A stretch of DNA of 64,000 nt. It comes from Pseudomonas sp. A-RE-19 (GTDB lineage: Bacteria > Pseudomonadota > Gammaproteobacteria > Pseudomonadales > Pseudomonadaceae). The stretch covers positions 1 through 64,000 of the forward strand of contig NZ_JAHBDQ010000024.1 of assembly GCF_019956555.1 (NCBI RefSeq). Reading direction: 5' to 3'. The position numbers were made by a program, and so were the translations under genes. The notes beneath the pieces were generated by a model. The model did not search any database and was not told the origin of the DNA. It saw only the letters and a list, made by a program, of their open reading frames with translations. This document shows positions 1-64,000 of the stretch, one piece after another. Each line of letters opens with the position of its first letter. The stretch's first letter is position 1.

Positions 1-1496
1 ATGACCAGACGGTGTTCCCGAAACTCGCGCCCGTGGCCTACCAGCAAGACTCCGGCATGGTCGCCAACGACCCGGTGATCAAGCGCTTCGACCTGCGCCT
101 GGAAACCCGCACCAGCCGCACCACCCGCCGCGACTACGATTTCGAAAAACCGCGCCTGACCCTGGAAAGCGAAAACCGTGGCGGCGCCCTGCCCGACCTT
201 GAAGACTACGACTACCCTGGCCGCTTCATCGACCGCGAACGCGGCAAGCACCTGGCCAAACGTGCCCTCGAGCGTCACCGCAGCGACTTCCAGCTGGCCG
301 AAGGCAAAAGCGATCAGCCGTTGCTGGTCAGCGGCCACTTCCTGGCCCTGACCCAACACCCGAAAGCCAAATGGAACGACCTGTGGCTGCTGACCGAAAT
401 CCTTCACGAAGGCAAACAGCCGCAAGTGCTGGAAGAGTCGGTCACCAGCGACACGACTAACCTCAAGGACGACTTCCACCAGGGCTACCGCAACCGCTTC
501 CAGGCCACCCCCTGGGACGTGCCGAACCGCCCGCCGCTGAACCACCCCAAACCACGGATCCTCGGCAGCCAGAGCGCCGTGGTCACCGGGCCCAAGGGTG
601 AAGAGATCCACTGCGACCAATACGGCCGCGTCAAAGTGCAATTCCACTGGGACCGCATCGGTGCGGCCGACGACAAGACCAGCTGCTGGCTGCGCGTTTC
701 CTCCGCCTGGGCCGGCGCCCATTACGGCGGCATCGCCATTCCGCGCATCGGCATGGAAGTGCTGGTCAGCTTCCTTGAAGGCGACCCCGACCAACCGCTG
801 ATCAGCGGCTGCCTGTACCACAAGGAAAACGTCGTCCCGTACGCCCTGCCGGCGAACAAGACCCGCAGCACCTTCAAAACCCTGAGCTCTCCGGGCGGCG
901 GCGGTTACAACGAACTGCGCATCGAAGACAAAAAGGGCCAGGAACAGATCTTCCTGCACGCCCAGCGCGACTGGGACGAAAACGTCGAGCACGACCAGAA
1001 AATCCGCGTCGGCAACGAACGCCACGACACCGTCGAGCAAAACAGCTACAGCGAATTCAAGGCCGAAGAACACCACACCGTCTACGCCGACCGCAAAGTC
1101 GAAACCCGCGCCAACGACCACCTGACCGTGGGCGTGAACCAGCACATCAAGGTCGGCACCGGCCAGTTCATCGAGGCCGGCCAGGAAATCCACCTGAGCA
1201 GCGGCATGAAAGTCGTACTCGAAGCCGGCAGCGAACTCACCCTCAAGGGCGGCGGCAGCTTCATCAAGATCGACGCCAGCGGCGTCACCCTGAGCGGCCC
1301 GGCGATCAACATGAACTCCGGCGGCAGCCCGGGCAGCGGCACCGGCGCGGCACCGCTGATGCCCGGGGCGTTGAAGCAGGCGGATGCGGATAAGGCTGGC
1401 GCGGTGTTGACCCCGGCGCAGATTAATACGCTGAAGCGCAACGCGCCGTTCTGTGAAGAGTGCGAGAAGTGCAAGGCAGGTGCTTGTGCGATCTGA
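1..1496 (+). CDS. vgrG: Type VI secretion tip protein VgrG (5' end outside window)
   Basis: This is the C-terminal part of a VgrG spike protein, which sits on the Hcp tube of a type VI secretion system and carries effectors. The reading frame is open from the window edge, so the true start lies upstream; the GTG at 12 is internal. An OB-fold/gp5-type segment (YGRVKVQFHWDR, WLRVSSAWAG, IPRIGMEVLVSFLEGDPDQP) is followed by a repetitive DUF2345-like beta-helix needle. The protein ends in a Cys-rich tail (CEECEKCKAG). The DUF4123 gene overlaps its stop codon, as usual for VgrG-adaptor-effector modules. The family assignment is secure; no other T6SS structural genes are visible, so this looks like an orphan vgrG island. 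Confidence 0.95.
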   Translation, partial: DQTVFPKLAPVAYQQDSGMVANDPVIKRFDLRLETRTSRTTRRDYDFEKPRLTLESENRGGALPDLEDYDYPGRFIDRERGKHLAKRALERHRSDFQLAEGKSDQPLLVSGHFLALTQHPKAKWNDLWLLTEILHEGKQPQVLEESVTSDTTNLKDDFHQGYRNRFQATPWDVPNRPPLNHPKPRILGSQSAVVTGPKGEEIHCDQYGRVKVQFHWDRIGAADDKTSCWLRVSSAWAGAHYGGIAIPRIGMEVLVSFLEGDPDQPLISGCLYHKENVVPYALPANKTRSTFKTLSSPGGGGYNELRIEDKKGQEQIFLHAQRDWDENVEHDQKIRVGNERHDTVEQNSYSEFKAEEHHTVYADRKVETRANDHLTVGVNQHIKVGTGQFIEAGQEIHLSSGMKVVLEAGSELTLKGGGSFIKIDASGVTLSGPAINMNSGGSPGSGTGAAPLMPGALKQADADKAGAVLTPAQINTLKRNAPFCEECEKCKAGACAI

Positions 1497-2223
1497 TCTG
1501 ATGATTCCACAGGCGTGGCTGGCTGAACGGCCGTTGCAGACGGGTGAGCGGTTGTACTTGATCGTTAGCGCGGCCAGCGATGCCGAGCCACTCAAGGCCT
1601 TCTACCAGCAAGACATGGCGCCGGAATTGATCCCGATCTGGAGCGGCACGCCTTACGCCGATTGGCAGGCCGTCATGCCCTACCTCGCCGAGCTGAAGCC
1701 CAATGCCGGTTTTCTGCAGTGGATCGCCGAGACCGACGCTCAGGACTGGGGCTGGTTGGCGGTGTCCACCAGCACACCGGACGTGGTGTTCGAGCACCTG
1801 CGCAGCCTGACTCAGGTGCGCATGCCCGATGGGACCGAAGTGTTTTTCCGGTTCTGGGACGGGCGGCATATTTACCCGATTCTGGCAGGACTCGGCGATG
1901 CCGCCGGTGAAGTGCTGCCGGTGTTTGATCGGTACCTGATCAATGGGAAGAGCCTGGAAGTGGGGCCGAGGGCCGTGCCACCGGTGAAGGACTGGCCGTG
2001 GTGGGAGGTGCCGAAGGATTTGCTGGATGGATTGACCAAAGAAAATCCAACGACACTGATTGGCAATCTCATGCAATGGCTGGAAGAAGAACGTCCCGAC
2101 ATTTACACCACCTGGCCCGAAAACAACCTGAAGCTGAAAGTCACCCGTTTCGTGCGCCGGCCGGATGCTCCGAAAAATCTTAAAGAAGCACTGTTAAACC
2201 ACCTGATTCTGGAGCAAGGCTGA
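1486..2223 (+). CDS. DUF4123 domain T6SS effector adaptor/chaperone
   Basis: DUF4123 proteins (Tap/Tec type) load a cognate effector onto VgrG. The start shown is GTG 1486, behind an AGGCAGG-like ribosome site. ATG 1501 (MIPQAWLAERPL) and GTG 1480 are alternatives, and the longer ATG-initiated frame from 1453 is less likely because it overlaps vgrG more deeply. The N-terminal half has the pattern of the family (LYLIVSAASDAEPLKAFYQQ, then the TPYADWQAVMPYLAEL region). The stop at 2221-2223 shares a base with the Rhs start codon, so translation is probably coupled. It likely serves the Rhs protein directly downstream. Confidence 0.85.
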   Translation: MRSDLMIPQAWLAERPLQTGERLYLIVSAASDAEPLKAFYQQDMAPELIPIWSGTPYADWQAVMPYLAELKPNAGFLQWIAETDAQDWGWLAVSTSTPDVVFEHLRSLTQVRMPDGTEVFFRFWDGRHIYPILAGLGDAAGEVLPVFDRYLINGKSLEVGPRAVPPVKDWPWWEVPKDLLDGLTKENPTTLIGNLMQWLEEERPDIYTTWPENNLKLKVTRFVRRPDAPKNLKEALLNHLILEQG

Positions 2224-5200
2224 TGGATCGCGTTGCCACTATCGAAGCACAACTGGACTCCTTCAAAAACAGCCTGAAGTTGTACCGTGAAGAAACCAAG
2301 AGCTGGTACGCGCAGCTTGCTGACAAGGCCAGCCGAGCCGCAGACATGCCCTCCCTTCTCGGCATGGAACGCGTGATTAAGGCTGGCGACTCAAGCAAAT
2401 CAGTCAGCATGACTGATGGTGATTTTTCATACGTCGCGAAGTGCCCGCTTGTAGGTCCGCTGCTGATTGAAAGCAAATTCGAATCGCTTTTCGACATTCC
2501 TATCGGCGAGATCAAGGTCGACATCATTGCAGTTGATGGAGGCGCCAAGTCGACGATTACCCTGGATAAACAAGGTAAAGGCAGCTTTCAGGGAGAGCCC
2601 GGGAAAGCTTACAAAATCCACGTCCACGATCAGGTGACGCCAGCGCAGATCGACGCCCTTTTCAAATCCTACGACGGCTTAGCTGCCGATCTGGAAGGGT
2701 TCCTGCGCAAGGAATGGGCAGGTTTTAAACCACAATGGTCGAATCAAAGTGCTTCAGCCAAAGCGATGGCGATTGGGAGCGGCATTCTCGAAGGCGGATG
2801 GGAAGCCATCAAGGGCGTCTGGGATGGCATCTCAAAAGCGCTGGACATCCTTCAAAACCCTAAACAGTTCGCAGAGGATTTGGGTGCCGGTGCCGAGGAA
2901 CTGATCAAGCTGGCCAAAGAAGCGCCAGACGTCATGAAACAGGCCATGTTGCTCGCGAGCGATGAGGCGGCACTGTTTTTGATGGTGCACTGCGCGTCAA
3001 TCTGGGTTGCAGGATTACCGCCTACACAAGCGGCGGGCCAAGCGGCGAAGATGACATCGGCCGCCGTCATCGGAATTCTCATCGACATCGTGATTTCAGT
3101 CGTGCTGACCGTCGCGGCTGAAGGTGCCGGGCTGTTTTACCTTGCCGCGCGTTTAGCTAAATACGGCCAGATCATCGTCAAGGCTGTTACCGGATTTGTG
3201 AAGTCGTTGTTCAACATCATCAAAGGCTTCATGGGCTACGTAGGAAAATACGTTGCTGTTGCCGCTCGCGGTGTGGCGACTCGGGTAGAAAAAGGAATCG
3301 CGCAGCTACGATTTGATGGCAAACGTAATGCGACTGTTGAACACGGAAAACGTCCTGACGATGCGTCGAAACAATCAAAGACCCCCGACGACAAAAGCGC
3401 GGCGCCCGCACAAGACACCTGCACTAACGGCTGCCCGGTCTCGATGGTCACGGGTGAAGAGTTACTGACCCTTACCGATGGCCAGCTCGATGGCCTGCTG
3501 CCTTTTGAATGGACGCGTTTGTACCGCACCAGCGCGGTCGAGATCGACAACCGTCTTGGATATGGCTGGAGCCATGCTCTTTCCCATCGCCTGGATCTGG
3601 ATGATGAAGGGGTGCTGTGGACGGATAACGAGAACCGAAAAACTCGCTTTCCGATGCCGACACAGCAGCGCCCCGCCATCACCAACAGCCTGTCAAAAGC
3701 TGCCATCTATCTGGGTTCCACTCCCGGAGAACTCATCCTGACGCAGGCAGGACAAAGTCCGCGCTTTTACCATTTCCGTGCGGGCCGCTTGATCACCATC
3801 AGCGACGCGTACGACAACCAGTTGCTGTTGAGCTACGACTTTGTTGACCGTATCCAGCGTATCGACAACGGCGCCGGTCGCTCCTTGCTCATCCGTTACG
3901 AAGATCGTCATATCGTCGCTGTGGATTATCAGCAGCGTCGCGCCGAATACACGGATCAGGGTGAACGACAGGAACCTTGGGTCACCGTACAAACGTTGGT
4001 GACCTATCGGTACAACCGACAAGGCGAACTGGTCAGTGCCACCAACGCTGTCGGTGAGACTGAGCAGTACCGTTACAACGACCAACACGTCATTTTAGAG
4101 CGGCAGCTGGCCGGCGGCGCGAGCTTCTTTTGGGAGTGGGAAAACGAAGGTAAATCTTCACGCAGCGTCCATCACTGGGCCAGTTTTTCGCAGATGGACT
4201 CGCATTACGCTTGGGACGATGCCGGCAAAGTCACCGTTACGAACGCGGATGGCAGCGAGCAAATTTATGTGCATGACGAAAATGCGCGACTCATCAGTGA
4301 GACCGCTGCAGACGGCGCCGAAACACAAAAGGTCTATGACGACAAAGGTCGTCTGATCGAAGAGAAGGATCCTCTCGGCGCAATCACTGAATACCGTTAC
4401 AACGACGCCGGTATGCTTGCCGCTGTTATTCCTCCTGAAGATGCGCCGACATTCTACGAATATCGACATGGTTTTGTGAGTGAGATTCATCGCGGCAAAG
4501 CGAGGTGGAAATACCAGCGAAATAGCCAAGGCGATATCACCCGCCAGACCGATCCTGACGGCAACGAAACACACTACAGCTACGATGCCCAAGGTCGTGT
4601 GCTGGAGATCGTTCATCCAGACGGCGGACGGCATCAGCTCGCCTGGAATGGACTGGGTCAGTTGCTCGAAGAAGCACTGCCTGATGGGGGGCGGCGTAAA
4701 TACCGCTACGACGCACTGGGTCGTCAGATCACCCGCCAAGACGAACACGGCACCATCACCCAATACCAATGGGATGCGGCTGGCCACTTGACGCAGACTA
4801 CGCAGCCTGGCGGCGCGACCCGCACTTACACCTATAACGCCTACGGCCAGGTTACAGCCGAACGCGATGAACTGGGCCGTGTCACCCGCTACGAATACGC
4901 CGACAACCTGCAACTTGTCAGCCGCCGCATCAACCCAGACGGCAGTGAGCTGCGCTATCGCTACGACAACTCACGCCTGCTGCTGACTCAGATCGAAAAC
5001 GAGCGCGGCGAACATTATCAGCTCGACTACTACTCAAACGGGTTGATACAGCAGGAAACGGGATTCGATGGTCGGCGTACTGCCTACGAATATGACCTGA
5101 ACGGCAATCTGCTGAAAAAAACCGAGTGCGGCGACGACGGTAGCGAACTGGTCACTGAATACCAGCGCGACTCCGCTGGTCGCTTACTCGTGAAGACGTT

Positions 5201-7097
5201 GGCTGAAGGTGAAGAAATTCACTACAGCTATGACGCTCTCGGGCGTTTGGTCAACGTCGATGACGGCCACTGGCCGCTGGCCTACGAATACGACACCCAA
5301 GATCGGCTGATCACCGAACATCAGGGCTGGGGCACACTGCGCTACGAGTACGACAGCGTCGGCCAACTCAAGCATTGCCGTCTACCTGACGGTAGCAAGC
5401 TCGACTATCGCCGATTGCCCGGCGGCAATCTCAGCAGCATTGAGCTCAACGGTTCTCGCCTCACATCTCACCAGTTCAAAGCTGGTCGTGAACAGCAGCG
5501 CCAGCAGGGCTTACTGTTGAGTCAGTATCAATACGACGATCAGGGTCGCCTGCAGGCCCATAGCATCAGCCAACGCGATAGCGTCCTGCTCCAACGCCGA
5601 TATAACTACGACGTGGCTGGCAATCTTACAGGCATTAATGACAGCCTTAAAGGTGCCCGTAATTTTCACTACGATCCGCTCGATCGCCTGATCAGCGTTC
5701 GGGGAGCTACCCCAGAAAGCTTCGCGCACGATCCAGCCGGCAATCTGCTAGGCCAGAACCACGAAGGCACCGCCAACTTTGCCAACGTCAAAGGCAACCG
5801 CCTGCTGATGCAGGGTGACCGCCACTACGACTACGACGCCTACGGAAATTTGATTCGCGAGCGCCGAGGTACCGGACAGAAACTCATCACTGAGTACCGC
5901 TATGACTGCCAGCATCGCTTGGTAGGCGTCAGCCTACCGGGCGGTTGTATCGCGACATACAAGTACGACGCATTCGGTCGACGCATCGAGAAGACGGTCG
6001 ATGGACATACGACCCAATTCCTCTGGCAAGGCGAACGTCTGGTCGTAGAAAGTGGTGACAATCGGTATCGCACCTATGTCTATGAGCCGGACAGCTTCCG
6101 GCCGTTGGCGATGCTCGACGGCGAAGGCCCGCTGAAAGCCATGCCGTTCTACTACCAGCTCGATCATTTGGGCACACCGCAGGAGCTCACTGATTTCAGC
6201 GGTGCGATCATGTGGTCGGCCAAGTATCGAGCCTATGGCAACCTGGCTGTATTGGATGTCGCGGAGGTCGATAACCCGCTGCGTTTTCAAGGCCAGTATT
6301 TCGATGCGGAGACGGGACTTCATTACAACCGCCATCGCTTCTACAGCCCTAGTACAGGTCGGTTTCTGACCCCTGACCCAGTTAAGCTTGCGGGCGGCTT
6401 AAATAACTACCAGTACGCCCCCAATCCTACTGGGTGGGTAGACCCGCTTGGCCTGATGTTTAGAGCGATTACCAGGGCCGCGTCCGGTGTCGCCAAAAAG
6501 ACACCACTGAAACCCTCTGCGAACTGCCCCAAGCCTGGGGCGGCATCGTCTCCAAACACCACCCCTACCCTCGCAGACTCCAGCGTAAAGACTGGAGACG
6601 TCACTCCACCGGCAGTCATCGAGTCGAAGCCTGACTTCTATGTCGGACCATCCGGGCCGGACTCGACTTTGCCTGCGACGGGTTACCGATACATGGGCTA
6701 CAAGAATGCTGATGGAACCGTAAACACTCACGCACAGAACACGATCAATACTCAGGAAGCTCGACTGTCGTATTTTGGTTTTGAAAAATTCGAGACTGGA
6801 GACGCCGCGACGGAAGCTTTCCAAGTACGAGCACCGAAGCACGTTACCGCCGCTGACCCGGAGCCAGCGTGGAGCGATGGGCGTCTGCGTTTGAAGTTCG
6901 ACACGCTGCAACTCTACAAAGACGGCATGCCTAACGCTACAGTGCCGAAGGAGCTTGGTGGTAAAGGTCCGAACCTGGAGCCATTCACCAAAGCGTATCC
7001 TGAATACGGTACGGGTGGTGCGCAGCAACTCATCCCAAAACCGGGTAATCCCACTGTAATCAAAGTGGATGAAGTCACAATTTTGCCGGAGAAGTAA
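2223..7097 (+). CDS. Rhs-family T6SS effector with variable C-terminal toxin
   Basis: This 1624-residue polymorphic toxin is probably delivered on the upstream VgrG. Residues 1-230 have no recognisable PAAR motif. Hydrophobic segments occur around residues 245-350. A DUF6531-type entry (CTNGCPVSMVTGEE, about residue 400) begins the core. Many YD repeats (YxYDxxGxL) form the Rhs shell up to about residue 1400. The core ends in the classical self-cleavage region, FYSPSTGRFLTPDP followed by VDPLGL, just before residue 1412. The remaining 213 residues are the toxin tip, which I could not assign to a nuclease, deaminase or other family; its end (YGTGGAQQLIP, VDEVTILP) is a possible fold signature. 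The presumed immunity gene follows after 2 bp. Confidence 0.93.
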   Translation: MDRVATIEAQLDSFKNSLKLYREETKSWYAQLADKASRAADMPSLLGMERVIKAGDSSKSVSMTDGDFSYVAKCPLVGPLLIESKFESLFDIPIGEIKVDIIAVDGGAKSTITLDKQGKGSFQGEPGKAYKIHVHDQVTPAQIDALFKSYDGLAADLEGFLRKEWAGFKPQWSNQSASAKAMAIGSGILEGGWEAIKGVWDGISKALDILQNPKQFAEDLGAGAEELIKLAKEAPDVMKQAMLLASDEAALFLMVHCASIWVAGLPPTQAAGQAAKMTSAAVIGILIDIVISVVLTVAAEGAGLFYLAARLAKYGQIIVKAVTGFVKSLFNIIKGFMGYVGKYVAVAARGVATRVEKGIAQLRFDGKRNATVEHGKRPDDASKQSKTPDDKSAAPAQDTCTNGCPVSMVTGEELLTLTDGQLDGLLPFEWTRLYRTSAVEIDNRLGYGWSHALSHRLDLDDEGVLWTDNENRKTRFPMPTQQRPAITNSLSKAAIYLGSTPGELILTQAGQSPRFYHFRAGRLITISDAYDNQLLLSYDFVDRIQRIDNGAGRSLLIRYEDRHIVAVDYQQRRAEYTDQGERQEPWVTVQTLVTYRYNRQGELVSATNAVGETEQYRYNDQHVILERQLAGGASFFWEWENEGKSSRSVHHWASFSQMDSHYAWDDAGKVTVTNADGSEQIYVHDENARLISETAADGAETQKVYDDKGRLIEEKDPLGAITEYRYNDAGMLAAVIPPEDAPTFYEYRHGFVSEIHRGKARWKYQRNSQGDITRQTDPDGNETHYSYDAQGRVLEIVHPDGGRHQLAWNGLGQLLEEALPDGGRRKYRYDALGRQITRQDEHGTITQYQWDAAGHLTQTTQPGGATRTYTYNAYGQVTAERDELGRVTRYEYADNLQLVSRRINPDGSELRYRYDNSRLLLTQIENERGEHYQLDYYSNGLIQQETGFDGRRTAYEYDLNGNLLKKTECGDDGSELVTEYQRDSAGRLLVKTLAEGEEIHYSYDALGRLVNVDDGHWPLAYEYDTQDRLITEHQGWGTLRYEYDSVGQLKHCRLPDGSKLDYRRLPGGNLSSIELNGSRLTSHQFKAGREQQRQQGLLLSQYQYDDQGRLQAHSISQRDSVLLQRRYNYDVAGNLTGINDSLKGARNFHYDPLDRLISVRGATPESFAHDPAGNLLGQNHEGTANFANVKGNRLLMQGDRHYDYDAYGNLIRERRGTGQKLITEYRYDCQHRLVGVSLPGGCIATYKYDAFGRRIEKTVDGHTTQFLWQGERLVVESGDNRYRTYVYEPDSFRPLAMLDGEGPLKAMPFYYQLDHLGTPQELTDFSGAIMWSAKYRAYGNLAVLDVAEVDNPLRFQGQYFDAETGLHYNRHRFYSPSTGRFLTPDPVKLAGGLNNYQYAPNPTGWVDPLGLMFRAITRAASGVAKKTPLKPSANCPKPGAASSPNTTPTLADSSVKTGDVTPPAVIESKPDFYVGPSGPDSTLPATGYRYMGYKNADGTVNTHAQNTINTQEARLSYFGFEKFETGDAATEAFQVRAPKHVTAADPEPAWSDGRLRLKFDTLQLYKDGMPNATVPKELGGKGPNLEPFTKAYPEYGTGGAQQLIPKPGNPTVIKVDEVTILPEK

Positions 7098-7099
7098 CA

Positions 7100-7321
7100 G
7101 TGCTAACCGATCTAGAGGCGCGCGTAGCGCTCAAAGAATTAATCGAAAAATACCTCAAGGGAAGAGATCCCGATTACGACCGTTTGATCGAAATCGTTCA
7201 AGATCCTTCGCGGCAAGTACCGATCAGAGGTGTGCTTGAGGACATTCGACGGTACAACAAGGTCCAGTACACGCAACAAGAACTTGAGCTGATCGATGAC
7301 CTTTTATACATGTATGGGTAA
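7100..7321 (+). CDS. Candidate immunity protein for the Rhs toxin
   Basis: This is a 73-residue acidic, helical-looking protein without signal peptide or membrane segment. It starts at GTG 7100 with GGAGAAG about 6 bases upstream, inside the end of the Rhs gene, so the two are almost certainly co-translated. Position directly after a toxin tip is the classical place for a cognate immunity gene, and that is the only basis for the call. I recognise no family. A cytoplasmic location would suggest that the toxin acts in the cytoplasm. Confidence 0.7.
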   Translation: MLTDLEARVALKELIEKYLKGRDPDYDRLIEIVQDPSRQVPIRGVLEDIRRYNKVQYTQQELELIDDLLYMYG

Positions 7322-7419
7322 CTCGCTTACACGTTAGCACCCGAGCTTGTCCTTTCGGCGCCAATTTTCTCCGGTTGCTATCTGGTCAGGCTCGGCGAGA
7401 GAACGGGGTGTCTGCTATT
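7322..7419. other. Short non-coding gap between immunity gene and IS30
   Basis: About 100 bases with no convincing gene lie between the immunity gene stop and the first base of the IS30 inverted repeat. I see no sequence here that looks like the missing 5' part of the recombinase found beyond the IS. Confidence 0.5.
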
Positions 7420-8655
7420 GGTTGTGGATTCAACCGGTCGACGCAACAGATTGGCTAAATCGTTCAGCGGGCGTTTCGTAGTTTAGTGTTTTCCGAGGAC
7501 GGCTATTTAGCTGCCTTGCCACTTCATTGAGCGTCGCTTGCGAGTGATCCGCAAGGTCAGTCCCTTTCGGGAAGTACTGCCTCAACAGCCCGTTGGTGTT
7601 CTCATTCGATCCCCGTTGCCAGGGACGATGAGGATCGCAGAAGTAGACCTTGATGTCGGTAGCCACCGTAAAGCGCTTATGGTCAGCCATCTCTTTGCCG
7701 CGATCCCACGTCAGCGATTTGTAGAGTTCCTGGGGTAGCTCGCGGGCGTTTTCGATCAGGGCGCTGATGACCGTCTCGCTATCCTTACCGACCAACTTCA
7801 CCAGCATTACGTAACGGGTATGACGCTCCACAAGAGTGGCAATCTGGCTGTTCCTGCTACCGCACAGCAGGTCCCCCTCCCATTGACCTGGCACCGCCCG
7901 ATCTTTAACCGTAGCCGGGCGTTCGCGGATCGATACCGCGTCTGTGATTCGACCGTGATTTTCTTTCTTCTGCGTGTGATGGCGCGAGCGCCGCATGGCC
8001 CGCGTCCGCCGTAAATGCTCAAGCAACTCCTTCTTCAGAGCCCCGCGAGCTTGTATGAAGAGGGTGCGATAGATCGTCTCGTGTGACACCTGATAGCTCG
8101 TATCGTCCGGGTAGGTACGCTTCAGCCAACCTGCAATTTGTTCCGGTGACCACTGCAATTGAAGCTTGTCTGCAACAATTTGCGCCACCGCTCGGTTCTC
8201 AACAAGTTTGCAGACCTTAGGTCGATGGGCGCGATCCCAGGCAGCCTGATCAGCTCGATTAGCCCGGTAGCATCCTTGGCCACCGTTGCGTCTGATCTCA
8301 CGACTGATCGTAGAGGCCGCTCGCCCTAGCTGCGCGGCTATGGAACGGATCGAGTTACCTGCCACCACTGCACGCGAAATCTCTTCGCGTTCAGCCAACG
8401 TCAGCGCCAACCTGGACCTGTGGCGTACAGCGGGTCTGATCCCTCCTGTCTCGGCCAAGATGCGCTGTATCGATGAGTGGTTTCGTTCAAATAGTTGGGC
8501 GATGTGCTGGAGAGAGTCGCCTTTTTGCCAGTGATCCCACATCAGCTTTTTCTGGCTTTCGGTGTAATAGATCCGAGGTCTCTGCTTCATCTGCAACACT
8601 CCTTCTGCTTACACAGAATTTAGTTGTGTTGCGTCGACCCGTTGAATCCACAACC
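7420..8655 (-). mobile_element. IS30-family insertion sequence
   Basis: A 1236-bp element is bounded by 29-bp inverted repeats, left 7420-7448 and right 8627-8655, that differ at one position (core TGTGGATTCAAC). The transposase occupies nearly all of it and its stop codon lies in the left repeat. IS30 elements usually make 2-3 bp target duplications; the flanks (..CTATT and CTGAG..) show no obvious duplication, which suggests an adjacent deletion or rearrangement after insertion. Confidence 0.93.
7430..8590 (-). CDS. IS30-family transposase
   Basis: A 386-residue transposase. ATG 8590 was chosen because AAGGAG lies 8 bases upstream, whereas the GTG at 8599 sits directly on that site. The N-terminal part holds two helix-turn-helix regions (SLQHIAQLFERNHSSIQRIL; IRSIAAQLGRAASTISREI). 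The C-terminal DDE domain shows the expected residues in QWEGDLL, TWDRGKEM and NENTNGLLRQYFPKGTD. Length and motif order are normal for IS30, and the gene appears intact, so the element may be active. Confidence 0.96.
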   Translation of the reverse strand: MKQRPRIYYTESQKKLMWDHWQKGDSLQHIAQLFERNHSSIQRILAETGGIRPAVRHRSRLALTLAEREEISRAVVAGNSIRSIAAQLGRAASTISREIRRNGGQGCYRANRADQAAWDRAHRPKVCKLVENRAVAQIVADKLQLQWSPEQIAGWLKRTYPDDTSYQVSHETIYRTLFIQARGALKKELLEHLRRTRAMRRSRHHTQKKENHGRITDAVSIRERPATVKDRAVPGQWEGDLLCGSRNSQIATLVERHTRYVMLVKLVGKDSETVISALIENARELPQELYKSLTWDRGKEMADHKRFTVATDIKVYFCDPHRPWQRGSNENTNGLLRQYFPKGTDLADHSQATLNEVARQLNSRPRKTLNYETPAERFSQSVASTG

Positions 8656-9503
8656 CTGAGCTGCCTTACAGCTTTCCCAAAAGCGACATTGAGCTGTTTC
8701 AAGCGCAACTGCTTAAACAACACCTAGCCCCCAAGACCGTAAACGATATCTTCACTGTGGTAGGCGGGGTTTGGGCCGACGCTTTCGGCGACGGAATCCT
8801 AAAGACCAATCCACTGGACAGGATTAGCAACGTTGAATCGGATTTGGACCTGGAGCATGCCGACCCCTTCAGCCGAGACGAAATCGAGCTGATTGGCAAA
8901 GCCGATCCAACACGTCTGCCTGATTCCAGGATGATCATGTTCAACTGCTGGGTCGGACTTTCCCTGTCCGAGATCATTGCGCTTGCCGTGGAGGATGTCG
9001 ACATAGATGCCGGTATCGTGCACGTACGCCGGGCATTAGTGGTTGGTGAATTCAAGGTACCCAAAGAACGCTCCAGGGTGCGCTCAGTGGAACTTATCGA
9101 CCCCGCGCTTGAGCTGATGCGAGAGATTGTCGCTGCGGCCATAGAGGCACCCACCGTTGAGATCAAAGTGATCCAGCGCGACAACATCACCTCAAAAAGC
9201 CAGAAGGTCAGGTTTCTTTTCCGAAGCTCCACCAGCGGCTTGCTCTGGAACAGCAGAACATTGAGCAACTGGTTCACCGCGCATCTGAAAAAGGCAGAAG
9301 TCCGACACAGAGGTGCCAACCAATGCCGTCACACATTCGCCAGCCAGATGCTCTCGAGCTATGTCCCAGTTGAATGGGTGGCACGACAACTTGGGCATGC
9401 AGATACAACGATGGTGAGAAAACACTGCGGTAAATGGATACCTAAGGATACCAAGAGCATGGCGGGTATCGTGTCGAAAATGCTGGGGTTTAGAGCGGAC
9501 TAG
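8656..9503 (+). pseudogene. 5'-truncated tyrosine recombinase/integrase
   Basis: The frame is open straight from the IS30 right end and reads an integrase that has lost its N-terminal part; the first in-frame alternative start (8757) is well inside the protein. The catalytic domain is visible: a region around WVGLSLSEIIAL where the first catalytic Arg is usually found (Ser here instead of the usual Arg/Glu context), then QCRHTFASQML (HxxR-like box), RQLGHADTTMVRKHCGKW with His and a terminal aromatic/His in place of Tyr. It resembles phage integrases and probably belonged to the element that brought in the vgrG-rhs cargo. It is likely inactive. Confidence 0.78.
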
Positions 9504-9562
9504 AGCGGCATGCAGGGCACGATTTATGCCCTAAAAATGCCCTAAATAATATGACAGAAACG

Positions 9563-9602
9563 AAAAAGCCCCTGAAATCTTTAACCATTTCAGGGGCTTA
9601 GT
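9563..9602 (-). terminator. Rho-independent terminator after tRNA-Ser
   Basis: A stem AAGCCCCTGAAAT / ATTTCAGGGGCTT with a short loop is followed on the minus strand by a T-run. It lies about 13 bases past the tRNA-Ser 3' end and should terminate its transcript. Confidence 0.85.
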
Positions 9603-9614
9603 CTTATTCAATAA

Positions 9615-9704
9615 TGGCGGAGAGATAGGGATTCGAACCCTAGGTACCGGTGAAGGTACAACGGATTTCGAATCCGTCCCATTCGGCCACTCTGGCATCT
9701 CTCC
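9615..9704 (-). tRNA. tRNA-Ser (anticodon CGA)
   Basis: A 90-base gene including an encoded CCA. It begins GGAGAGATGCC, has an anticodon stem around GGATTCGAAATCC giving CGA, a long variable arm typical of serine tRNAs, the TTCGAATCC T-loop, and a 3' end pairing with the 5' end. It reads leftward, downstream of purC. tRNA-Ser genes are common integration sites, and a truncated integrase lies just beyond its 3' end. Confidence 0.97.
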
Positions 9705-9787
9705 AACGGCGCGCATCATAACAACACTTTTGCCGGAAGCGAACCCCCTAAGCGAAATTTTTCCGTGCTATCAGATGCTTGCGTCGA

Positions 9788-10501
9788 TTACAGCGGTACG
9801 CCCAGACGATTGGCGACTTCTTCGTAGGCTTCGATAACGTCACCGAGGCCCTGACGGAAGCGGTCCTTGTCCATTTTCTTGCCGGTGGCCTTGTCCCACA
9901 GACGGCAGCCGTCCGGGCTGAATTCGTCGCCCAGGACGATGGTACCGTCGGAGAAAACGCCGAACTCAAGTTTGAAGTCGACCAGCAGCAGGCCCGCGTC
10001 GTCGAACAGTTTGCTCAGGACTTCGTTGACCTTGAGCGACAGTTCTTTCATGCGAACCAGTTGCTCGGCGGTGCCCCAACCGAATGCCACGACATGGGAT
10101 TCGTTGATGAACGGGTCGCCCTTGGCGTCGTCCTTCAGGAACAGTTCGAAGGTGTAAGGGTTGAGCTTCATGCCCTCTTCCACGCCCAGACGCTTGACCA
10201 GGCTGCCAGCGGCGTAGTTACGCACGACGCACTCGACCGGGATCATGTCGAGCTTCTTCACCAGGCATTCGTTGTCGCCCAGCAGTTTGTCGAATTGAGT
10301 CGGCACGCCGGCTGCTTCGAGTTTCTGCATGATGAAGGCGTTGAACTTGTTGTTCACCATGCCTTTGCGGTCGAGCTGCTCGATGCGCTTGCCGTCGAAC
10401 GCCGAAGTGTCGTTGCGAAACAGCAGGATCAAGCGGTCAGCGTCGTCGGTCTTGTAAACCGATTTGGCTTTGCCGCGGTAGAGTTCTTCACGTTTTTCCA
10501 T
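9788..10501 (-). CDS. purC: Phosphoribosylaminoimidazole-succinocarboxamide synthase
   Basis: SAICAR synthase joins CAIR and aspartate using ATP in purine biosynthesis in the cytoplasm. The 237-residue protein begins [16 protein letters not shown] and carries the family signatures ([43 protein letters not shown]). Full length and intact. It is the last gene of a leftward dapA-bamC-MBL-purC run, the usual Pseudomonas order, with 28 bp between it and the MBL gene. Confidence 0.98.
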
Positions 10502-10529
10502 GATGGGCTCCGCTTGCTAAGTAGGTGGG

Positions 10530-11288
10530 CTAGGCGATGTGTCGCCAGTCGAGCCCTGAATCTTGATCGGCCAGTTGCAGCCAGTCCGGGTCGCACCCGA
10601 GGGTGTCGACAAAACATTGCCGGGCCAGCTGCGGCAGGTTGTTCTTGCTGCTCAGATGGGCCAGGACCAGGTGTTGCAGGCCTTGCCAGCCCAACTCGGC
10701 CACCAGGAATGCCGCCTGATGGTTGTTCAAATGTCCCAATTCACCGCCCACCCGCTGCTTGAGAAAGTACGGGTAGTGACCACGAGCCAGCATGTCACGG
10801 CAATGGTTGGACTCGATCATCAAGGCATCGAGGTCCCGATAGCCGTCCAGTACCGTGTTGCAATACGAGCCCAGGTCGGTCAACAGGCCGAAACGCCGCT
10901 GACCATCGCTGAAGACATATTGCGTCGGCTCCTGTGCATCATGGGCCACGGCAATGACACCGATGCTCAGATTGCCGATTTGCAGTTGCTCGCCGCCAGC
11001 CAGAAAGCCTGCGGGTTCAATCGGTTTGCGCATCCCGCGCAGGGTCCCGCGACTGAGGTAGACAGGCAGATTGTAACGCCGAGACAGCAAACCCACGCCA
11101 TGCACATGGTCGGCATGTTCGTGGGTCACAAGTATCGCGCTCAGCTGTGCAGGGTTCACACCCAGTCGCAGCAGGCGTTTTTCGGTTTCCCGCAGGGAGA
11201 AACCACAATCCACCAATACATACGTGTCATCGCTGGCTATCAGCGTGCCGTTCCCTTGGCTACCGCTGCCGAGAACGGCAAAACGCAT
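10530..11288 (-). CDS. MBL-fold metallo-hydrolase (YycJ-like)
   Basis: A 252-residue metallo-beta-lactamase-fold protein. The metal-binding box THEHADHVHG (HxHxDH) lies near residue 55, and later His/Asp residues (VAHDAQEP, LLTDLGSY, SNHC) fit the fold. The family contains cytoplasmic phosphodiesterase or exonuclease-type enzymes; the substrate here is unknown. It lies between bamC (4 bp gap) and purC, so it is co-transcribed with both. Confidence 0.9.
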   Translation of the reverse strand: MRFAVLGSGSQGNGTLIASDDTYVLVDCGFSLRETEKRLLRLGVNPAQLSAILVTHEHADHVHGVGLLSRRYNLPVYLSRGTLRGMRKPIEPAGFLAGGEQLQIGNLSIGVIAVAHDAQEPTQYVFSDGQRRFGLLTDLGSYCNTVLDGYRDLDALMIESNHCRDMLARGHYPYFLKQRVGGELGHLNNHQAAFLVAELGWQGLQHLVLAHLSSKNNLPQLARQCFVDTLGCDPDWLQLADQDSGLDWRHIA

Positions 11289-11292
11289 GTGA

Positions 11293-12408
11293 TCAGCCCA
11301 GGTTGTCCTGAATCACGCTCAACACTTTACGCGCCACGTCTGCTGGCGCCACGGTGTTGATGTTTTTCTCGACGGTAACTTGTACGTTCTCGCCAACCTT
11401 GCTCAGGCGAACCTGATAGCGTTCGGCGCGGGCTTCAATTTCTTCCTTCTTCGGCGTGCTGCCGAACAGGCTGCTGAAGAAACCTGGCTTCTCGTCTTTC
11501 TTCTCGGCTTTTTCGGCGAGGTTGATGTAGTACAGACCCAGGCTGCGGTTGATGTCTTCAACACGCCATTCGCCCTGTTCCAGCGCACGACCGACGCTCG
11601 ACCAGGCACGGTCCAGGTCGGAACCGACGTTGAGCACCGGGTTACCGCTACCATCTTCGGTCAGGCTGACACGACTTGGTGTATCGAAATCACGGGACGC
11701 CAGCATGGAGACCGAACCGCCCTTTTCCGAGGAACGGCTCATGCTCGCGAGCATGTCGTCGACCAGCGCAGCGTCCAGGCCAGTGTTGACCGAACGATTG
11801 GTGAAATCCACGTTGGCGGTGCTACCGGCAGGACGCTCGGCGCTGACCACATAGACTTCACTGGTGTTGCGCTGCACGCCTGGCTCGATACGTACCCGCA
11901 CGCGGGTTTCGCTGTCGGCGCCGACACCGGCCGCGCTCAGGCGCTTGGCCATTGCCGCGGACAGTTCGTCGGAATGCTGCCAGGTGGTGGTGAATTCGCC
12001 GGTTTGCGGGCGTTGTTCGTCCAGACGGAAACCATTGTCCTGGAAGAACTGCACGGCCACTGGCCAGACTTCGGCCGGCGGGTTCTGAGCCAGGATCGAA
12101 CGCGAGTCGCCGCTCTTCTGCAGGGAATAGGCGCTAGCGTCAGCCGCTGCCGACAAAGGCTGCGGACGAGGCACGACGTATTCGCCCTTGGCGGTGTCGT
12201 CGGCCACGTTGCGCGGGATCGGCAACAGCGGATCCAGACGCTTGGAGGTGCTGACCTGCGGCGGCAATTGCATCGGTGCAGTCTGTTGCGCTTCCAGGTA
12301 ATCGCTACCACGGTCACGGAAATAACCTTCCGGGCCCCAGATCCATCCGCAGCCACTGGTGCTGGAGATAATCAAGGCAAGTGCGGAAAGTCCGGCCATT
12401 CGCTTCAT
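11293..12408 (-). CDS. bamC: Outer membrane assembly lipoprotein BamC
   Basis: BamC (NlpB) is a lipoprotein of the Bam complex, which inserts beta-barrel proteins into the outer membrane. The 371-residue protein starts MKRMAGLSALALIISSTSGC; the lipobox ends at Cys20. An unstructured N-terminal region is followed by two helix-grip-like domains, as in the family. It lies 17 bp after dapA, the conserved Pseudomonas arrangement. Confidence 0.93.
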   Translation of the reverse strand: MKRMAGLSALALIISSTSGCGWIWGPEGYFRDRGSDYLEAQQTAPMQLPPQVSTSKRLDPLLPIPRNVADDTAKGEYVVPRPQPLSAAADASAYSLQKSGDSRSILAQNPPAEVWPVAVQFFQDNGFRLDEQRPQTGEFTTTWQHSDELSAAMAKRLSAAGVGADSETRVRVRIEPGVQRNTSEVYVVSAERPAGSTANVDFTNRSVNTGLDAALVDDMLASMSRSSEKGGSVSMLASRDFDTPSRVSLTEDGSGNPVLNVGSDLDRAWSSVGRALEQGEWRVEDINRSLGLYYINLAEKAEKKDEKPGFFSSLFGSTPKKEEIEARAERYQVRLSKVGENVQVTVEKNINTVAPADVARKVLSVIQDNLG

Positions 12409-12425
12409 GCGTAGTACTTCCTCAA

Positions 12426-13304
12426 TTAAACCAGGACGCCGGACTGGCGCATGGCCTGCCGCAGCGGTTCGTGACAGGCAGCGCTGAGCCAGGTGAGCGG
12501 CAGACGGATACCGTCCGGCATCAAGCCCATTTCATGCAATGCCCATTTCACGGGGATAGGGTTGGATTCGATAAACAGGGTTTTATTGAGCGGCATCAGC
12601 TTTTCGTGGATCGCCCGGGCTTTGACGGCATCGCCAGCCATGGCCGCGGCGCACAACTCGCTCATCGCGCGCGGTGCGACGTTGGCGGTCACCGAAATAT
12701 TGCCCTTGCCGCCGAGCAGCATCAACTCGACTGCGGTCGCGTCGTCACCGGAATAAACCAGGAAGTCGCTGCTCACGCCAGCCAGGATGTCCTTGGCGCG
12801 CTGCAGGTCGCCCGTGGCTTCCTTGATGCCGATGATGTTCTTCACGGTCGACAGGCGGATCACCGTCTCGGCCTGCATGTCGCATGCGGTACGGCCCGGC
12901 ACGTTGTAGAGAATCTGCGGGATGTCGACGGCTTCGGCGATTGCCTTGAAGTGCTGGTACAGGCCTTCTTGCGTCGGCTTGTTGTAGTAAGGGGTTACCA
13001 GCAGGCACGCGTCGGCGCCAGCGTTCTTCGCGTTGGTCGTCAGTTCGATCGCTTCGCGCGTCGAATTGGCGCCCGTACCGGCGATCACCGGAATACGCCC
13101 TGCAACCTGGGCAACCACGCGACGAATCACTTCGATGTGCTCGTTCACGTCAAGCGTGGCCGACTCACCGGTAGTGCCGACTGCCACGATGGCGTTGGTG
13201 CCCTCTTGCAGGTGGAAGTCGACCAGTTTGCTCAGGCTGTCCCAGTCGAGACGACCCTGTGCATCCATAGGTGTGACCAGTGCCACCATACTGCCCGCAA
13301 TCAT
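12426..13304 (-). CDS. dapA: 4-hydroxy-tetrahydrodipicolinate synthase
   Basis: DapA condenses pyruvate with aspartate semialdehyde in the lysine/diaminopimelate pathway. The start is ATG 13304 ([13 protein letters not shown]), which has AGGAG 8 bases upstream; the frame extends further only by chance. The 292 residues match the usual length. The Schiff-base Lys is in GIKEATGDL and the catalytic Tyr in LYNVPGRT. It is the first gene of the leftward operon with bamC and purC. Confidence 0.97.
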
Positions 13305-13630
13305 GCAACCGCTCCTGCCGGAAAAAGAGAGCGGTAATGGTACTGGCGCCAAGATGCTTGTACAAGCGAAGTACTGCGCTGCTGCCATTCCCCTTGGCGC
13401 CGCTTTTCGCTACCCTTCAGACTTTGATCGGTACTGATAAGCTCGTACGCCGGGTTCCAGCCTCCATTTTCGGCATCACAAGCCCCGATCCAGCGTTGCC
13501 ACCCCTCGCTCTCGCCACTCAGGAGCACGTTGCAACCTTCGGCCGGGTTTTCTGAATTCGCATCCGCAGGCTCGTCCCGGTAAAAAAAGCCCATAAAGGT
13601 ATCGACCGCTCATCGCTTTAGGAATGCTGC
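13305..13630. other. Divergent intergenic region dapA/gcvR
   Basis: About 326 bases between the divergent dapA and gcvR starts. It must carry both promoters. Open frames here show no family features and I see no RNA gene or strong hairpin. Confidence 0.5.
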
Positions 13631-14191
13631 ATGTCCACCCCCACAGTTCGCGAACAATTCCTTGTCATCAGTGCCCTCGGCGCCAACCCCATGGAGCTGA
13701 CTAACGTCCTGTGCCGCGCCAGCCATGAAAACCGCTGCGCCGTGGTCACTTCTCGCCTGACGCGTCATGGCGAATGCAGTGCGCTGATCCTCGAGATCTC
13801 CGGCAGCTGGGACGCCCTGGCGCGCCTGGAAGGCAGCCTGCCGAGCCTCGCCAAGAAGCACGCATTCACCGTCAACGTGGTGCGCAGCGCGGCCCTGGAG
13901 AATCGTCCCCAGGCCCTGCCGTATGTCGCCTACGTCAGCTCAGCCTATCGCTCGGACATCATCAACGAACTGTGCCAGTTTTTCATGGACCACAACGTCG
14001 AGCTGGAAAACCTGACCTGCGACACCTATCAGGCCCCACAAACCGGCGGCACCATGCTCAATGCCACGTTTACCGTGACGTTGCCGGCCGGTGTGCAGAT
14101 CAGCTGGCTGCGCGATCAGTTCCTGGATTTCGCCGATGCGCTGAACCTGGATGCCCTGATCGAACCGTGGCGCCCACAAAACCCAATGTAA
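13631..14191 (+). CDS. gcvR: Glycine cleavage system regulator GcvR-like, ACT domains
   Basis: A 186-residue protein with two ACT-type domains: EQFLVISALGANPMELTNVL at the start and a second domain from about residue 95 (YVAYVSSAYRSDIINELCQF). GcvR proteins modulate the glycine cleavage regulator GcvA in enterobacteria; in Pseudomonas the function is inferred. It starts at ATG 13631 and lies 10 bp before bcp, forming a small operon divergent from dapA. Confidence 0.88.
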   Translation: MSTPTVREQFLVISALGANPMELTNVLCRASHENRCAVVTSRLTRHGECSALILEISGSWDALARLEGSLPSLAKKHAFTVNVVRSAALENRPQALPYVAYVSSAYRSDIINELCQFFMDHNVELENLTCDTYQAPQTGGTMLNATFTVTLPAGVQISWLRDQFLDFADALNLDALIEPWRPQNPM

Positions 14192-14201
14192 GGAAACTTT
14201 C

Positions 14202-14675
14202 ATGGCCGTTGCCATCGACCAACCGGTTGCCGACTTCGAAGCCCCCGCCACCAGCGGGCAGACCGTCAGCCTCGCGAGCCTCAAAGGCAAGCAAGTGGTG
14301 ATTTACTTCTATCCCAAGGACAGCACACCGGGTTGCACCACGCAGGGTCAGGGTTTTCGTGATCAGCTTGACGCCTTTAAGGCCGCCAATACCGAAGTTT
14401 TCGGCGTGTCTCGCGACAGCCTGAAATCCCACGAAAACTTCAAGGCCAAGCAGGCGTTCACCTTCGAACTGATCAGCGACAAGGAAGAAGCGCTCTGCCA
14501 GCTGTTCGACGTGATCAAGTTGAAGAAGCTGTATGGCAAGGAATATATGGGCGTCGATCGCAGCACTTTCCTGATCGATAAAGAAGGTGTGCTGCGTCAG
14601 GAATGGCGTGGCGTGAAGGTACCGGGGCATGTGGATGCGGTTTTGGCTGCAGCTCAGGCGCTGAACAAGGTCTGA
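14202..14675 (+). CDS. bcp: Thioredoxin-dependent peroxiredoxin (Bcp/PrxQ)
   Basis: A 157-residue peroxiredoxin that reduces hydroperoxides. The peroxidatic Cys is in STPGCTTQGQGFRD near residue 47. The resolving Cys that E. coli Bcp has five residues later is Gln here, so this is probably the 1-Cys or alternative-resolving variant. AAGGA precedes ATG 14202. Co-transcribed with gcvR. Confidence 0.95.
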   Translation: MAVAIDQPVADFEAPATSGQTVSLASLKGKQVVIYFYPKDSTPGCTTQGQGFRDQLDAFKAANTEVFGVSRDSLKSHENFKAKQAFTFELISDKEEALCQLFDVIKLKKLYGKEYMGVDRSTFLIDKEGVLRQEWRGVKVPGHVDAVLAAAQALNKV

Positions 14676-14679
14676 TACC

Positions 14680-14759
14680 AAAAAAGATCGCAGCCTTCGG
14701 CAGCTCCTACGCCGATCGAGGTGCCTCTGTAGGAGCTGCCGCAGGCTGCGATCTTTTTG
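14680..14759. repeat. REP pair / bidirectional terminator-like palindrome
   Basis: Two inverted arms, AAAAAGATCGCAGCC...AGCTCCTAC and GTAGGAGCTGCCGCAGGC...GATCTTTTT, flank a short spacer. This is a typical Pseudomonas REP doublet. It lies between the convergent bcp and AI-2E permease genes, and its flanking A- and T-runs could terminate both transcripts. Confidence 0.88.
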
Positions 14760-14772
14760 CATCTCCACCGAT

Positions 14773-15843
14773 TTAAAGCAGTGGCGCCACTATCGGCTCC
14801 TTGCGCGGCCAGGCATCCAGCACAGCCTTGAACAGGGTTGCCAGCGGAATCGCAAAGAACACCCCCCAAAACCCCCACAACCCGCCAAACAGCAGCACCG
14901 CGCAGATGATCGCCACCGGGTGCAGGTTGACCGCTTCCGAGAACAGCAGCGGCACCAGCACGTTGCCGTCCAGCGTCTGGATGATCCCGTAGACCGCCAT
15001 CAAGTAAATGAACTGATCGCTCCAGCCCCATTGGAACAGCGCAATCAGCAGCACCGGCACGGTCACCACCACCGCCCCGACGTAGGGCACCACCACCGAC
15101 ACCCCCACCAGCAACGCCAGCAATGCCGCGTAATTGAGCCCCAGCGCGACGAACGCGATGTAAGTCACGCCACCGCAAATGAAAATCTCGATGACCTTGC
15201 CGCGAATGTAATTGGCGATCTGCCGGTTCATTTCCTGGGCGACCCGGGTGATCAGCGCCCGCTCGCGCGGCAGATAACCGCGCACCCACTGGCCGATCAT
15301 CTCCCGGTCCTTGAGAAAGAAGAACACCAGGATCGGCACCAGCACCAGGTAGATCATGATGTTCACCAGCAGTGGCAGACTCGACAGCGAGAACGTCAGC
15401 GCCCATTGGCCGAACTTGCCGATCTCGCCCCGGGCCACTTCAATGGCTTGCAGCACTTGCTCGTCCGACACCAGATGCGGATAGCGCTCGGGCAGCAACA
15501 ACAACAGCGACTGCCACTTGGCCAGCATGCCGGGCAATTCGTTGAATAGCGTGATCAGCTGATGCCATAGCAGCGGTACCACTATGATGATAAATACCAG
15601 CAACAAGCCCATGAACAACGCGAAGACCAACCCCACCGCCACGCCACCGGGCACACGAAGGCGCTCGAGGGTTACCACCAGCCCCTGCATCAGGTACGCC
15701 AGCACCATGCCGGCCAATACTGGCGCGAGCATTCCACCCAGGGTAAGCACAGCGGTAAATGCCAGAAACAACAGCACCGCCAGCACCACGGCTTCTTCAT
15801 CCGAGAAATAGCGCTGAATCCAGTCGCGTAACACTTTGAACAT
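14773..15843 (-). CDS. AI-2E transporter/PerM family membrane protein
   Basis: A 356-residue inner-membrane protein with about eight hydrophobic segments. Start ATG 15843 (MFKVLRDWIQRYF) follows AAGGA; the TTG one codon earlier is not needed. The C-terminal half has the family features (IRGKVIEIFICGGVTYIAF, VPYVGAVVVTVPVLLIAL, GNVLVPLLFSEAVNLHPVAI). Members export or exchange small solutes; some are Na+/H+ antiporters, and the substrate here is unknown. The TusA-like gene lies 31 bp upstream on the same strand. Confidence 0.92.
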   Translation of the reverse strand: MFKVLRDWIQRYFSDEEAVVLAVLLFLAFTAVLTLGGMLAPVLAGMVLAYLMQGLVVTLERLRVPGGVAVGLVFALFMGLLLVFIIIVVPLLWHQLITLFNELPGMLAKWQSLLLLLPERYPHLVSDEQVLQAIEVARGEIGKFGQWALTFSLSSLPLLVNIMIYLVLVPILVFFFLKDREMIGQWVRGYLPRERALITRVAQEMNRQIANYIRGKVIEIFICGGVTYIAFVALGLNYAALLALLVGVSVVVPYVGAVVVTVPVLLIALFQWGWSDQFIYLMAVYGIIQTLDGNVLVPLLFSEAVNLHPVAIICAVLLFGGLWGFWGVFFAIPLATLFKAVLDAWPRKEPIVAPLL

Positions 15844-15874
15844 CAATAATCCTTAGAAACGAACGCAGCAGGTT

Positions 15875-16114
15875 TCAGGCTTTTTTCAACCAATAGCGGT
15901 AAACACCCGCCTCATCTTCTTCACGAAGCAGCGTATGACCGGCCAATCGGGCAAAGGTGCGAAAGTCGCGCTGGGAACCCGCATCGGTGGCGATCACCTT
16001 GAGCACCGCGCCGCTGGCCAGTCGATTGAGTTCCAGCTTGGCCTTGAGCAACGGCAATGGACAATTCAGGCCGCTTGCATCCAGTTCCACGTCGTGGGTT
16101 ACAGCGTCAGTCAT
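15875..16114 (-). CDS. TusA-family sulfurtransferase
   Basis: A 79-residue protein with the hallmark ASGLNCPLPLLKAK (Cys-Pro-x-Pro), whose Cys carries a persulfide in this family. It is related to TusA/YedF, which pass sulfur to tRNA thiolation or cofactor synthesis. The start is ATG 16114, behind GGAG; the longer frame adds six unlikely residues. It is followed by the AI-2E-family gene, a common Pseudomonas pair. Confidence 0.93.
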   Translation of the reverse strand: MTDAVTHDVELDASGLNCPLPLLKAKLELNRLASGAVLKVIATDAGSQRDFRTFARLAGHTLLREEDEAGVYRYWLKKA

Positions 16115-16212
16115 CGAATTACTCCGGGGCAAGGGGTTGAGCGACTTAGAATATCTGGTCCCAAGCGTAGTGTCCGGCTACAGTAAGGTCTTTGTCGACT
16201 AAGGCTTTGTGC

Positions 16213-17646
16213 ATGACTTTTTTGCGCCCTACCCTGCTGACGCTCGCTTGCCTGCTTGCCTCACCGGGCTTTGCCGACGACCTGCCGTCACTCGGCGACG
16301 CCAGTTCTGCCATCGTCTCGCCGCAACAGGAACATCAATTGGGCCGTGCATGGCTGGCGCTGTTGCGCAGCCAGGTGTCGCAACTCAACGATCCGCAACT
16401 CAAGGATTACGTCGAATCCAGCGTCTATCGGCTGGTAGAGACCAGCCAGGTCAATGACCGGCGCCTGGAGTTCATCCTGATCAATAGCCCGCAGCTCAAC
16501 GCCTTTGCCGCGCCGGGCGGGATCGTCGGCGTTAACGGCGGCTTGTTCCTCAATGCCCAGACCGAAGGCGAATATGCCTCAGTACTGGCCCACGAACTGG
16601 CTCACTTGTCGCAGCGTCACTTTGCCCGCGGTGTCGAAGCGTCTCAACGCATGCAAGTGCCCATGATGGCCGCCCTGCTGGCCGGCATCGTGATTGCCGC
16701 GGCTGGCGCCGGTGATGCCGGCATCGCGGCCATTGCGGGCACTCAGGCGGCGGCGATCCAGGAACAACGACGTTTCTCTCGCCAGAACGAACAGGAAGCC
16801 GACCGTATCGGCATCATGAATCTGGAAAAGGCCGGTTACGATCCGCGCTCGATGCCGACCATGTTCGAACGCCTGATGCGCCAGTATCGCTTCGATGCCA
16901 AACCACCGGAATTCCTGCTGACTCACCCGGTGACCGAATCGCGGATCGCCGATACCCGCAACCGCGCCGAACAGGCCAAACCGGGCGGTATCGAAGACAG
17001 CATGCGCTATCAACTGATTCGCGCCCGCGTCCAGCTGATTTACGAAGAAACTCCGGGGCTGGGCGCCAAACGCTTTCGTGCCCAACTCGATGAAAACCCG
17101 AAAAATGAGGTCGCACGTTATGGCTTGGCGATCGCCCAGATCAAGGGCGGTCAGCTGAATGAGGCTCGCGAGAACCTCAAGTTGCTGCTGGCCACATCGC
17201 CGAACGAGATCATCTACAACCTGGCGCAGGTCGATCTGGACATCACCAATAATCGTCTGCCCGATGCTCAATCACGGGTCGACCGGATGCTCACCCAGTA
17301 TCCCGGCAACTATCCATTGAATCAGGTGCGGGTCGACCTGCTGCTCAAGCAGAATCGAGCGGGTGATGCGGAAAAAGCGCTGGAGAACCTGCTCAAGACT
17401 CGTCCTGATGATCCAGACGTCTGGTACATGGTGGCCGAAACTCGCGGCCTGTCGGGCAACATCATCGGCCTGCACCAGGCTCGCGCGGAATACTTTGCGC
17501 TGGTCGGCGACTACCGTCAGGCGATCCAGCAACTGGACTTCGCCAAGCGCAAGGCTGGCAGCAATTTCCCGCTGTCATCGCGGATCGATGCACGACAACG
17601 TGAGTTGATGGAGCAAGAACGCATGATCAAGGACATGATGGGCTGA
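16213..17646 (+). CDS. Periplasmic M48 metalloprotease with TPR repeats (BepA-like)
   Basis: A 477-residue exported protease. ATG 16213 begins a Sec signal peptide (MTFLRPTLLTLACLLASPGFADD); a TTG 21 bases earlier is in frame but not needed. The zinc motif HELAHLSQRH (HExxH) lies near residue 128, with the third ligand expected in EQEADRIG. The C-terminal half is TPR-like. BepA/YfgC proteins degrade or assist stalled outer-membrane proteins such as LptD. It stands alone and ends at a terminator shared with mucD. Confidence 0.93.
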   Translation: MTFLRPTLLTLACLLASPGFADDLPSLGDASSAIVSPQQEHQLGRAWLALLRSQVSQLNDPQLKDYVESSVYRLVETSQVNDRRLEFILINSPQLNAFAAPGGIVGVNGGLFLNAQTEGEYASVLAHELAHLSQRHFARGVEASQRMQVPMMAALLAGIVIAAAGAGDAGIAAIAGTQAAAIQEQRRFSRQNEQEADRIGIMNLEKAGYDPRSMPTMFERLMRQYRFDAKPPEFLLTHPVTESRIADTRNRAEQAKPGGIEDSMRYQLIRARVQLIYEETPGLGAKRFRAQLDENPKNEVARYGLAIAQIKGGQLNEARENLKLLLATSPNEIIYNLAQVDLDITNNRLPDAQSRVDRMLTQYPGNYPLNQVRVDLLLKQNRAGDAEKALENLLKTRPDDPDVWYMVAETRGLSGNIIGLHQARAEYFALVGDYRQAIQQLDFAKRKAGSNFPLSSRIDARQRELMEQERMIKDMMG

Positions 17647-17673
17647 TTGCTTCAGAAACAAAAATTTCAGCCA

Positions 17674-17706
17674 CAAAAAAACCGCCTCTTTCGAGGCGGT
17701 TTTTTA
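17674..17706. terminator. Bidirectional rho-independent terminator
   Basis: The stem ACCGCCTC TTTC GAGGCGGT is flanked by an A-run on the left and a T-run on the right. It serves both the BepA-like gene and the converging mucD. Confidence 0.93.
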
Positions 17707-17723
17707 TTCAGCCGACAACCGGA

Positions 17724-19151
17724 TTATTCAGCCAGTTTGAAGGTGATGAAGCTGGCGCGACCTTGACGCAGAACCCGCATCGACACCGAGCGATTCTTCG
17801 GCAGTGCCTTGGCAATATCCGTGAACTCCTTGCTGGAACCGATTGCCTGGTTGTTCAGGTGAGTAATCACGTCGCCTGGCTGGAGACCGATCAGCGCAGC
17901 AGGACCGTCCTGAACTTCCTTGATAACCACGCCGCCTTTGAGGTCGTAGGCTTTCTTCTGTTCATCAGTCAGCTCGGCCACGGAAACACCCAGGCGATTG
18001 CTGCTGCGCTCGGCGCTGGCTTTGGACTGTGCCGCCAGCTCCTTGCCTTCTTCAGGGATGGCGCCGACGGTCAGCTCGACATTCTTGCGCTTGCCTTCGC
18101 GGATCACCTCCAGATTGGCTTTCGAGCCAGCCTTCAGCGCGCCCACCAAGTGCGGCAGATCGGCAGACATGACGATCGGTTGACCGTTCATGCTGAGAAT
18201 CACATCGCCCACTTGCAGGCCACCCTTGGCAGCCGGACCGTCATCCTGGATCTGAGCCACCAGCGCACCGGCCGGCTTCTCGAGACCGAACGACTCGGCC
18301 AGATCCTTGCTCACTTCCTGGATCACCACACCCAACCAGCCACGGCTGACTTTACCGCCGTTTTTCAGCTGATTGGACACGTCCATTGCCACATCGATAG
18401 GGATTGCGAACGACACGCCCATGAAGCCACCGGAGCGGGTGTAGATCTGCGAGTTGATGCCGACCACCTCACCCGCAAGGTTGAACAACGGACCGCCGGA
18501 GTTGCCCGGATTGATCGGCACGTCGGTCTGGATGAACGGCACATAGTTTTCGTTCGGCAGGCTGCGACCGATGGCACTGACGATGCCTTGAGTCACGGTA
18601 TGGTCGAAACCGAACGGCGAACCGATGGCCACGACCCACTGACCGGCTTTCAGGTCTTGCGATTTGCCCAGCTTCAGAACCGGCAGGTCTTTGCCTTCGA
18701 TTTTCAGCAAGGCTACGTCGGAACGCGGATCGGTACCGACCAGCTTGGCCTTCAATTCACTGCGATCGGCGAGACGCACGAGAATCTCGTCGGCATCGGC
18801 GATCACATGGTTGTTGGTCAGGATGTAGCCGTCAGACGAAATGATAAAGCCCGAGCCCAGGGACTGGGCTTCACGCTGGCGATCACCACGAGGCGTGCGC
18901 GGCTGCGGCATGCCACGTTCGAAGAACTCGCGCAGCATGGGCGGCAAGCCTTCAAGATCAGGCATTTGCTCGTCGGACACTTTGCGGTCTGGCAGCTTCT
19001 GCGTGGTACTGATGTTTACCACCGCAGGCGAGGCCTGCTCGACCAGCTGTGTGAAGTCAGGCAACTCGACCGCTTGCGCAGCGACCGCCTGACCGAGCAC
19101 CAGCACGGTGGCAAAAATGGAAAGATACGATTTCAAGCGTGGTATCGACAT
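17724..19151 (-). CDS. mucD: Periplasmic Do-family serine protease MucD
   Basis: A 475-residue DegP-like protease/chaperone that restrains AlgU activation by clearing misfolded envelope proteins. The start is ATG 19151 (MSIPRLKSYLSIFATVLVLG, signal peptide); the frame extends 30 residues further without protein-like content. The catalytic triad is visible: His in TNNHVIADADE, Asp in DPRSDVALLKI, Ser in GNSGGPLFN. Two PDZ domains follow (about residues 270-360 and 380-475). It is the last gene of the algU cluster, 248 bp after mucB; no mucC lies between. Confidence 0.96.
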   Translation of the reverse strand: MSIPRLKSYLSIFATVLVLGQAVAAQAVELPDFTQLVEQASPAVVNISTTQKLPDRKVSDEQMPDLEGLPPMLREFFERGMPQPRTPRGDRQREAQSLGSGFIISSDGYILTNNHVIADADEILVRLADRSELKAKLVGTDPRSDVALLKIEGKDLPVLKLGKSQDLKAGQWVVAIGSPFGFDHTVTQGIVSAIGRSLPNENYVPFIQTDVPINPGNSGGPLFNLAGEVVGINSQIYTRSGGFMGVSFAIPIDVAMDVSNQLKNGGKVSRGWLGVVIQEVSKDLAESFGLEKPAGALVAQIQDDGPAAKGGLQVGDVILSMNGQPIVMSADLPHLVGALKAGSKANLEVIREGKRKNVELTVGAIPEEGKELAAQSKASAERSSNRLGVSVAELTDEQKKAYDLKGGVVIKEVQDGPAALIGLQPGDVITHLNNQAIGSSKEFTDIAKALPKNRSVSMRVLRQGRASFITFKLAE

Positions 19152-19399
19152 ACGGCTCCCGTTACGACGAGCATGGTTAAGCGATATGGAGCAAGGAACA
19201 CCGGGAACGATACGCCGGTATTTTTGTTCCGGGAACAACAAACAAGGCCAGAGCCGAGGGACTTTGACCTATAAAAAATTTTCGGTTTTTTTGCAAATGA
19301 AAATGCTCGGCAAAACATTTCGAGGCATCAACGGCAGGGCAGCCATTGCCGACCTCCCCGCATCATCCAGACCTCGATTGGTGAGCATGGCTGATCAGC
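19152..19399. other. mucB-mucD intergenic region without mucC
   Basis: 248 bases where P. aeruginosa has mucC. No MucC-like frame is visible. The gap is long enough for a separate mucD promoter, but I could not identify one with confidence. Confidence 0.55.
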
Positions 19400-20362
19400 T
19401 CATTGCTTGCTGGTAGCCGCGGCATCGTTGCGCATGGACAGCGCAATCCGTTCGGCGGTGCCGATAGGAATTTCACCGACCACGGTCACCATCATCTCGC
19501 CTTGCGGGGTAGTCAGGCGTCGGGAGACGGCAACTGTTGGCCCCAGCTGGGTGCGAGTGTCGGTGACCGTTGCGCCATTCAACGGTTCAAGGAACACCGA
19601 GAATCGGGCCAGACCGTCGTCAAACATCAGACTGCTGACCTGGACTTTGGTCTCCGGGTCCTTGTGAGAAGTACTGCTGACCAGCTCGAAGCCTGGCGGT
19701 AACCAGTCCGAATGCCAGACTTGCGCAGTTTTGACAGCAGAAGCCTTATCGCTGTCGAGGGTGATGGGTTTGCAATCAGAACCTGCCTGCAAATCACTGT
19801 CGGAAAGCGCATCGGCTGTATCCAGACGGGTGAACTGGAACCGCTCCAGCAATTGCCCTTTGTCATTGAGTAGCAATGACTTCAACGGCAGGCCGGTTTC
19901 CTTGTCCAGATGCAGCTCAAAACCGTAGCGGTGCTGATCGCGAGGCGTCAACGACACAATCACTGCCGCACGCCCGGCCACACGCGACTTGCCGATGACG
20001 GCAAGGTCATACCAATTCTTCAGCTTTTGTGGATCGAGTGCACGAGCGGTGGAGTTGGGTGAATCCCCCAGCCCTGCTATCAGGTTGCCACTGACGCATT
20101 GAGTATGCCCATCAATGCGCACGACTTCCTGTGCCGAGCCGTCGAGCTGGAGTAAACGCTCGCGGACTTTGCCATCCTGGACGCGGTGCCAGATGTTATG
20201 GGTAGAAAAACTACCGTTACGCTCGTAGACGAAAGTACCGTGAAAGCTCTGCGTTTGCTCGGCCTGTCCCAGACGCTTCAGCCAGTCCTGGGCTTCATCG
20301 GCGTGGGCTGGAACAACAAACCAGCCACTGAGCAGAAGCGTAAGTAGAGGTATGGCGCGCAT
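19400..20362 (-). CDS. mucB: Periplasmic anti-sigma regulator MucB (RseB)
   Basis: A 320-residue exported protein (MRAIPLLTLLLSGWFVVPAHADEA) that binds the periplasmic part of MucA and shields it from cleavage until lipid or LPS stress signals arrive. The N-terminal lipoprotein-like fold (FHGTFVYERNG..STHNIWH) and the C-terminal RseB domain are both present. GGAGGATC precedes the start. It lies 8 bp after mucA in the AlgU operon. Confidence 0.96.
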   Translation of the reverse strand: MRAIPLLTLLLSGWFVVPAHADEAQDWLKRLGQAEQTQSFHGTFVYERNGSFSTHNIWHRVQDGKVRERLLQLDGSAQEVVRIDGHTQCVSGNLIAGLGDSPNSTARALDPQKLKNWYDLAVIGKSRVAGRAAVIVSLTPRDQHRYGFELHLDKETGLPLKSLLLNDKGQLLERFQFTRLDTADALSDSDLQAGSDCKPITLDSDKASAVKTAQVWHSDWLPPGFELVSSTSHKDPETKVQVSSLMFDDGLARFSVFLEPLNGATVTDTRTQLGPTVAVSRRLTTPQGEMMVTVVGEIPIGTAERIALSMRNDAAATSKQ

Positions 20363-20370
20363 GATCCTCC

Positions 20371-20958
20371 TTAACGGTTTTCCAGGCTTGCTGCACGAGC
20401 GTAAGGCAGAGCGCTCTCAGTACCTTTCAGTGCAGCCTGTTGAGCATGTTGGCGCAAGTAACCTGGCAAACGCTGATCGTGCCAGCCTGGTTGACCTTGC
20501 AACACGCCGTTGGCCATAGGGCCAGTGGCATCCGAACTCTCATTGTAGCCTGCCAATACAGCGGGGCCCTTGACCTGAGGAGCGGCCAGACCCGGTTGAC
20601 TGGATTGCTGAGCCAGTTCGACACCAGCGATCTCGTCCTGGTTGTAGAGACGAACACCTGCCAGTACGGCAATGGTCACCGAAGCGGCGACTGCCAGACG
20701 ACCCAGGCTGCGCCATGGACCGCGGGAGGCTTTTGCCGGTACGGCTTCGTCAGCCAGCGCAGCAGAAACTGCCGCAGCGATGTCCAGACGAGGAAGCAGC
20801 AGGTCCTTGTGCATGACTGCCCGAGCGATCTGGTAACGAGCCCAGGTTTCACGGGTTTCAACATCGTCGAAGGCATTCAACACCCGACGCAATTCCAGTT
20901 CGTCCGCTTCGTTATCCATCACTGCGGACAGCGATTCCTGCAGGGCTTCACGACTCAT
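20371..20958 (-). CDS. mucA: Anti-sigma factor MucA (RseA)
   Basis: A 195-residue single-pass membrane protein that sequesters AlgU. The N-terminal RseA domain (MSREALQESLSAVMDNEADELELRR) lies in the cytoplasm, a membrane segment (RLAVAASVTIAVLAGV) is near residue 90, and the periplasmic tail interacts with MucB. The frame is intact, with no mucoidy-type truncation. It is between algU (30 bp) and mucB (8 bp). Confidence 0.97.
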   Translation of the reverse strand: MSREALQESLSAVMDNEADELELRRVLNAFDDVETRETWARYQIARAVMHKDLLLPRLDIAAAVSAALADEAVPAKASRGPWRSLGRLAVAASVTIAVLAGVRLYNQDEIAGVELAQQSSQPGLAAPQVKGPAVLAGYNESSDATGPMANGVLQGQPGWHDQRLPGYLRQHAQQAALKGTESALPYARAASLENR

Positions 20959-20988
20959 GGCGTTCCTCTCTTGGCTATCGCCGCTGTC

Positions 20989-21570
20989 TCAGTTTTCCTG
21001 CAACAACGGCTGCAGGGCTTTATCGATGGCCTCCCGAGCGCGGAAAATCCGGGAGCGCACGGTACCCACCGGACACTGCATGACGCTGGCAATGTCCTCG
21101 TAACTCAGACCATCGAATTCACGTAAAGTTAAAGCCGTACGCAAATCTTCTGGCAGTTGCTGAATGGTTCGATGGACGGTGCCTTCGATCTCATCCCGCA
21201 GCAATGCACGTTCTGGCGACTCGAGATCCTTGAGGCCATGATCGCCGTCGTAGAACTCTGCATCCTCGGAACTGACATCGCTATCCGGCGGCCGGCGGCC
21301 GCGTGAAACCAGATAGTTTTTCGCCGTGTTGATGGCGATGCGGTAAAGCCACGTATAAAACGCGCTGTCTCCGCGAAAATTGCCAAGTGCACGGTACGCC
21401 TTGATAAAGGCTTCTTGTGCGACATCCTGGGCTTCATGGGTGTCGTGCACGAAACGCACGATCAACCCGAGAATTTTGTGCTGGTATTTCAGCACTAGCA
21501 GATCGAAAGCTCGCTTGTCGCCGCGTTGAACGCGCTCGACCAGCTGCTGATCCTCTTCCTGGGTTAGCAT
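20989..21570 (-). CDS. algU: Extracytoplasmic sigma factor AlgU (RpoE/sigma-22)
   Basis: A 193-residue ECF sigma factor controlling alginate and envelope-stress genes. ATG 21570 (MLTQEEDQQLVERVQRGD) has GAGGAG five bases upstream; the GTG two codons earlier is not favoured. Region 2 (FVHDTHEAQDVAQEAFIKAYRAL, FYTWLYRIAINTAKNYL) and region 4 (LTLREFDGLSYEDIASVM, GTVRSRIFRAREAI) are complete. It heads the algU-mucA-mucB-mucD operon and probably drives its own promoters. Confidence 0.98.
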   Translation of the reverse strand: MLTQEEDQQLVERVQRGDKRAFDLLVLKYQHKILGLIVRFVHDTHEAQDVAQEAFIKAYRALGNFRGDSAFYTWLYRIAINTAKNYLVSRGRRPPDSDVSSEDAEFYDGDHGLKDLESPERALLRDEIEGTVHRTIQQLPEDLRTALTLREFDGLSYEDIASVMQCPVGTVRSRIFRAREAIDKALQPLLQEN

Positions 21571-21628
21571 GAACACTCCTCGATAAGCTCGGAGGAGACT
21601 TGCATAACTGAACGATCAGGCTTGCAAA

Positions 21629-21656
21629 CATAGACTCGGGCTTTTCGCAAAAGTTC
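21629..21656 (-). promoter_or_regulatory. Candidate AlgU-dependent promoter, proximal
   Basis: On the minus strand GAACTT (21651-21656) is followed after 16 bases by TCTATG (21629-21634). This fits the AlgU/RpoE pattern GAACTT-N16/17-TCnnA. It lies about 60 bases before algU and shares GAACTTTTGC with the distal candidate. Confidence 0.65.
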
Positions 21657-21822
21657 TCCCCCTCCAAGCAAGTTTCCTGCGCGCTCTGATTTGGCACGCA
21701 CGAAAAGCGCAGCGCGGAATAACCCGGCTGCGCGAATAATCTTGTCATCGGATTCGTCGACAAGGACCAAACCACAAATCCCGCACCGAAGCCGATACTG
21801 TCCTTTGTTTTCAGGCACCGTC

Positions 21823-21851
21823 TATTGATCTTGAGCCTTTGGCAAAAGTTC
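21823..21851 (-). promoter_or_regulatory. Candidate AlgU-dependent promoter, distal
   Basis: GAACTT (21846-21851, minus strand), 17 bases, then TCAATA (21823-21828). The -35 element and its flank (GGAACTTTTGCCAAA) match AlgU autoregulated promoters well; the -10 is weaker. Confidence 0.6.
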
Positions 21852-21856
21852 CATAT

Positions 21857-22127
21857 TTATAGATGCCCGGCACCGGCATTGTGCAACCGTGAAGAGAAAA
21901 ATACTGTTAAATCCACGATACAGTCGCCTTCTTGCCTTGGCAGGCAAAATAACATCCGACGAAGTGTCCAGTCTTTTCTGCCCCGGTAGTCTCACAATGC
22001 CATGTGAGCCCGGCTATTGTGCCGCTCCCCCCCTCTATATACTAGTGGGCTGTGTGGCTGTCTTGACTCGCCAATCCAGCTGTCTTGCGCCAACCCCGAC
22101 CCGGGTCGCTATGAGCGGAATCCTGAA
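21857..22127. other. Divergent intergenic region algU/nadB
   Basis: No gene is seen between the distal AlgU promoter and nadB. A TATACT hexamer at 22038-22043 could be a nadB -10 box, but I find no well-spaced -35. Short frames in this stretch are not convincing. Confidence 0.45.
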
Positions 22128-23744
22128 ATGAGCCAACAGTTCCAACACGATGTTCTGGTAATTGGCAGCGGTGCTGCCGGCTTGAGCCTTGCGCTGACCT
22201 TGCCCGGTCATTTGCGTATTGCCGTATTGAGCAAAGGTGACCTCGCCAATGGCTCGACTTTCTGGGCCCAGGGCGGTGTCGCTGCCGTTCTGGATGATGC
22301 CGATACTGTCCAATCCCACGTCGACGACACCCTCAATGCTGGCGGTGGCCTATGCCATGAGGATGCTGTGCGCTTTACCGTCGAGCACAGCAAAGAGGCG
22401 ATTCAATGGCTGATCGACCAAGGCGTACCTTTTACCCGTGATGAACAGTCCGGCACCGAAGACGGTGGTTTCGAGTTTCATCTGACGCGTGAAGGCGGTC
22501 ACAGCCATCGCCGCATCATCCACGCAGCCGATGCGACGGGCGCAGCGATCTTCAGAACCCTGCTCGACCAGGCCAGGCAGCGACCCAACATCGAACTCCT
22601 GGAACAGCGGGTCGCGATCGACCTGATCACTGAAAAGCGCCTGGGCCTTGAGGGCGACCGTTGCCTCGGCGCCTATGTGCTCAACCGCGGCACCGGTGAA
22701 GTCGACACCTACGGCGCGCGCTTTGTAATCCTCGCCTCGGGCGGCGCGGCAAAGGTCTACCTCTATACCAGCAACCCAGACGGCGCTTGCGGTGATGGCA
22801 TCGCCATGGCCTGGCGTTCGGGCTGCCGGGTGGCGAACCTGGAGTTCAACCAGTTCCATCCCACCTGCCTTTATCACCCGCAAGCCAAGAGCTTTCTGAT
22901 CACCGAAGCCCTGCGCGGCGAAGGCGCCCACCTGAAGCTGCCCAACGGTGAACGCTTCATGCAGCGCTTTGACCCACGGGCCGAACTGGCACCACGGGAC
23001 ATCGTCGCCCGTGCCATCGACCATGAGATGAAGCGTTTGGGTATCGATTGCGTCTACCTGGACATCAGCCACAAGTCCGAAGACTTCATCAAGACACATT
23101 TCCCAACGGTCTATGAACGCTGCCTGGAATTCTCCATCGACATCACCAGACAACCGATCCCGGTGGTGCCGGCGGCGCACTACACCTGTGGTGGCGTGAT
23201 GGTCGATCAGCGGGGGCGCACCGATGTGCCGGGGCTGTATGCGATTGGCGAAACCAGCTTCACCGGGCTGCATGGCGCCAACCGCATGGCCAGCAACTCG
23301 CTGCTGGAATGTTTCGTTTACGCCCGTTCGGCAGCGGCGGACATTCTTGAGCAGTTGCCACAGGTTTCGATTCCGATCGCCCTGCCCGAATGGGATGCAA
23401 GCCAGGTCACCGATTCTGACGAAGACGTGATCATTGCGCACAACTGGGACGAACTGCGGCGATTCATGTGGGACTACGTGGGCATCGTGCGCACCAACAA
23501 GCGTCTGCAACGAGCCCAGCACCGAGTGCAGTTGTTGCTGGACGAAATCGACGAGTTCTATAGCAACTATAAAGTGAGCCGAGACTTGATCGAGCTGAGG
23601 AACCTGGCTCAGGTAGCAGACCTGATGATCCGGTCGGCCATGGAGCGCAAGGAAAGTCGCGGGCTGCATTACACCCTCGACTATCCGAATATGCTGCCGG
23701 TCGCTCTGGATACTATTCTGGTGCCGCCCACCTACGCCGACTGA
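22128..23744 (+). CDS. nadB: L-aspartate oxidase
   Basis: NadB oxidises L-aspartate to iminoaspartate with FAD, the first step of de novo NAD synthesis. The start is ATG 22128 ([19 protein letters not shown]); a 37-residue upstream extension is not protein-like. The FAD dinucleotide motif [11 protein letters not shown], the flavoprotein family segment [13 protein letters not shown], the substrate region (FQFHPTCLY-like) and C-terminal [18 protein letters not shown] are present. 538 residues, normal length. Its 3' end overlaps the convergent ygfX by 32 bp. Confidence 0.97.
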
Positions 23745-24165
23745 ACTTGAGCCGAACCCGCAGGCGCCGGTGCACATCCGCCGCCTGCGAATCCCGCGGC
23801 ACGCAGATAGCCCTGGCACATCGCTCTCCCCTCAGACGAAAACGCAGCACCACCACCAGCGGCAACGCCAGGCTGTCCGGTCGTAGCTGCACGGGTTGCC
23901 AGCCCTGCGCCTCACTCCACAACTGCCAGCCATCGGCATCGCGACGCAAGCCGCGAAAGGCTTGTGCGTGTGTCAGCAAAATCTGTCGCGGCAACGCCCA
24001 GACGCCATGAGCCAGACAGCAAAAAGCGCCGAGCAAACTGGCCCAGAGCGGTATAGAGAGAAGAAGCAGCGAACCCAGCGCGAACAGCTGGGCCAAAAGA
24101 TAGGCCGCCAGCAATTGCCGTGAGGCATGCCAGCGGCATTCGAACGCGTTACTTGGGCTGGACAC
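23713..24165 (-). CDS. ygfX: YgfX/CptA-family inner-membrane protein
   Basis: A 150-residue protein with two close membrane segments ([36 protein letters not shown]) and a cytoplasmic Arg-rich C-terminal domain. It is the usual partner of SdhE/YgfY; the pair was once proposed as a toxin-antitoxin system (CptAB). It overlaps sdhE by 17 bp, so translation is coupled, and overlaps nadB tail to tail. Confidence 0.87.
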
Positions 24166-24403
24166 GATCCAGGATCATGCGAACCATGCGCTGAAGCTCC
24201 GGATCTTCCGATTCGGTGCGCTCCATGAACCAGCCGAACATGTCTTGATCCTCGCATTCGAGCAGCCTGACGTAGCATGCGCGATCAACCTCGTTGAGGT
24301 GCGGGTAAACCTCTTTCACAAACGGCACCAGCAGCACGTCAAGCTCAAGCATGCCGCGGCGGCTGTGCCAGTAGAGGCGATTCAGTTCAACATCTTCGAC
24401 CAT
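24149..24403 (-). CDS. sdhE: FAD assembly factor SdhE
   Basis: An 84-residue SdhE (YgfY/CptB) protein that promotes covalent FAD attachment to succinate dehydrogenase subunit A. The family RGxxE motif is in [13 protein letters not shown] near residue 16. GGAGCG precedes ATG 24403. First gene of the two-gene leftward unit with ygfX. Confidence 0.95.
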
Positions 24404-24551
24404 GGAGCGCTCCTCAAATAGGCCGCAAGTATACAGCCCCAGGCTCGCTCGAACAGTCGGCTTTGGTCGCCCCCGACGATCCTTTGTGAACTACCCATTT
24501 CACGGGCGCCCCCTTATGATGTCCCTCGGACTCTTTACCCTGCGATGACCC

Positions 24552-25493
24552 ATGGCCGATTCTGCTTTTTTCTGCACCCTGTCTCACGAAGGCGTTCTCG
24601 CGGTACGCGGCGCGGATGCCAGCAAATTCCTGCAAGGCCAATTGACTTGCAACCTCAATTACCTGAGCGACACCCAGGCCAGCCTTGGCGCGCGCTGCAC
24701 GCAGAAAGGCCGGATGCAGTCGAGTTTCCGCATTCTGCTGGAAGGCGACGGAGTGTTGATGGCGATGGCCAGCGAACTGCTGGAGCCGCAACTGGCGGAC
24801 CTGAAAAAGTACGCGGTGTTCTCCAAGTCGAAACTGACCGATGAAAGTACCAGCTGGGTTCGCTTTGGCCTCGAGCATGGCGATGCGGCACTGGCCAGTC
24901 TGGGCCTGGAGCTGCCGGCAGAAACCGACAGCGTTGTGCGCAATGACGGCCTGATCGCCCTTCGCGTCTCGCCTGAGCGCGCGGAACTCTGGGTTCGCGC
25001 CGACCAGGCCGACACCATCAAGGGCAAACTGTCCGCCCTGTTGGCCGAAGGCGATCTGAATCAATGGCTGCTGGGCCAGATCCGCGCCGGGATCGGTCAA
25101 GTCATGCCGAGCACCCGCGAGCTGTTCATCCCGCAGATGCTCAATCTGCAAGCCGTTGGTGGCGTGAGCTTCAAGAAGGGTTGCTATACCGGCCAGGAAA
25201 TCGTCGCGCGCATGCAATACCTGGGCAAACTCAAGCGCCGTCTGTATCGCCTGCAGCTGGACACCAGCGAATTACCGGAGCCCGGCACCCAACTGTTCTC
25301 CCCGACCCACGGCAGTTCGATCGGTGAAGTGGTGCTGGCCGCCCGCGCCGGGCAAAACATTGAACTCCTGGCCGTGCTACAAGCCGAAGCTGCAGAAGAT
25401 GGCAACCTGCACCTTGGCGCACCAGAAGGTCCGGGCCTGCATCTGCTCGACCTGCCTTACCAACTGGACCGTGATCGCGAAATCCAGCGTTAA
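24552..25493 (+). CDS. ygfZ: Folate-binding protein YgfZ
   Basis: A 313-residue folate-dependent protein needed for iron-sulfur cluster enzymes such as MiaB and SdhB, related to the GcvT aminomethyltransferases. The diagnostic motif KGCYTGQE (near residue 200) with its conserved Cys is present. Divergent from sdhE across about 150 bases, a common Pseudomonas placement. Confidence 0.95.
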   Translation: MADSAFFCTLSHEGVLAVRGADASKFLQGQLTCNLNYLSDTQASLGARCTQKGRMQSSFRILLEGDGVLMAMASELLEPQLADLKKYAVFSKSKLTDESTSWVRFGLEHGDAALASLGLELPAETDSVVRNDGLIALRVSPERAELWVRADQADTIKGKLSALLAEGDLNQWLLGQIRAGIGQVMPSTRELFIPQMLNLQAVGGVSFKKGCYTGQEIVARMQYLGKLKRRLYRLQLDTSELPEPGTQLFSPTHGSSIGEVVLAARAGQNIELLAVLQAEAAEDGNLHLGAPEGPGLHLLDLPYQLDRDREIQR

Positions 25494-25528
25494 CAGCAGT
25501 ACTTGTCGCAAGACCCTAGAGAAAAGAA

Positions 25529-26350
25529 ATGAGCGAGCTGGCGGATAAGGTCCAACAGGATTTGGTTGAGGCCATCGATAACGATGACCTGGTTCTGCCA
25601 ACGTTACCGGAAGTGGCCCTGCAGATTCGCAAGGCCGCCGAAGACCCGGAAATCAGTGTCAGTACCCTGAGCAAAGTGATTGGCCGCGATACGGCGCTGT
25701 CGGCGCGACTGATCAAAGTGGTCAATAGTCCATTGCTGCGCGCGACCCAGGAAGTGACTGATCTGCACACGGCCATCACCCGGCTGGGCGTCAATTACAG
25801 CAGCAACCTGGCCATCGGCCTGGTGATGGAACAGATCTTCAATGCCCGTTCCGAAGTGGTGGAACAGAAAATGCGCGAGGTCTGGCGCAAAAGCCTGGAA
25901 ATCGCCGGCGTCAGTTACGCGTTGTGCCGCAGTTATACGCAACTCAAGCCTGATCAGGCTGCGCTCGGCGGGCTCGTGCATCAGATTGGTGTGCTGCCGA
26001 TCCTGACTTATGCCGAAGATCACTATGAATTGCTGTCCGATCCGGTCAGCCTCAACCATGTGATCGACCGCATTCATCCACTGCTTGGCGATAAATTGCT
26101 CCGGGTCTGGGAGTTTCCGGAAATGCTGGTGCAACTGCCGGGTTTGTACCTGGATTTCAATCGGCAATCGGAACGGGTCGATTATGTCGATCTGGTGCAA
26201 GTGGCCAGCCTGTACTGCCACAAGGACACCGATCATCCACTGGCCCGTATCGATTTACCCAGCGTGCCAGCCTTCAAGAAACTGGGGATCGATCTGGATA
26301 ACGAGGCGATGTGCAAGGATCTGGAAGAGTCGCGGTCGATGTTTTACTGA
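25529..26350 (+). CDS. HDOD domain protein
   Basis: A 273-residue protein whose bulk is one HDOD domain (LPTLPEVALQIRKAAEDPEI, LSARLIKVVNSPLL, GLVHQIGVLPILTYAE). HDOD proteins are non-catalytic HD relatives that act in signalling, often with second messengers. No receiver or effector domain is fused. It lies 35 bp after ygfZ and may be co-transcribed. Confidence 0.9.
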   Translation: MSELADKVQQDLVEAIDNDDLVLPTLPEVALQIRKAAEDPEISVSTLSKVIGRDTALSARLIKVVNSPLLRATQEVTDLHTAITRLGVNYSSNLAIGLVMEQIFNARSEVVEQKMREVWRKSLEIAGVSYALCRSYTQLKPDQAALGGLVHQIGVLPILTYAEDHYELLSDPVSLNHVIDRIHPLLGDKLLRVWEFPEMLVQLPGLYLDFNRQSERVDYVDLVQVASLYCHKDTDHPLARIDLPSVPAFKKLGIDLDNEAMCKDLEESRSMFY

Positions 26351-26353
26351 TTT

Positions 26354-26385
26354 CTGTGGCGAGGGAGCAGGCTCCCTCGCCACAG
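26354..26385. repeat. REP-like perfect palindrome
   Basis: CTGTGGCGAGGGAGCAG pairs with its inverted copy GCTCCCTCGCCACAG. It lies between the convergent HDOD and tctE genes and may terminate or stabilise both mRNAs. Confidence 0.8.
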
Positions 26386-26393
26386 GTGTGCGC

Positions 26394-27782
26394 TCACTCT
26401 CCCGCGATAAAACTCACCCGCACCTTCAACCCCGCCCGCTCGCCATCGTGCAGGCTGATCTGCGCCAGGTGAGCGCGGCAGATCTCGCCGACGATGGCCA
26501 ATCCCAACCCCGACCCGGCCACCTGTTCGTTACGCCGGTAAAAACGCTCGAATACCCGTTCCCGCTCTTCAAGCGGGATTCCCGGCCCATCGTCCTCGAC
26601 TTCCAGCACCGCCGGTGCCGTGACCCGCAAGATCACATTGCCGCCCGGCGGCGTGTGAGCCAGGGCGTTGTCCACCAGATTGCTCAACAGTTCGTTCAAC
26701 AGCGTCGGCTCGCCGCGCAGCCATACCGGCTCGTCGGCTTCCAGCGCCAGTGCCACGCCACGTGCATGGGCCAGCGGTGCCATGGCCATGCCCAGTTCAC
26801 GGGCCAACTGACTGAGGTCGAGCAACTGCGCACCGCCCTCGGCGATTGCCCGGGCGCCATTCTCGACCCGTGCCAGCGAGAGCAATTGATTGGCCAGATG
26901 GGTCAGGCGATCCGTGCTCTGGGCGGCGGTTTCCAGGGTGCTGCGCCAGATTTCGGGTTCGCTAGAGCGCAAGCCCAGTTCGAGTCGTGCCTTGAGCGCC
27001 GCCAACGGGGTACGCAACTCATGGGCGGCATCGGCGATGAACTGTGCCTGACGCTCGAACTGCCCCCGCAAACGCTCGGTAAAGTGATTGAGCGCACGCA
27101 CCAGCGGCCCCAACTCGTGCTGAACTTCCACCAGCGGCAAGGGCCGCAAGTCATCGGGCTGACGCTCTTCCACCGCCGTGCGCAAGCGCTCCAACGGACG
27201 CAGCGCCGCACTGACCGCAAACCACACCAACAGCAGCGCACCGATCGCCAGCATGCCCAGCCGCAACAATGTGTCGGCCATCAAGCTGCGAGCCATGCGG
27301 ACACGCGCTTCATCGGTTTCCGCCACGCGAATTTCCGCCATGCCGTTCATGTTCGGCTCGCTGACCGCTTTGAGCAGGCTGACCACTCGCACGTTCTGCC
27401 CTTGATAAGTGGCGTTATAGAAACGCGCCAGCGCCGGATAGTCATCGGTGCGCGGTGTTCCCGGCGGCGGTGCCGGCAGGTTTTCGTAGCCCGAGATCAG
27501 CTTCTGATTGATGTCGTTGACCAGGTAAAAAATCCGCCCGGCGCTGTCATAGGCGAACGTATCGAGGGCCACGTAAGGCACGTTGGCGCTGAGGCTGCCG
27601 TCGCGCTGGGACAGGCCGGCGGCGATGGTCCGGGCCGAGGCCAGCAAGGTCCGGTCATAAGCGGTGTCGGCGGCTTCGCGACCGTTCCAGTACGCGCTCA
27701 AACCACTGGCGAGCATCAACACCACCAGCAGCAGCGCGAGGTTCCACAGCAACCGCCAACGCAGGCTGCTGAACTTATGCAT
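26394..27782 (-). CDS. tctE: Sensor histidine kinase TctE
   Basis: A 462-residue two-component sensor for tricarboxylates. Start ATG 27782 (MHKFSSLRWRLLWNLALLLVV) overlaps tctD by 8 bp. Two membrane segments (about residues 10-30 and 160-185) bracket a periplasmic domain. HAMP-like linker, H-box AAHELRTPLAALKARL, N-box LLSNLVDNALAHTPPG and G-boxes DDGPGIPLEERERVFERF, GSGLGLAIV follow. Partner of TctD; the neighbouring porin and transporter are the probable targets. Confidence 0.93.
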   Translation of the reverse strand: MHKFSSLRWRLLWNLALLLVVLMLASGLSAYWNGREAADTAYDRTLLASARTIAAGLSQRDGSLSANVPYVALDTFAYDSAGRIFYLVNDINQKLISGYENLPAPPPGTPRTDDYPALARFYNATYQGQNVRVVSLLKAVSEPNMNGMAEIRVAETDEARVRMARSLMADTLLRLGMLAIGALLLVWFAVSAALRPLERLRTAVEERQPDDLRPLPLVEVQHELGPLVRALNHFTERLRGQFERQAQFIADAAHELRTPLAALKARLELGLRSSEPEIWRSTLETAAQSTDRLTHLANQLLSLARVENGARAIAEGGAQLLDLSQLARELGMAMAPLAHARGVALALEADEPVWLRGEPTLLNELLSNLVDNALAHTPPGGNVILRVTAPAVLEVEDDGPGIPLEERERVFERFYRRNEQVAGSGLGLAIVGEICRAHLAQISLHDGERAGLKVRVSFIAGE

Positions 27783-28446
27783 CACGGCTTTCCAGCAGAT
27801 AGCCAAGGCCGCGGAAGGTCACGATGGCCACCGGTTGGCCGTCGAGTTTCTTGCGCAAGCGGTGGACGTAGATCTCGATGGCATCGGGACTGGCCTCTTC
27901 GTCCAGACCAAACACCTGGGCGGCCAGTTGCTCCTTGCTCATCACCCGACCGGGACGGGCGATCAGCGCTTCGAGCACTGCCTGTTCGCGAGAGGTCAGG
28001 GTCAGCAATTCTTCGCCAAGGGTGAAGCGCCGGGTGTCCAGGTCATAGGCCAGCACGCCACAACGCTGCTGGCGCTCACCGCCAAGCACGCTGCGGCGCA
28101 GCAAGGCTTTGACCCGGGCTTCGAGCTCGGTCAGTTCGAAGGGTTTGGCCAGGTAATCGTCCGCCCCGAGGTTCAGGCCATGGACCCGATCCTTGACGTC
28201 GCTGCGAGCGGTCAGCATCAGCACCGGCAGGTTCTTGCCCCGTGCCCGCAGGCGCGCCAACACTTCGAAGCCATCCATGCGCGGCAGGCCGACGTCGAGG
28301 ATCGCCACAGCGTATTCCTCGCTGCTCAAAGCCAGGTCGGCCGCCACGCCGTCGTGCAGCACATCCACGGTCAGCCCGGTGCTCTTGAGCGCCTGGGCGA
28401 CGCTTTCGGCAAGCTGCAGGTGGTCTTCGACGAGCAGAACACGCAT
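27775..28446 (-). CDS. tctD: Response regulator TctD (OmpR type)
   Basis: A 223-residue regulator with a receiver domain (phosphorylation Asp in AVAILDVGLPRMDG, near residue 51; Lys in LAKPFEL) and a winged-helix DNA-binding domain (ALIARPGRVMSKEQL, IEIYVHRLRKKLDG). It is divergent from opdH and likely acts on the 235-bp region between them. Confidence 0.94.
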   Translation of the reverse strand: MRVLLVEDHLQLAESVAQALKSTGLTVDVLHDGVAADLALSSEEYAVAILDVGLPRMDGFEVLARLRARGKNLPVLMLTARSDVKDRVHGLNLGADDYLAKPFELTELEARVKALLRRSVLGGERQQRCGVLAYDLDTRRFTLGEELLTLTSREQAVLEALIARPGRVMSKEQLAAQVFGLDEEASPDAIEIYVHRLRKKLDGQPVAIVTFRGLGYLLESRDA

Positions 28447-28681
28447 GGATCTTTACCTCATTCAGGGATGGTCGACGCCATTCTTTGGCGCGGAGTTTAC
28501 AGCCGCATCCGCCGCTGTGAAGCCCGAAAACCGTGAAAGTCAGCTGAAAGGTTAGCGAAAGGTTGGCCGGTTAGAGTCCTGCCACGGACAGTTTCGACTG
28601 CCGTGCGCTACCGCACATAGCGATACGAGAAACGCCTCGAAGCGTTTTCGCCAATAAGAACAATAAACGGAGTACGTCACC
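28447..28681. promoter_or_regulatory. tctD/opdH divergent control region
   Basis: 235 bases containing the starts of both divergent units. AACGGAG precedes the porin start. TctD binding is expected here from the layout; I could not define an operator. Confidence 0.45.
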
Positions 28682-29974
28682 ATGCTGTCCATGCAGCTTC
28701 AGGCTTGCGCGCCTGCTCGCTTTTCCCGCCTCAGCCACACCGCCCTTGTCAGTGCCGCCGCCCTCGCCGGCTTTTCGCCATTGAGTCAGGCTGCCTTCTT
28801 TGAAGACAGTAAGGCAACCTTCGAAACCCGCAACATGTATTTCAACCGCGACTTTCGCGACGGCACCAGCGCCCAGCAATCCAAGCGGGACGAATGGGCC
28901 CAGGGGTTCATGCTCAATCTGCAATCGGGTTACACCGACGGCACCGTGGGGTTCGGTGTCGATGCACTGGGCATGCTGGGGGTAAAACTTGATTCGAGTC
29001 CTGACCGCACCGGCACCGGCCTGTTGCCGACCCATGACGACGGTCGCGCGGCAGATGAGTATTCCAAGCTCGGCCTGACCGGCAAAGTGAAAATCTCCGC
29101 CACGGAACTGAAAATCGGCAGCCTGATTCCGGAACTGCCAATCCTCAAACCCAACGACGGGCGGATTCTGCCGCAGACTTTTGAAGGTGGGATGCTGACC
29201 TCCAAAGAGATCAAGAACCTGACCTTCACCGGCGGGCGTCTGGAGAAAGCCAAGGATCGCGACAGCACCGACTTCGAGGACATCGCCCTCAACAACAAGA
29301 ACAGCCGCTTCGCCGGCACCGCGGCCGGCAAGCACTTCGACTTTGGCGGCGTGGACTATAAGTTCACCGACAAGATCACCGGCAGCTATCACTTCGCGCA
29401 ACTCGATGAAGTCTATAACCAGCACTTCCTTGGCGTGGTCGCCTCGCAGCCGTTCGGCCCCGGCACGTTCGGCACCGACCTGCGACTGGCCATCAGTGAC
29501 GACCAGGGCGCGGCCCGGGGCGGCGAGATCGACAACAAATCCCTGAACGGCCTGGTGAGCTATGCCTTGAGCGGGCATAAATTCAGCGCCGGTTATCAGC
29601 ATATGTCCGGCGACAGTGCCTTCCCCTACGTCGATGGCAGCGACCCGTACCTGGTCAACTTCGTGCAGATCAATGACTTTGCCGGCGCCGAAGAACACTC
29701 CTGGCAGGCGCGCTACGACTATGACTTCGCCAAACTCGGCATTCCCGGCCTGAGCTTCATGAGCCGTTACGTGAGCGGTGACAACATCAAGCTCAAGAAC
29801 GGTGACGAAGGCAAAGAATGGGAGCGCAACACCGAGATCAAATACGTCGTACAAAGCGGCGCCCTGAAAGATGTCGCCGTACGCTTGCGCAATGCCACCT
29901 ACCGCTCCAACTACTCCGCTCGCGATGCCGATGAAGTGCGTCTGCTGGTGAGCTATAGCGTTGCCCTTTGGTAA
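28682..29974 (+). CDS. opdH: OprD-family porin, tricarboxylate type (OpdH-like)
   Basis: A 430-residue outer-membrane porin with an N-terminal signal peptide ending near SQAAFFEDS. The typical OprD opening (ATFETRNMYFNRDFRDG) and C-terminal strand ending in an aromatic residue (VSYSVALW) are present. The substrate is inferred from its place directly before tctCBA and opposite tctDE. Confidence 0.92.
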   Translation: MLSMQLQACAPARFSRLSHTALVSAAALAGFSPLSQAAFFEDSKATFETRNMYFNRDFRDGTSAQQSKRDEWAQGFMLNLQSGYTDGTVGFGVDALGMLGVKLDSSPDRTGTGLLPTHDDGRAADEYSKLGLTGKVKISATELKIGSLIPELPILKPNDGRILPQTFEGGMLTSKEIKNLTFTGGRLEKAKDRDSTDFEDIALNNKNSRFAGTAAGKHFDFGGVDYKFTDKITGSYHFAQLDEVYNQHFLGVVASQPFGPGTFGTDLRLAISDDQGAARGGEIDNKSLNGLVSYALSGHKFSAGYQHMSGDSAFPYVDGSDPYLVNFVQINDFAGAEEHSWQARYDYDFAKLGIPGLSFMSRYVSGDNIKLKNGDEGKEWERNTEIKYVVQSGALKDVAVRLRNATYRSNYSARDADEVRLLVSYSVALW

Positions 29975-30014
29975 ACACGTTCAATAACAATAATGAATAC
30001 CCGTGGAGACTCAA

Positions 30015-30992
30015 ATGAACCTATCACTGCGTAAAGTTGCTCTCGCCGCCAGCTGTGTGCTGTTTGCCGGCCAATTGATGGCCGAACCGAAACGCCCGGA
30101 ATGCATCGCTCCGGCGTCGCCAGGCGGCGGTTTCGACCTGACCTGCAAATTGGCGCAAAGCGCGCTGGTGAACGAAAAACTGCTGACCAAACCGATGCGC
30201 GTGACCTACATGCCCGGCGGTGTCGGCGCGGTAGCGTACAACGCGGTCGTCGCGCAGCGCCCGGCCGATGCGGGCACGCTGGTGGCGTGGTCCAGCGGTT
30301 CGCTGCTGAACCTGGCCCAGGGCAAGTTCGGTCGTTTCGATGAAAGCGCGGTGCGCTGGTTGGCGGCCGTCGGCACAAGCTATGGTGCCATCGCGGTGAA
30401 AAGCGATTCGCCTTACAAGACCCTGGACGATCTGGTCAAAGCCCTGAAGAAAGATCCGAGCTCCGTGGTGATCGGTTCTGGCGGCACCGTCGGCAGCCAG
30501 GACTGGATGCAGACCGCACTGATCGCCAAGGCGGCCGGGATCAACCCGCGCGACCTACGTTATGTCGCCCTCGAAGGCGGCGGTGAAATCGCCACCGCCC
30601 TGCTCGGTGGCCACATCCAGGTGGGCAGCACCGACATCTCCGACTCCATGCCACACATCCTGAGCGGCGACATGCGTCTGCTGGCGGTGTTCTCCGAGAA
30701 GCGTCTGGACGAGCCGGAAATGAAAGACATTCCGACCGCTAAAGAGCAGGGCTACGACATTGTCTGGCCGGTGGTTCGTGGCTTCTACCTCGGGCCGAAG
30801 GTCAGTGATGAAGATTACGCCTGGTGGAAAGCCGCTTTCGACAAACTGCTGGCCTCCGAGGATTTCGCCAAGCTGCGCGATCAGCGTGAACTGTTCCCGT
30901 TCGCCATGACCGGCCCGGAGCTGGACACCTACGTGAAGAAGCAGGTCGCGGACTACAAAGTGCTGGCCAAAGAGTTCGGCCTGATCCAGTGA
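30015..30992 (+). CDS. tctC: Tripartite tricarboxylate transporter substrate-binding protein TctC
   Basis: A 325-residue periplasmic binding protein. ATG 30015 has GGAG six bases upstream; the GTG at 30003 is upstream of that site. Signal peptide MNLSLRKVALAASCVLFAGQLMA. The Bug/TctC fold is shown by ECIAPASPGGGFDLTCKLAQ and the VGSQDWMQTAL region. It delivers citrate-like tricarboxylates to TctAB. Lies about 40 bp after the porin. Confidence 0.95.
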   Translation: MNLSLRKVALAASCVLFAGQLMAEPKRPECIAPASPGGGFDLTCKLAQSALVNEKLLTKPMRVTYMPGGVGAVAYNAVVAQRPADAGTLVAWSSGSLLNLAQGKFGRFDESAVRWLAAVGTSYGAIAVKSDSPYKTLDDLVKALKKDPSSVVIGSGGTVGSQDWMQTALIAKAAGINPRDLRYVALEGGGEIATALLGGHIQVGSTDISDSMPHILSGDMRLLAVFSEKRLDEPEMKDIPTAKEQGYDIVWPVVRGFYLGPKVSDEDYAWWKAAFDKLLASEDFAKLRDQRELFPFAMTGPELDTYVKKQVADYKVLAKEFGLIQ

Positions 30993-31050
30993 TCGCCTCT
31001 GTCTAGCGGCTGCGGCCCCGGTTCTCGGGGTCGTGGCCCAGGAGTTTCTC

Positions 31051-31509
31051 ATGCTCTTACAACGCATTTTCGCTTCGGTGCTGTTGTTGGCCTGTGTCGG
31101 CCTGGCACTGATGGCGTGGCCGTATCAGGCGCCTTTTTCCTACGAACCGGTCGGGCCTCGGGCCTTCCCTCTGCTGATGCTCGGCCTGATGGGCCTGGCC
31201 TTGCTGTACATGGTGTTTCGACCCGCGCCGATCGTGCACAGCGACGATGACCCGAAACTGGATCGCGAAACCCTGACCAAAATCGGCATTTGTGTCGTGC
31301 TGCTGCTGGTGTTCGCCGGGACCTTCGAACCCCTTGGTTTCATCGCCGCCAGCATTCTGATCGGAGTCCCCATGGCACGCCTGTATGGCGGTCGCTGGCT
31401 GCCCAGTGCAGTGATTATCAGCGTGATGGCCATCGGTCTTTATCTGCTGTTCGACAAAGTGATGGACGTGCCACTGCCGCTGGGCGTGCTCGACGTTCTG
31501 GAGAACTGA
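31051..31509 (+). CDS. tctB: Tripartite tricarboxylate transporter small membrane subunit TctB
   Basis: A 152-residue inner-membrane protein with four hydrophobic segments. ATG 31051 is preceded by CAGGAG; GTG 31033 would skip that site. The stop is 1 base before tctA. Small subunit of the TTT transporter. Confidence 0.93.
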   Translation: MLLQRIFASVLLLACVGLALMAWPYQAPFSYEPVGPRAFPLLMLGLMGLALLYMVFRPAPIVHSDDDPKLDRETLTKIGICVVLLLVFAGTFEPLGFIAASILIGVPMARLYGGRWLPSAVIISVMAIGLYLLFDKVMDVPLPLGVLDVLEN

Positions 31510-31510
31510 T

Positions 31511-33025
31511 ATGGATACTCTTGGCTATTTGGGTCAGGGCTTCGGCGTCGCGTTGAGCCCGTACAACCTGGTGACCGCACTGTGCGGCACCCTCATCGGC
31601 ACGGTGGTTGGCCTGCTGCCGGGCCTGGGCCCGATCAACGGCGTGGCGTTGCTGATTCCGATTGCGTTCGCCCTCGGCCTGCCACCGGAGTCGGCGCTGA
31701 TCCTGCTGGCGGCGGTGTACCTGGGTTGCGAATACGGCGGCCGGATCAGCTCGATCCTGCTGAACATTCCAGGCGAAGCCTCCACCGTGATGACCACCCT
31801 CGACGGTTACCCGATGGCCCGCAAGGGCCTGGCCGGTGTAGCGCTGTCGTTGTCGGCGTGGAGCTCGTTCATCGGTGCATTCATTGCGACTTGCGGCATG
31901 GTGTTGTTCGCACCGCTGCTGGCGAAATGGGCGATTGCCTTCGGACCGGCGGAATACTTCGTGTTGATGGTGTTTGCGATTGTCTGTCTCGGCGGCATGG
32001 CCGGTGATCGACCGCTCAAGACCTTTATCGCCGCGCTGATCGGTCTGTTTCTGTCGAGCGTCGGGATCGACGCCAACAGCGGCGTGTACCGTTTCACCGG
32101 GGACAACATTCATCTGACTGACGGCATTCAGTTCGTCGTGCTGGTATTGGGTCTGTTCTCCATCAGCGAAATCCTCCTGCTGCTGGAAAAAACCCACCAT
32201 GGCCAGGAAGCCGTGAAAGCCACCGGGCGCATGATGTTCAACTTCAAGGAAGCCTCGGCGGTGTTCGTGGTGAACATCCGTTGCGGTTTGCTGGGCTTCA
32301 TCATGGGCGTGCTGCCGGGTGCTGGCGCAACGCTGGCGAGCGCCGTGGCCTACATGACCGAAAAACGTATCGCCGGCGCCAAGGGCACGTTCGGACAAGG
32401 CGATATGCGTGGCCTCGCGGCACCGGAAACCGCCATCGGTGGTGCAGCCTGCGGCGCACTGGTGCCGATGCTGACCCTCGGCGTTCCCGGTTCGGGTACC
32501 ACGGCGGTGATGATCGGCGCACTGTCGCTGTACAACATCACCCCCGGCCCGCTGCTGTTTCAACAGCAACCGGACATCGTCTGGGGCCTGATCGCGTCGT
32601 TGTTCGTCGCCAACGTGATGCTGGTGATCCTCAACATTCCGATGATCCGCATCTTTACCCGCATCCTCGCCGTGCCGAACTGGGCGCTGGTGCCAGTGAT
32701 CGCGATCATCACCGGGATCGGCGTCTACGCGGTGCATGCCACCACGTTTGACCTGTTCCTGATGATCGGCATCGGTATCTTCGGCTACATCCTGCGCAAG
32801 CTGGACTTCCCGTTGTCGCCGGTGCTGCTGGGCTTCATCCTTGGAGGTCTGATGGAGCAAAACCTGCGTCGCGCCCTGTCGATTTCCAACGGTGCGCTGG
32901 AAATCCTCTGGTCGAGCCCGATCACGTTCGGTTGCTGGGTGCTGACTGCAATCATGTTGCTGATGCCACTGCTGCGGATCTGGCGCAAACGTTCGGTCGC
33001 CCGGCGCGCTATCGCCGATGTCTGA
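31511..33025 (+). CDS. tctA: Tripartite tricarboxylate transporter large permease TctA
   Basis: A 504-residue permease with about 11-12 membrane segments. The family motif GLLPGLGPINGVALLIPIAF near residue 36 and its internal repeat GVLPGAGATLASAVAY near residue 265 are both present. It translocates tricarboxylates using an ion gradient. Its 3' end overlaps the next gene by 8 bp. Confidence 0.96.
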   Translation: MDTLGYLGQGFGVALSPYNLVTALCGTLIGTVVGLLPGLGPINGVALLIPIAFALGLPPESALILLAAVYLGCEYGGRISSILLNIPGEASTVMTTLDGYPMARKGLAGVALSLSAWSSFIGAFIATCGMVLFAPLLAKWAIAFGPAEYFVLMVFAIVCLGGMAGDRPLKTFIAALIGLFLSSVGIDANSGVYRFTGDNIHLTDGIQFVVLVLGLFSISEILLLLEKTHHGQEAVKATGRMMFNFKEASAVFVVNIRCGLLGFIMGVLPGAGATLASAVAYMTEKRIAGAKGTFGQGDMRGLAAPETAIGGAACGALVPMLTLGVPGSGTTAVMIGALSLYNITPGPLLFQQQPDIVWGLIASLFVANVMLVILNIPMIRIFTRILAVPNWALVPVIAIITGIGVYAVHATTFDLFLMIGIGIFGYILRKLDFPLSPVLLGFILGGLMEQNLRRALSISNGALEILWSSPITFGCWVLTAIMLLMPLLRIWRKRSVARRAIADV

Positions 33026-34058
33026 TCGCCCCCCCTTCAAAACCTGGTGGGGAACACCGCTGGTCGGTCTGCTGGGCGGTTACCTCGCCAGCCAGATCGG
33101 CTGGCCGCTGCCGTGGATGGTCGGCTCGTTGCTGGCGATCATCCTCGTGCGGTGCCTGACTCCATGGCAACTGGCGGAAATCCCTGGCGGCCGCAAATGC
33201 GGCCAGTGGATCGTCGGCATCGGCATCGGCCTGCACTTCACTCCGGTGGTGATGGAGCAGGTGCTGAGCCACTTCGGTCTGATCTTCTTCGGTGCGTTGG
33301 TCACCAGCCTGTCCGCTGTGGTGGGAGTCTGGTTGATGCGGCGTACCGGTGAGGATCGCGCCACCGCATTCTTTTCCAGCATGCCCGGCGGCTCCGGGGA
33401 GATGGTCAACCTCGGCGCCCGCAACGGCGCGGTGCTCAGCCGTGTCGCGGCGGGGCAGAGTTTGCGGGTGCTGGTGGTGGTGCTGTGTGTGCCGGCGGCG
33501 TTCAAGTATCTGTTGGGCGACGGTGCGCCGGTCTTGCATCCCACGACCGTGGACGGGTGGTGGCTGGCCATTCTGTTCCCGGCGGGCGCCCTTGCCGCCT
33601 GGATCTGGGAGCGCCTGCGTCAACCCAACCCCTGGCTGTTCGGCCCCCTGCTGGTGAGTGCGACGGTGAGCATGGGTTGGGACCTGCACATCGGACTGCC
33701 CAACGGCGGCAGTCAGATCGGCCAGTGGTTGATCGGCAGCGGATTGGGGTGTCACTTCAATCGGCAGTTCTTCCGGCGGGCACCGTCCTTCATGGGCCGA
33801 ACGCTGCTTGGCACGGTGTTGACCATGTTGATCGCCACGCTGGCGGCGTTGGGTTTGAGCGCGCTGACCCATCTGGATCTGCGTTCGCTGACCTTGGGCA
33901 TGATGCCCGGCGGAATTGCCGAAATGAGCCTGACGGCGGAGACCCTGCAATTGTCGGTACCGTTGGTGACGGCGATGCAGGTGATGCGGCTGTTGTTTGT
34001 GTTGTTTTTGGCGGAACCGTTGTTTCGGTATTGGAACCGGGAGCCGGATTCTCCCTGA
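33018..34058 (+). CDS. AbrB-family membrane protein
   Basis: A 346-residue inner-membrane protein of the AbrB family (sometimes mislabelled ammonia monooxygenase). Two repeats of the membrane domain are visible: GGYLASQIGWPLPWMVGSLL with FFSSMPGGSGEMVNLGA, and later LGMMPGGIAEMSLTAETL. The function is unknown. Overlap with tctA places it in the tricarboxylate operon. Confidence 0.88.
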   Translation: MSDRPPFKTWWGTPLVGLLGGYLASQIGWPLPWMVGSLLAIILVRCLTPWQLAEIPGGRKCGQWIVGIGIGLHFTPVVMEQVLSHFGLIFFGALVTSLSAVVGVWLMRRTGEDRATAFFSSMPGGSGEMVNLGARNGAVLSRVAAGQSLRVLVVVLCVPAAFKYLLGDGAPVLHPTTVDGWWLAILFPAGALAAWIWERLRQPNPWLFGPLLVSATVSMGWDLHIGLPNGGSQIGQWLIGSGLGCHFNRQFFRRAPSFMGRTLLGTVLTMLIATLAALGLSALTHLDLRSLTLGMMPGGIAEMSLTAETLQLSVPLVTAMQVMRLLFVLFLAEPLFRYWNREPDSP

Positions 34059-34072
34059 TAGACCGAGTCGCC

Positions 34073-34168
34073 TGCTTCGCGGGCAAGCCTCGCTCCTACA
34101 GATTTTGTGCCGGACGCAAACCCGCGACCAACCGCAATCCTGTAGGAGCGAGGCTTGCCCGCGAAGGC
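34073..34168. repeat. REP pair (REPIN-like)
   Basis: Inverted arms TTCGCGGGCAAGCCTCGCTC and GAGCGAGGCTTGCCCGCGAA surround about 45 bases. It lies between the convergent AbrB-type gene and ung. Confidence 0.88.
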
Positions 34169-34173
34169 ATTCT

Positions 34174-34866
34174 TCAGACCGACGGCAACCGCCACTCGAT
34201 CGGCGTCTCGCCATTCTGCTCCAGAAACTTGTTCGCCCGGCTGAAGTGCCCGCAACCGAGAAAGCCGCGATAGGCGGACAGCGGCGAGGGGTGGACCGAC
34301 GTCAGTACCAGGTGCTTGGTGGCGTCGATGAGTTTCTGCTTGCTCTGGGCATGCGCCCCCCACAGCAGGAACACCAGATGTGGCTGGTGTTCGCTGACCA
34401 CTTCGATAATCCGGTCGGTAAAATGCTGCCAGCCCTTGCCCGCATGGGCGTTGGCATTCGCACGCTCCACGGTCATGGTGGTGTTGAGCATCAACACGCC
34501 CTGCTCTGCCCAACTCTGCAGGTAGCCATGGTTGGGAATGTCGATGTTCAGGTCGCGTTTCAACTCTTTATAGATGTTCACCAGCGAGGGCGGCGCCGGC
34601 ACGCCCGGTTGCACCGAGAAGCACAACCCATGGGCCTGGCCCGGGCCGTGGTAAGGGTCCTGACCGAGGATGACCACCTTGACCTTGTCCAGCGGCGTGG
34701 AGTTGAGCGCGTTGAAAATCAACGGTCCCGGCGGATAGATCTCCTTGCCCGCCGCGCGCTCCTGTTGCAGGAATGTGCGCAACTCTGCCATGTAGGGCTG
34801 GTCAAATTCGGCACGCAGCGCCTCCTTCCAGCTCGGTTCGAGTTTGATACGGTCGTCAGCAGTCAT
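34174..34866 (-). CDS. ung: Uracil-DNA glycosylase
   Basis: A 230-residue family-1 UDG that excises uracil from DNA. Start ATG 34866 ([17 protein letters not shown]). The catalytic Asp motif is [18 protein letters not shown] and the C-terminal [18 protein letters not shown] loop is complete. Single gene, convergent with the tct operon. Confidence 0.98.
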
Positions 34867-34998
34867 GGTTACATCCGGCAAAAACAATGGGGCGAACCCT
34901 AGGAAACCCTATCCCCCTTGTCAATTGATCTGACACAGATCCGGCACTTTCCTATAGAGCGATCATACTGAACGCTCAAATTCCCGATCGAGGTCACG

Positions 34999-36111
34999 AT
35001 GAATCTGCACTTCGAAGAACTCACCGGCACCGACGGCGCACGCATCGGCATCGCCAGCCTGGATGCCGAAAAGTCTCTCAACGCCCTCTCCTTGCCGATG
35101 ATCAACGCCTTGCGCGATCAACTGGACGCCTGGGCCAAGGAACCACAGATCGTTTGCGTGCTACTGCGCGGCAATGGCGCCAAGGCTTTTTGCGCCGGCG
35201 GTGAAGTACGCAGTCTGGTGGAGGCGTGTCGCGACAATCCCGGAGAAGTACCGCCCTTGGCTGCCCACTTCTTTGCGGCAGAATATCGCCTCGACTTCAA
35301 CCTGCACACCTACCCCAAACCGCTGATTTGCTGGGGTCATGGTTACGTGCTGGGCGGTGGCCTGGGGCTGCTGCAAGGGGCGAGCATTCGGATTGTCACG
35401 CCAAGCAGCCGGCTGGCGATGCCGGAGATCAGCATCGGCTTGTACCCGGACGTCGGCGCCAGTTGGTTTCTGTCGCGGTTGCCCGGCAAGCTCGGATTGT
35501 TTCTTGGCCTGACCGGCGCCCAGATGAACGGTCGCGATGCGATCGATCTGGACCTGGCCGATCGCTTCCTGCGCGATGATCAACAGCATGAGCTGATCGA
35601 AGGCTTGCTGCAATTGAACTGGCAGGAACAGACAGCCATGCAGCTCAACAGCCTGCTCAAGGCTTTGCAGCAGGAAGCACTCGCGCAGATGCCCGAAGCG
35701 CAGTGGCTGCCTCGACGCGAACAGATCGACGAACTGCTGGATGTCAGCGACATTCGTTGCGCCTGGAAGGCCATCAGCGCGCTACGCGATCATGCCGACC
35801 CGTTGCTCGATCGTGCCGCCAAAACCATGACTGAAGGCTCGCCCCTGACCGCTCATCTGGTGTGGGAACAGATCGTTCGCGCCCGGCATTTATCGTTGGC
35901 TCAAGTCTTTCAGATGGAATACACCATGAGCCTCAACTGCTGCCGTCATCCAGAGTTCAGCGAAGGCGTGCGAGCGCGGTTGATCGACAAGGACCAGAAA
36001 CCTCACTGGCACTGGCCGGACGTCAACACTGTGCCGGAAGCGGCGGTGGAGGCGCATTTCCACAAGGTCTGGGAGGGTCGGCACCCTTTGGCCGATCTGT
36101 CGGAATACTGA
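34999..36111 (+). CDS. Enoyl-CoA hydratase/isomerase family, 3-hydroxyisobutyryl-CoA hydrolase-like
   Basis: A 370-residue crotonase-superfamily protein. FCAGGEVRSL forms part of the oxyanion hole and PEISIGLYPDVGASWFLSRLPG is the HIBCH signature with the catalytic Glu. The C-terminal extension beyond 260 residues also fits HIBCH rather than simple enoyl-CoA hydratases. The likely role is valine catabolism or another short acyl-CoA. No operon partner is visible. Confidence 0.9.
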   Translation: MNLHFEELTGTDGARIGIASLDAEKSLNALSLPMINALRDQLDAWAKEPQIVCVLLRGNGAKAFCAGGEVRSLVEACRDNPGEVPPLAAHFFAAEYRLDFNLHTYPKPLICWGHGYVLGGGLGLLQGASIRIVTPSSRLAMPEISIGLYPDVGASWFLSRLPGKLGLFLGLTGAQMNGRDAIDLDLADRFLRDDQQHELIEGLLQLNWQEQTAMQLNSLLKALQQEALAQMPEAQWLPRREQIDELLDVSDIRCAWKAISALRDHADPLLDRAAKTMTEGSPLTAHLVWEQIVRARHLSLAQVFQMEYTMSLNCCRHPEFSEGVRARLIDKDQKPHWHWPDVNTVPEAAVEAHFHKVWEGRHPLADLSEY

Positions 36112-36118
36112 AATTCAG

Positions 36119-36155
36119 GCACAAAAAAAGCGGCGCTTCATGCGCCGCTTTTTAT
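36119..36155. terminator. Bidirectional rho-independent terminator
   Basis: AAAAAAAGCGGCGC TTCAT GCGCCGCTTTTTA forms a strong hairpin with A- and T-runs on both sides, between convergent genes. Confidence 0.93.
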
Positions 36156-36163
36156 TGAGTGGT

Positions 36164-36619
36164 TTAGCGGCGGCCGCCTCGCCCATCGAAATCGCCGCGA
36201 TCATGGTGACCGTCCCTTCCGCCACGGTCATCCCGCCCACTGTGGCCTCGATAGTCATCATTGCGGCCGCCTCGGTTATGGCCATCCCAGCCGCCGCGGT
36301 CATGACGGTCCCATCCGCGATTCTGGTAGCCGCGGTAGTCGTAATAGCGCGGTGCCGGTTGATAAACCCGTGGCTGGGAGTAATAACGCGGCGTTGGCTG
36401 GTAATACCGTGCAGGCGGTGAGTAATACCTGCGCGGCGCTGTGTAGTAACCACCATCGGAGTAGTAGGACCCGCCGCCGGAGTAATACGGCGCTGGGGAC
36501 GTGTAGACCTCGGAACGGTAGTAGCTGGCTCCTCCATCGGAATAGGGCACGCATGCACCAAGAGACAATCCCAATACAGCAAGCAGAAGAATTCGGTGGA
36601 TCTGTTTTCGACAGAGCAT
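36164..36619 (-). CDS. Tyr/Arg/Gly-rich predicted lipoprotein (paralogue 1)
   Basis: A 151-residue exported protein of unknown function. ATG 36619 follows GGAGG. The leader MLCRKQIHRILLLAVLGL ends in the lipobox LGAC. The mature part is low complexity: many YY and RYY units (about residues 40-100) followed by an Asp/Arg/Gly/His-rich tail. The next upstream gene has the same leader and GGAGGCCGCC ribosome site, so they are paralogues. Surface or matrix roles are guesses only. Confidence 0.78.
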   Translation of the reverse strand: MLCRKQIHRILLLAVLGLSLGACVPYSDGGASYYRSEVYTSPAPYYSGGGSYYSDGGYYTAPRRYYSPPARYYQPTPRYYSQPRVYQPAPRYYDYRGYQNRGWDRHDRGGWDGHNRGGRNDDYRGHSGRDDRGGRDGHHDRGDFDGRGGRR

Positions 36620-36784
36620 GGCGGCCTCCTGGACCGCGAGTGAGCCACACCAGCGACGCTGGCAGGCGACAGTCAATTGTTTCGGCGACTGTCGAAAGAT
36701 CAGACAGTGAAATCGGAATCTGGTGCGTTCCTGCAACACGTTGAAACAAGTAGCCGATGAAAGGTTTTTCATCTATCCCATAAG

Positions 36785-36815
36785 AAAACGACGCGTCCGT
36801 AAACCGGACGCGCCG
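36785..36815 (-). terminator. Terminator after paralogue 2
   Basis: On the minus strand GCGTCCG GTTTA CGGACGC is followed by GTCGTTTTC. It separates the two lipoprotein genes. Confidence 0.75.
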
Positions 36816-36832
36816 CTGCATTCATGAGCTGA

Positions 36833-37081
36833 TTAATGGTGCCCGCGATTGTATCCACCGCGGTAATGACTGGGTCCATGTCCATCATAGTAATGGTAGC
36901 GATAGCCACCGTAGTAACGCGGGCCGTAATAGCCACCGTAGTAGTAAGGCGAGTAGTAGCCGGGGTAGTAATAAGGTGCCGGGTAAACATCGGCAGGACC
37001 TACGTAGTAGTAACACCCGGACAGACCCAAACCAAAACACACACTGAGCAGTATTTGGCGGAGCTTTTTTCGACAGAGCAT
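36833..37081 (-). CDS. Tyr/Gly-rich predicted lipoprotein (paralogue 2)
   Basis: An 82-residue exported protein. ATG 37081 follows GGAGG; the longer frame is not favoured. MLCRKKLRQILLSVCFGLGL ends in the lipobox LSGC. The mature part is dominated by YY, YG and YYGG units and ends His/Gly rich. Not assigned to a family; companion of the gene at 36164. Confidence 0.75.
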   Translation of the reverse strand: MLCRKKLRQILLSVCFGLGLSGCYYYVGPADVYPAPYYYPGYYSPYYYGGYYGPRYYGGYRYHYYDGHGPSHYRGGYNRGHH

Positions 37082-37375
37082 GGCGGCCTCCTGGAAGACC
37101 CGCAGCAGCCGGCATAGACCGACCGACACCTGTTTTGACTTTCAAACCGGCCCCGAGTGCCAGAGTCGCCGGCCTCTCAGATCAGCGGCCGTTCATCTAC
37201 GGTGCATAGACAGGTGCCTATGCACCATGACAAGGCAGCAGATGCCGCTCGTTTATCTCTCCTCTTTCCTCCATGCCCCCAGCCAGAGCGCTCAAGCCGA
37301 CTTGGCACGGCTCTCGCTTAGACAAAGACGTGCAGGAGTCATCACAGGTTCGCGGCACCACAATTTGCAATGGCT
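37082..37375. other. Intergenic region upstream of guanidine riboswitch
   Basis: No convincing gene. It must contain the divergent promoters of the lipoprotein gene and the guanidine operon; I could not assign hexamers confidently. Confidence 0.4.
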
Positions 37376-37466
37376 GACTAGGGTTCCGGCTCGCAATCGC
37401 GAGTGGCTGGTCCGAGAGTTGGCGACCTCCAGTTGAGGTTACACGGCGGGACAAAAGCCCGGGAGA
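37376..37466 (+). promoter_or_regulatory. Guanidine-I (ykkC) riboswitch
   Basis: The conserved blocks of the guanidine-I aptamer occur in order: CTAGGGTTCCGGC (37378-37390), GGTCCGAGAG (37409-37418), a hairpin CGACCTCCAGTTGAGGT, and ACGGCGGGACAAAAGCCCGG (37443-37462) ending GGGAGA. It lies 64 bases before the first gene of the carboxylase operon, in the same direction. In known cases guanidine binding turns the downstream genes on. A TTCG-loop hairpin (CACCGTTCGCGGTG) follows. Confidence 0.93.
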
Positions 37467-37529
37467 CAAGCCACCGTTCGCGGTGCCGCTGCCTTCCTGT
37501 CCGCCCTTGATCAACTGGAGAACCATCCC

Positions 37530-38597
37530 ATGTCCCGACTTCGTTTACCCGCCCTGCTCGCCACTGCTTTTGCAGCCCTCGTGAGCGTCTCGTCCCAGGC
37601 CGCACAGAAAGACCATTTCAGCGTTTGCTGGACTATTTATGCCGGATGGATGCCGTGGGAATACGCTGGCAGCCAAGGCATCGTCGACAAATGGGCGAAA
37701 AAATACGGCATCAAAATCGATGTGGTGCAGCTCAACGATTACGTCGAATCCATCAACCAATACACCGCCGGCCAGTTCGACGGCTGCACCATGACCAACA
37801 TGGATGCGCTGACCATTCCGGCTGCCGGTGGCGTCGACAGTACGGCGCTGATCGTCAGCGACTTCTCCAATGGCAACGACGGCATCGTGCTCAAAGGCGA
37901 AGGCAAGAAAGTCGCCGACCTCAAGGGCATGGACGTCAATCTGGTGGAGCTTTCTGTATCCCACTACCTATTGGCACGGGCACTCGATTCGGTGGACCTC
38001 ACCGAGAAAGACCTGAAAGTGGTCAACACCTCCGACGCCGACATTTCGGCCGCCTTCAACACCGCCCAGGTCAATGCCGTCACCACCTGGAACCCGATGC
38101 TCTCGGACATCAAGGCCAAGCCAGGCGTGACCGAAGTGTTCAACTCCAGCCAGATCCCCGGGGAAATCATGGACATGATGGTGGTCAACAGCGCCACTCT
38201 CAAAGACAACCCGGCCTTGGGCAAAGCCCTGACCGGCGCCTGGTTCGAAGTGGTCGAGTTGATGAACGCCAAAAACGCCACGAGCAAAGCCGCCCTCGAA
38301 CACATGGCCAAAGCCTCGGGCACCGATCTGGCGGGTTTCCAGGCGCAACTCGACACCACCAAATTGTTCACCACACCCAAAGAAGCGTTGGAGTTCTCCA
38401 CCAGCAAGCAACTGCCCGACACCATGCGCAAGGTCGCCGAGTTCTCCTTTCAGCACGGCTTGCTGGGTGAAGGCGCCAAGGACACCAGTGCTATCGGCAT
38501 GGCCTTCGCCAATGGCGTGACCAGCGGCGACAAGGCCAACCTCAAGCTGCGCTTTGACCCGAGCTACGTGCAGATGGCTGCCGACTCCAAGTTGTAA
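37530..38597 (+). CDS. ABC transporter substrate-binding protein, probable guanidine uptake
   Basis: A 355-residue periplasmic binding protein of the NMT1/TauA type with signal peptide (MSRLRLPALLATAFAALVSVSSQA). Homologues beside urea/guanidine carboxylases are usually named putative urea ABC transporter binding protein. Here the guanidine riboswitch directly upstream argues for guanidine or a related compound. CTGGAG precedes ATG 37530. First gene of the operon. Confidence 0.87.
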   Translation: MSRLRLPALLATAFAALVSVSSQAAQKDHFSVCWTIYAGWMPWEYAGSQGIVDKWAKKYGIKIDVVQLNDYVESINQYTAGQFDGCTMTNMDALTIPAAGGVDSTALIVSDFSNGNDGIVLKGEGKKVADLKGMDVNLVELSVSHYLLARALDSVDLTEKDLKVVNTSDADISAAFNTAQVNAVTTWNPMLSDIKAKPGVTEVFNSSQIPGEIMDMMVVNSATLKDNPALGKALTGAWFEVVELMNAKNATSKAALEHMAKASGTDLAGFQAQLDTTKLFTTPKEALEFSTSKQLPDTMRKVAEFSFQHGLLGEGAKDTSAIGMAFANGVTSGDKANLKLRFDPSYVQMAADSKL

Positions 38598-38614
38598 CAA
38601 CGGAGGACTAGGCC

Positions 38615-39430
38615 ATGCGCCTGATCAATCGCCACCCGGATCGCCCGAGTCGCCTGCTGTTGGTGATCCTGCCGTTCGCCCTGGTGCTGTTCGCCTACTT
38701 CATGGGCTCGGCCGATCGGCTGATGGACAACCCCAACGACAAACTGCTGCCCAGTGCCGTGCAGATGACTGACGCAGTGAAACGCCTGGCCTTCACCGCC
38801 GACACCCGCACCGGTGAATACCTGCTCTGGCAAGACAGCGCCGCCAGCCTGCGACGGCTGGCCATCGGCCTCGGCATCAGTGCATTGGCCGGGCTGTGCC
38901 TGGGCATCGCCGCCGGGACCCTGCCGCTGTTCGGCACACCGTTGTCGCCGGTACTCACCGTGCTGTCGATGGTGCCGCCGCTGGCGATCCTGCCCATTCT
39001 GTTCATCGTGTTCGGGCTGGGGGAGTTGTCGAAAGTGATGCTGATCGTGATTGGTATCACCCCGTGCCTGGCCCGGGACCTGGAACAGCGCGCCCGGGAA
39101 ATCCCGGTCGAGTTGCTGATCAAGGCGCAGACGCTCGGCGCTTCGACCTGGACCTTGATGCTGCGCGTGGTGCTGCCGCAATTGCTGCCGCGCCTGTTGA
39201 TCTCGCTGCGACTGATGCTCGGTTCGGCGTGGTTGTTCCTGATCGCTGCCGAAGCCATCGCCTCCACCGATGGTCTCGGCTACCGGATTTTTCTGGTACG
39301 TCGCTATTTGGCGATGGACGTGATCCTGCCGTATGTGGTCTGGATCACCTTGCTCGCCTGGCTGATGGACTGGGGCCTCAAGCGCCTGACCCAACGGGCC
39401 TTCCCCTGGTACGAGGGGGCACGCGCATGA
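38615..39430 (+). CDS. ABC transporter permease (SsuC/TauC type)
   Basis: A 271-residue permease with about six membrane segments. The EAA-like cytoplasmic loop is EIPVELLIKAQTLGASTWTLM. AACGGAGG precedes the start. The stop overlaps the ATPase start (ATGA), so translation is coupled. Confidence 0.92.
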   Translation: MRLINRHPDRPSRLLLVILPFALVLFAYFMGSADRLMDNPNDKLLPSAVQMTDAVKRLAFTADTRTGEYLLWQDSAASLRRLAIGLGISALAGLCLGIAAGTLPLFGTPLSPVLTVLSMVPPLAILPILFIVFGLGELSKVMLIVIGITPCLARDLEQRAREIPVELLIKAQTLGASTWTLMLRVVLPQLLPRLLISLRLMLGSAWLFLIAAEAIASTDGLGYRIFLVRRYLAMDVILPYVVWITLLAWLMDWGLKRLTQRAFPWYEGARA

Positions 39431-40215
39431 GCTTCATCACGGTAAAAAACGTCTGGCAGCAATACGCCGATCAGGTAGTGCTCGAGGGTCTGAACCTGAA
39501 CGTCAACGAAGGTGAGTTCTGCACGCTCGTCGGTGCTTCAGGTTGCGGCAAATCGACTTTCCTGCGGCTACTGCTGGGCCAGGAACGGGCCAGTCGCGGC
39601 GAGATTCTGTTGGATGGCCAGGCCCTGGCCAGCGAACCGGATGCCAGCCGTGGCGTGGTATTCCAGCGCTACTCGGTGTTCCCGCACCTGACGGCTCTGG
39701 ACAACGTCGCCCTGGGTCTCGAACTGCCCTGCTCCCCGTTGCTGGGCCGGTTGTTCGGCAGCTCAAAAAAAGACGCGCAAGAACAAGCCTCGGTCTTGCT
39801 GCATAAAGTCGGCCTCGGACACTCGCTGGACAAGTACCCGGCGCAGCTCTCCGGCGGTATGCAACAACGGCTGGCAATCGCTCAGGCATTGATCATGAAA
39901 CCGCGAGTGTTGCTGCTCGACGAACCGTTCGGCGCCCTCGATCCGGGCATCCGCAAGGACATGCACGGCCTGCTGCTGGAGCTGTGGCGCGAGACGCAAC
40001 TGACCGTGTTCATGGTCACCCATGACCTGTCCGAAGGTTTCAGCCTCGGCACCCGCTTGCTGGTGTTCGACAAAGTCCGCCTCGACCCGCACGCCCCCGG
40101 TGCCTATGGCGCACGCATCACCTACGACATCCCTTTGAACAGCGACCGCCGCGCCAATCGCGCCGCCGTCGACGCCCTGCCGGCTCAGTTGGCAGGTTCG
40201 CTTCGCATCGCTTAG
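39427..40215 (+). CDS. ABC transporter ATP-binding protein
   Basis: A 262-residue ATPase starting at ATG 39427, overlapping the permease stop by 4 bp; the longer frame upstream is the permease read in another frame. Walker A GASGCGKSTFL, Q-loop GVVFQRYSVFPHL, signature LSGGMQQRLAIAQAL, Walker B VLLLDEPFGALDPG and the switch His (VTHDLSEG) are all present. It powers the putative guanidine importer. Confidence 0.95.
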   Translation: MSFITVKNVWQQYADQVVLEGLNLNVNEGEFCTLVGASGCGKSTFLRLLLGQERASRGEILLDGQALASEPDASRGVVFQRYSVFPHLTALDNVALGLELPCSPLLGRLFGSSKKDAQEQASVLLHKVGLGHSLDKYPAQLSGGMQQRLAIAQALIMKPRVLLLDEPFGALDPGIRKDMHGLLLELWRETQLTVFMVTHDLSEGFSLGTRLLVFDKVRLDPHAPGAYGARITYDIPLNSDRRANRAAVDALPAQLAGSLRIA

Positions 40216-40227
40216 AGGAATTTACAC

Positions 40228-40953
40228 ATGACGGATTCGACCCGACTATTTCCGCCCTTCGCCGAAGAAATGCTCCCCGGTGGCGGCCATCGTTCCTTTG
40301 TACTGAAACGCGGCCAGTTGCTGCGCCTGACCGACCTGCGCGGCGGTGCCAACGTCAGCCTGACGCTGCTCAACGCCCATGAAAAAACCGAACGCCTGAA
40401 CCTGCCCGACAGCCTCAAATGCCAACACACCGCCAAGCTCACCACCGGCCATTGCCTGTACTCGGACATGGGCCGGGTATTGGCCGCCATCACCGCCGAC
40501 ACCTGCGGCTGGAGCGACAGCCTCGGCGGCGTGTTGTGTGCTGAAGAGGTCGCGCAAAAGTACGGCGCGGGCCGCTATCAGGAACTGCGCAACGGCTTCT
40601 TCCGCAACGGCACCGACAACCTGTTGGTGGAGTTAGGCAAGTGGGGGTTGGGCCTGTCCGACCTGTTGATGACCCTCAACCTGTTCAGCCGGGTGAACGT
40701 CGATGAAGTCGGGCGTTTCCACTTCGTCGAAGGCAATTCCAAGGCCGGTGATTACATCGAGTTGTACGCGCCGATGGACACCCTGGTGGTGCTCACCGCG
40801 CTGCAACATCCGATGGATCCGGCACCTGAGTACGCCCCCAAACCGCTGAAGCTCAGCTGGATGAACGCCGATGCGAGTGTCGCCGAGCACTGCCGCACCT
40901 CGCGCCCGGAAAACGAGCGCGGCTTCATCAACACCGACCGTCTGTTCGCCTGA
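40228..40953 (+). CDS. DUF1989 protein, carboxyguanidine deiminase subunit (UAAP1-type)
   Basis: A 241-residue member of the family long called urea carboxylase-associated protein 1. In guanidine-utilising bacteria the two DUF1989 proteins form carboxyguanidine deiminase, which converts carboxyguanidine to allophanate and ammonia. The shared motif [12 protein letters not shown] is present near residue 92 (compare [12 protein letters not shown] in the next gene). GAGGAA precedes the start. Function is inferred from riboswitch and operon. Confidence 0.88.
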
Positions 40954-40964
40954 GGATCGCTGCC

Positions 40965-41618
40965 ATGTCACTCGCTATCACCACCGCTGCCGTTACTACA
41001 AACAGGCAACCAGAAACCGCGATCTACCGCGCTACCATCCCCGCCGGCGAACCGTGGCTGATGGAGGTCAAGGCCGGCCAGACGTTGCGCATCCTCGACC
41101 TGGAAGGCAATCAGGCCGTCGACACTTTGTTCTACAGCCTCGCCAATCCCAAGGAGCGCTATGACGTGCAGCGCACGTTGCGTCGGCAGAACAGCGTCTA
41201 CCTGAGCACCGGCAGCGTGCTCTATTCCAACCTCGGCAAACCGATGCTGACCATCGTCGCCGACACTTGCGGGCGTCACGACACCCTCGGCGGGGCCTGC
41301 GCGCAGGAGAGCAACACCGTGCGTTATGCGCTGGAGAAACGCTACATGCACAGCTGTCGCGATAACTACCTGCGCGCCTGTGTCCACGATGGTCGGCTGA
41401 GCAAGGTAGACATCGGGCCGAACATCAATTTCTTCATGAACGTGCCAGTGACGGCCGACGGCGGCCTGACCTTCGAAGACGGGATTTCGGCGCCGGGCAA
41501 ATACGTCGACCTGCGGGCCGAGATGGACGTGATCGTGCTGATCTCCAACTGCCCGCAACTGAACAACCCATGCAACGCCTACAACCCCACCCCTGCGGAG
41601 CTACTGGTATGGAACTGA
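40965..41618 (+). CDS. DUF1989 protein, carboxyguanidine deiminase subunit (UAAP2-type)
   Basis: A 217-residue paralogue and likely partner of the preceding gene, 11 bp downstream. [19 protein letters not shown] and [16 protein letters not shown] are typical of the family. The conserved Cys/His residues are consistent with a metal site. Confidence 0.88.
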
Positions 41619-41924
41619 AACTCGCGCGTTTGCGGCGGTGGTTGTTTGCCCTGTGCCAGGCCCGCTCCGGGCAGTGCATCAAATAGAAGAACACCCTCAA
41701 TCCAATGTGGGAGCGAGCCTGCTCGCGATGGCGTCAGCACATTCACCATTGATGTCGACTGATACACCGCTATCGCGAGCAGGCTCGCTCCCACAGGGGT
41801 TCGGTGGCGTTTTGACGTGAACTGATTCTGCCGCCGGGGACGACCTCGGCGCCTATCGAAAAACTGCGGGACGGCCCGCATCCCAAGTCGAGGCTGATGC
41901 GTTATCGCCTCCAGGGGTTATGCC
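41619..41924. other. Intergenic stretch with REP pair
   Basis: 306 bases between the second DUF1989 gene and the carboxylase. The only structure I see is the REP doublet at 41706-41795; frames across it are not credible genes. Confidence 0.6.
41706..41795. repeat. REP pair (REPIN), type GGGAGCGAGCCTGCTCGC
   Basis: Inverted arms starting TGTGGGAGCGAGCCTGCTCG and ending CGAGCAGGCTCGCTCCCACA, separated by about 40 bases. The same REP type occurs inside the downstream gene. Confidence 0.9.
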
Positions 41925-44900
41925 ATGTTCGAAAAAGTCCTCATTGCCAACCGTGGCGCCATTGCCTGTCGCATCTTGCGTACCTTGGGTGAATTGCAGG
42001 TCAAGGGTGTTGCCGTTTACTCCGAAGCCGATGCCGCCAGCCTGCACATCCTGCAAGCCTTTGAGTCCCACAGCCTCGGTGAAGGCGCCGCCGCTGGCAC
42101 TTATCTGGCGGTCGACAAAATCCTTGCCATCGCAAAAGCCACTGGCGCCACTGCGATCCATCCCGGCTACGGCTTTCTCTCGGAAAACGCCGCATTCGCC
42201 CAAGCCTGCGAAGCCGCCAACATCGCCTTCATCGGCCCCACACCGGAGCAGCTGCGGGTGTTCGGCCTCAAGCACACCGCTCGCGCATTGGCCAGGCAAC
42301 ACGGCGTGCCGATGCTCGAAGGCACCGAGCTGCTCGATAGCCTCGACGCAGCGTTGATCGCAGGCGAACAGGTCGGCTACCCGGTGATGCTCAAAAGCAC
42401 CGCCGGCGGTGGCGGCATCGGGATGCGCGTGTGCCGCAACGCCGGCGAATTGAGCGAATCCTTCGACGCCGTCAAACGCCTCGGGCAGAACAATTTCAGC
42501 GACGCTGGCGTGTTCATCGAGAAGTACATCCAGCGCGCCCGACATCTGGAAGTGCAGGTGTTCGGCGATGGCCAGGGCGAGGTGCTTGCCCTCGGCGTGC
42601 GTGACTGTTCGGTGCAGCGACGCAACCAGAAAGTCCTTGAAGAAACCCCGGCCCCTAACCTGCCCGAGGGCATGGCCGAAGAACTCTGTACAGCGGCAAT
42701 CAAACTGGCCAAAGCGGTGAATTACCGCAGCGCGGGCACTGTGGAGTTCGTCTTCGACAGCGATGCCCAGCGCTTCTATTTTCTGGAAGTGAATACCCGC
42801 TTGCAGGTGGAACACGGCGTCACTGAACAAGTGTGGGGCGTGGACCTGGTGCGCTGGATGGTGGAGTTGGCGGCCGGTGATTTGCCGCCGTTGCGCGAGT
42901 TGAGTCAGGGATTGAAAGCCAACGGTCATGCGATTCAGGCACGCCTCTATGCCGAAGATCCGGGCCGGGATTTCCAACCGAGTCCAGGTCTGCTCACTGC
43001 CGTCAATTTTCCCGTTGCCGATGGCCAACACCTGCGCATCGACACGTGGGTCGAGGCCGGTTGCGAGATCCCGCCGTACTTCGATCCGATGATCGCCAAG
43101 GTCATCAGCTGGGCGCCGACTCGCGAAGAAGCCCGCGTCGATCTGCATCAGGCTCTGGGCGACAGCCTGCTGTACGGGGTGGAAACCAACCGCGATTACT
43201 TGCGGCAGATTCTGCTCGATACGCCGTTTGCCAGCGGCCAGCCGTGGACCCGTTGCCTGGAAGCTCTGATCTATCAAGCCAACACCTTTGAAGTGCTCAG
43301 CGCCGGCACGCAGACCAGCATTCAGGACTTTCCGGGACGCCTCGGTTACTGGGCGGTGGGCGTGCCGCCGTCGGGGCCGATGGACAGTCGGGCGCTGCGT
43401 CTGGGCAATCGCTTGCTGGGTAACGATGAAGGTGCAGCGGCGCTGGAAATCACCATGAGCGGGCCGTTGTTGCGCTTCAATTGTGATGCGGTGGTGGCTG
43501 TCACGGGGGCGGTGATTGCGGTGATGCTGAACGGTGAAGCAGTGCCGATGAATACCGCATTGCTGATCCCCGCCGGGGCCGCTTTGAGCTTCGGCACCCT
43601 TGGCGGTGCAGGCGCACGCAGCTATCTGTGCCTGCGCGGCGGCCTGCAAGTGCCGGATTATCTGGGTAGCAAAAGTACGTTCACGCTGGGTCAGTTTGGC
43701 GGGCATGGCGGTCGTGCGTTGCGAGCGGGTGACGTGTTGCATGTGCCTGCTTTGATCGACCGCAGCAACGGTCAGCAACTGGCTGAAGAACAGGTCACCG
43801 AATTGCCTGCCATACGCCAGATCAGGGTGATCTACGGTCCACATGGCGCACCGGAATACTTCAGCGAAAACTACATCGGCACCTTCTTCGCGACCCAGTG
43901 GGAAGTGCATTTCAATTCCAGCCGAACCGGCGTGCGGTTGATCGGGCCCAAGCCTGAATGGGTGCGAGCCGATGGTGGCGAGGCCGGGCTGCATCCGTCG
44001 AACATTCATGACAATCCGTACGCGATTGGCGCGGTGGATTTCACCGGTGACATGCCAGTGATCCTCGGCCCCGATGGCCCGAGCCTCGGTGGGTTTGTCT
44101 GCCCGGTGACGGTGATCGAGGCGGACCTTTGGCAGCTGGGGCAGCTCAAGGCTGGGGACAAGGTTCAGTTTCACCCAGTCGACCTGAAAACCGCCCGCCA
44201 ACTCGCCTTGAAATGGGATTCCTGTGGGAGCGAGCCTGCTCGCGATGAAGTTGATGCCGTGTCTGATCTGGCCCCATCGCGAGCAGGCTCGCTCCCACAG
44301 GGGGTTGCGTCGCCTGTGGTGTTGGATTTGGGTCAGGACGACACGAGACTGGTTGCAAGATTGTCGGGCGACACTCATTTGTTATTGGAAATCGGTGCCC
44401 CCGAACTGGATCTGGTCCTGCGCTTTCGCGCTCACGCGTTGATGCAGGCATTGGAAAGCAAACATCTGCACGGCGTGATCGACCTGACACCGGGCATCCG
44501 CTCGCTGCAAGTTCACTACCAACCCGAACAACTGCCGCTGGCCGATCTGCTGGGCATTGTTGCCGGTGAATGGGACGCCGTGTGCGCCGCCAAGGACCTG
44601 CAAGTGCCCTCGCGCATCGTCCATCTGCCCCTGTCCTGGGATGACCCGGCCTGCCAGTTGGCGATCGAAAAATACATGACCACGGTGCGCAAGGACGCGC
44701 CCTGGTGCCCGAGCAATCTGGAGTTCATCCGCCGCATCAACGACCTGCCGAACCTCGACGAAGTGCAGCGCACGGTGTTCGACGCCAGTTATCTGGTGAT
44801 GGGCCTGGGCGATGTTTACCTCGGCGCACCGGTCGCCACCCCGCTCGATCCTCGGCATCGCCTGGTAACGACCAAGTACAACCCGGCCCGCACCTGGACC

Positions 44901-45566
44901 GCGGAAAACTCGGTGGGCATCGGCGGCGCCTACATGTGCGTGTACGGCATGGAAGGCCCCGGCGGTTATCAGTTCGTCGGCCGCACCTTGCAGATGTGGA
45001 ACCGCTACCGTGAGGTTGCAGCGTTCGACGGCAAGCCGTGGCTGCTGCGCTTCTTCGACCAGATCCGGTTCTACCCGGTGAGCGCCGATGAACTGCTGCG
45101 CATTCGCCGGGATTTCCCGCTTGGGCGCTTTGATCTGAACATCGAACACAGTCAGCTGAATCTGGCGGATTACCAGGCGTTTCTGGCCAAAGAAGCCCAG
45201 AGCATCGCGGCATTTCGGGATCAGCAAAAAAGCGCGTTCAACGCCGAGCGTGAGCGCTGGATCGCCAGCGGCCAAGCGCATTTCGACAGTGAAGAACTGG
45301 CTCCGGAAGTGACCGAAGAGGCACCGTTAGCCGACGGTCAACAGAGCGTCGACAGCCACATTGCCGGCAACCTCTGGCAGGTTCAGGTGCAGGCTGGCAG
45401 CCGGGTCGCTGCTGGGGATGTGCTGGTGATTCTGGAGTCGATGAAGATGGAAATCCCGCTGCTCGCGCCCATGGCGGGCGTGGTGCGCGAGATTCGCGTG
45501 CAACCGGGTTCGGCGGTGCGCGCCGGGCAACGTGTGGTGGTGCTGGAACTCGACTCAAGCCATTAA
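41925..45566 (+). CDS. Biotin-dependent guanidine carboxylase (urea carboxylase family)
   Basis: A 1213-residue ATP- and biotin-dependent carboxylase. Domains in order: biotin carboxylase, residues 1-450 (MFEKVLIANRGAIACRI; EVNTRLQVEHGVTEQVWG); an AHS2/KipA-like carboxyltransferase half from about 456 (SAGTQTSIQDFPG); an AHS1/KipI-like half from about 800 to 1020 (KYNPARTWTAENSVGIGGAY); and a C-terminal biotinyl domain (ESMKMEI, Lys1174). Urea carboxylases share this layout; the guanidine riboswitch and the two DUF1989 partners favour guanidine. Residues about 766-793 (SCGSEPARDEV...SLPQGV) are the translation of a REP pair inserted in frame between the two carboxyltransferase halves. The frame stays open, so the enzyme may still work. 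Confidence 0.93.
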   Translation: MFEKVLIANRGAIACRILRTLGELQVKGVAVYSEADAASLHILQAFESHSLGEGAAAGTYLAVDKILAIAKATGATAIHPGYGFLSENAAFAQACEAANIAFIGPTPEQLRVFGLKHTARALARQHGVPMLEGTELLDSLDAALIAGEQVGYPVMLKSTAGGGGIGMRVCRNAGELSESFDAVKRLGQNNFSDAGVFIEKYIQRARHLEVQVFGDGQGEVLALGVRDCSVQRRNQKVLEETPAPNLPEGMAEELCTAAIKLAKAVNYRSAGTVEFVFDSDAQRFYFLEVNTRLQVEHGVTEQVWGVDLVRWMVELAAGDLPPLRELSQGLKANGHAIQARLYAEDPGRDFQPSPGLLTAVNFPVADGQHLRIDTWVEAGCEIPPYFDPMIAKVISWAPTREEARVDLHQALGDSLLYGVETNRDYLRQILLDTPFASGQPWTRCLEALIYQANTFEVLSAGTQTSIQDFPGRLGYWAVGVPPSGPMDSRALRLGNRLLGNDEGAAALEITMSGPLLRFNCDAVVAVTGAVIAVMLNGEAVPMNTALLIPAGAALSFGTLGGAGARSYLCLRGGLQVPDYLGSKSTFTLGQFGGHGGRALRAGDVLHVPALIDRSNGQQLAEEQVTELPAIRQIRVIYGPHGAPEYFSENYIGTFFATQWEVHFNSSRTGVRLIGPKPEWVRADGGEAGLHPSNIHDNPYAIGAVDFTGDMPVILGPDGPSLGGFVCPVTVIEADLWQLGQLKAGDKVQFHPVDLKTARQLALKWDSCGSEPARDEVDAVSDLAPSRAGSLPQGVASPVVLDLGQDDTRLVARLSGDTHLLLEIGAPELDLVLRFRAHALMQALESKHLHGVIDLTPGIRSLQVHYQPEQLPLADLLGIVAGEWDAVCAAKDLQVPSRIVHLPLSWDDPACQLAIEKYMTTVRKDAPWCPSNLEFIRRINDLPNLDEVQRTVFDASYLVMGLGDVYLGAPVATPLDPRHRLVTTKYNPARTWTAENSVGIGGAYMCVYGMEGPGGYQFVGRTLQMWNRYREVAAFDGKPWLLRFFDQIRFYPVSADELLRIRRDFPLGRFDLNIEHSQLNLADYQAFLAKEAQSIAAFRDQQKSAFNAERERWIASGQAHFDSEELAPEVTEEAPLADGQQSVDSHIAGNLWQVQVQAGSRVAAGDVLVILESMKMEIPLLAPMAGVVREIRVQPGSAVRAGQRVVVLELDSSH
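44221..44301. repeat. REP pair inside a coding sequence
   Basis: Inverted arms CCTGTGGGAGCGAGCCTGCT and AGCAGGCTCGCTCCCACAGG surround about 30 bases. The 81-bp unit is a multiple of three and is read through in frame by the carboxylase gene. It matches the REP type at 41706-41795. Confidence 0.92.
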
Positions 45567-45581
45567 AAAAGGATTATCGCC

Positions 45582-47360
45582 ATGAACATCAATCTGCAAC
45601 TCGACGCCCTGCGCAACGCTTACCGTGACGGCAGCACTACGCCTCGGCAACTGCTGCTGAGCCTGCGGGAAAAAGCCGCGGCACTGAACCCGGACTATCA
45701 CCTGTTCATCCATTTGCTCAGTGCCCTGGAACTGGAACCGTACTTCGCCGCACTCGACGGTCGCGACCCAGGCAGCCTGCCGCTGTACGGCGTGCCGTTC
45801 GCGATCAAGGACAACATCGACCTGGCGGGTATTCCCACCACGGCAGCGTGTCCTGCGTTTGCCTATGTGCCGGAACGCTCGGCAACCATCGTCGAGCAAC
45901 TGCTGGCGCTGGGTGCGATTCCGTTGGGCAAGACCAATCTCGACCAGTTCGCCACTGGCCTCAATGGCAGCCGCTCGCCGTACGGCGCTTGCCCGAACAG
46001 CGTGTTGCCGGAGTATCCGTCGGGCGGTTCCAGCGCCGGGTCTTCCCTGGCGGTGGCGCTCGGCGTGGCGAGTTTTTCACTGGGCACGGACACGGCAGGC
46101 TCCGGTCGCGTGCCGGCGGCACTGAATAATCTGGTCGGTTTGAAAGCCAGCAAAGGGCTGATCTCCACTGCCGGTGTGGTTCCGGCCTGTCGAACGCTCG
46201 ATTGCGTCACGACCTTCACCGCCACGGCCCGGGAAGCCAGTCAGTTGCTCGCCCTCACCGCTCATCTCGATCCACGGGACGAATACAGTCGCCGTAATCC
46301 GCTGTGGAATGACGGCTCGGCCTTCGGCACACCGCGTCCATTCCGTTTCGGTGTACCCCGTGCGCAGGATCTGGCGTTCTTCGGCTGTCCTGAAGGCCCG
46401 TTGCTGTTCGGCGACGCCATCGACCAGCTCAAAGCCATGGGCGGCGAAGCGGTCGAACTGGATTTGTCTCCATTTCTCGAAGCCGCGCGGTTGCTCTACG
46501 AAGGGCCGTGGGTAGCGGAGCGTTACAGCGTGGCCGGCGAGTTACTGGAGCAACACCCTCAAGCCGTGCTGCCGGTGATTCGCGCCGTATTGGCCAAGGC
46601 CCCAGCGGTGACCGGCGTGCAGACCTTCCGTGCCCAATACCGTCTGCAGGCCTTGAAAGTGCTGTGCGACAAAGCCCTGGAAGGCCTTGATTGCGTGGTC
46701 ACGCCAACCATCGGCCGCGCGGTGACACTGGCCCAGCTTGCGGCCGAACCGGTGCTGCGCAACTCGGAACTGGGCTACTACACCAACTTCATGAACCTGC
46801 TCGATTACGCCGCCGTCGCAGTGCCCAGCGGATTCATGGGCAATGGTTTGCCATGGGGCGTGACATTGTTCGGCCGCGCGTTTACCGATCAGTATCTGTT
46901 GAGCGTGGCGGATGCCTTGCAACGTCAGCAAGGGTTGGCCGTGCCTGCGCCGACGAATGTTGCGCGCAATGATCGCGCACGGCTGGTGGTCTGCGGCGCG
47001 CACCTGGATGGGCTGGCGCTGAACTGGCAGCTCAAGCAGCGTGGAGCCCGTTTGCTCGAAGCCACTCACAGTTCCCCCGACTATCAGCTGTATGCCTTGG
47101 CCGGTGGCCCACCCTATCGCCCGGGCATGGTCCGAGTGAAGGAAGGTGGCGCGGCAATTGCGGTAGAAGTATGGGAGTTGCCAAGCAGTGAGTTGGGCTC
47201 GTTCCTGACCGCAATTCCGGCGCCGCTGGGGTTGGGCAAGGTGCAACTGGCGGACGGGCGGTGGGAGAGCGGGTTTATCTGTGAGCCCTACGGCCTGGAG
47301 GGGGCGGTGGATATCAGTCATTTGGGCGGGTGGCGGGCGTATCTGAACGATCGGCGTTGA
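45582..47360 (+). CDS. atzF: Allophanate hydrolase
   Basis: A 592-residue amidase-signature enzyme that splits allophanate to ammonia and CO2, the last step of guanidine (or urea) breakdown. Catalytic Lys in VPFAIKDNIDLAG, Ser pair in YPSGGSSAGSSLAVALG. A C-terminal domain (about 460-592) of the AtzF type is present. It lies 15 bp after the carboxylase. Confidence 0.95.
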   Translation: MNINLQLDALRNAYRDGSTTPRQLLLSLREKAAALNPDYHLFIHLLSALELEPYFAALDGRDPGSLPLYGVPFAIKDNIDLAGIPTTAACPAFAYVPERSATIVEQLLALGAIPLGKTNLDQFATGLNGSRSPYGACPNSVLPEYPSGGSSAGSSLAVALGVASFSLGTDTAGSGRVPAALNNLVGLKASKGLISTAGVVPACRTLDCVTTFTATAREASQLLALTAHLDPRDEYSRRNPLWNDGSAFGTPRPFRFGVPRAQDLAFFGCPEGPLLFGDAIDQLKAMGGEAVELDLSPFLEAARLLYEGPWVAERYSVAGELLEQHPQAVLPVIRAVLAKAPAVTGVQTFRAQYRLQALKVLCDKALEGLDCVVTPTIGRAVTLAQLAAEPVLRNSELGYYTNFMNLLDYAAVAVPSGFMGNGLPWGVTLFGRAFTDQYLLSVADALQRQQGLAVPAPTNVARNDRARLVVCGAHLDGLALNWQLKQRGARLLEATHSSPDYQLYALAGGPPYRPGMVRVKEGGAAIAVEVWELPSSELGSFLTAIPAPLGLGKVQLADGRWESGFICEPYGLEGAVDISHLGGWRAYLNDRR

Positions 47361-47452
47361 TTTCCAGGATCGCCGGCTTGCGCACGAGTGCTTGCCGGCC
47401 GATCATGCGCGGTCTCGGGCCAGACAAACCGGCCGTAATCGAATGCCCCTTC

Positions 47453-47671
47453 ATGAATAAACCTGACCTCTGCCCGGCTTGCGGCGCTTCCAACGACTGC
47501 ACCCTGGCTGACCCGCGAACCGTCGATCGTGCCTGCTGGTGCTACGGCGTCAGCATCGATCCGGCGGTGCTCCAGGCGCTGCCCGCCGAGCTGCGCGACA
47601 AGTCCTGCCTGTGCCCGGCCTGCGCCCGGGTCGAGATGCAGTTGCAAGCAGTCGCCTGGGCGATCACGTAA
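47453..47671 (+). CDS. Cysteine-rich CWC family protein
   Basis: A 72-residue protein: MNKPDLCPACGASNDCTLAD, the CWCYG motif that names the family, and a closing CLCPACAR. The paired Cys suggest metal binding; function unknown. The start at 47453 was chosen because the family begins just before the first CPxC. Placed 33 bp before rsuA. Confidence 0.85.
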   Translation: MNKPDLCPACGASNDCTLADPRTVDRACWCYGVSIDPAVLQALPAELRDKSCLCPACARVEMQLQAVAWAIT

Positions 47672-47704
47672 GATGCGCCCCCCTTTTCCCACCGATCCCT
47701 AGTC

Positions 47705-48397
47705 ATGCGCGTTGACCGCTTTCTCAGCAACCTGCCCCGCTTCAACCGTAAGCAGGTACGCCTGTTGCTGGTGGAAAAGCGTGTCAGGGTCGACGGAGAG
47801 GTCGTCAGCGACCCCCACGCCGAGGTGCTCGAGTTCAGCCGCGTGGAAGTCGACGACGAGGTACTGCAGGTCGGTAAGCCGGCCCGCTACTTCATGCTGC
47901 ACAAACCGCCCGGTTGCGTCAGTGCCACCCGCGATCCGCAACACCCGACGGTGCTCGACCTGATCCATGAGCCGGACAAGGAAGACCTGCACATCGCCGG
48001 TCGCCTGGACTTCAACACCACCGGCCTGATGCTGATCACCAACGATGGCAGCTGGTCGCGACGCCTGACCCAACCGCAGACCAAACTGCCCAAGGTTTAC
48101 TACGTCGAGACCGAGCAGGACATCACTGCCGAATACGCGATCACCTTCGCCAACGGGCTGTATTTCGCCTTCGAAGACCTCACCACACAACCTGCCGAAC
48201 TGGTCATCCTCGGGCCAAAATCCGCGCGCCTGAGCATCGTCGAGGGCCGCTATCATCAGGTCAAACGGATGTTCGGCCACTTCGACAACAAGGTGTTGCG
48301 CCTGCACCGCGAATGCATGGGCCCGCTGGTGCTCGACGACGCGTTGAAGCCCGGCGAATACCGGCTGTTGAGCAGTGATGAGATCCGATTGATCTAA
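47705..48397 (+). CDS. rsuA: 16S rRNA pseudouridine(516) synthase RsuA-type
   Basis: A 230-residue pseudouridine synthase. The N-terminal S4 RNA-binding domain (RVDRFLSNLPRFNRKQVRLL) is followed by the catalytic GRLDFNTTGLMLITNDG with its Asp, and the C-terminal RYHQVKRMFG motif. Length and motifs fit RsuA; closely related subtypes such as RluE/RluF are longer or differ in motif context. Confidence 0.93.
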   Translation: MRVDRFLSNLPRFNRKQVRLLLVEKRVRVDGEVVSDPHAEVLEFSRVEVDDEVLQVGKPARYFMLHKPPGCVSATRDPQHPTVLDLIHEPDKEDLHIAGRLDFNTTGLMLITNDGSWSRRLTQPQTKLPKVYYVETEQDITAEYAITFANGLYFAFEDLTTQPAELVILGPKSARLSIVEGRYHQVKRMFGHFDNKVLRLHRECMGPLVLDDALKPGEYRLLSSDEIRLI

Positions 48398-48712
48398 GCA
48401 GGCGACCGCTCAGCAGAAGCTGCTGAAAATTTTACGAAAGATACTTGCGCGATGACGTGACCCCTGCTTGAATCAGGACGTCGGCGCGAAATGTGACCGA
48501 CGAGTCACCAAAACTACTCTAAGAAACTTTTTGCCGGCAGAGAACCCTCAGGTTCCGCATTCCCCCGGCAAACTGCCCGCTTATAACAATACCCGTCGAC
48601 CTGCCTTCAATGGATCGACATGGGCCTTCAAAAATTCCAGGCGTATGCCTACCTGTCACAAAGCTCGTGCAATCTGATTTGCGCGCATACCCGCTTGCCA
48701 GGAGTCTTTGAC
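48398..48712. other. rsuA-phaG intergenic region
   Basis: 315 bases with no gene seen. It probably holds the phaG promoter and a long leader; AGGAG lies 8 bases before the phaG start. Confidence 0.45.
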
Positions 48713-49597
48713 ATGAGGCCAGAAATCGCTGTGCTGGATATACAGGGTCAGTATCGGGTTTACACGGAGTTTTATCGCGCAGACGCCGCAGAGAAGACCA
48801 TTATTCTGGTCAACGGCTCGATGTCCACGACTGCGTCGTTTGCACAGACCGTGAAAAACCTTTATCCGCAGTTCAATGTGGTGTGCTACGACCAGCCCTA
48901 CGCGGGCAAGTCCAAGGCGCACAACCGGCATGAGAAAATGCTCACCAAGGAAATCGAAGGGCAGATCCTCCTTGAGCTGATCGACCACTTCGCCGCCGAG
49001 CACGTGCTGTCGTTTTCCTTTGGTGGCGCCGCCACTCTGGTCGCCCTCGCCCAACAGCCACGGCGCATCGAAAAGGCGGTGATCAGCTCGTTCTCGCCGG
49101 TGGTCAACGAGCACATGCTCGACTACCTTGAGCGCGGCGTCGATTATCTCGGCAGCCGGGACGGTAATCGGGTCGGTGACTTGGTGAACAGCACCATCGG
49201 CAAACACCTGCCCTCGCTGTTCAAGCGCTTCAACTACCGTCACGTCAGCTCGCTGGCCGAACATGAATACGGGCAGATGCATTTTCACATCAGCGACGTG
49301 CTCAACAGCGACCGTCAGTGCTACCTGAACGCGGCGAAGAAAATCAACGTGCCGGTGCTGTTCATGAACGGCGAATGGGACGAGTACACCGCCGCCGAAG
49401 ATGCCAGGCTGTTCGCCGGCCATGTGCAGCACAGCACCTTCAGCACCCTGCAGGCCACCGGCCACTTTCTCGACATGGAGCACAAAGCCGCCTGCCGAGA
49501 CAGCCGCAACGCACTGCTGGGCTTCCTGAAACCGGCGCAACACGATAGCCGACCGCGTTACCACTACGTCCAGGACCACCATGCATTGGCAATTTGA
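48713..49597 (+). CDS. phaG: (R)-3-hydroxydecanoyl-ACP:CoA transacylase/thioesterase PhaG
   Basis: A 294-residue alpha/beta-hydrolase that links fatty-acid synthesis to medium-chain polyhydroxyalkanoate precursors. It begins MRPEIAVLDIQGQYRVYTEF, which I recognise as the Pseudomonas PhaG N-terminus; the frame upstream of ATG 48713 is not coding. The nucleophile region is LSFSFGGAATLVAL, Asp in GEWDEYTAAEDAR and His in ATGHFLDME. RhlA is the related alternative, but the match to PhaG is much closer. Confidence 0.93.
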   Translation: MRPEIAVLDIQGQYRVYTEFYRADAAEKTIILVNGSMSTTASFAQTVKNLYPQFNVVCYDQPYAGKSKAHNRHEKMLTKEIEGQILLELIDHFAAEHVLSFSFGGAATLVALAQQPRRIEKAVISSFSPVVNEHMLDYLERGVDYLGSRDGNRVGDLVNSTIGKHLPSLFKRFNYRHVSSLAEHEYGQMHFHISDVLNSDRQCYLNAAKKINVPVLFMNGEWDEYTAAEDARLFAGHVQHSTFSTLQATGHFLDMEHKAACRDSRNALLGFLKPAQHDSRPRYHYVQDHHALAI

Positions 49598-49606
49598 AAC
49601 AGAGTC

Positions 49607-49653
49607 ATCGCGAGCAAGCCCAGCCCTGTAGGAGCGAGGCTTGCCCGCGAATG
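49607..49653. repeat. Solo REP-like hairpin
   Basis: TCGCGAGCAAGCC pairs imperfectly with GGCTTGCCCGCGA around GTAGGAGCGA. A single REP of the same type as at 34073, directly after phaG. Confidence 0.75.
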
Positions 49654-49759
49654 ACCGTTACGCGGTCCCTGCGTGCGTTCCAACCGGCGCTAAAGCCATC
49701 GCGCATAAAGAAAAACTTCAAATTCGCGCCCACATCTGGTACAAAGTCAGCCGCTCTGA

Positions 49760-49833
49760 GCGGGTGTCGTATAATGGCATTACTCCAGCTTCCCAAGCTG
49801 ATAACGAGGGTTCGATTCCCTTCACCCGCTCCA
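49760..49833 (+). tRNA. tRNA-Gly (anticodon CCC)
   Basis: A 74-base gene with encoded CCA: GCGGGTGTCGTATAATGGCA, anticodon loop CTTCCCAAG giving CCC, T-loop GGTTCGATTCC, and 3' end paired with the 5' end. It is the insertion target of the island; its last 17 bases are repeated at 61006-61022. Confidence 0.97.
49817..49833 (+). repeat. attL of genomic island (tRNA-Gly 3' end)
   Basis: TCCCTTCACCCGCTCCA, the tRNA-Gly 3' end, is repeated exactly at 61006-61022. The P4-type integrase starts about 240 bases further on, as expected for a tRNA-targeted island. Confidence 0.88.
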
Positions 49834-50070
49834 CATTTCCTTTCCATGGTCGTCTATACAAGTCCACGGAACGAATGCAAGTCACTGAGCTGATACGGTT
49901 TTTTCCCTAGCTTCATTCCAGTGACATCCAGCGTAATCCACTGACTACCGGTCCTTTTTGGTACATAAAGTGGTACATCTTTGCGGCCTTTCCCGTTCCG
50001 CATTGTTGCTGGAGGAGCCATCTCCAGGGCATGACCATCGCATCCAACTCTAATTCTGAGGGTTGGACAC
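49834..50070. other. Leader of the island integrase
   Basis: About 237 bases between the tRNA and the integrase start; no gene seen. It is likely to hold integrase arm sites and promoter, but I could not identify repeats. Confidence 0.4.
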
Positions 50071-51927
50071 ATGCTCACCGATTTCAAAGTCCGTCAGGCC
50101 AAAGCCACTGGAAAAAACTACACGCTCAGCGATTCCGACGGGCTCTCTCTGTTCGTCTCGCGTGGTGGTTCCAAGCTGTGGCACTTTCGCTACTCATGGC
50201 TCGGAAAGCGAACCCGCTTCTCGCTGGGCAGTTATCCCGAACTTTCGTTGAAAGACGCCCGCGAATTGCGCGATCAGGCTCGGGCGATGGTAGCCAAACA
50301 CATCAATCCTCGTATTGAACGCAAGCAGAAACTCAACGCCATCAAGATGGAAGGTGAAAACACCTTCATGACGGTCTACGAGAAGTGGCTGAACCACCGC
50401 AGTCTAACCCTCGAAGAGGGACGCCAGACTTCGCTCTCGATCATCCCTCGGGTTTTCAAAAAGGACGTTTTCCCCCAGCTCAAGCGCCTGTCCATCTACG
50501 AAATCACTCGGCCGATGCTGTTGGAAGTCATCGGACGCGTCGAAAAACGCGGGGCACTGTCGGTCGCCGAAAAACTGCGCTCATGGTTAAAGCAGCTGTT
50601 CGACTATGCAATGGTCATGATTCAGGGAATGGAGAATCACCCGGCTACTGACCTGCACGTTGTAGCCGTCCCCCTGCCGCCTGTTGAGCACAATCCGTTT
50701 CTGCGCATGACCGAGCTACCGCCCTTCCTGCAGACCCTGCGCAAGTATCAAGGCCGGCGCACAACTCAGCTGGCGATTCGACTGTTGTTGCTGACAGGTG
50801 TGCGCACCGGTGAGCTGCGCCTCGCCACGCCAGATCAGTTCGATCTGGATCGAGGGCTATGGCTTATCCCGGTAGCCTCGCTGAAGCAGCGCAAGATGCT
50901 CACCGCCAAGAAACGCAAGCGCGCCACTGATGTTCCGCCCTATATCGTTCCGCTTTGCGTACAAGCATTGGAAATCGTTCGCTACATGCTTGGAAGGGTC
51001 AAGACAGCGCAGATCTACCTGTTTCCCGGCGTCACGCGAATCAGTAACCGCATGAGCGAGAACACCGTCAATACCGCCCTCAAGCGCCTGGGCTACGATG
51101 GCCGGCTCACCGCACACGGCATCCGCGCCACAATGTCGACCGCGCTCAACGAACTGGGTTATCCGAAAGTTTGGGTTGATGCGCAGTTGTCGCACTCTGA
51201 TCCCAACCGCATCAGCGCCACCTACAACCACGCCGAGTACGTCGAACAGCGCAGGTTGATGATTCAGGATTGGGCCGACCGACTGGATCTGTTCGAACAA
51301 GGTCAAGTCCAGGCCGCCAGCACCCATTTGACCATCCATTTGCAAGGCGTTCCGACAATTACGGGCCAACACTTCCCTGCCCTTCCAGCCCCAAGCCAGC
51401 ATGTCCCCACCATGCTGGTGACGTCCCCCGAGCAGAACCCGCCAGCAACAATGCCGCTGAGCCATCGACTGTCCTCTGTAGAGATGCCCCACTACGCCAA
51501 ACCCACATTGCCGAAAATCCAACGAGATCGCTTGGAGCTCATGGAGATTTTTGAGGGACCCGAAAACGTGGTCGTGGCCGATTACGCGAAGCTCGCAGGA
51601 AAATCTCGCCGATGGATCACTTACGAGATACAAGCGGGCAACTTGCTGGCGATCCAGTTGGGCAACAAAGGACAACGCGTGCCGGTGTGGCAACTTGAGC
51701 CTTTGAAGCGGCAACTGGTTCAAACGGTCCTGCGACAGACACCCCGCGGAGTGGATGCCTGGGACATCTACCATGCACTGCATCGCCCGAATAAATCTCT
51801 GGGAGGGAGATCATCTCTGGATGCCGTGACGCCACAAAATATGAAAGAGATTGCCAGCCGGTTGGTAGCTCGGTGCGATGCATCGCTGTCGGCGAATGAC
51901 CATCGACCACGACCGTACGAAGGCTGA
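50071..51927 (+). CDS. P4-type tyrosine integrase with C-terminal extension
   Basis: A 618-residue integrase. The N-terminal DUF4102 domain (MLTDFKVRQAKATGKNYTLSD, LWHFRYSWLGKRTRFSLGSY), the SAM-like domain and the catalytic domain are present: Arg in LLTGVRTGELRLA, His/Arg in LTAHGIRATMST, His in AQLSHSDPNRISATYNHAEY with the nucleophile Tyr. Typical members end near residue 420. About 200 extra residues follow: a Pro-rich linker, a helix-turn-helix-like segment (VVADYAKLAGKSRRWITYEI) and a Trp/Pro-rich tail (WDIYHALHRPNKSLGGRSSL) recalling toxin-binding ends of Xre/MbcA antitoxins. Confidence 0.94.
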   Translation: MLTDFKVRQAKATGKNYTLSDSDGLSLFVSRGGSKLWHFRYSWLGKRTRFSLGSYPELSLKDARELRDQARAMVAKHINPRIERKQKLNAIKMEGENTFMTVYEKWLNHRSLTLEEGRQTSLSIIPRVFKKDVFPQLKRLSIYEITRPMLLEVIGRVEKRGALSVAEKLRSWLKQLFDYAMVMIQGMENHPATDLHVVAVPLPPVEHNPFLRMTELPPFLQTLRKYQGRRTTQLAIRLLLLTGVRTGELRLATPDQFDLDRGLWLIPVASLKQRKMLTAKKRKRATDVPPYIVPLCVQALEIVRYMLGRVKTAQIYLFPGVTRISNRMSENTVNTALKRLGYDGRLTAHGIRATMSTALNELGYPKVWVDAQLSHSDPNRISATYNHAEYVEQRRLMIQDWADRLDLFEQGQVQAASTHLTIHLQGVPTITGQHFPALPAPSQHVPTMLVTSPEQNPPATMPLSHRLSSVEMPHYAKPTLPKIQRDRLELMEIFEGPENVVVADYAKLAGKSRRWITYEIQAGNLLAIQLGNKGQRVPVWQLEPLKRQLVQTVLRQTPRGVDAWDIYHALHRPNKSLGGRSSLDAVTPQNMKEIASRLVARCDASLSANDHRPRPYEG

Positions 51928-52033
51928 ACAAATAAGGTTGTGCTGCTGATCGGGTTGTTGGCTGTCCGGCTGAGTGAACCGCGATGAGATGTAGGGGAAC
52001 GGGCCATCGTGCCCCATACCTCGGAGACATCTC

Positions 52034-53194
52034 ATGGCACACCAACACACCCACCAGAACTCGCAAGATCAAGATGCACCGTGCACCACGAGACATACGC
52101 TCACGCTCGATATCCGCCTCACACCCGTGGACCGTCATTGCTGGCAAGTTATGCGCATGCTGCGCTCCGCGGGAGGCCTCTACCCACTGGCGGGAATGGG
52201 GCAGTTGCGCAGCTACCTCACGTGCACCCCTTTAGCAAAGCGCGCCGGGTTCGACACAGCTTGGCGCGCGGTTGCCGTGCTGCGCCTCACGGGCTGGATC
52301 AGCCTGGTGGGGCAGCATTGCGACCCCATGACTGGCAATGTTCTCAACGCGCTGTATCAGGTCAACGAGAGTGCGCTCAACTTCCAGGAGGCCTGTGCTC
52401 TTGACCCTAGCCTGCCAGAGCTTTTACAGACCTGCACCGGCCACAAAAACAGCCATCTCGATCGTCTTTCCAAGCACATCCTGGCAACGCTTGAGCAAAC
52501 GTCCAAAGCCGCCCCCGTTTCTACCGAGGTGCAATGTAACGAAGACGATGATCCGCCACCCTCGACGCCATCGAAAAAACGCCCTCCTGCAAACCAAACA
52601 CCCGTATCCAACAATTCCATGAGTAGCGCGACCGTCACGCAGCAGACCAAACAAGCCCCTCAAATGCCTCCTAAGCCAGACAGTACGTATAAGACGTATT
52701 TGTATAAAAAAGAACGTACGTACCGCGCGCGCACGTGTGAGGAAAGCGACTCACCATCGGCGTCAATGGCATTGCCAGCATGCCTGAACAACGCCAAAGC
52801 CGATCAGCAAAGAGACGTGCTAGCAGCCTTGAGGCGATTGCCGTCACAACATCGCCAGGATGTGCTGGACGAACTGCAGGCACGCAGTCAGGGCGGCACG
52901 GTGCGTAATGTCGTCGCCTATTTCTTCGCCTTGGTGAAGCGCGTATTGGCAGGCGAGTTTCGCTTGTGGGCAGGTCGCAAAAAGGCGCAACCCGCTAACG
53001 AACCTGAAGCGATTCGGCCCGCGTCTCCTTTGCGCGCAGAGGTCTGCGAGAAGCCGCCCGTGGAACCGGCATGGCGCGAAATTGGCCGGCCGCACATCGC
53101 TAACATGCGCAAGATCTTGGCGGGTCCGACGAACGCTGGAGAGCTGGCTACGAAGATGATGGAAGCTAAGGGATGGCGGGCCTGTCCTGCCTAG
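52034..53194 (+). CDS. Probable island replication protein (STY4528-like)
   Basis: A 386-residue protein. The N-terminal part (VMRMLRSAGGLYPLAGMGQL, AWRAVAVLRLTGWISLVG) looks like the STY4528 family of pathogenicity-island replication proteins, a winged-helix-type start followed by a low-complexity linker (about 150-230) and a helical C-terminal part. GGAG precedes ATG 52034. The family call is from memory of motif order, not a search. Confidence 0.62.
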   Translation: MAHQHTHQNSQDQDAPCTTRHTLTLDIRLTPVDRHCWQVMRMLRSAGGLYPLAGMGQLRSYLTCTPLAKRAGFDTAWRAVAVLRLTGWISLVGQHCDPMTGNVLNALYQVNESALNFQEACALDPSLPELLQTCTGHKNSHLDRLSKHILATLEQTSKAAPVSTEVQCNEDDDPPPSTPSKKRPPANQTPVSNNSMSSATVTQQTKQAPQMPPKPDSTYKTYLYKKERTYRARTCEESDSPSASMALPACLNNAKADQQRDVLAALRRLPSQHRQDVLDELQARSQGGTVRNVVAYFFALVKRVLAGEFRLWAGRKKAQPANEPEAIRPASPLRAEVCEKPPVEPAWREIGRPHIANMRKILAGPTNAGELATKMMEAKGWRACPA

Positions 53195-53699
53195 CGAGGC
53201 GCGTCTTTTAAACAGGGCGAACACTTGCTAATGCTTCAAGAGAAAATTAACACCAACATCGCCCCATAGAGCCGACTACCCAGCCAAAACACAGAAGACC
53301 GTCAGTTGATTCCTCAATGACTTGTCAGAAGTAAACATGCTTGGAATTGCGCGTTTAAAAACACCCGCTGTTACCTCAAATAGCCTACGAAACCTTGTGC
53401 CAATGCCTACGACTGAGACAGAATCCGCCGGCTTGTACGGCTATGGGGCGGCCTATATCGTTTTACCTGTCACTGAAAAACAGTGATCGGGTTTGGTAGC
53501 CCGTCTGTAATAGCCGTATGGCAACACCTTATGCAGTCTCTATTTTTGGGGACTCAGCTTTATATGGTGGTCATGCGTGGGGCTCCTTTGCGAGCGCCGG
53601 GTTTCCTATTGCAGCCGGTCTACCAACCCGCGTATGGCCGCCACCCTCGTTTGGTAGCGAGAGTGATGGCTCCTTAAAATCTGCAGTAGGAGTTCATCT
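53195..53699. other. Non-coding region with structured leader of DUF6124 gene
   Basis: 505 bases. The first 270 show nothing. From about 53468 there are hairpins: CACTGAAAAACAGTG, then GGGTTTGGTAGCCC (53487 onward), whose inverted partner CCGGTCTACCAACCC occurs near 53620, and GTTTGGTAGC again near 53650. A frame at 53518-53775 (MATPYAVSIFGDSALYGG) overlaps the next gene and is probably not a protein. TAGGAG precedes the DUF6124 start. Confidence 0.5.
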
Positions 53700-54065
53700 A
53701 TGTTCAAAGTTACGCCCAACCCACCGGATACCGATCCGATCCCCTATGACGCTGCTCTTGAAGCCCAGAATATAAAAACGGCGAAAGACCGTGCGATCAA
53801 CTTCTACCTCACCCCTGGGGCACAGAAGACGTCTACACCTTCGCGTAAGCCCGGCAGAATCTTTCTCGTCGATCCCACCGTTGATGATGAAACGCTGCTC
53901 GTCGAGGCCTGCGAATCGCTGTCGTCCGCCAGTGACATGGCGCGCGATATCGCCGGTTCTGCGGACGACTCACAGCGCAAAGCGATGCTGATGCTGCAAC
54001 AGGTGATCATGTTGAGTGAGCTAGTGGTTAATCGCGTTCTGGATAACTACCGCGTCCCGCGTTAG
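53700..54065 (+). CDS. DUF6124 family protein (copy 1)
   Basis: A 121-residue Pseudomonas-typical protein. It opens MFKVTPNPPDTDPIPYDAAL and has a conserved C-terminal helical half (LLVEACESLSSASDMARDIAG, MLMLQQVIMLSELVVNRVLDN). No signal peptide or membrane segment. The function is unknown. TAGGAG precedes the start. The next gene is a paralogue. Confidence 0.82.
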   Translation: MFKVTPNPPDTDPIPYDAALEAQNIKTAKDRAINFYLTPGAQKTSTPSRKPGRIFLVDPTVDDETLLVEACESLSSASDMARDIAGSADDSQRKAMLMLQQVIMLSELVVNRVLDNYRVPR

Positions 54066-54175
54066 TTGCCAGACAGTTGAGTGAGGGGGGCTTGCCCCAC
54101 TCACTGCGCAGAAGCCGTTAACGGTCGCGACCGTGACGCTTCAATCCTTCTGGCTCTTACTCGGAGTTTCAGCTG

Positions 54176-54535
54176 ATGCCCAAGATACCTGAACCACCAG
54201 TCACAGACCCGACCTCCCCGTACGAATCGATCAATTCGAAGAAGCTCAACGACGCGGCTAACCGCGCCCTCGATCACTACCTCAATCCGGCGGCTTTAAT
54301 CATGGCCAGTACCAATAAACCCGAGCCGATGTATTTGGCTAACCCGGTGTACGACACCGAATCACTGCTGGCCAACGCCTGCGAAACACTGGGTTGCGCA
54401 TCCATCATGCTCAACAATTTCGCCGCGTCACTCGACACCTCACACCGCAAAACCGCTATTGGCATTGCGCAGCTGATCATGTTGGGGGAGTTGGCGGTTA
54501 ACCAGGCGTTGGATAACGTCGAGCTAAAAGAGTAG
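54176..54535 (+). CDS. DUF6124 family protein (copy 2)
   Basis: A 119-residue paralogue of the preceding gene (DPTSPYESINSKKLNDAANR, RALDHYLNPAA; LLANACETLGCASIML; IAQLIMLGELAVNQALDN). The two align across their whole length. It lies 110 bp downstream, without the long structured leader of copy 1, and ends at a terminator. Confidence 0.82.
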   Translation: MPKIPEPPVTDPTSPYESINSKKLNDAANRALDHYLNPAALIMASTNKPEPMYLANPVYDTESLLANACETLGCASIMLNNFAASLDTSHRKTAIGIAQLIMLGELAVNQALDNVELKE

Positions 54536-54573
54536 TTGTCGCATCCGTCTGCGGGAATGCTCTGCAGTGAGAT

Positions 54574-54608
54574 AAAAGGCGATCAGCTCGCGTAGCTGAC
54601 CGCCTTTT
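54574..54608 (+). terminator. Rho-independent terminator after DUF6124 pair
   Basis: AAAAGGCG AT CAGCT CGCGT AGCTG A CCGCCTTTT forms a long stem ending in a T-run. Confidence 0.85.
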
Positions 54609-54613
54609 AATTA

Positions 54614-54979
54614 TCAAGAAAGGGGTTCGGAATAGCGCCATACAGCGTCAAAGTCTTTAGAGTCGCGCCATCCCCACTCTGTCCACGAAAGATCCGCTTT
54701 GCACACAAGCTGCCTGGGCAGGCGTGGCATGGGGACCATGCCGCTTCTGCGCAGGCAGCCGACAAGGCCGAAGGCCGCGTCAGTGCCCCAAGCCGCGGGC
54801 AAATACCTACCTGACACAGCGCCCATAGCTGTCGCCCGGCACGGATGTCTGAGATAGGCCGTCACTGCAAGCCGCAGTGACGGCCCCACGCACGCCCCCA
54901 ACAATACGGGCAACCGTAAGATCCCATTGGGTGCGACGTACATGATGATGGTCGCCTTACACTCACCTGGTAACGCCAA
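54614..54979 (-). CDS. Hypothetical protein, doubtful
   Basis: A 121-residue frame with no recognised family. The last 38 residues (MPRLPRQLVCKADLSWTEWG...) look more protein-like than the start, so a real gene may begin near its internal Met codons. Alternatively the frame is chance. Confidence 0.3.
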   Translation of the reverse strand: MALPGECKATIIMYVAPNGILRLPVLLGACVGPSLRLAVTAYLRHPCRATAMGAVSGRYLPAAWGTDAAFGLVGCLRRSGMVPMPRLPRQLVCKADLSWTEWGWRDSKDFDAVWRYSEPLS

Positions 54980-55448
54980 CGACGACAGGCATCGTGTGTC
55001 GTCATCCCAACAGCGCAGGACCCTGCAAGCGGCTGATCCACCCGAAAGGATGGATGGGTCCCATCCCAGGTATGCCAGGCTCCCTCAGCATACCGACCCC
55101 TACCCATGGGGCGGAGCCAACTTTGTCTCTCGGATTCACTCCTCTATGCGCCGCTGGCGCTCTGTCCCAAGTGGCGGTCCTGTGTGCAATGCACAGGACT
55201 GCCGCAACCTGCCCAATCCCACTCACTTAATTGGAGAACTCATCGACGCTATAAGCCCGTTCATCTCGCACGAACTCCGTTCGGCCTTCCAGCAGGAAGC
55301 AAGACGGACGCCTCATTCGAGACACTGGTGTCTCCTGAACACCACGCCCTTGCCCTCACGGGATCTCGCCTAGCGAGTTGGCATCAACACTAACCAATGA
55401 AACTCAGGACAACGCAACAAGCATCGGCTAATGCCCCGATGGTGGAAT
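54980..55448. other. Stretch without convincing gene
   Basis: About 470 bases before the integrase-domain gene. Overlapping open frames exist on both strands but none has family motifs, a good ribosome site or a consistent amino-acid composition. Possibly decayed coding sequence or regulatory DNA. Confidence 0.45.
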
Positions 55449-56312
55449 ATGGACGACTTGACCTACACCCTGCAGCAGCTTTGCCGGCGAAATCGCGATG
55501 GCAGCCATACCACACAGGCCGACCGTATGCGCTCACTGGCATTGTCCGCGCGACAACTGCGCGAGGCCGGCTTCCGGCAGATGAGGGCCTCCTCGCTTAA
55601 GGGCAAGCACGCCCTTGCATTGCTGGACTGTTGGCAAAGCGAAGGCCTGTCAACTGGCACCATCAAAAATCGGCTTTCTCATCTTCGGTGGTGGGCCGAG
55701 AAGATCGGCAAGGCCGGCATTCTCCCAGCGGACAATACGCAACTTGGCGTGGCTGACCGGCGCTACATTACGAACATCAACAAAGCCCGGGAACTGGGAT
55801 CAGGCCTTGACCAGATTACCGACTCCTACGTGCGCATGAGTCTTCAGCTGCAGTCTGCATTCGGGTTACGTCGGGAGGAAGCGATAAAATTCCAACCTGG
55901 GTATGCGGATCGAGGGGATTACATTCTTCTCAAGGGCTCGTGGACGAAAGGCGGGCGAGAAAGGTCTGTGCCGATTACTACATCGGAACAACGCGAGGTG
56001 CTACAAGCAGCGCATCGCCTGGCGGGAGTCGGATCGTTGATCCCAGCACACAAAAACTACATCCAGCAACGCAACGTCTACGATGGCCAATGCAAGGCGG
56101 CGGGTTTTAGCCATATGCACGGGCTACGTCGCCGGTATGCGCAAAACCGGTATGAGGCTTTGACCGGTTGGAAGGCACCAGCAGCAGGTGGTTTATCAGC
56201 CAGGGAATTGAGTGCAGCGCAGCGAATTGAAGACGCCCATGCTCGACAGACTATCAGCCGCGAGCTTGGGCACGAGAGGACACAAATCACTGCAACGTAT
56301 CTTGGCAGATAG
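55449..56312 (+). CDS. Integrase domain-containing tyrosine recombinase
   Basis: A 287-residue recombinase. ATG 55449 (MDDLTYTLQQLCRRNRDGSH) is preferred to 55431 because of the family-like N-terminus. Catalytic features: Arg in FGLRREEAIKF, Lys in GSWTKGGRERSVPI, His/Arg in MHGLRRRYAQ, and RELGHERTQITATYLGR with His and Tyr. It is of the type often carried inside integrative elements besides their main integrase. Second tyrosine recombinase of the island. Confidence 0.87.
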   Translation: MDDLTYTLQQLCRRNRDGSHTTQADRMRSLALSARQLREAGFRQMRASSLKGKHALALLDCWQSEGLSTGTIKNRLSHLRWWAEKIGKAGILPADNTQLGVADRRYITNINKARELGSGLDQITDSYVRMSLQLQSAFGLRREEAIKFQPGYADRGDYILLKGSWTKGGRERSVPITTSEQREVLQAAHRLAGVGSLIPAHKNYIQQRNVYDGQCKAAGFSHMHGLRRRYAQNRYEALTGWKAPAAGGLSARELSAAQRIEDAHARQTISRELGHERTQITATYLGR

Positions 56313-56417
56313 TTCAGGCTGTGAGAGAGACGAATTTCTTGCAATCCCACAAACGCTTCGTGGCAATACCCGGTTGAATCCACAGTCGTTAGCTGCTTTT
56401 CGCGACAGGCAGCAATC
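56313..56417. other. Gap with IS30-end-like segment
   Basis: At about 56370-56386 the sequence CCGGTTGAATCCACA matches, inverted, 15 bases of the IS30 terminal repeat. No gene. Confidence 0.4.
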
Positions 56418-56603
56418 GGCCGATTCTGTTGAAAAAGTCGGTTCTTCCAGACCGTCCACATACTGACCGCTGAAAATGCGTTTTTTGCGCGCCGCTACGC
56501 GAAATCTGAGCCCGGAATCCCCTGCTCAATGTAAAGATTTCTATCTCAAGCGCGTACTTTTCTACCGTGGAAACCATGGCCGACTTTTTCAACAGAATCG
56601 GCC
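56418..56603 (-). mobile_element. MITE-like element, copy A
   Basis: A 186-bp element with perfect 24-bp terminal inverted repeats (left 56418-56441, right 56580-56603; core GATTCTGTTGAAAAAGTCGG). The interior, read on the minus strand, aligns with copy B at 60512-60696 (shared TGGTTTCCACGG, GAAAAGTACGCGC, GAGAT.GAAATC). No transposase is encoded, so it is a non-autonomous element. Confidence 0.82.
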
Positions 56604-56696
56604 AAGAGCGGCCTTTCAATCCGACGCGCAACTACCGGCCAAGAGTGACCACTCGATCTACTTTTCGGGCACCGTAAAGCCGGGCAAAAACGAGCT

Positions 56697-56942
56697 ATGA
56701 ATATGAAGCATGAACTTTGGCTGGAACCCGATGGTTGCCAGACTTTCTGCCTGGCAGGTGTTCACGGTGATGACGCGCGCAATCTTCTTTCAGCAAACTC
56801 CAAGCTGATCTGGACGGTCGAAGCTGACAGTCACTTCGAAGCGATGACCAAATACTATTCCTTCATGGCATGGGGTGAATACCAGACAGACTTCCCCGAA
56901 CAAGACCAAATATCCTACGCAGAGCTGGGATGGGGTGAGTAA
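56697..56942 (+). CDS. Small hypothetical protein, immunity-like
   Basis: An 81-residue acidic protein (MNMKHELWLEPDGCQTFCLA, HFEAMTKYYSFMAWGEY, ending YAELGWGE). I have a general memory of similar proteins as stand-alone small genes near polymorphic-toxin cargo, but no function can be assigned. It follows MITE copy A by about 90 bases. Ribosome site weak. Confidence 0.62.
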   Translation: MNMKHELWLEPDGCQTFCLAGVHGDDARNLLSANSKLIWTVEADSHFEAMTKYYSFMAWGEYQTDFPEQDQISYAELGWGE

Positions 56943-57041
56943 CGGGTGCCAAGTGAGAGGATAAGCTGGCCTGCGTTTTGAGCTCCACCCACCGTCCGCA
57001 TTGGTCTCTGCCGTTCTCTGCCTATCGCGAATGACCGGTTT

Positions 57042-57080
57042 GGGTTGTGGATTCAACCGGTCGATGCAACAGATTGGCTA
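57042..57080 (+). mobile_element. Solo IS30 left-end remnant
   Basis: About 39 bases match the left end of the IS30 at 7420 with one difference: GGTTGTGGATTCAACCGGTC, then GATGCAACAGATTGGCTAA. No transposase follows. It is a fragment from a former insertion, or the scar of a deletion. Confidence 0.8.
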
Positions 57081-57119
57081 AGGAGCTAACACGTCAATGA
57101 ATCGATTGCGCCGGATGGT

Positions 57120-57560
57120 TTACTCGGGAATTCCGGTCACCGTATGCACTACCCGCATTGCACAAGGAGGTCGGGCCCCTTCCGGGTCCAACTGTTCGCA
57201 TTTCTTCAGCAGCGGATAGGCATCGGCAAACTTCATGGCCGCCACCTGCTCAGCGTGCTGCTGCGAAACAAAGCAGTGTTCGAACCGATAGGCCGCATAC
57301 ACCTCGGGCAGCAGAGCCGGATGATCGTAAACCTCGTCGACGATATTGTTTAGCAGCTGGGACATCTGCCCGTTGAGCCCTGGCGACATCCTGGTGAGCA
57401 GATCGTTCTTAGCGACACCCGCGTGTCTAGCCTCGATGACCTGCTTCGATGCCCCGATGGACGCCTGCATCCCCTCTGGGAACGGACAACTAGACGCCCC
57501 CAATGCCGAGACCGAAGCCATACAACTCAGTAAAGTGAAAACAGCGGCCATCCTTGTCAT
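57120..57560 (-). CDS. Exported hypothetical protein with paired cysteines
   Basis: A 146-residue protein with a signal peptide (MTRMAAVFTLLSCMASVSALG ASSC). Mature Cys residues near 24, 98, 121 and 131 could form two disulfides. Not recognised. It reads opposite to the previous gene, so it is its own unit. Periplasmic location is the only inference. Confidence 0.65.
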   Translation of the reverse strand: MTRMAAVFTLLSCMASVSALGASSCPFPEGMQASIGASKQVIEARHAGVAKNDLLTRMSPGLNGQMSQLLNNIVDEVYDHPALLPEVYAAYRFEHCFVSQQHAEQVAAMKFADAYPLLKKCEQLDPEGARPPCAMRVVHTVTGIPE

Positions 57561-57682
57561 GGAACTCCCTCGTTTAAAGTCGCCATTGTCGAAAAGACGT
57601 TGCGGATCTTAACCGATGCCAGCTCAGACCGCTGCTATGGGTCGGATAGCGACGGTCAAGCATCGACCGCCACTATGGATGG

Positions 57683-58303
57683 TCAGACTTCCGTTTGTTC
57701 CGCCATTTCCAGGGCATCATCGACCTCGATTCCCAAGTATCTAACGGTGCTTTCAAGCTTCGTGTGCCCAAGCAGAAGCTGGATAGCTCTCAGGTTCTTC
57801 GTCCTGCGATAGATCAACGATGCTTTGGTTCGCCGTAGTGTGTGAGTACCGTACATGGTTGGGTCCAGGCCAATGGCTGTCACCCACGCTTTGACTATTC
57901 GAGCGTATTGCCTGGTGGAAAGATGGTCTGAAGCGTGCAATCGGGTTGGAAACAAGAAGTCCTCGCTGCGGAGATGCGCCTGATGCATCCACGCCTCCAA
58001 AACCGTTCGAGTTTGCTCAGTGATTTCAAATTGCACTGGGTGCTGAGTTTTCTGCTGCATCACGATGGCACGCGACGATACATGCTCCCCATGGGCGATG
58101 TCTCGAACTCTCAGCTTGGTTAAATCACTGGCACGCAGTTTGCTGTCGATGGCCAAGTTGAAGAGCGCCAAATCACGTGTCTTCTCCGCGAGCTGGAGTC
58201 TGACCCGAATAGCCCAGATATCTCTGACTCGGAGCGGGGCTTTCTGCCCCACAAGCTTTCCCTTGTTCCAAGGCTGATGGCTGTATCTAGCAATAGTGTT
58301 CAT
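57683..58303 (-). CDS. Small tyrosine recombinase (FimB/XerC-like)
   Basis: A 206-residue recombinase consisting almost only of the catalytic domain: Arg in DSKLRASDLTKLRV, His/Arg in YGTHTLRRTKASL, LLLGHTKLESTVRYLGIEVD with His and the nucleophile Tyr. Size is close to FimB/FimE-type switches. It may act on a local invertible or excisable segment. Third tyrosine recombinase in the island. Confidence 0.88.
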   Translation of the reverse strand: MNTIARYSHQPWNKGKLVGQKAPLRVRDIWAIRVRLQLAEKTRDLALFNLAIDSKLRASDLTKLRVRDIAHGEHVSSRAIVMQQKTQHPVQFEITEQTRTVLEAWMHQAHLRSEDFLFPTRLHASDHLSTRQYARIVKAWVTAIGLDPTMYGTHTLRRTKASLIYRRTKNLRAIQLLLGHTKLESTVRYLGIEVDDALEMAEQTEV

Positions 58304-58418
58304 GGCTCGTCCTCCACGTTGAGGGAGGACAAGGGTGAATCAGTCACAACGAGTGATGGTCGCTATCGACCCCAAGCGGACGGTTCGCAGAAAGTGTAAA
58401 GCGAATGTTGCGCGCTTT

Positions 58419-58625
58419 TTACTGGGGCACTAGCTCCGACCACAAAATGCTGCGCCCGATTCCCCTCATTAGCGTTCCGTAGTCTTCAAACTTACCGACG
58501 TTGACTTCCTCTTGGCTTTTCCATGTCGCTTCACACTCCTCGCAGACCCACAGCAAGATATTCGTAGAACGGATACGCATAGCTTGGACTGAACCTTGAC
58601 CGCACCTTTTGCACTCAACCGGCAT
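58419..58625 (-). CDS. Small zinc-ribbon protein
   Basis: A 68-residue protein with two CxxC pairs (MPVECKRCGQG; LLWVCEECEATW) spaced as a zinc ribbon. Function unknown. It reads in the same direction as the DUF7079-like gene 100 bases upstream. Confidence 0.62.
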   Translation of the reverse strand: MPVECKRCGQGSVQAMRIRSTNILLWVCEECEATWKSQEEVNVGKFEDYGTLMRGIGRSILWSELVPQ

Positions 58626-58728
58626 TCTAATAATCTCGAGTTATTTTCTGACGCAAACCAGGCCGACGTGTCCGCCTTTGGCCGATAGGAGCATGTCGCC
58701 ACCGGGAGCATTGATCGTAAGTGGGTTT

Positions 58729-59079
58729 TCAGGCATACACCGGAGGGAGTCGGTTTGCCACTTGCCCCCAGCATCTACTGATTTCCTTGATAATGCCGCT
58801 GTCACCCATCTTGGTCGCAAAGGTATCGCATACCGAGAGATGCTCTAACAGCCAATCATCCGTCCATCCCGCCCATTCACCAGCAATGGATCTAAGGTTT
58901 CCTTCAAGCACCGGGAAAACTTCGCCCCACAGGATGCTGTGAATTTCTTGGGGTGAATAGCCTGTTTCGAGGACTACGCGAGCGACATAGTCAAAGGTTG
59001 CGTCAGTGATCTCGGTATCGAGGAAAAACTCTGAAAGTGCTTGCCAGATCTTCAGGCGGTTTGCGTCGACAGCTTCCAT
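58729..59079 (-). CDS. DUF7079-like protein
   Basis: A 116-residue acidic helical protein (LSEFFLDTEITDATFDYVAR, VVLETGYSPQEIHSILWGEV, AGEWAGWTDDWL). I recall this pattern as a conserved domain of unknown function (DUF7079) frequent in Pseudomonas accessory regions. It is compatible with an immunity role but not proved. Confidence 0.65.
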   Translation of the reverse strand: MEAVDANRLKIWQALSEFFLDTEITDATFDYVARVVLETGYSPQEIHSILWGEVFPVLEGNLRSIAGEWAGWTDDWLLEHLSVCDTFATKMGDSGIIKEISRCWGQVANRLPPVYA

Positions 59080-59216
59080 GCACTATCCCGAAACTTGAAT
59101 GGCGCCAAGCGGCCGATGGATAGAGTAGCTTACGGAGGTTCAGACGGATAGCCGCTGGAGGCAGGGCCGTTTTCGCCCCAAGGCTGACCCTGCTCTCGCG
59201 AAACGCGGGGTCGGAG

Positions 59217-59426
59217 TTATCTGATTTGGAACAGGCGGGAGATCGCGGTTATGGCCTTGTCTCCGTCAGTTTCATAGAGACCGAACAGGCGCGTTTGGTC
59301 ACTCAGACGATGAAGCCGAAAATGGTTATAGAACGCTTGGCCTAAGCGCTGATTATCGAATGTTCCGCGTTCCCAAAGAGTTAAAAACTCTTGATACGCA
59401 ACGCGCTCAATTTCCAGTCTCGGCAT
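59217..59426 (-). CDS. Small hypothetical protein
   Basis: 69 residues from ATG 59426 (MPRLEIERVAYQEFLTLWER), behind GGAA; ATG 59447 would add seven residues. Sequence is rich in Arg and aromatic residues, with no family recognised. Reads leftward like its two neighbours. Confidence 0.5.
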   Translation of the reverse strand: MPRLEIERVAYQEFLTLWERGTFDNQRLGQAFYNHFRLHRLSDQTRLFGLYETDGDKAITAISRLFQIR

Positions 59427-59644
59427 GCTTTCCATATACACATCCATTTATGTCAGCGATGACCGAATCCTACTGACGCCGGACAGATGCGGCAATGCGC
59501 GTTTGGGGGCGATTTTTAATCATCCGAGCTGGCTTTGGAGTTTTTACACACTCTGGGCCAGTAGCTGTCGGTCGATTTCGCTATTCATCAATCTCCCGAG
59601 CGTGCGAAATTACCAGCTCTTCAATTTCTCTCAAAGGCAGCCTC

Positions 59645-59914
59645 ATGACCTCCACCCTGGCAGTGTCGGATATTTTAGGTCCATGGAGTGGCGATACCCC
59701 CACAGGACTCATTCAGCGTTGCAGGGAGGCATGGGACACACCTCTAGAGAGTTTGAATGATCTTATGGTCGCTACTTTTTTGAATCAGAATATCGCGACG
59801 GAACACTTGCTGATTGAGGCGAAGCGCCGCATGAAAGACCAGGAACGAGATGAAACCGAGTACTTCGACGGCCAGCTTCTCGAAGCTATCGAGCGCTTGC
59901 AATCCGGGGAGTAA
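59645..59914 (+). CDS. Small acidic hypothetical protein
   Basis: An 89-residue protein (MTSTLAVSDILGPWSGDTPT, DLMVATFLNQNIATEHLLIE, ending in an acidic helix). AAAGG precedes ATG 59645. Not recognised. Divergent from the 59217 gene. Size and acidity are like many immunity proteins. Confidence 0.6.
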   Translation: MTSTLAVSDILGPWSGDTPTGLIQRCREAWDTPLESLNDLMVATFLNQNIATEHLLIEAKRRMKDQERDETEYFDGQLLEAIERLQSGE

Positions 59915-60133
59915 TTCATCCCGACAATTTGTTGCGCTCGACATGGACTATCTATATTGGGTCGCTTTCTGTCTCGCGCGACTGGGAGAGAACGTCGATA
60001 GCAGCCCTTGTTGTCAGGCAATAATCGGCCAGAACGGACACATTCCTTTTATTCCCAGAAGCTACGCTGTGAGCACGTCAACGTATCCGAACCTGAGCTT
60101 CGGATCTCCGGAACAGTTTGGAGCTAACCCACT

Positions 60134-60457
60134 TTGAATGTGTTGTTCATCTGCGGCAAAAACCGCCTAGGTAGTCCGACCGCCGAGCAATTTTTTGCTG
60201 ATTGGTCGGGAGTTGAGACAGCATCGGCTGGTGTCAATAACGATGCGGATGTTCCTGTAAGCCAGGAGCTTCTAGGGTGGGCCGATCTCATTTTTGTTAT
60301 GGAGCAAATCCATCGAAAGAAACTGACTGCTCGCTTCACCTCGGAGTTGGCGAATAAACGTATCATCTGTCTGAATATTTCGGATGATTACGAATACATG
60401 GCACCTGCTTTGATCAAGCTGCTGGAAGCGAGAGTCGGGCGTTATTTATCCTCCTGA
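60134..60457 (+). CDS. Low-molecular-weight protein tyrosine phosphatase-like protein, altered P-loop
   Basis: A 107-residue protein starting at TTG 60134 (MNVLFICGKNRLGSPTAEQF). It resembles LMW-PTP enzymes (P-loop Cx5R, later acidic DD as in LNISDDYEYM). The Cys is kept, but the Arg six residues later that binds phosphate is Gly (GGT; a single-base change from CGT). Activity is therefore doubtful. It is shorter than classical 150-residue enzymes, as in small accessory members. Confidence 0.68.
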   Translation: MNVLFICGKNRLGSPTAEQFFADWSGVETASAGVNNDADVPVSQELLGWADLIFVMEQIHRKKLTARFTSELANKRIICLNISDDYEYMAPALIKLLEARVGRYLSS

Positions 60458-60511
60458 TGTTATGTCCGCCTGTGGGCCGTCTCCACCTGATCAGTCGACT
60501 GACCGCTCTCA
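60458..60511. other. Gap before MITE copy B
   Basis: About 50 bases with no gene or signal seen. Confidence 0.4.
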
Positions 60512-60696
60512 GCCGATTCTGTTGAAAAAGTCCGGCTTGGTTTCCACGGCAGAAAAGTACGCGCCTGAGATTGAAATCCTTGCTTTCAGCAGAGGCTTCC
60601 GGAATCGGATTTTACGTAGCAGCGTGCAAAAGAGGTGTTTTCACCCACCAGTATTCGAACATTTTGGGGAAACCGACTTTTTCAACAGAATCGGCC
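60512..60696 (+). mobile_element. MITE-like element, copy B
   Basis: A 185-bp element with near-perfect 24-bp inverted ends (60512-60535, 60673-60696; core GATTCTGTTGAAAAAGT). The interior is homologous to copy A but in the opposite orientation. No coding capacity. Confidence 0.82.
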
Positions 60697-61005
60697 GATT
60701 ACAGTCAGTCACGAAGGGCCGCTCTCTGCCGATCATGATTACAGTGGCTCTTATGGCGTGCTATACGACTTATGTACAGAGATACCAAATACCACCGACT
60801 CCGCCTTGATTAGGTCAGCATCGAAAATCTGCTCAGCAATTGAAGCACCACGCCTAATCAGTACGGAAATACTCCCTTCGGTTCGCAGGGTGGCAAGGTC
60901 ACATACTTGATGGACCTAGCCGTCTTGGTACACAATGCGGTGTCGCCGCCCTATCAGTGGTGGCCTTATCCGTTGAAAACCAATTGGTTGGATGCCACCT
61001 GTTCA
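60697..61005. other. Right end of island, no gene seen
   Basis: About 310 bases between MITE copy B and attR. Open frames here lack ribosome sites or family motifs. May be decayed sequence. Confidence 0.4.
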
Positions 61006-61022
61006 TCCCTTCACCCGCTCCA
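61006..61022 (+). repeat. attR of genomic island
   Basis: Exact copy of the last 17 bases of tRNA-Gly (TCCCTTCACCCGCTCCA). Confidence 0.88.
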
Positions 61023-61068
61023 ATCGAATTTTTGTCTCACGTCAGTTTTTGACGGGGGATGCAGGAAT

Positions 61069-61099
61069 AAAAAAACCGGCCTCGATGGCCGGTTTTTTT
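61069..61099. terminator. Rho-independent terminator beyond attR
   Basis: AAAAACCGGCC TCGAT GGCCGGTTTTT; probably the original tRNA-Gly terminator displaced by the island. Confidence 0.9.
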
Positions 61100-61397
61100 G
61101 TGTCTGGGGTTTTGGGGGCTTGCAGTGCCCGCTTTGAATGTCTGACTCCTGTTTCCGCCCTCGTTGAGCGAATTGACTAATGGCACTTCGACACAGAATT
61201 CGTCGGACTGCGCCAAACCCTGATGCCACCTCTCAGACCTTGACGTCGACCGACCGGCATGCTAGCGAATGCTATACTTCCTACGAATTGCATGAAGCGT
61301 GCAACGTTCCCCACGGACACAGATACCGACTGCAAATCTCAGTTAACGGCTGCACGACAGAGGAGGTCTACAGCCAACGCGAGATGGGAGGTGTGGC
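61100..61397. other. Leader of membrane-protein gene
   Basis: About 300 bases with no convincing gene; a frame at 61180-61401 ends at the next start and has no support. GGAGG lies before ATG 61398. Confidence 0.4.
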
Positions 61398-61958
61398 ATG
61401 AATCGACACTATTACATCAGTGACAATCTCGACGATCTCGAAGCCGTTGAAAATGAACTGGAAGCCAACGGCATCAATACCGAACAAATTCATGTGCTCA
61501 GTGAAAAAGTTGCTGATGTTGAAGAACATCACCTCCACGAGGTCAACTCGTTAATGAAACAGGATGTTGTTCATTCTGGCGAGATTGGTGCGGTGGTCGG
61601 CGTGCCACTCGCGGCGCTGGTCCTTGGCGGCGCCTATTGGCTGGGCTGGACCGAATCCGCCGCTGGCTGGATGCCTTTTATCTTTCTGGCCATTGTTATA
61701 TTCGGCTTCTGCATCTGGGAAGGCGGCTTTTTTGGTATCCAGGTACCGAACGCTCACTTCCGCAGTTTTAAACAGATGGTAGAAGATGGAAAACACATCT
61801 TCTTCGTGGATGTTGAACCGGATCAGGAACCGGTATTGGACCGGGTAATCGAACATCATCCAAAGCTGACGATCGCCGGTACGGGAACGGCAGCCCCCCA
61901 CTGGACAGTAGCCTGGCAGCACAAATGGCATCAGTTCAAGCGAGTGATATCGGGTTAG
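61398..61958 (+). CDS. Conserved two-TM membrane protein
   Basis: A 186-residue protein: an N-terminal cytoplasmic domain (MNRHYYISDNLDDLEAVENE, HVLSEKVADVEEHHLHEV), two adjacent membrane helices (IGAVVGVPLAALVLGGAYWL; WMPFIFLAIVIFGFCIW), and a C-terminal domain with His residues (VDVEPDQEPVLDRVIEHHP). Databases often label relatives as magnesium transporters or NAD/FAD enzymes without proof. Convergent with the oxidase cluster. Confidence 0.75.
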   Translation: MNRHYYISDNLDDLEAVENELEANGINTEQIHVLSEKVADVEEHHLHEVNSLMKQDVVHSGEIGAVVGVPLAALVLGGAYWLGWTESAAGWMPFIFLAIVIFGFCIWEGGFFGIQVPNAHFRSFKQMVEDGKHIFFVDVEPDQEPVLDRVIEHHPKLTIAGTGTAAPHWTVAWQHKWHQFKRVISG

Positions 61959-61988
61959 CCCCTGTCGACTCAGGTCACCGGAAGCTGC

Positions 61989-62312
61989 TTATTGGCCTTG
62001 GCCGAAGAAAATGACCCGGCTGAGGAAAACATAGTCCGCCTCGGTGGCCATGAGTCCGACGAGCACCAGCAAACACAAAGGTGGCACCAATATGGCGTAG
62101 ACCATGGCCAACCGTTCCCAGGCCATATGCATGAAGATGGAGACAATCAAACCTGCCTTCAACAACATGAAAGTGATAATCAGGGACCACCGAAGGTAGC
62201 CATGGAAATGGAAATAGTCGACAAGGTACGACATCGTGCTGAGGACGAATAACAGCCCCCAAATTTTAAGGTACAAACTGATTGGATGTTGCTGACCCTG
62301 AGCATGTGCCAT
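61989..62312 (-). CDS. Cytochrome c oxidase subunit IV-type protein
   Basis: A 107-residue protein with three hydrophobic segments (KIWGLLFVLSTMSYLVDYF; WSLIITFMLLKAGLIVSIFM; AMVYAILVPPLCLLVLVGLM), like the prokaryotic COX4/CyoD-type small subunit. ATG 62312 (MAHAQGQQHPISLYLKIWG) is preferred to the longer start. Last gene of the oxidase operon; overlap with the previous gene is avoided by this start. Confidence 0.85.
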   Translation of the reverse strand: MAHAQGQQHPISLYLKIWGLLFVLSTMSYLVDYFHFHGYLRWSLIITFMLLKAGLIVSIFMHMAWERLAMVYAILVPPLCLLVLVGLMATEADYVFLSRVIFFGQGQ

Positions 62313-62325
62313 CACCTGTGCTCCT

Positions 62326-63039
62326 CTACCATAAATAGAAGAAAGCAAAAATAAACACCCACACCAAATCCACGAAGTGCCAGTAAAGCCCGGCTATCTC
62401 GACGTTCTGATAGTTTCCGGAGCGCTCATAATCGCCCCGCATTACTTTCAACGCCACAATGCTGAGGTAGATGGCGCCGATTGACACATGCAATCCGTGG
62501 AAACCGGTAATCATGAAAAAGCTGGCACCAAATTGCGCCGCCCCCATGGGATTCCCCCAGGGACGCACCCCTTCTGCAATGAGCTTGCTCCATTCAAATG
62601 CCTGCATGCTGACGAAGGTCACACCCAAGGCAGCGGTCACCAGCATCAGGGCTGTGGTTTTCGCGCGATCACGGCGATAGGCGAAATTAACGGCCATGGC
62701 CATGGTGCCACTGCTGCTGATCAGCACAAAGGTCATGATGGCGATCAGAATAAGTGGGATTTCTCTACCGCCGATCGTCAATGCGAACACTTCACTGGGG
62801 TTCGGCCAGGCGGTGGTGATGGTCATGCGTACCGACATGTAGCCGGTTAAAAAACAGGTGAATATAAACGTATCGCTGAGCAGGAATATCCACATCATCG
62901 CCTTGCCCCAGGGGACCTGCTTGAAGGCCTCTCTATCCGAGGACCAGTCGCTGGCGATGCCCTGCCATCCCGGTGCAGGCGGCAAGTCTGGTGGATTGGA
63001 TGAACTGGACTCGCTTGGGGCAAGTGGGTGCGATGCCAT
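62326..63039 (-). CDS. Cytochrome c oxidase subunit III family protein (1)
   Basis: A 237-residue protein with five to six membrane segments. WGKAMMWIFLLSDTFIFTCF and GFHGLHVSIGAIYL plus GLYWHFVDLVWVFIFAFFYLW are subunit III signatures. It comes 6 bp after another subunit III-like gene. Confidence 0.92.
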   Translation of the reverse strand: MASHPLAPSESSSSNPPDLPPAPGWQGIASDWSSDREAFKQVPWGKAMMWIFLLSDTFIFTCFLTGYMSVRMTITTAWPNPSEVFALTIGGREIPLILIAIMTFVLISSSGTMAMAVNFAYRRDRAKTTALMLVTAALGVTFVSMQAFEWSKLIAEGVRPWGNPMGAAQFGASFFMITGFHGLHVSIGAIYLSIVALKVMRGDYERSGNYQNVEIAGLYWHFVDLVWVFIFAFFYLW

Positions 63040-63045
63040 GGCTTT

Positions 63046-63738
63046 TCACCTCAGGCCGCAGAGTCTGGCGATGGCTTCATAGGTTTGCGGCGTGCTGGCC
63101 AGCAAAGCGAATAGCACGAACCAAAGACCCAGTAAGTAATGCCAATAGGTGGTACAGAGCTCTATGTTGACGCTGAGTTGCGGCAACGGCACGCGATGCA
63201 GGAATTTAGCGACGATGATGCCCCAGGCTATCAGCCCGCCCAGCAGGTGGAGCCCATGCATGCCGGTCAACAGGTAGAAGAAACTGTTGGCCGGATTGCT
63301 GGCGACAAAGTAGCCCCAGGCGACAAACTGCTGCCAGACCCAGAGTTGCCCCACCAGAAAGGCAATGGCAAATACGCCCCCCAATGCAAAACCAATGACC
63401 GTTGCACCCAGTCGAGCACGCCGGGCGGCCATACGCGCCCCCTGCAGTGCGACGCAACTCAATACCAGAAAAGCCGAATTCAGCCATAGCTGCCAGAGAT
63501 TGGCTAACGGCGCCAAGGGCTCTGTCAGGGGTAGCCAGTCGGTCATTTGTGAACGGGCGATAAAGGCGATCAGGAAAAGAAAGAATAACGAGCTCACCAC
63601 GCCCAGAAACAGACGCAGGCCCACTCTTGCGATTAGGCGTCTATCGGCACCCTCGCTGGCCTGAATACCCCCAGGGTCGCGACTCCAACTGCCGCCGGGA
63701 TCAGCGCCGTCGGCGTTTCTCAATAGCAGCCTTTTCAT
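63046..63738 (-). CDS. Cytochrome c oxidase subunit III family protein (2)
   Basis: A 230-residue protein with a 40-residue polar N-terminus and five or six membrane segments. GMHGLHLLGGLIAWGIIVAK and TYWHYLLGLWFVLFALL are subunit III signatures. ATG 63738 overlaps the stop of the subunit I gene by 4 bp (ATGA). Confidence 0.92.
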   Translation of the reverse strand: MKRLLLRNADGADPGGSWSRDPGGIQASEGADRRLIARVGLRLFLGVVSSLFFLFLIAFIARSQMTDWLPLTEPLAPLANLWQLWLNSAFLVLSCVALQGARMAARRARLGATVIGFALGGVFAIAFLVGQLWVWQQFVAWGYFVASNPANSFFYLLTGMHGLHLLGGLIAWGIIVAKFLHRVPLPQLSVNIELCTTYWHYLLGLWFVLFALLASTPQTYEAIARLCGLR

Positions 63739-64000
63739 GTTTTAACGTCCGCTATCTTGGTTCCGGCGCTCAGTTGCCGCATCTGCTCCAGCTCCTCGGC
63801 GGAGACGGTTTGCGGAACGAAATCCTGTTCTATCCCCGGCACACTGTAGTCATAGGCCCAGCGATGCACGACCGGTAGCTTCGCTCCCCAGTTACCGTGA
63901 ATCGGCGGGGTGTTCGGCGTTTGCCATTCCAGGCTGGCCGCGCCCCAGGGATTACTGCCTGCGGGCTTGCCCTTGAATGCACTCCAGGCCAGGTTGAACA
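63735..64000 (-). CDS. ctaD: Cytochrome c oxidase subunit I, C-terminal part (5' end outside window)
   Basis: The minus-strand frame is open from the window edge to a TGA at 63735-63737. The translation shows the extramembrane tail of subunit I: NPWGAASLEWQTPNTPPIHG, then LPVVHRWAYDYSVPG. The haem-binding part lies beyond the window. The start of the next gene overlaps its stop, so it heads the visible operon. Confidence 0.9.
   Translation of the reverse strand, partial: FNLAWSAFKGKPAGSNPWGAASLEWQTPNTPPIHGNWGAKLPVVHRWAYDYSVPGIEQDFVPQTVSAEELEQMRQLSAGTKIADVKT

Follow-up and report, generated by a model that had tools for sequence, protein, structure and literature searches.

How does a REP doublet come to be read in frame as part of an enzyme, and what becomes of it once it is there? 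The question arises from a 64,000-nucleotide stretch of Pseudomonas sp. A-RE-19 DNA (hereafter the window), in which such a doublet lies inside a carboxylase gene.

A REPIN translated as a carboxylase linker

The gene (41925–45566, forward strand) encodes a urea/guanidine carboxylase of 1213 amino acids with the domain order BC - CT_A_B - linker - CT_C_D - BCCP. It matches the urea carboxylase model TIGR02712 at 1888 bits (cut-off 1304) over nearly the full model length, with all domains present. Pfam places the two carboxyltransferase halves at residues 478–751 (CT_A_B) and 812–1031 (CT_C_D), which convert to bases 43356–44177 and 44358–45017 of the forward strand, and the repeat unit (44221–44301, codons 766–793) is located in the linker that joins them. 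The unit is a perfect inverted repeat of two 27-nt arms, 100% complementary and spaced by 27 nt. Its left arm (44221–44247, forward strand) carries the class A core GAGCGAGCCTGCTCGCGA and reads (S)CGSEPARD(E); the spacer (44248–44274, forward strand), which belongs to the 53-class described below and lies in forward orientation, reads (E)VDAVSDLA(P); and the right arm (44275–44301, reverse strand), the exact reverse complement of the left, reads (P)SRAGSLPQ(G). The arm starts with GTRG, has the palindromic core GTGGGAGCGAGCCTGCTCGCGAT, and is one base from PF10 and one base from PF8 as listed in the class table of PMC3686654. The reading frame runs through the unit without a stop. The unit is a REPIN (REP doublet) translated in frame as the carboxylase linker, and the first-pass annotation was right to describe an in-frame 81-bp REP doublet here.

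The arms belong to an abundant family. The 18-mer core of the arm has 780 exact copies in the genome (reversed control, 0), and its 22-mer occurs four times in the window, each time exactly although up to three mismatches were allowed, and never in 100 shuffles. Among the seven REP classes that we counted, class A is the commonest in this genome, which also contains three matches above cut-off to the Y1 transposase family (PF01797, Y1_Tnp). The repeat stretch is predicted to fold strongly as RNA (-65.9 kcal/mol, z = -9.3). In an AlphaFold model of the carboxyltransferase region built with 28 close sequences (mean pLDDT 55.7), the REPIN residues (326–352 of the model) score below 50; because conserved parts do so too, we draw no inference from the model on these residues.

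In the 464 kb of the A-RE-19 genome that we sampled (400 kb plus the window), REP clusters were screened by open reading frame and codon usage. Three of the 33 clusters fell within candidate reading frames, the carboxylase scoring highest; judged by eye from their translations, the other two are spurious antisense frames. A translated REP doublet in a true gene is therefore rare in this sample of the genome, with one cluster of 33 judged to lie within a real gene, which upholds the earlier view that REP pairs are mostly found outside genes. Within the same 464 kb we found no spread into many unrelated genes of the kind seen for Rickettsia palindromic elements.

The neighborhood of the gene points to guanidine as the substrate. 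A guanidine-I riboswitch lies upstream in the gene group (37367–37467, forward strand; Rfam) and a guanidine-II riboswitch shortly before the start of the carboxylase gene (41832–41879, forward strand; Rfam). A UAAP2 gene (urea amidolyase associated; 40965–41618, forward strand) precedes the carboxylase, and an allophanate hydrolase gene (45582–47360, forward strand) follows it. Riboswitch control, UAAP2 and allophanate hydrolase are thus all present, in the layout that passages of PMC12186494 give for guanidine carboxylase operons with their UAAP and allophanate hydrolase genes. Because of this match, the enzyme is probably a guanidine rather than a urea carboxylase, and by the same operon layout the UAAP2 product would be a putative carboxyguanidine deaminase subunit. 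A second REPIN of the same class occupies the intergenic region upstream of the carboxylase gene (41707–41794, no strand assigned) and ends less than 40 bp ahead of the guanidine-II aptamer. Elsewhere in the window, positions 53560–53648 (forward strand) match the C4 antisense RNA at 70.4 bits. Since C4 is an immunity RNA of phage type, there may be prophage DNA close to that end of the window.

One slot, many residues

We searched 398 Pseudomonas genomes for the carboxylase and obtained matches in 218. Our linker table comprises 130 loci, 30 from a first search (the A-RE-19 locus included) and 100 more, and since these are mostly the best-scoring of the 218 matches, the sample leans to relatives of the window. 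The matches outside this table include a separate set of 33 genomes; ten of that set's 30 loci were left out, six of them (L189, L191, L194, L197, L198, L205; carboxylases 47–50% identical) because they lacked the anchors and four (L181, L200, L204, L208) because they yielded no linker. Linker lengths were taken from two slightly different anchors, so that the 130-locus table counts four more residues than the later sets.

A palindrome score of at least 14 was reached by 97 of the 130 homologous linkers and by 2 of 390 equal-length control windows of the same genes; among 80 named loci, 45 passed the same threshold. All 29 of the nearest loci (L010–L038) passed, each with a REP-type inverted repeat at the same place. 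This rules out a recent single insertion peculiar to A-RE-19, and comparison with close homologues, which the first-pass annotation had proposed as a way to find an insertion boundary, leads instead to occupied sites. The nearest repeats often differ from one another in REP class, spacer, length or spacer orientation. The earlier idea of a repeat turned protein linker thus keeps its core, a translated REPIN in an open gene, and loses the picture of a single insertion whose site would stand empty in close strains. That homologues might all carry identical residues had been raised as well; the slot is common to them and the residues differ.

The flanking anchors align across loci and the middle residues differ in most species. 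The A-RE-19 linker reads CGSEPARDEVDAVSDLAPSRAGSLPQG, and other loci read CGSWLASD...SLASQLPQ, CGSELARD...SRASSLPQ, CGSGLARE...SRASPLPQ and others still. These differing residues are translations of different REP classes. In other clades, REP variants with the core GAGGGAGCTTGCTCCC occupy the linker in L089, L090, L095, L096 and L110; in L121 the unit lies in the opposite orientation; in L091 it is translated in another frame (WEPGLPAM); and L122 holds another repeat, read SPLPLGEG...PSPQPSPKGRGG. A different inverted repeat, translated in frame as SPLP..GEG...QPSP..GRG, thus occupies this linker in other Pseudomonas (L122, L259, L265, L266, L275, L276 and L281). Tandem in-frame REPIN units, free of stops, fill linkers of 147–339 residues in L185, L193, L195, L196, L202 and L250. 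Linker length ranges from 41 residues (L207) to 339 (L195), and L129–L136 have linkers of 60–67 codons without a strong palindrome. Of the 130 loci, 68 allowed both arms to be measured, and in 50 of these the 22-nt arms are identical. The slot appears to have taken up a REPIN long ago and to remain permissive, still admitting palindromic repeats.

Arms, spacer and reading frame

If the slot is old, what sets the class of repeat that it holds? We counted seven REP classes in 75 genomes, taken from the 82 loci L009–L090 with L037, L060, L062, L078, L085, L087 and L088 left out, as were all of L091–L138; both genomes and classes were chosen after the linkers had been seen, and abundant classes outside the seven were left uncounted. 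A linker was typed by the exact 18-mer of its right arm or, failing that, of its left arm, which succeeded in 71 of 75 loci and failed in 4, and the linker's own copies were subtracted from its genome's counts. The linker class was the commonest of the seven in its own genome in 44 of 71 cases (43 when the left arm was typed first), compared with a mean of 14.0 and a maximum of 27 in 2000 permutations and with 45.0 expected if each linker were drawn at random from its own genome's pool. The mean share of the linker class in its genome was 0.505, against 0.194 under permutation and 0.509 for a random draw. In every one of the 71 cases the class also occurred elsewhere in its genome (absences under permutation: mean 9.4, minimum 3). 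To take shared ancestry out of the comparison, we then used species pairs of differing class whose connecting paths share no branch of a tree built from the carboxylase flanks. Every one of the 30 independent pairs fits its own pools (p = 1.9e-9); the fit is weak in four (log odds below 0.6), and L072/L073 agrees only by a hair. By these counts the REP type of the linker behaves like a random draw from the pool of its own genome. Counting against the overwriting proposed below, class E arms (L011, L029, L043) and the class C unit of L048 rank third to fifth in their own pools. The genome of L048 (G214) retains this class C REPIN with one other class C copy, possibly the fossil of a lost REP population.

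Overall, we consider it likely that the linker is a permissive slot in coding sequence, in which the REP population of the genome overwrites the resident arms where they stand and the products are filtered for reading frame. The arms themselves are of one class in 50 of the 51 loci typed on both sides, and a few mixed-class units (L070, L030, L081) resemble intermediates.

The spacer between the arms bears on a different account, repeated fresh insertion, in which transposases would place new REPINs or other repeats, arms and spacer together, at a tolerant or preferred site, displacing or succeeding earlier ones. In 31 of the 68 two-arm loci the arms stand 53 nt apart over versions of one spacer sequence (the 53-class). 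A search of the 75 genomes for this spacer, allowing up to three mismatches, yielded 19 hits spread over 18 genomes, and all but one of the hits (G327, contig 14) fall inside carboxylase match intervals; since the search recovered 18 of 29 typed 53-class loci and missed 11 diverged ones, diverged copies elsewhere could be missed in the same way. Over this near-private spacer sit arms of class C (12 loci), A (7), A' (4), E (3) and B, D and F (1 each), and spacer identity is similar between loci of different arm core (0.826) and of the same core (0.836). The spacer is thus retained as the arms change, which argues against fresh insertion. Restricted to 53-class loci, 11 of 11 independent pairs still agree with their own pools, one by a hair. 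Against that, the linker class is the commonest in its own genome in 15 of 29 such loci, where a draw would give 16.3.

The 53-class spacer lies forward in 12 of the 31 loci and reversed in 19, both orientations being seen only between species. The calls are clear, with 23–31 of 31 positions matching in the chosen orientation for 30 loci (21 in L119) against 7–13 in the other. The tree requires a minimum of 8 flips, a number that stays the same when weakly supported branches are collapsed and is close to that of shuffled tips (9.9), and both orientations are translated, as DEVDAVSDLAPS and GARSDTASTSS. Spacer classes (53 forward, 53 reverse and 65) change 24 times on 63 tips, compared with 26.5 after shuffling, and because they switch in this way, overwriting of arms is insufficient on its own and replacement of whole units must occur too. 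Frequent switching, the resemblance of 65-class spacers to ordinary spacers of the genome pool, the tandem in-frame units and the presence of different repeat families in the same linker of other clades all speak for fresh insertion.

Against it stands the reading frame as well as the retained spacer, for the codon phase of the left arm is the same in all 68 two-arm loci. The distance between arm starts is 2 mod 3 in 67 of these (the exception, L113, measures 39). Twenty other head-to-head units of the A-RE-19 genome have distances of 66 (12 units), 65 (5), 64 (2) and 60 (1), so 5 of 20 are 2 mod 3. Fisher's test of 67/68 against 5/20 gives p = 7e-12, a value that is too small because related loci are not independent. 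We regard repeated fresh insertion as unlikely, if still worth weighing. The frame pattern looks like what a frame-blind process followed by selection would leave. In L180 and L199 the gene halves flanking the repeat are in different frames, a possible natural loss of the enzyme; L206 cannot be judged.

Interspecies horizontal exchange of carboxylase alleles could also mix linker types, and the tree gives it some footing. At least 39 class changes are needed on 71 tips, nearly as many as in 300 shuffles (mean 44.9, minimum 37), and 36 remain after branches with support below 0.95 are collapsed; changes of spacer class are likewise close to the shuffled number. Since the tree follows one gene, through the carboxylase flanks, rather than the species, allele exchange could inflate the switch count. 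Imported alleles should, however, mismatch the pool of their recipient, and yet all 30 pairs agree with their pools and no typed class is missing from its genome, which makes exchange an improbable explanation of the linker classes.

The intergenic REPIN at 41707–41794 had been intended as a negative control for persistence, a use it did not serve, for it has persisted too. Among 20 relatives, two recognized arms are present in 16, one in 3 and none in 1, so at least one arm remains in 19 of 20. Its class varies among relatives and can differ from the one found in the carboxylase gene next to it (G100 has class A at the intergenic slot and class D in the gene). Because the intergenic slot persists likewise, the gene is set apart not by a kept position but only by the keeping of frame and by translation. 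As far as these two slots show, a place kept while the class changes would be a feature of REPINs rather than of the gene.

This bears on the proposal that hairpin or peptide is maintained by selection for a role in co-translational folding, mRNA stability or linker geometry, with selection for pairing driving the paired arm changes. The inverted repeat in every one of the 29 nearest loci, the many units with identical arms and the strong RNA fold are what it would lead one to expect. Persistence of the intergenic unit speaks against a selected role of protein or mRNA as what keeps the repeat in place; minor effects are still conceivable, given the very stable RNA hairpin. Linkers without a strong palindrome (L129–L136), the span of lengths from 41 to 339 residues, the other frame in L091 and the reversed unit in L121 also count against such a function, and selection for pairing does not predict a match to the genome's REP pool. 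We hold this explanation to be very improbable. Vertical descent of an old insertion changed by point mutation alone would account for a slot common to much of the tree, but near relatives differ at several positions and in both arms at once, and the paired class switches already contradict it; together with an assembly artefact, which the first-pass annotation had also considered and which is very unlikely given that the repeat recurs in numerous independent genomes, a fair share of which are complete and in one contig, it deserves next to no credence.

Proposed in-place renewal of REP populations

How might overwriting in place proceed? Resident arms would be overwritten by the REP classes common in the genome, and either RecA-type gene conversion or the action of a cognate RAYT nuclease on existing REPs is a candidate for this step. 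The second arm would then follow the first, through copying templated by the hairpin or through a second conversion, restoring the palindrome; template switching within a hairpin has been proposed for coding palindromes in a part of PMC6649704. Exchange or crossing over between the inverted arms may flip the spacer, and at times the entire unit would be replaced or multiplied. Selection would act chiefly by removing products that break the frame or carry a stop. If overwriting proceeds in this way, the encoded residues would be largely a by-product of REP evolution rather than a selected sequence. Extending this beyond the one gene, we are inclined, with some reserve, to think that REP populations renew themselves in place after a class switch, arm by arm around the old spacer and with occasional flips, coding copies included.

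Much of the background to this reading is established. REPINs of fluorescent pseudomonads are described in sections of PMC3116915, and the classes PF1–PF22, together with the 'orthoswitch' at RAYT genes, in sections of PMC3686654. The unit studied here shares their anatomy, classes and high copy numbers, in a genome with Y1-transposase genes; by the class table of PMC3686654, our classes B, D, A', C and F correspond to PF8, PF9, PF11, PF14 and PF4, the GTGGCGAGGGAGCTTGCTCCC type to PF17, and class A is close to PF10. The model set out in that paper has old REPs stay in place and decay once an orthoswitch has happened, although its conclusions leave room for new variants to replace some of them. 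Here, by contrast, the class borne by the resident copy at one fixed place differs between species, and the copy is coding. The carboxylase locus thereby suggests how replacement works, in that resident copies take on other classes.

REPs within open reading frames were reported for several species in a GTAG/CGTC survey, which suggested flexible linkers as harmless sites (passages of PMC3733652). The main text of that survey has no match for 'urea' or 'carboxylase', its gene list being in the supplement, and turnover at one orthologous slot, as seen here, is absent from its passages on intragenic REPs. Rickettsia palindromic elements are likewise palindromic repeats translated in frame (parts of PMC10969869 and PMC6649704). 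According to a section of PMC6649704 they are spread over many unrelated genes and their arms grow less alike over time, whereas here a single slot in one gene holds arms that are mostly identical and switch class. In nematomorph mitochondria, genes contain perfect inverted repeats whose two arms change in concert (PMC6649704, same section); unlike the linker unit, these palindromes are described there without a genome-wide donor family of repeats and without spacer flips. The mechanisms by which REPs disseminate and change are called unknown in a passage of PMC3686654.

Among the matches listed in the open-licence literature, titles and the beginnings of abstracts named neither REPs in this gene nor class switching at a fixed coding site. 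Higgins et al. reportedly asked, in a 1988 review title, about REP evolution by gene conversion, the idea being that conversion homogenizes REPs; what the carboxylase locus adds to that idea is a near-private spacer that can serve as a marker for testing conversion. REPINs, their classes, class switches at RAYT genes, intragenic REPs and the linker argument are already known; for turnover at a coding slot, no report stood among the listed matches.

A frame-locked copy whose spacer is nearly absent elsewhere, at the sensitivity of our search, is a natural barcode with which overwriting can be told from re-insertion. In many Pseudomonas species a DNA parasite appears to have repeatedly overwritten a segment of a protein that looks intact. 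If in-place renewal is the right reading, this protein segment would evolve in concert with hundreds of non-coding repeats rather than by descent. That would amount to concerted evolution between a protein linker and a genome-wide repeat population, and would be a reason for care in interpreting such residues as selected or in using them as strain markers.
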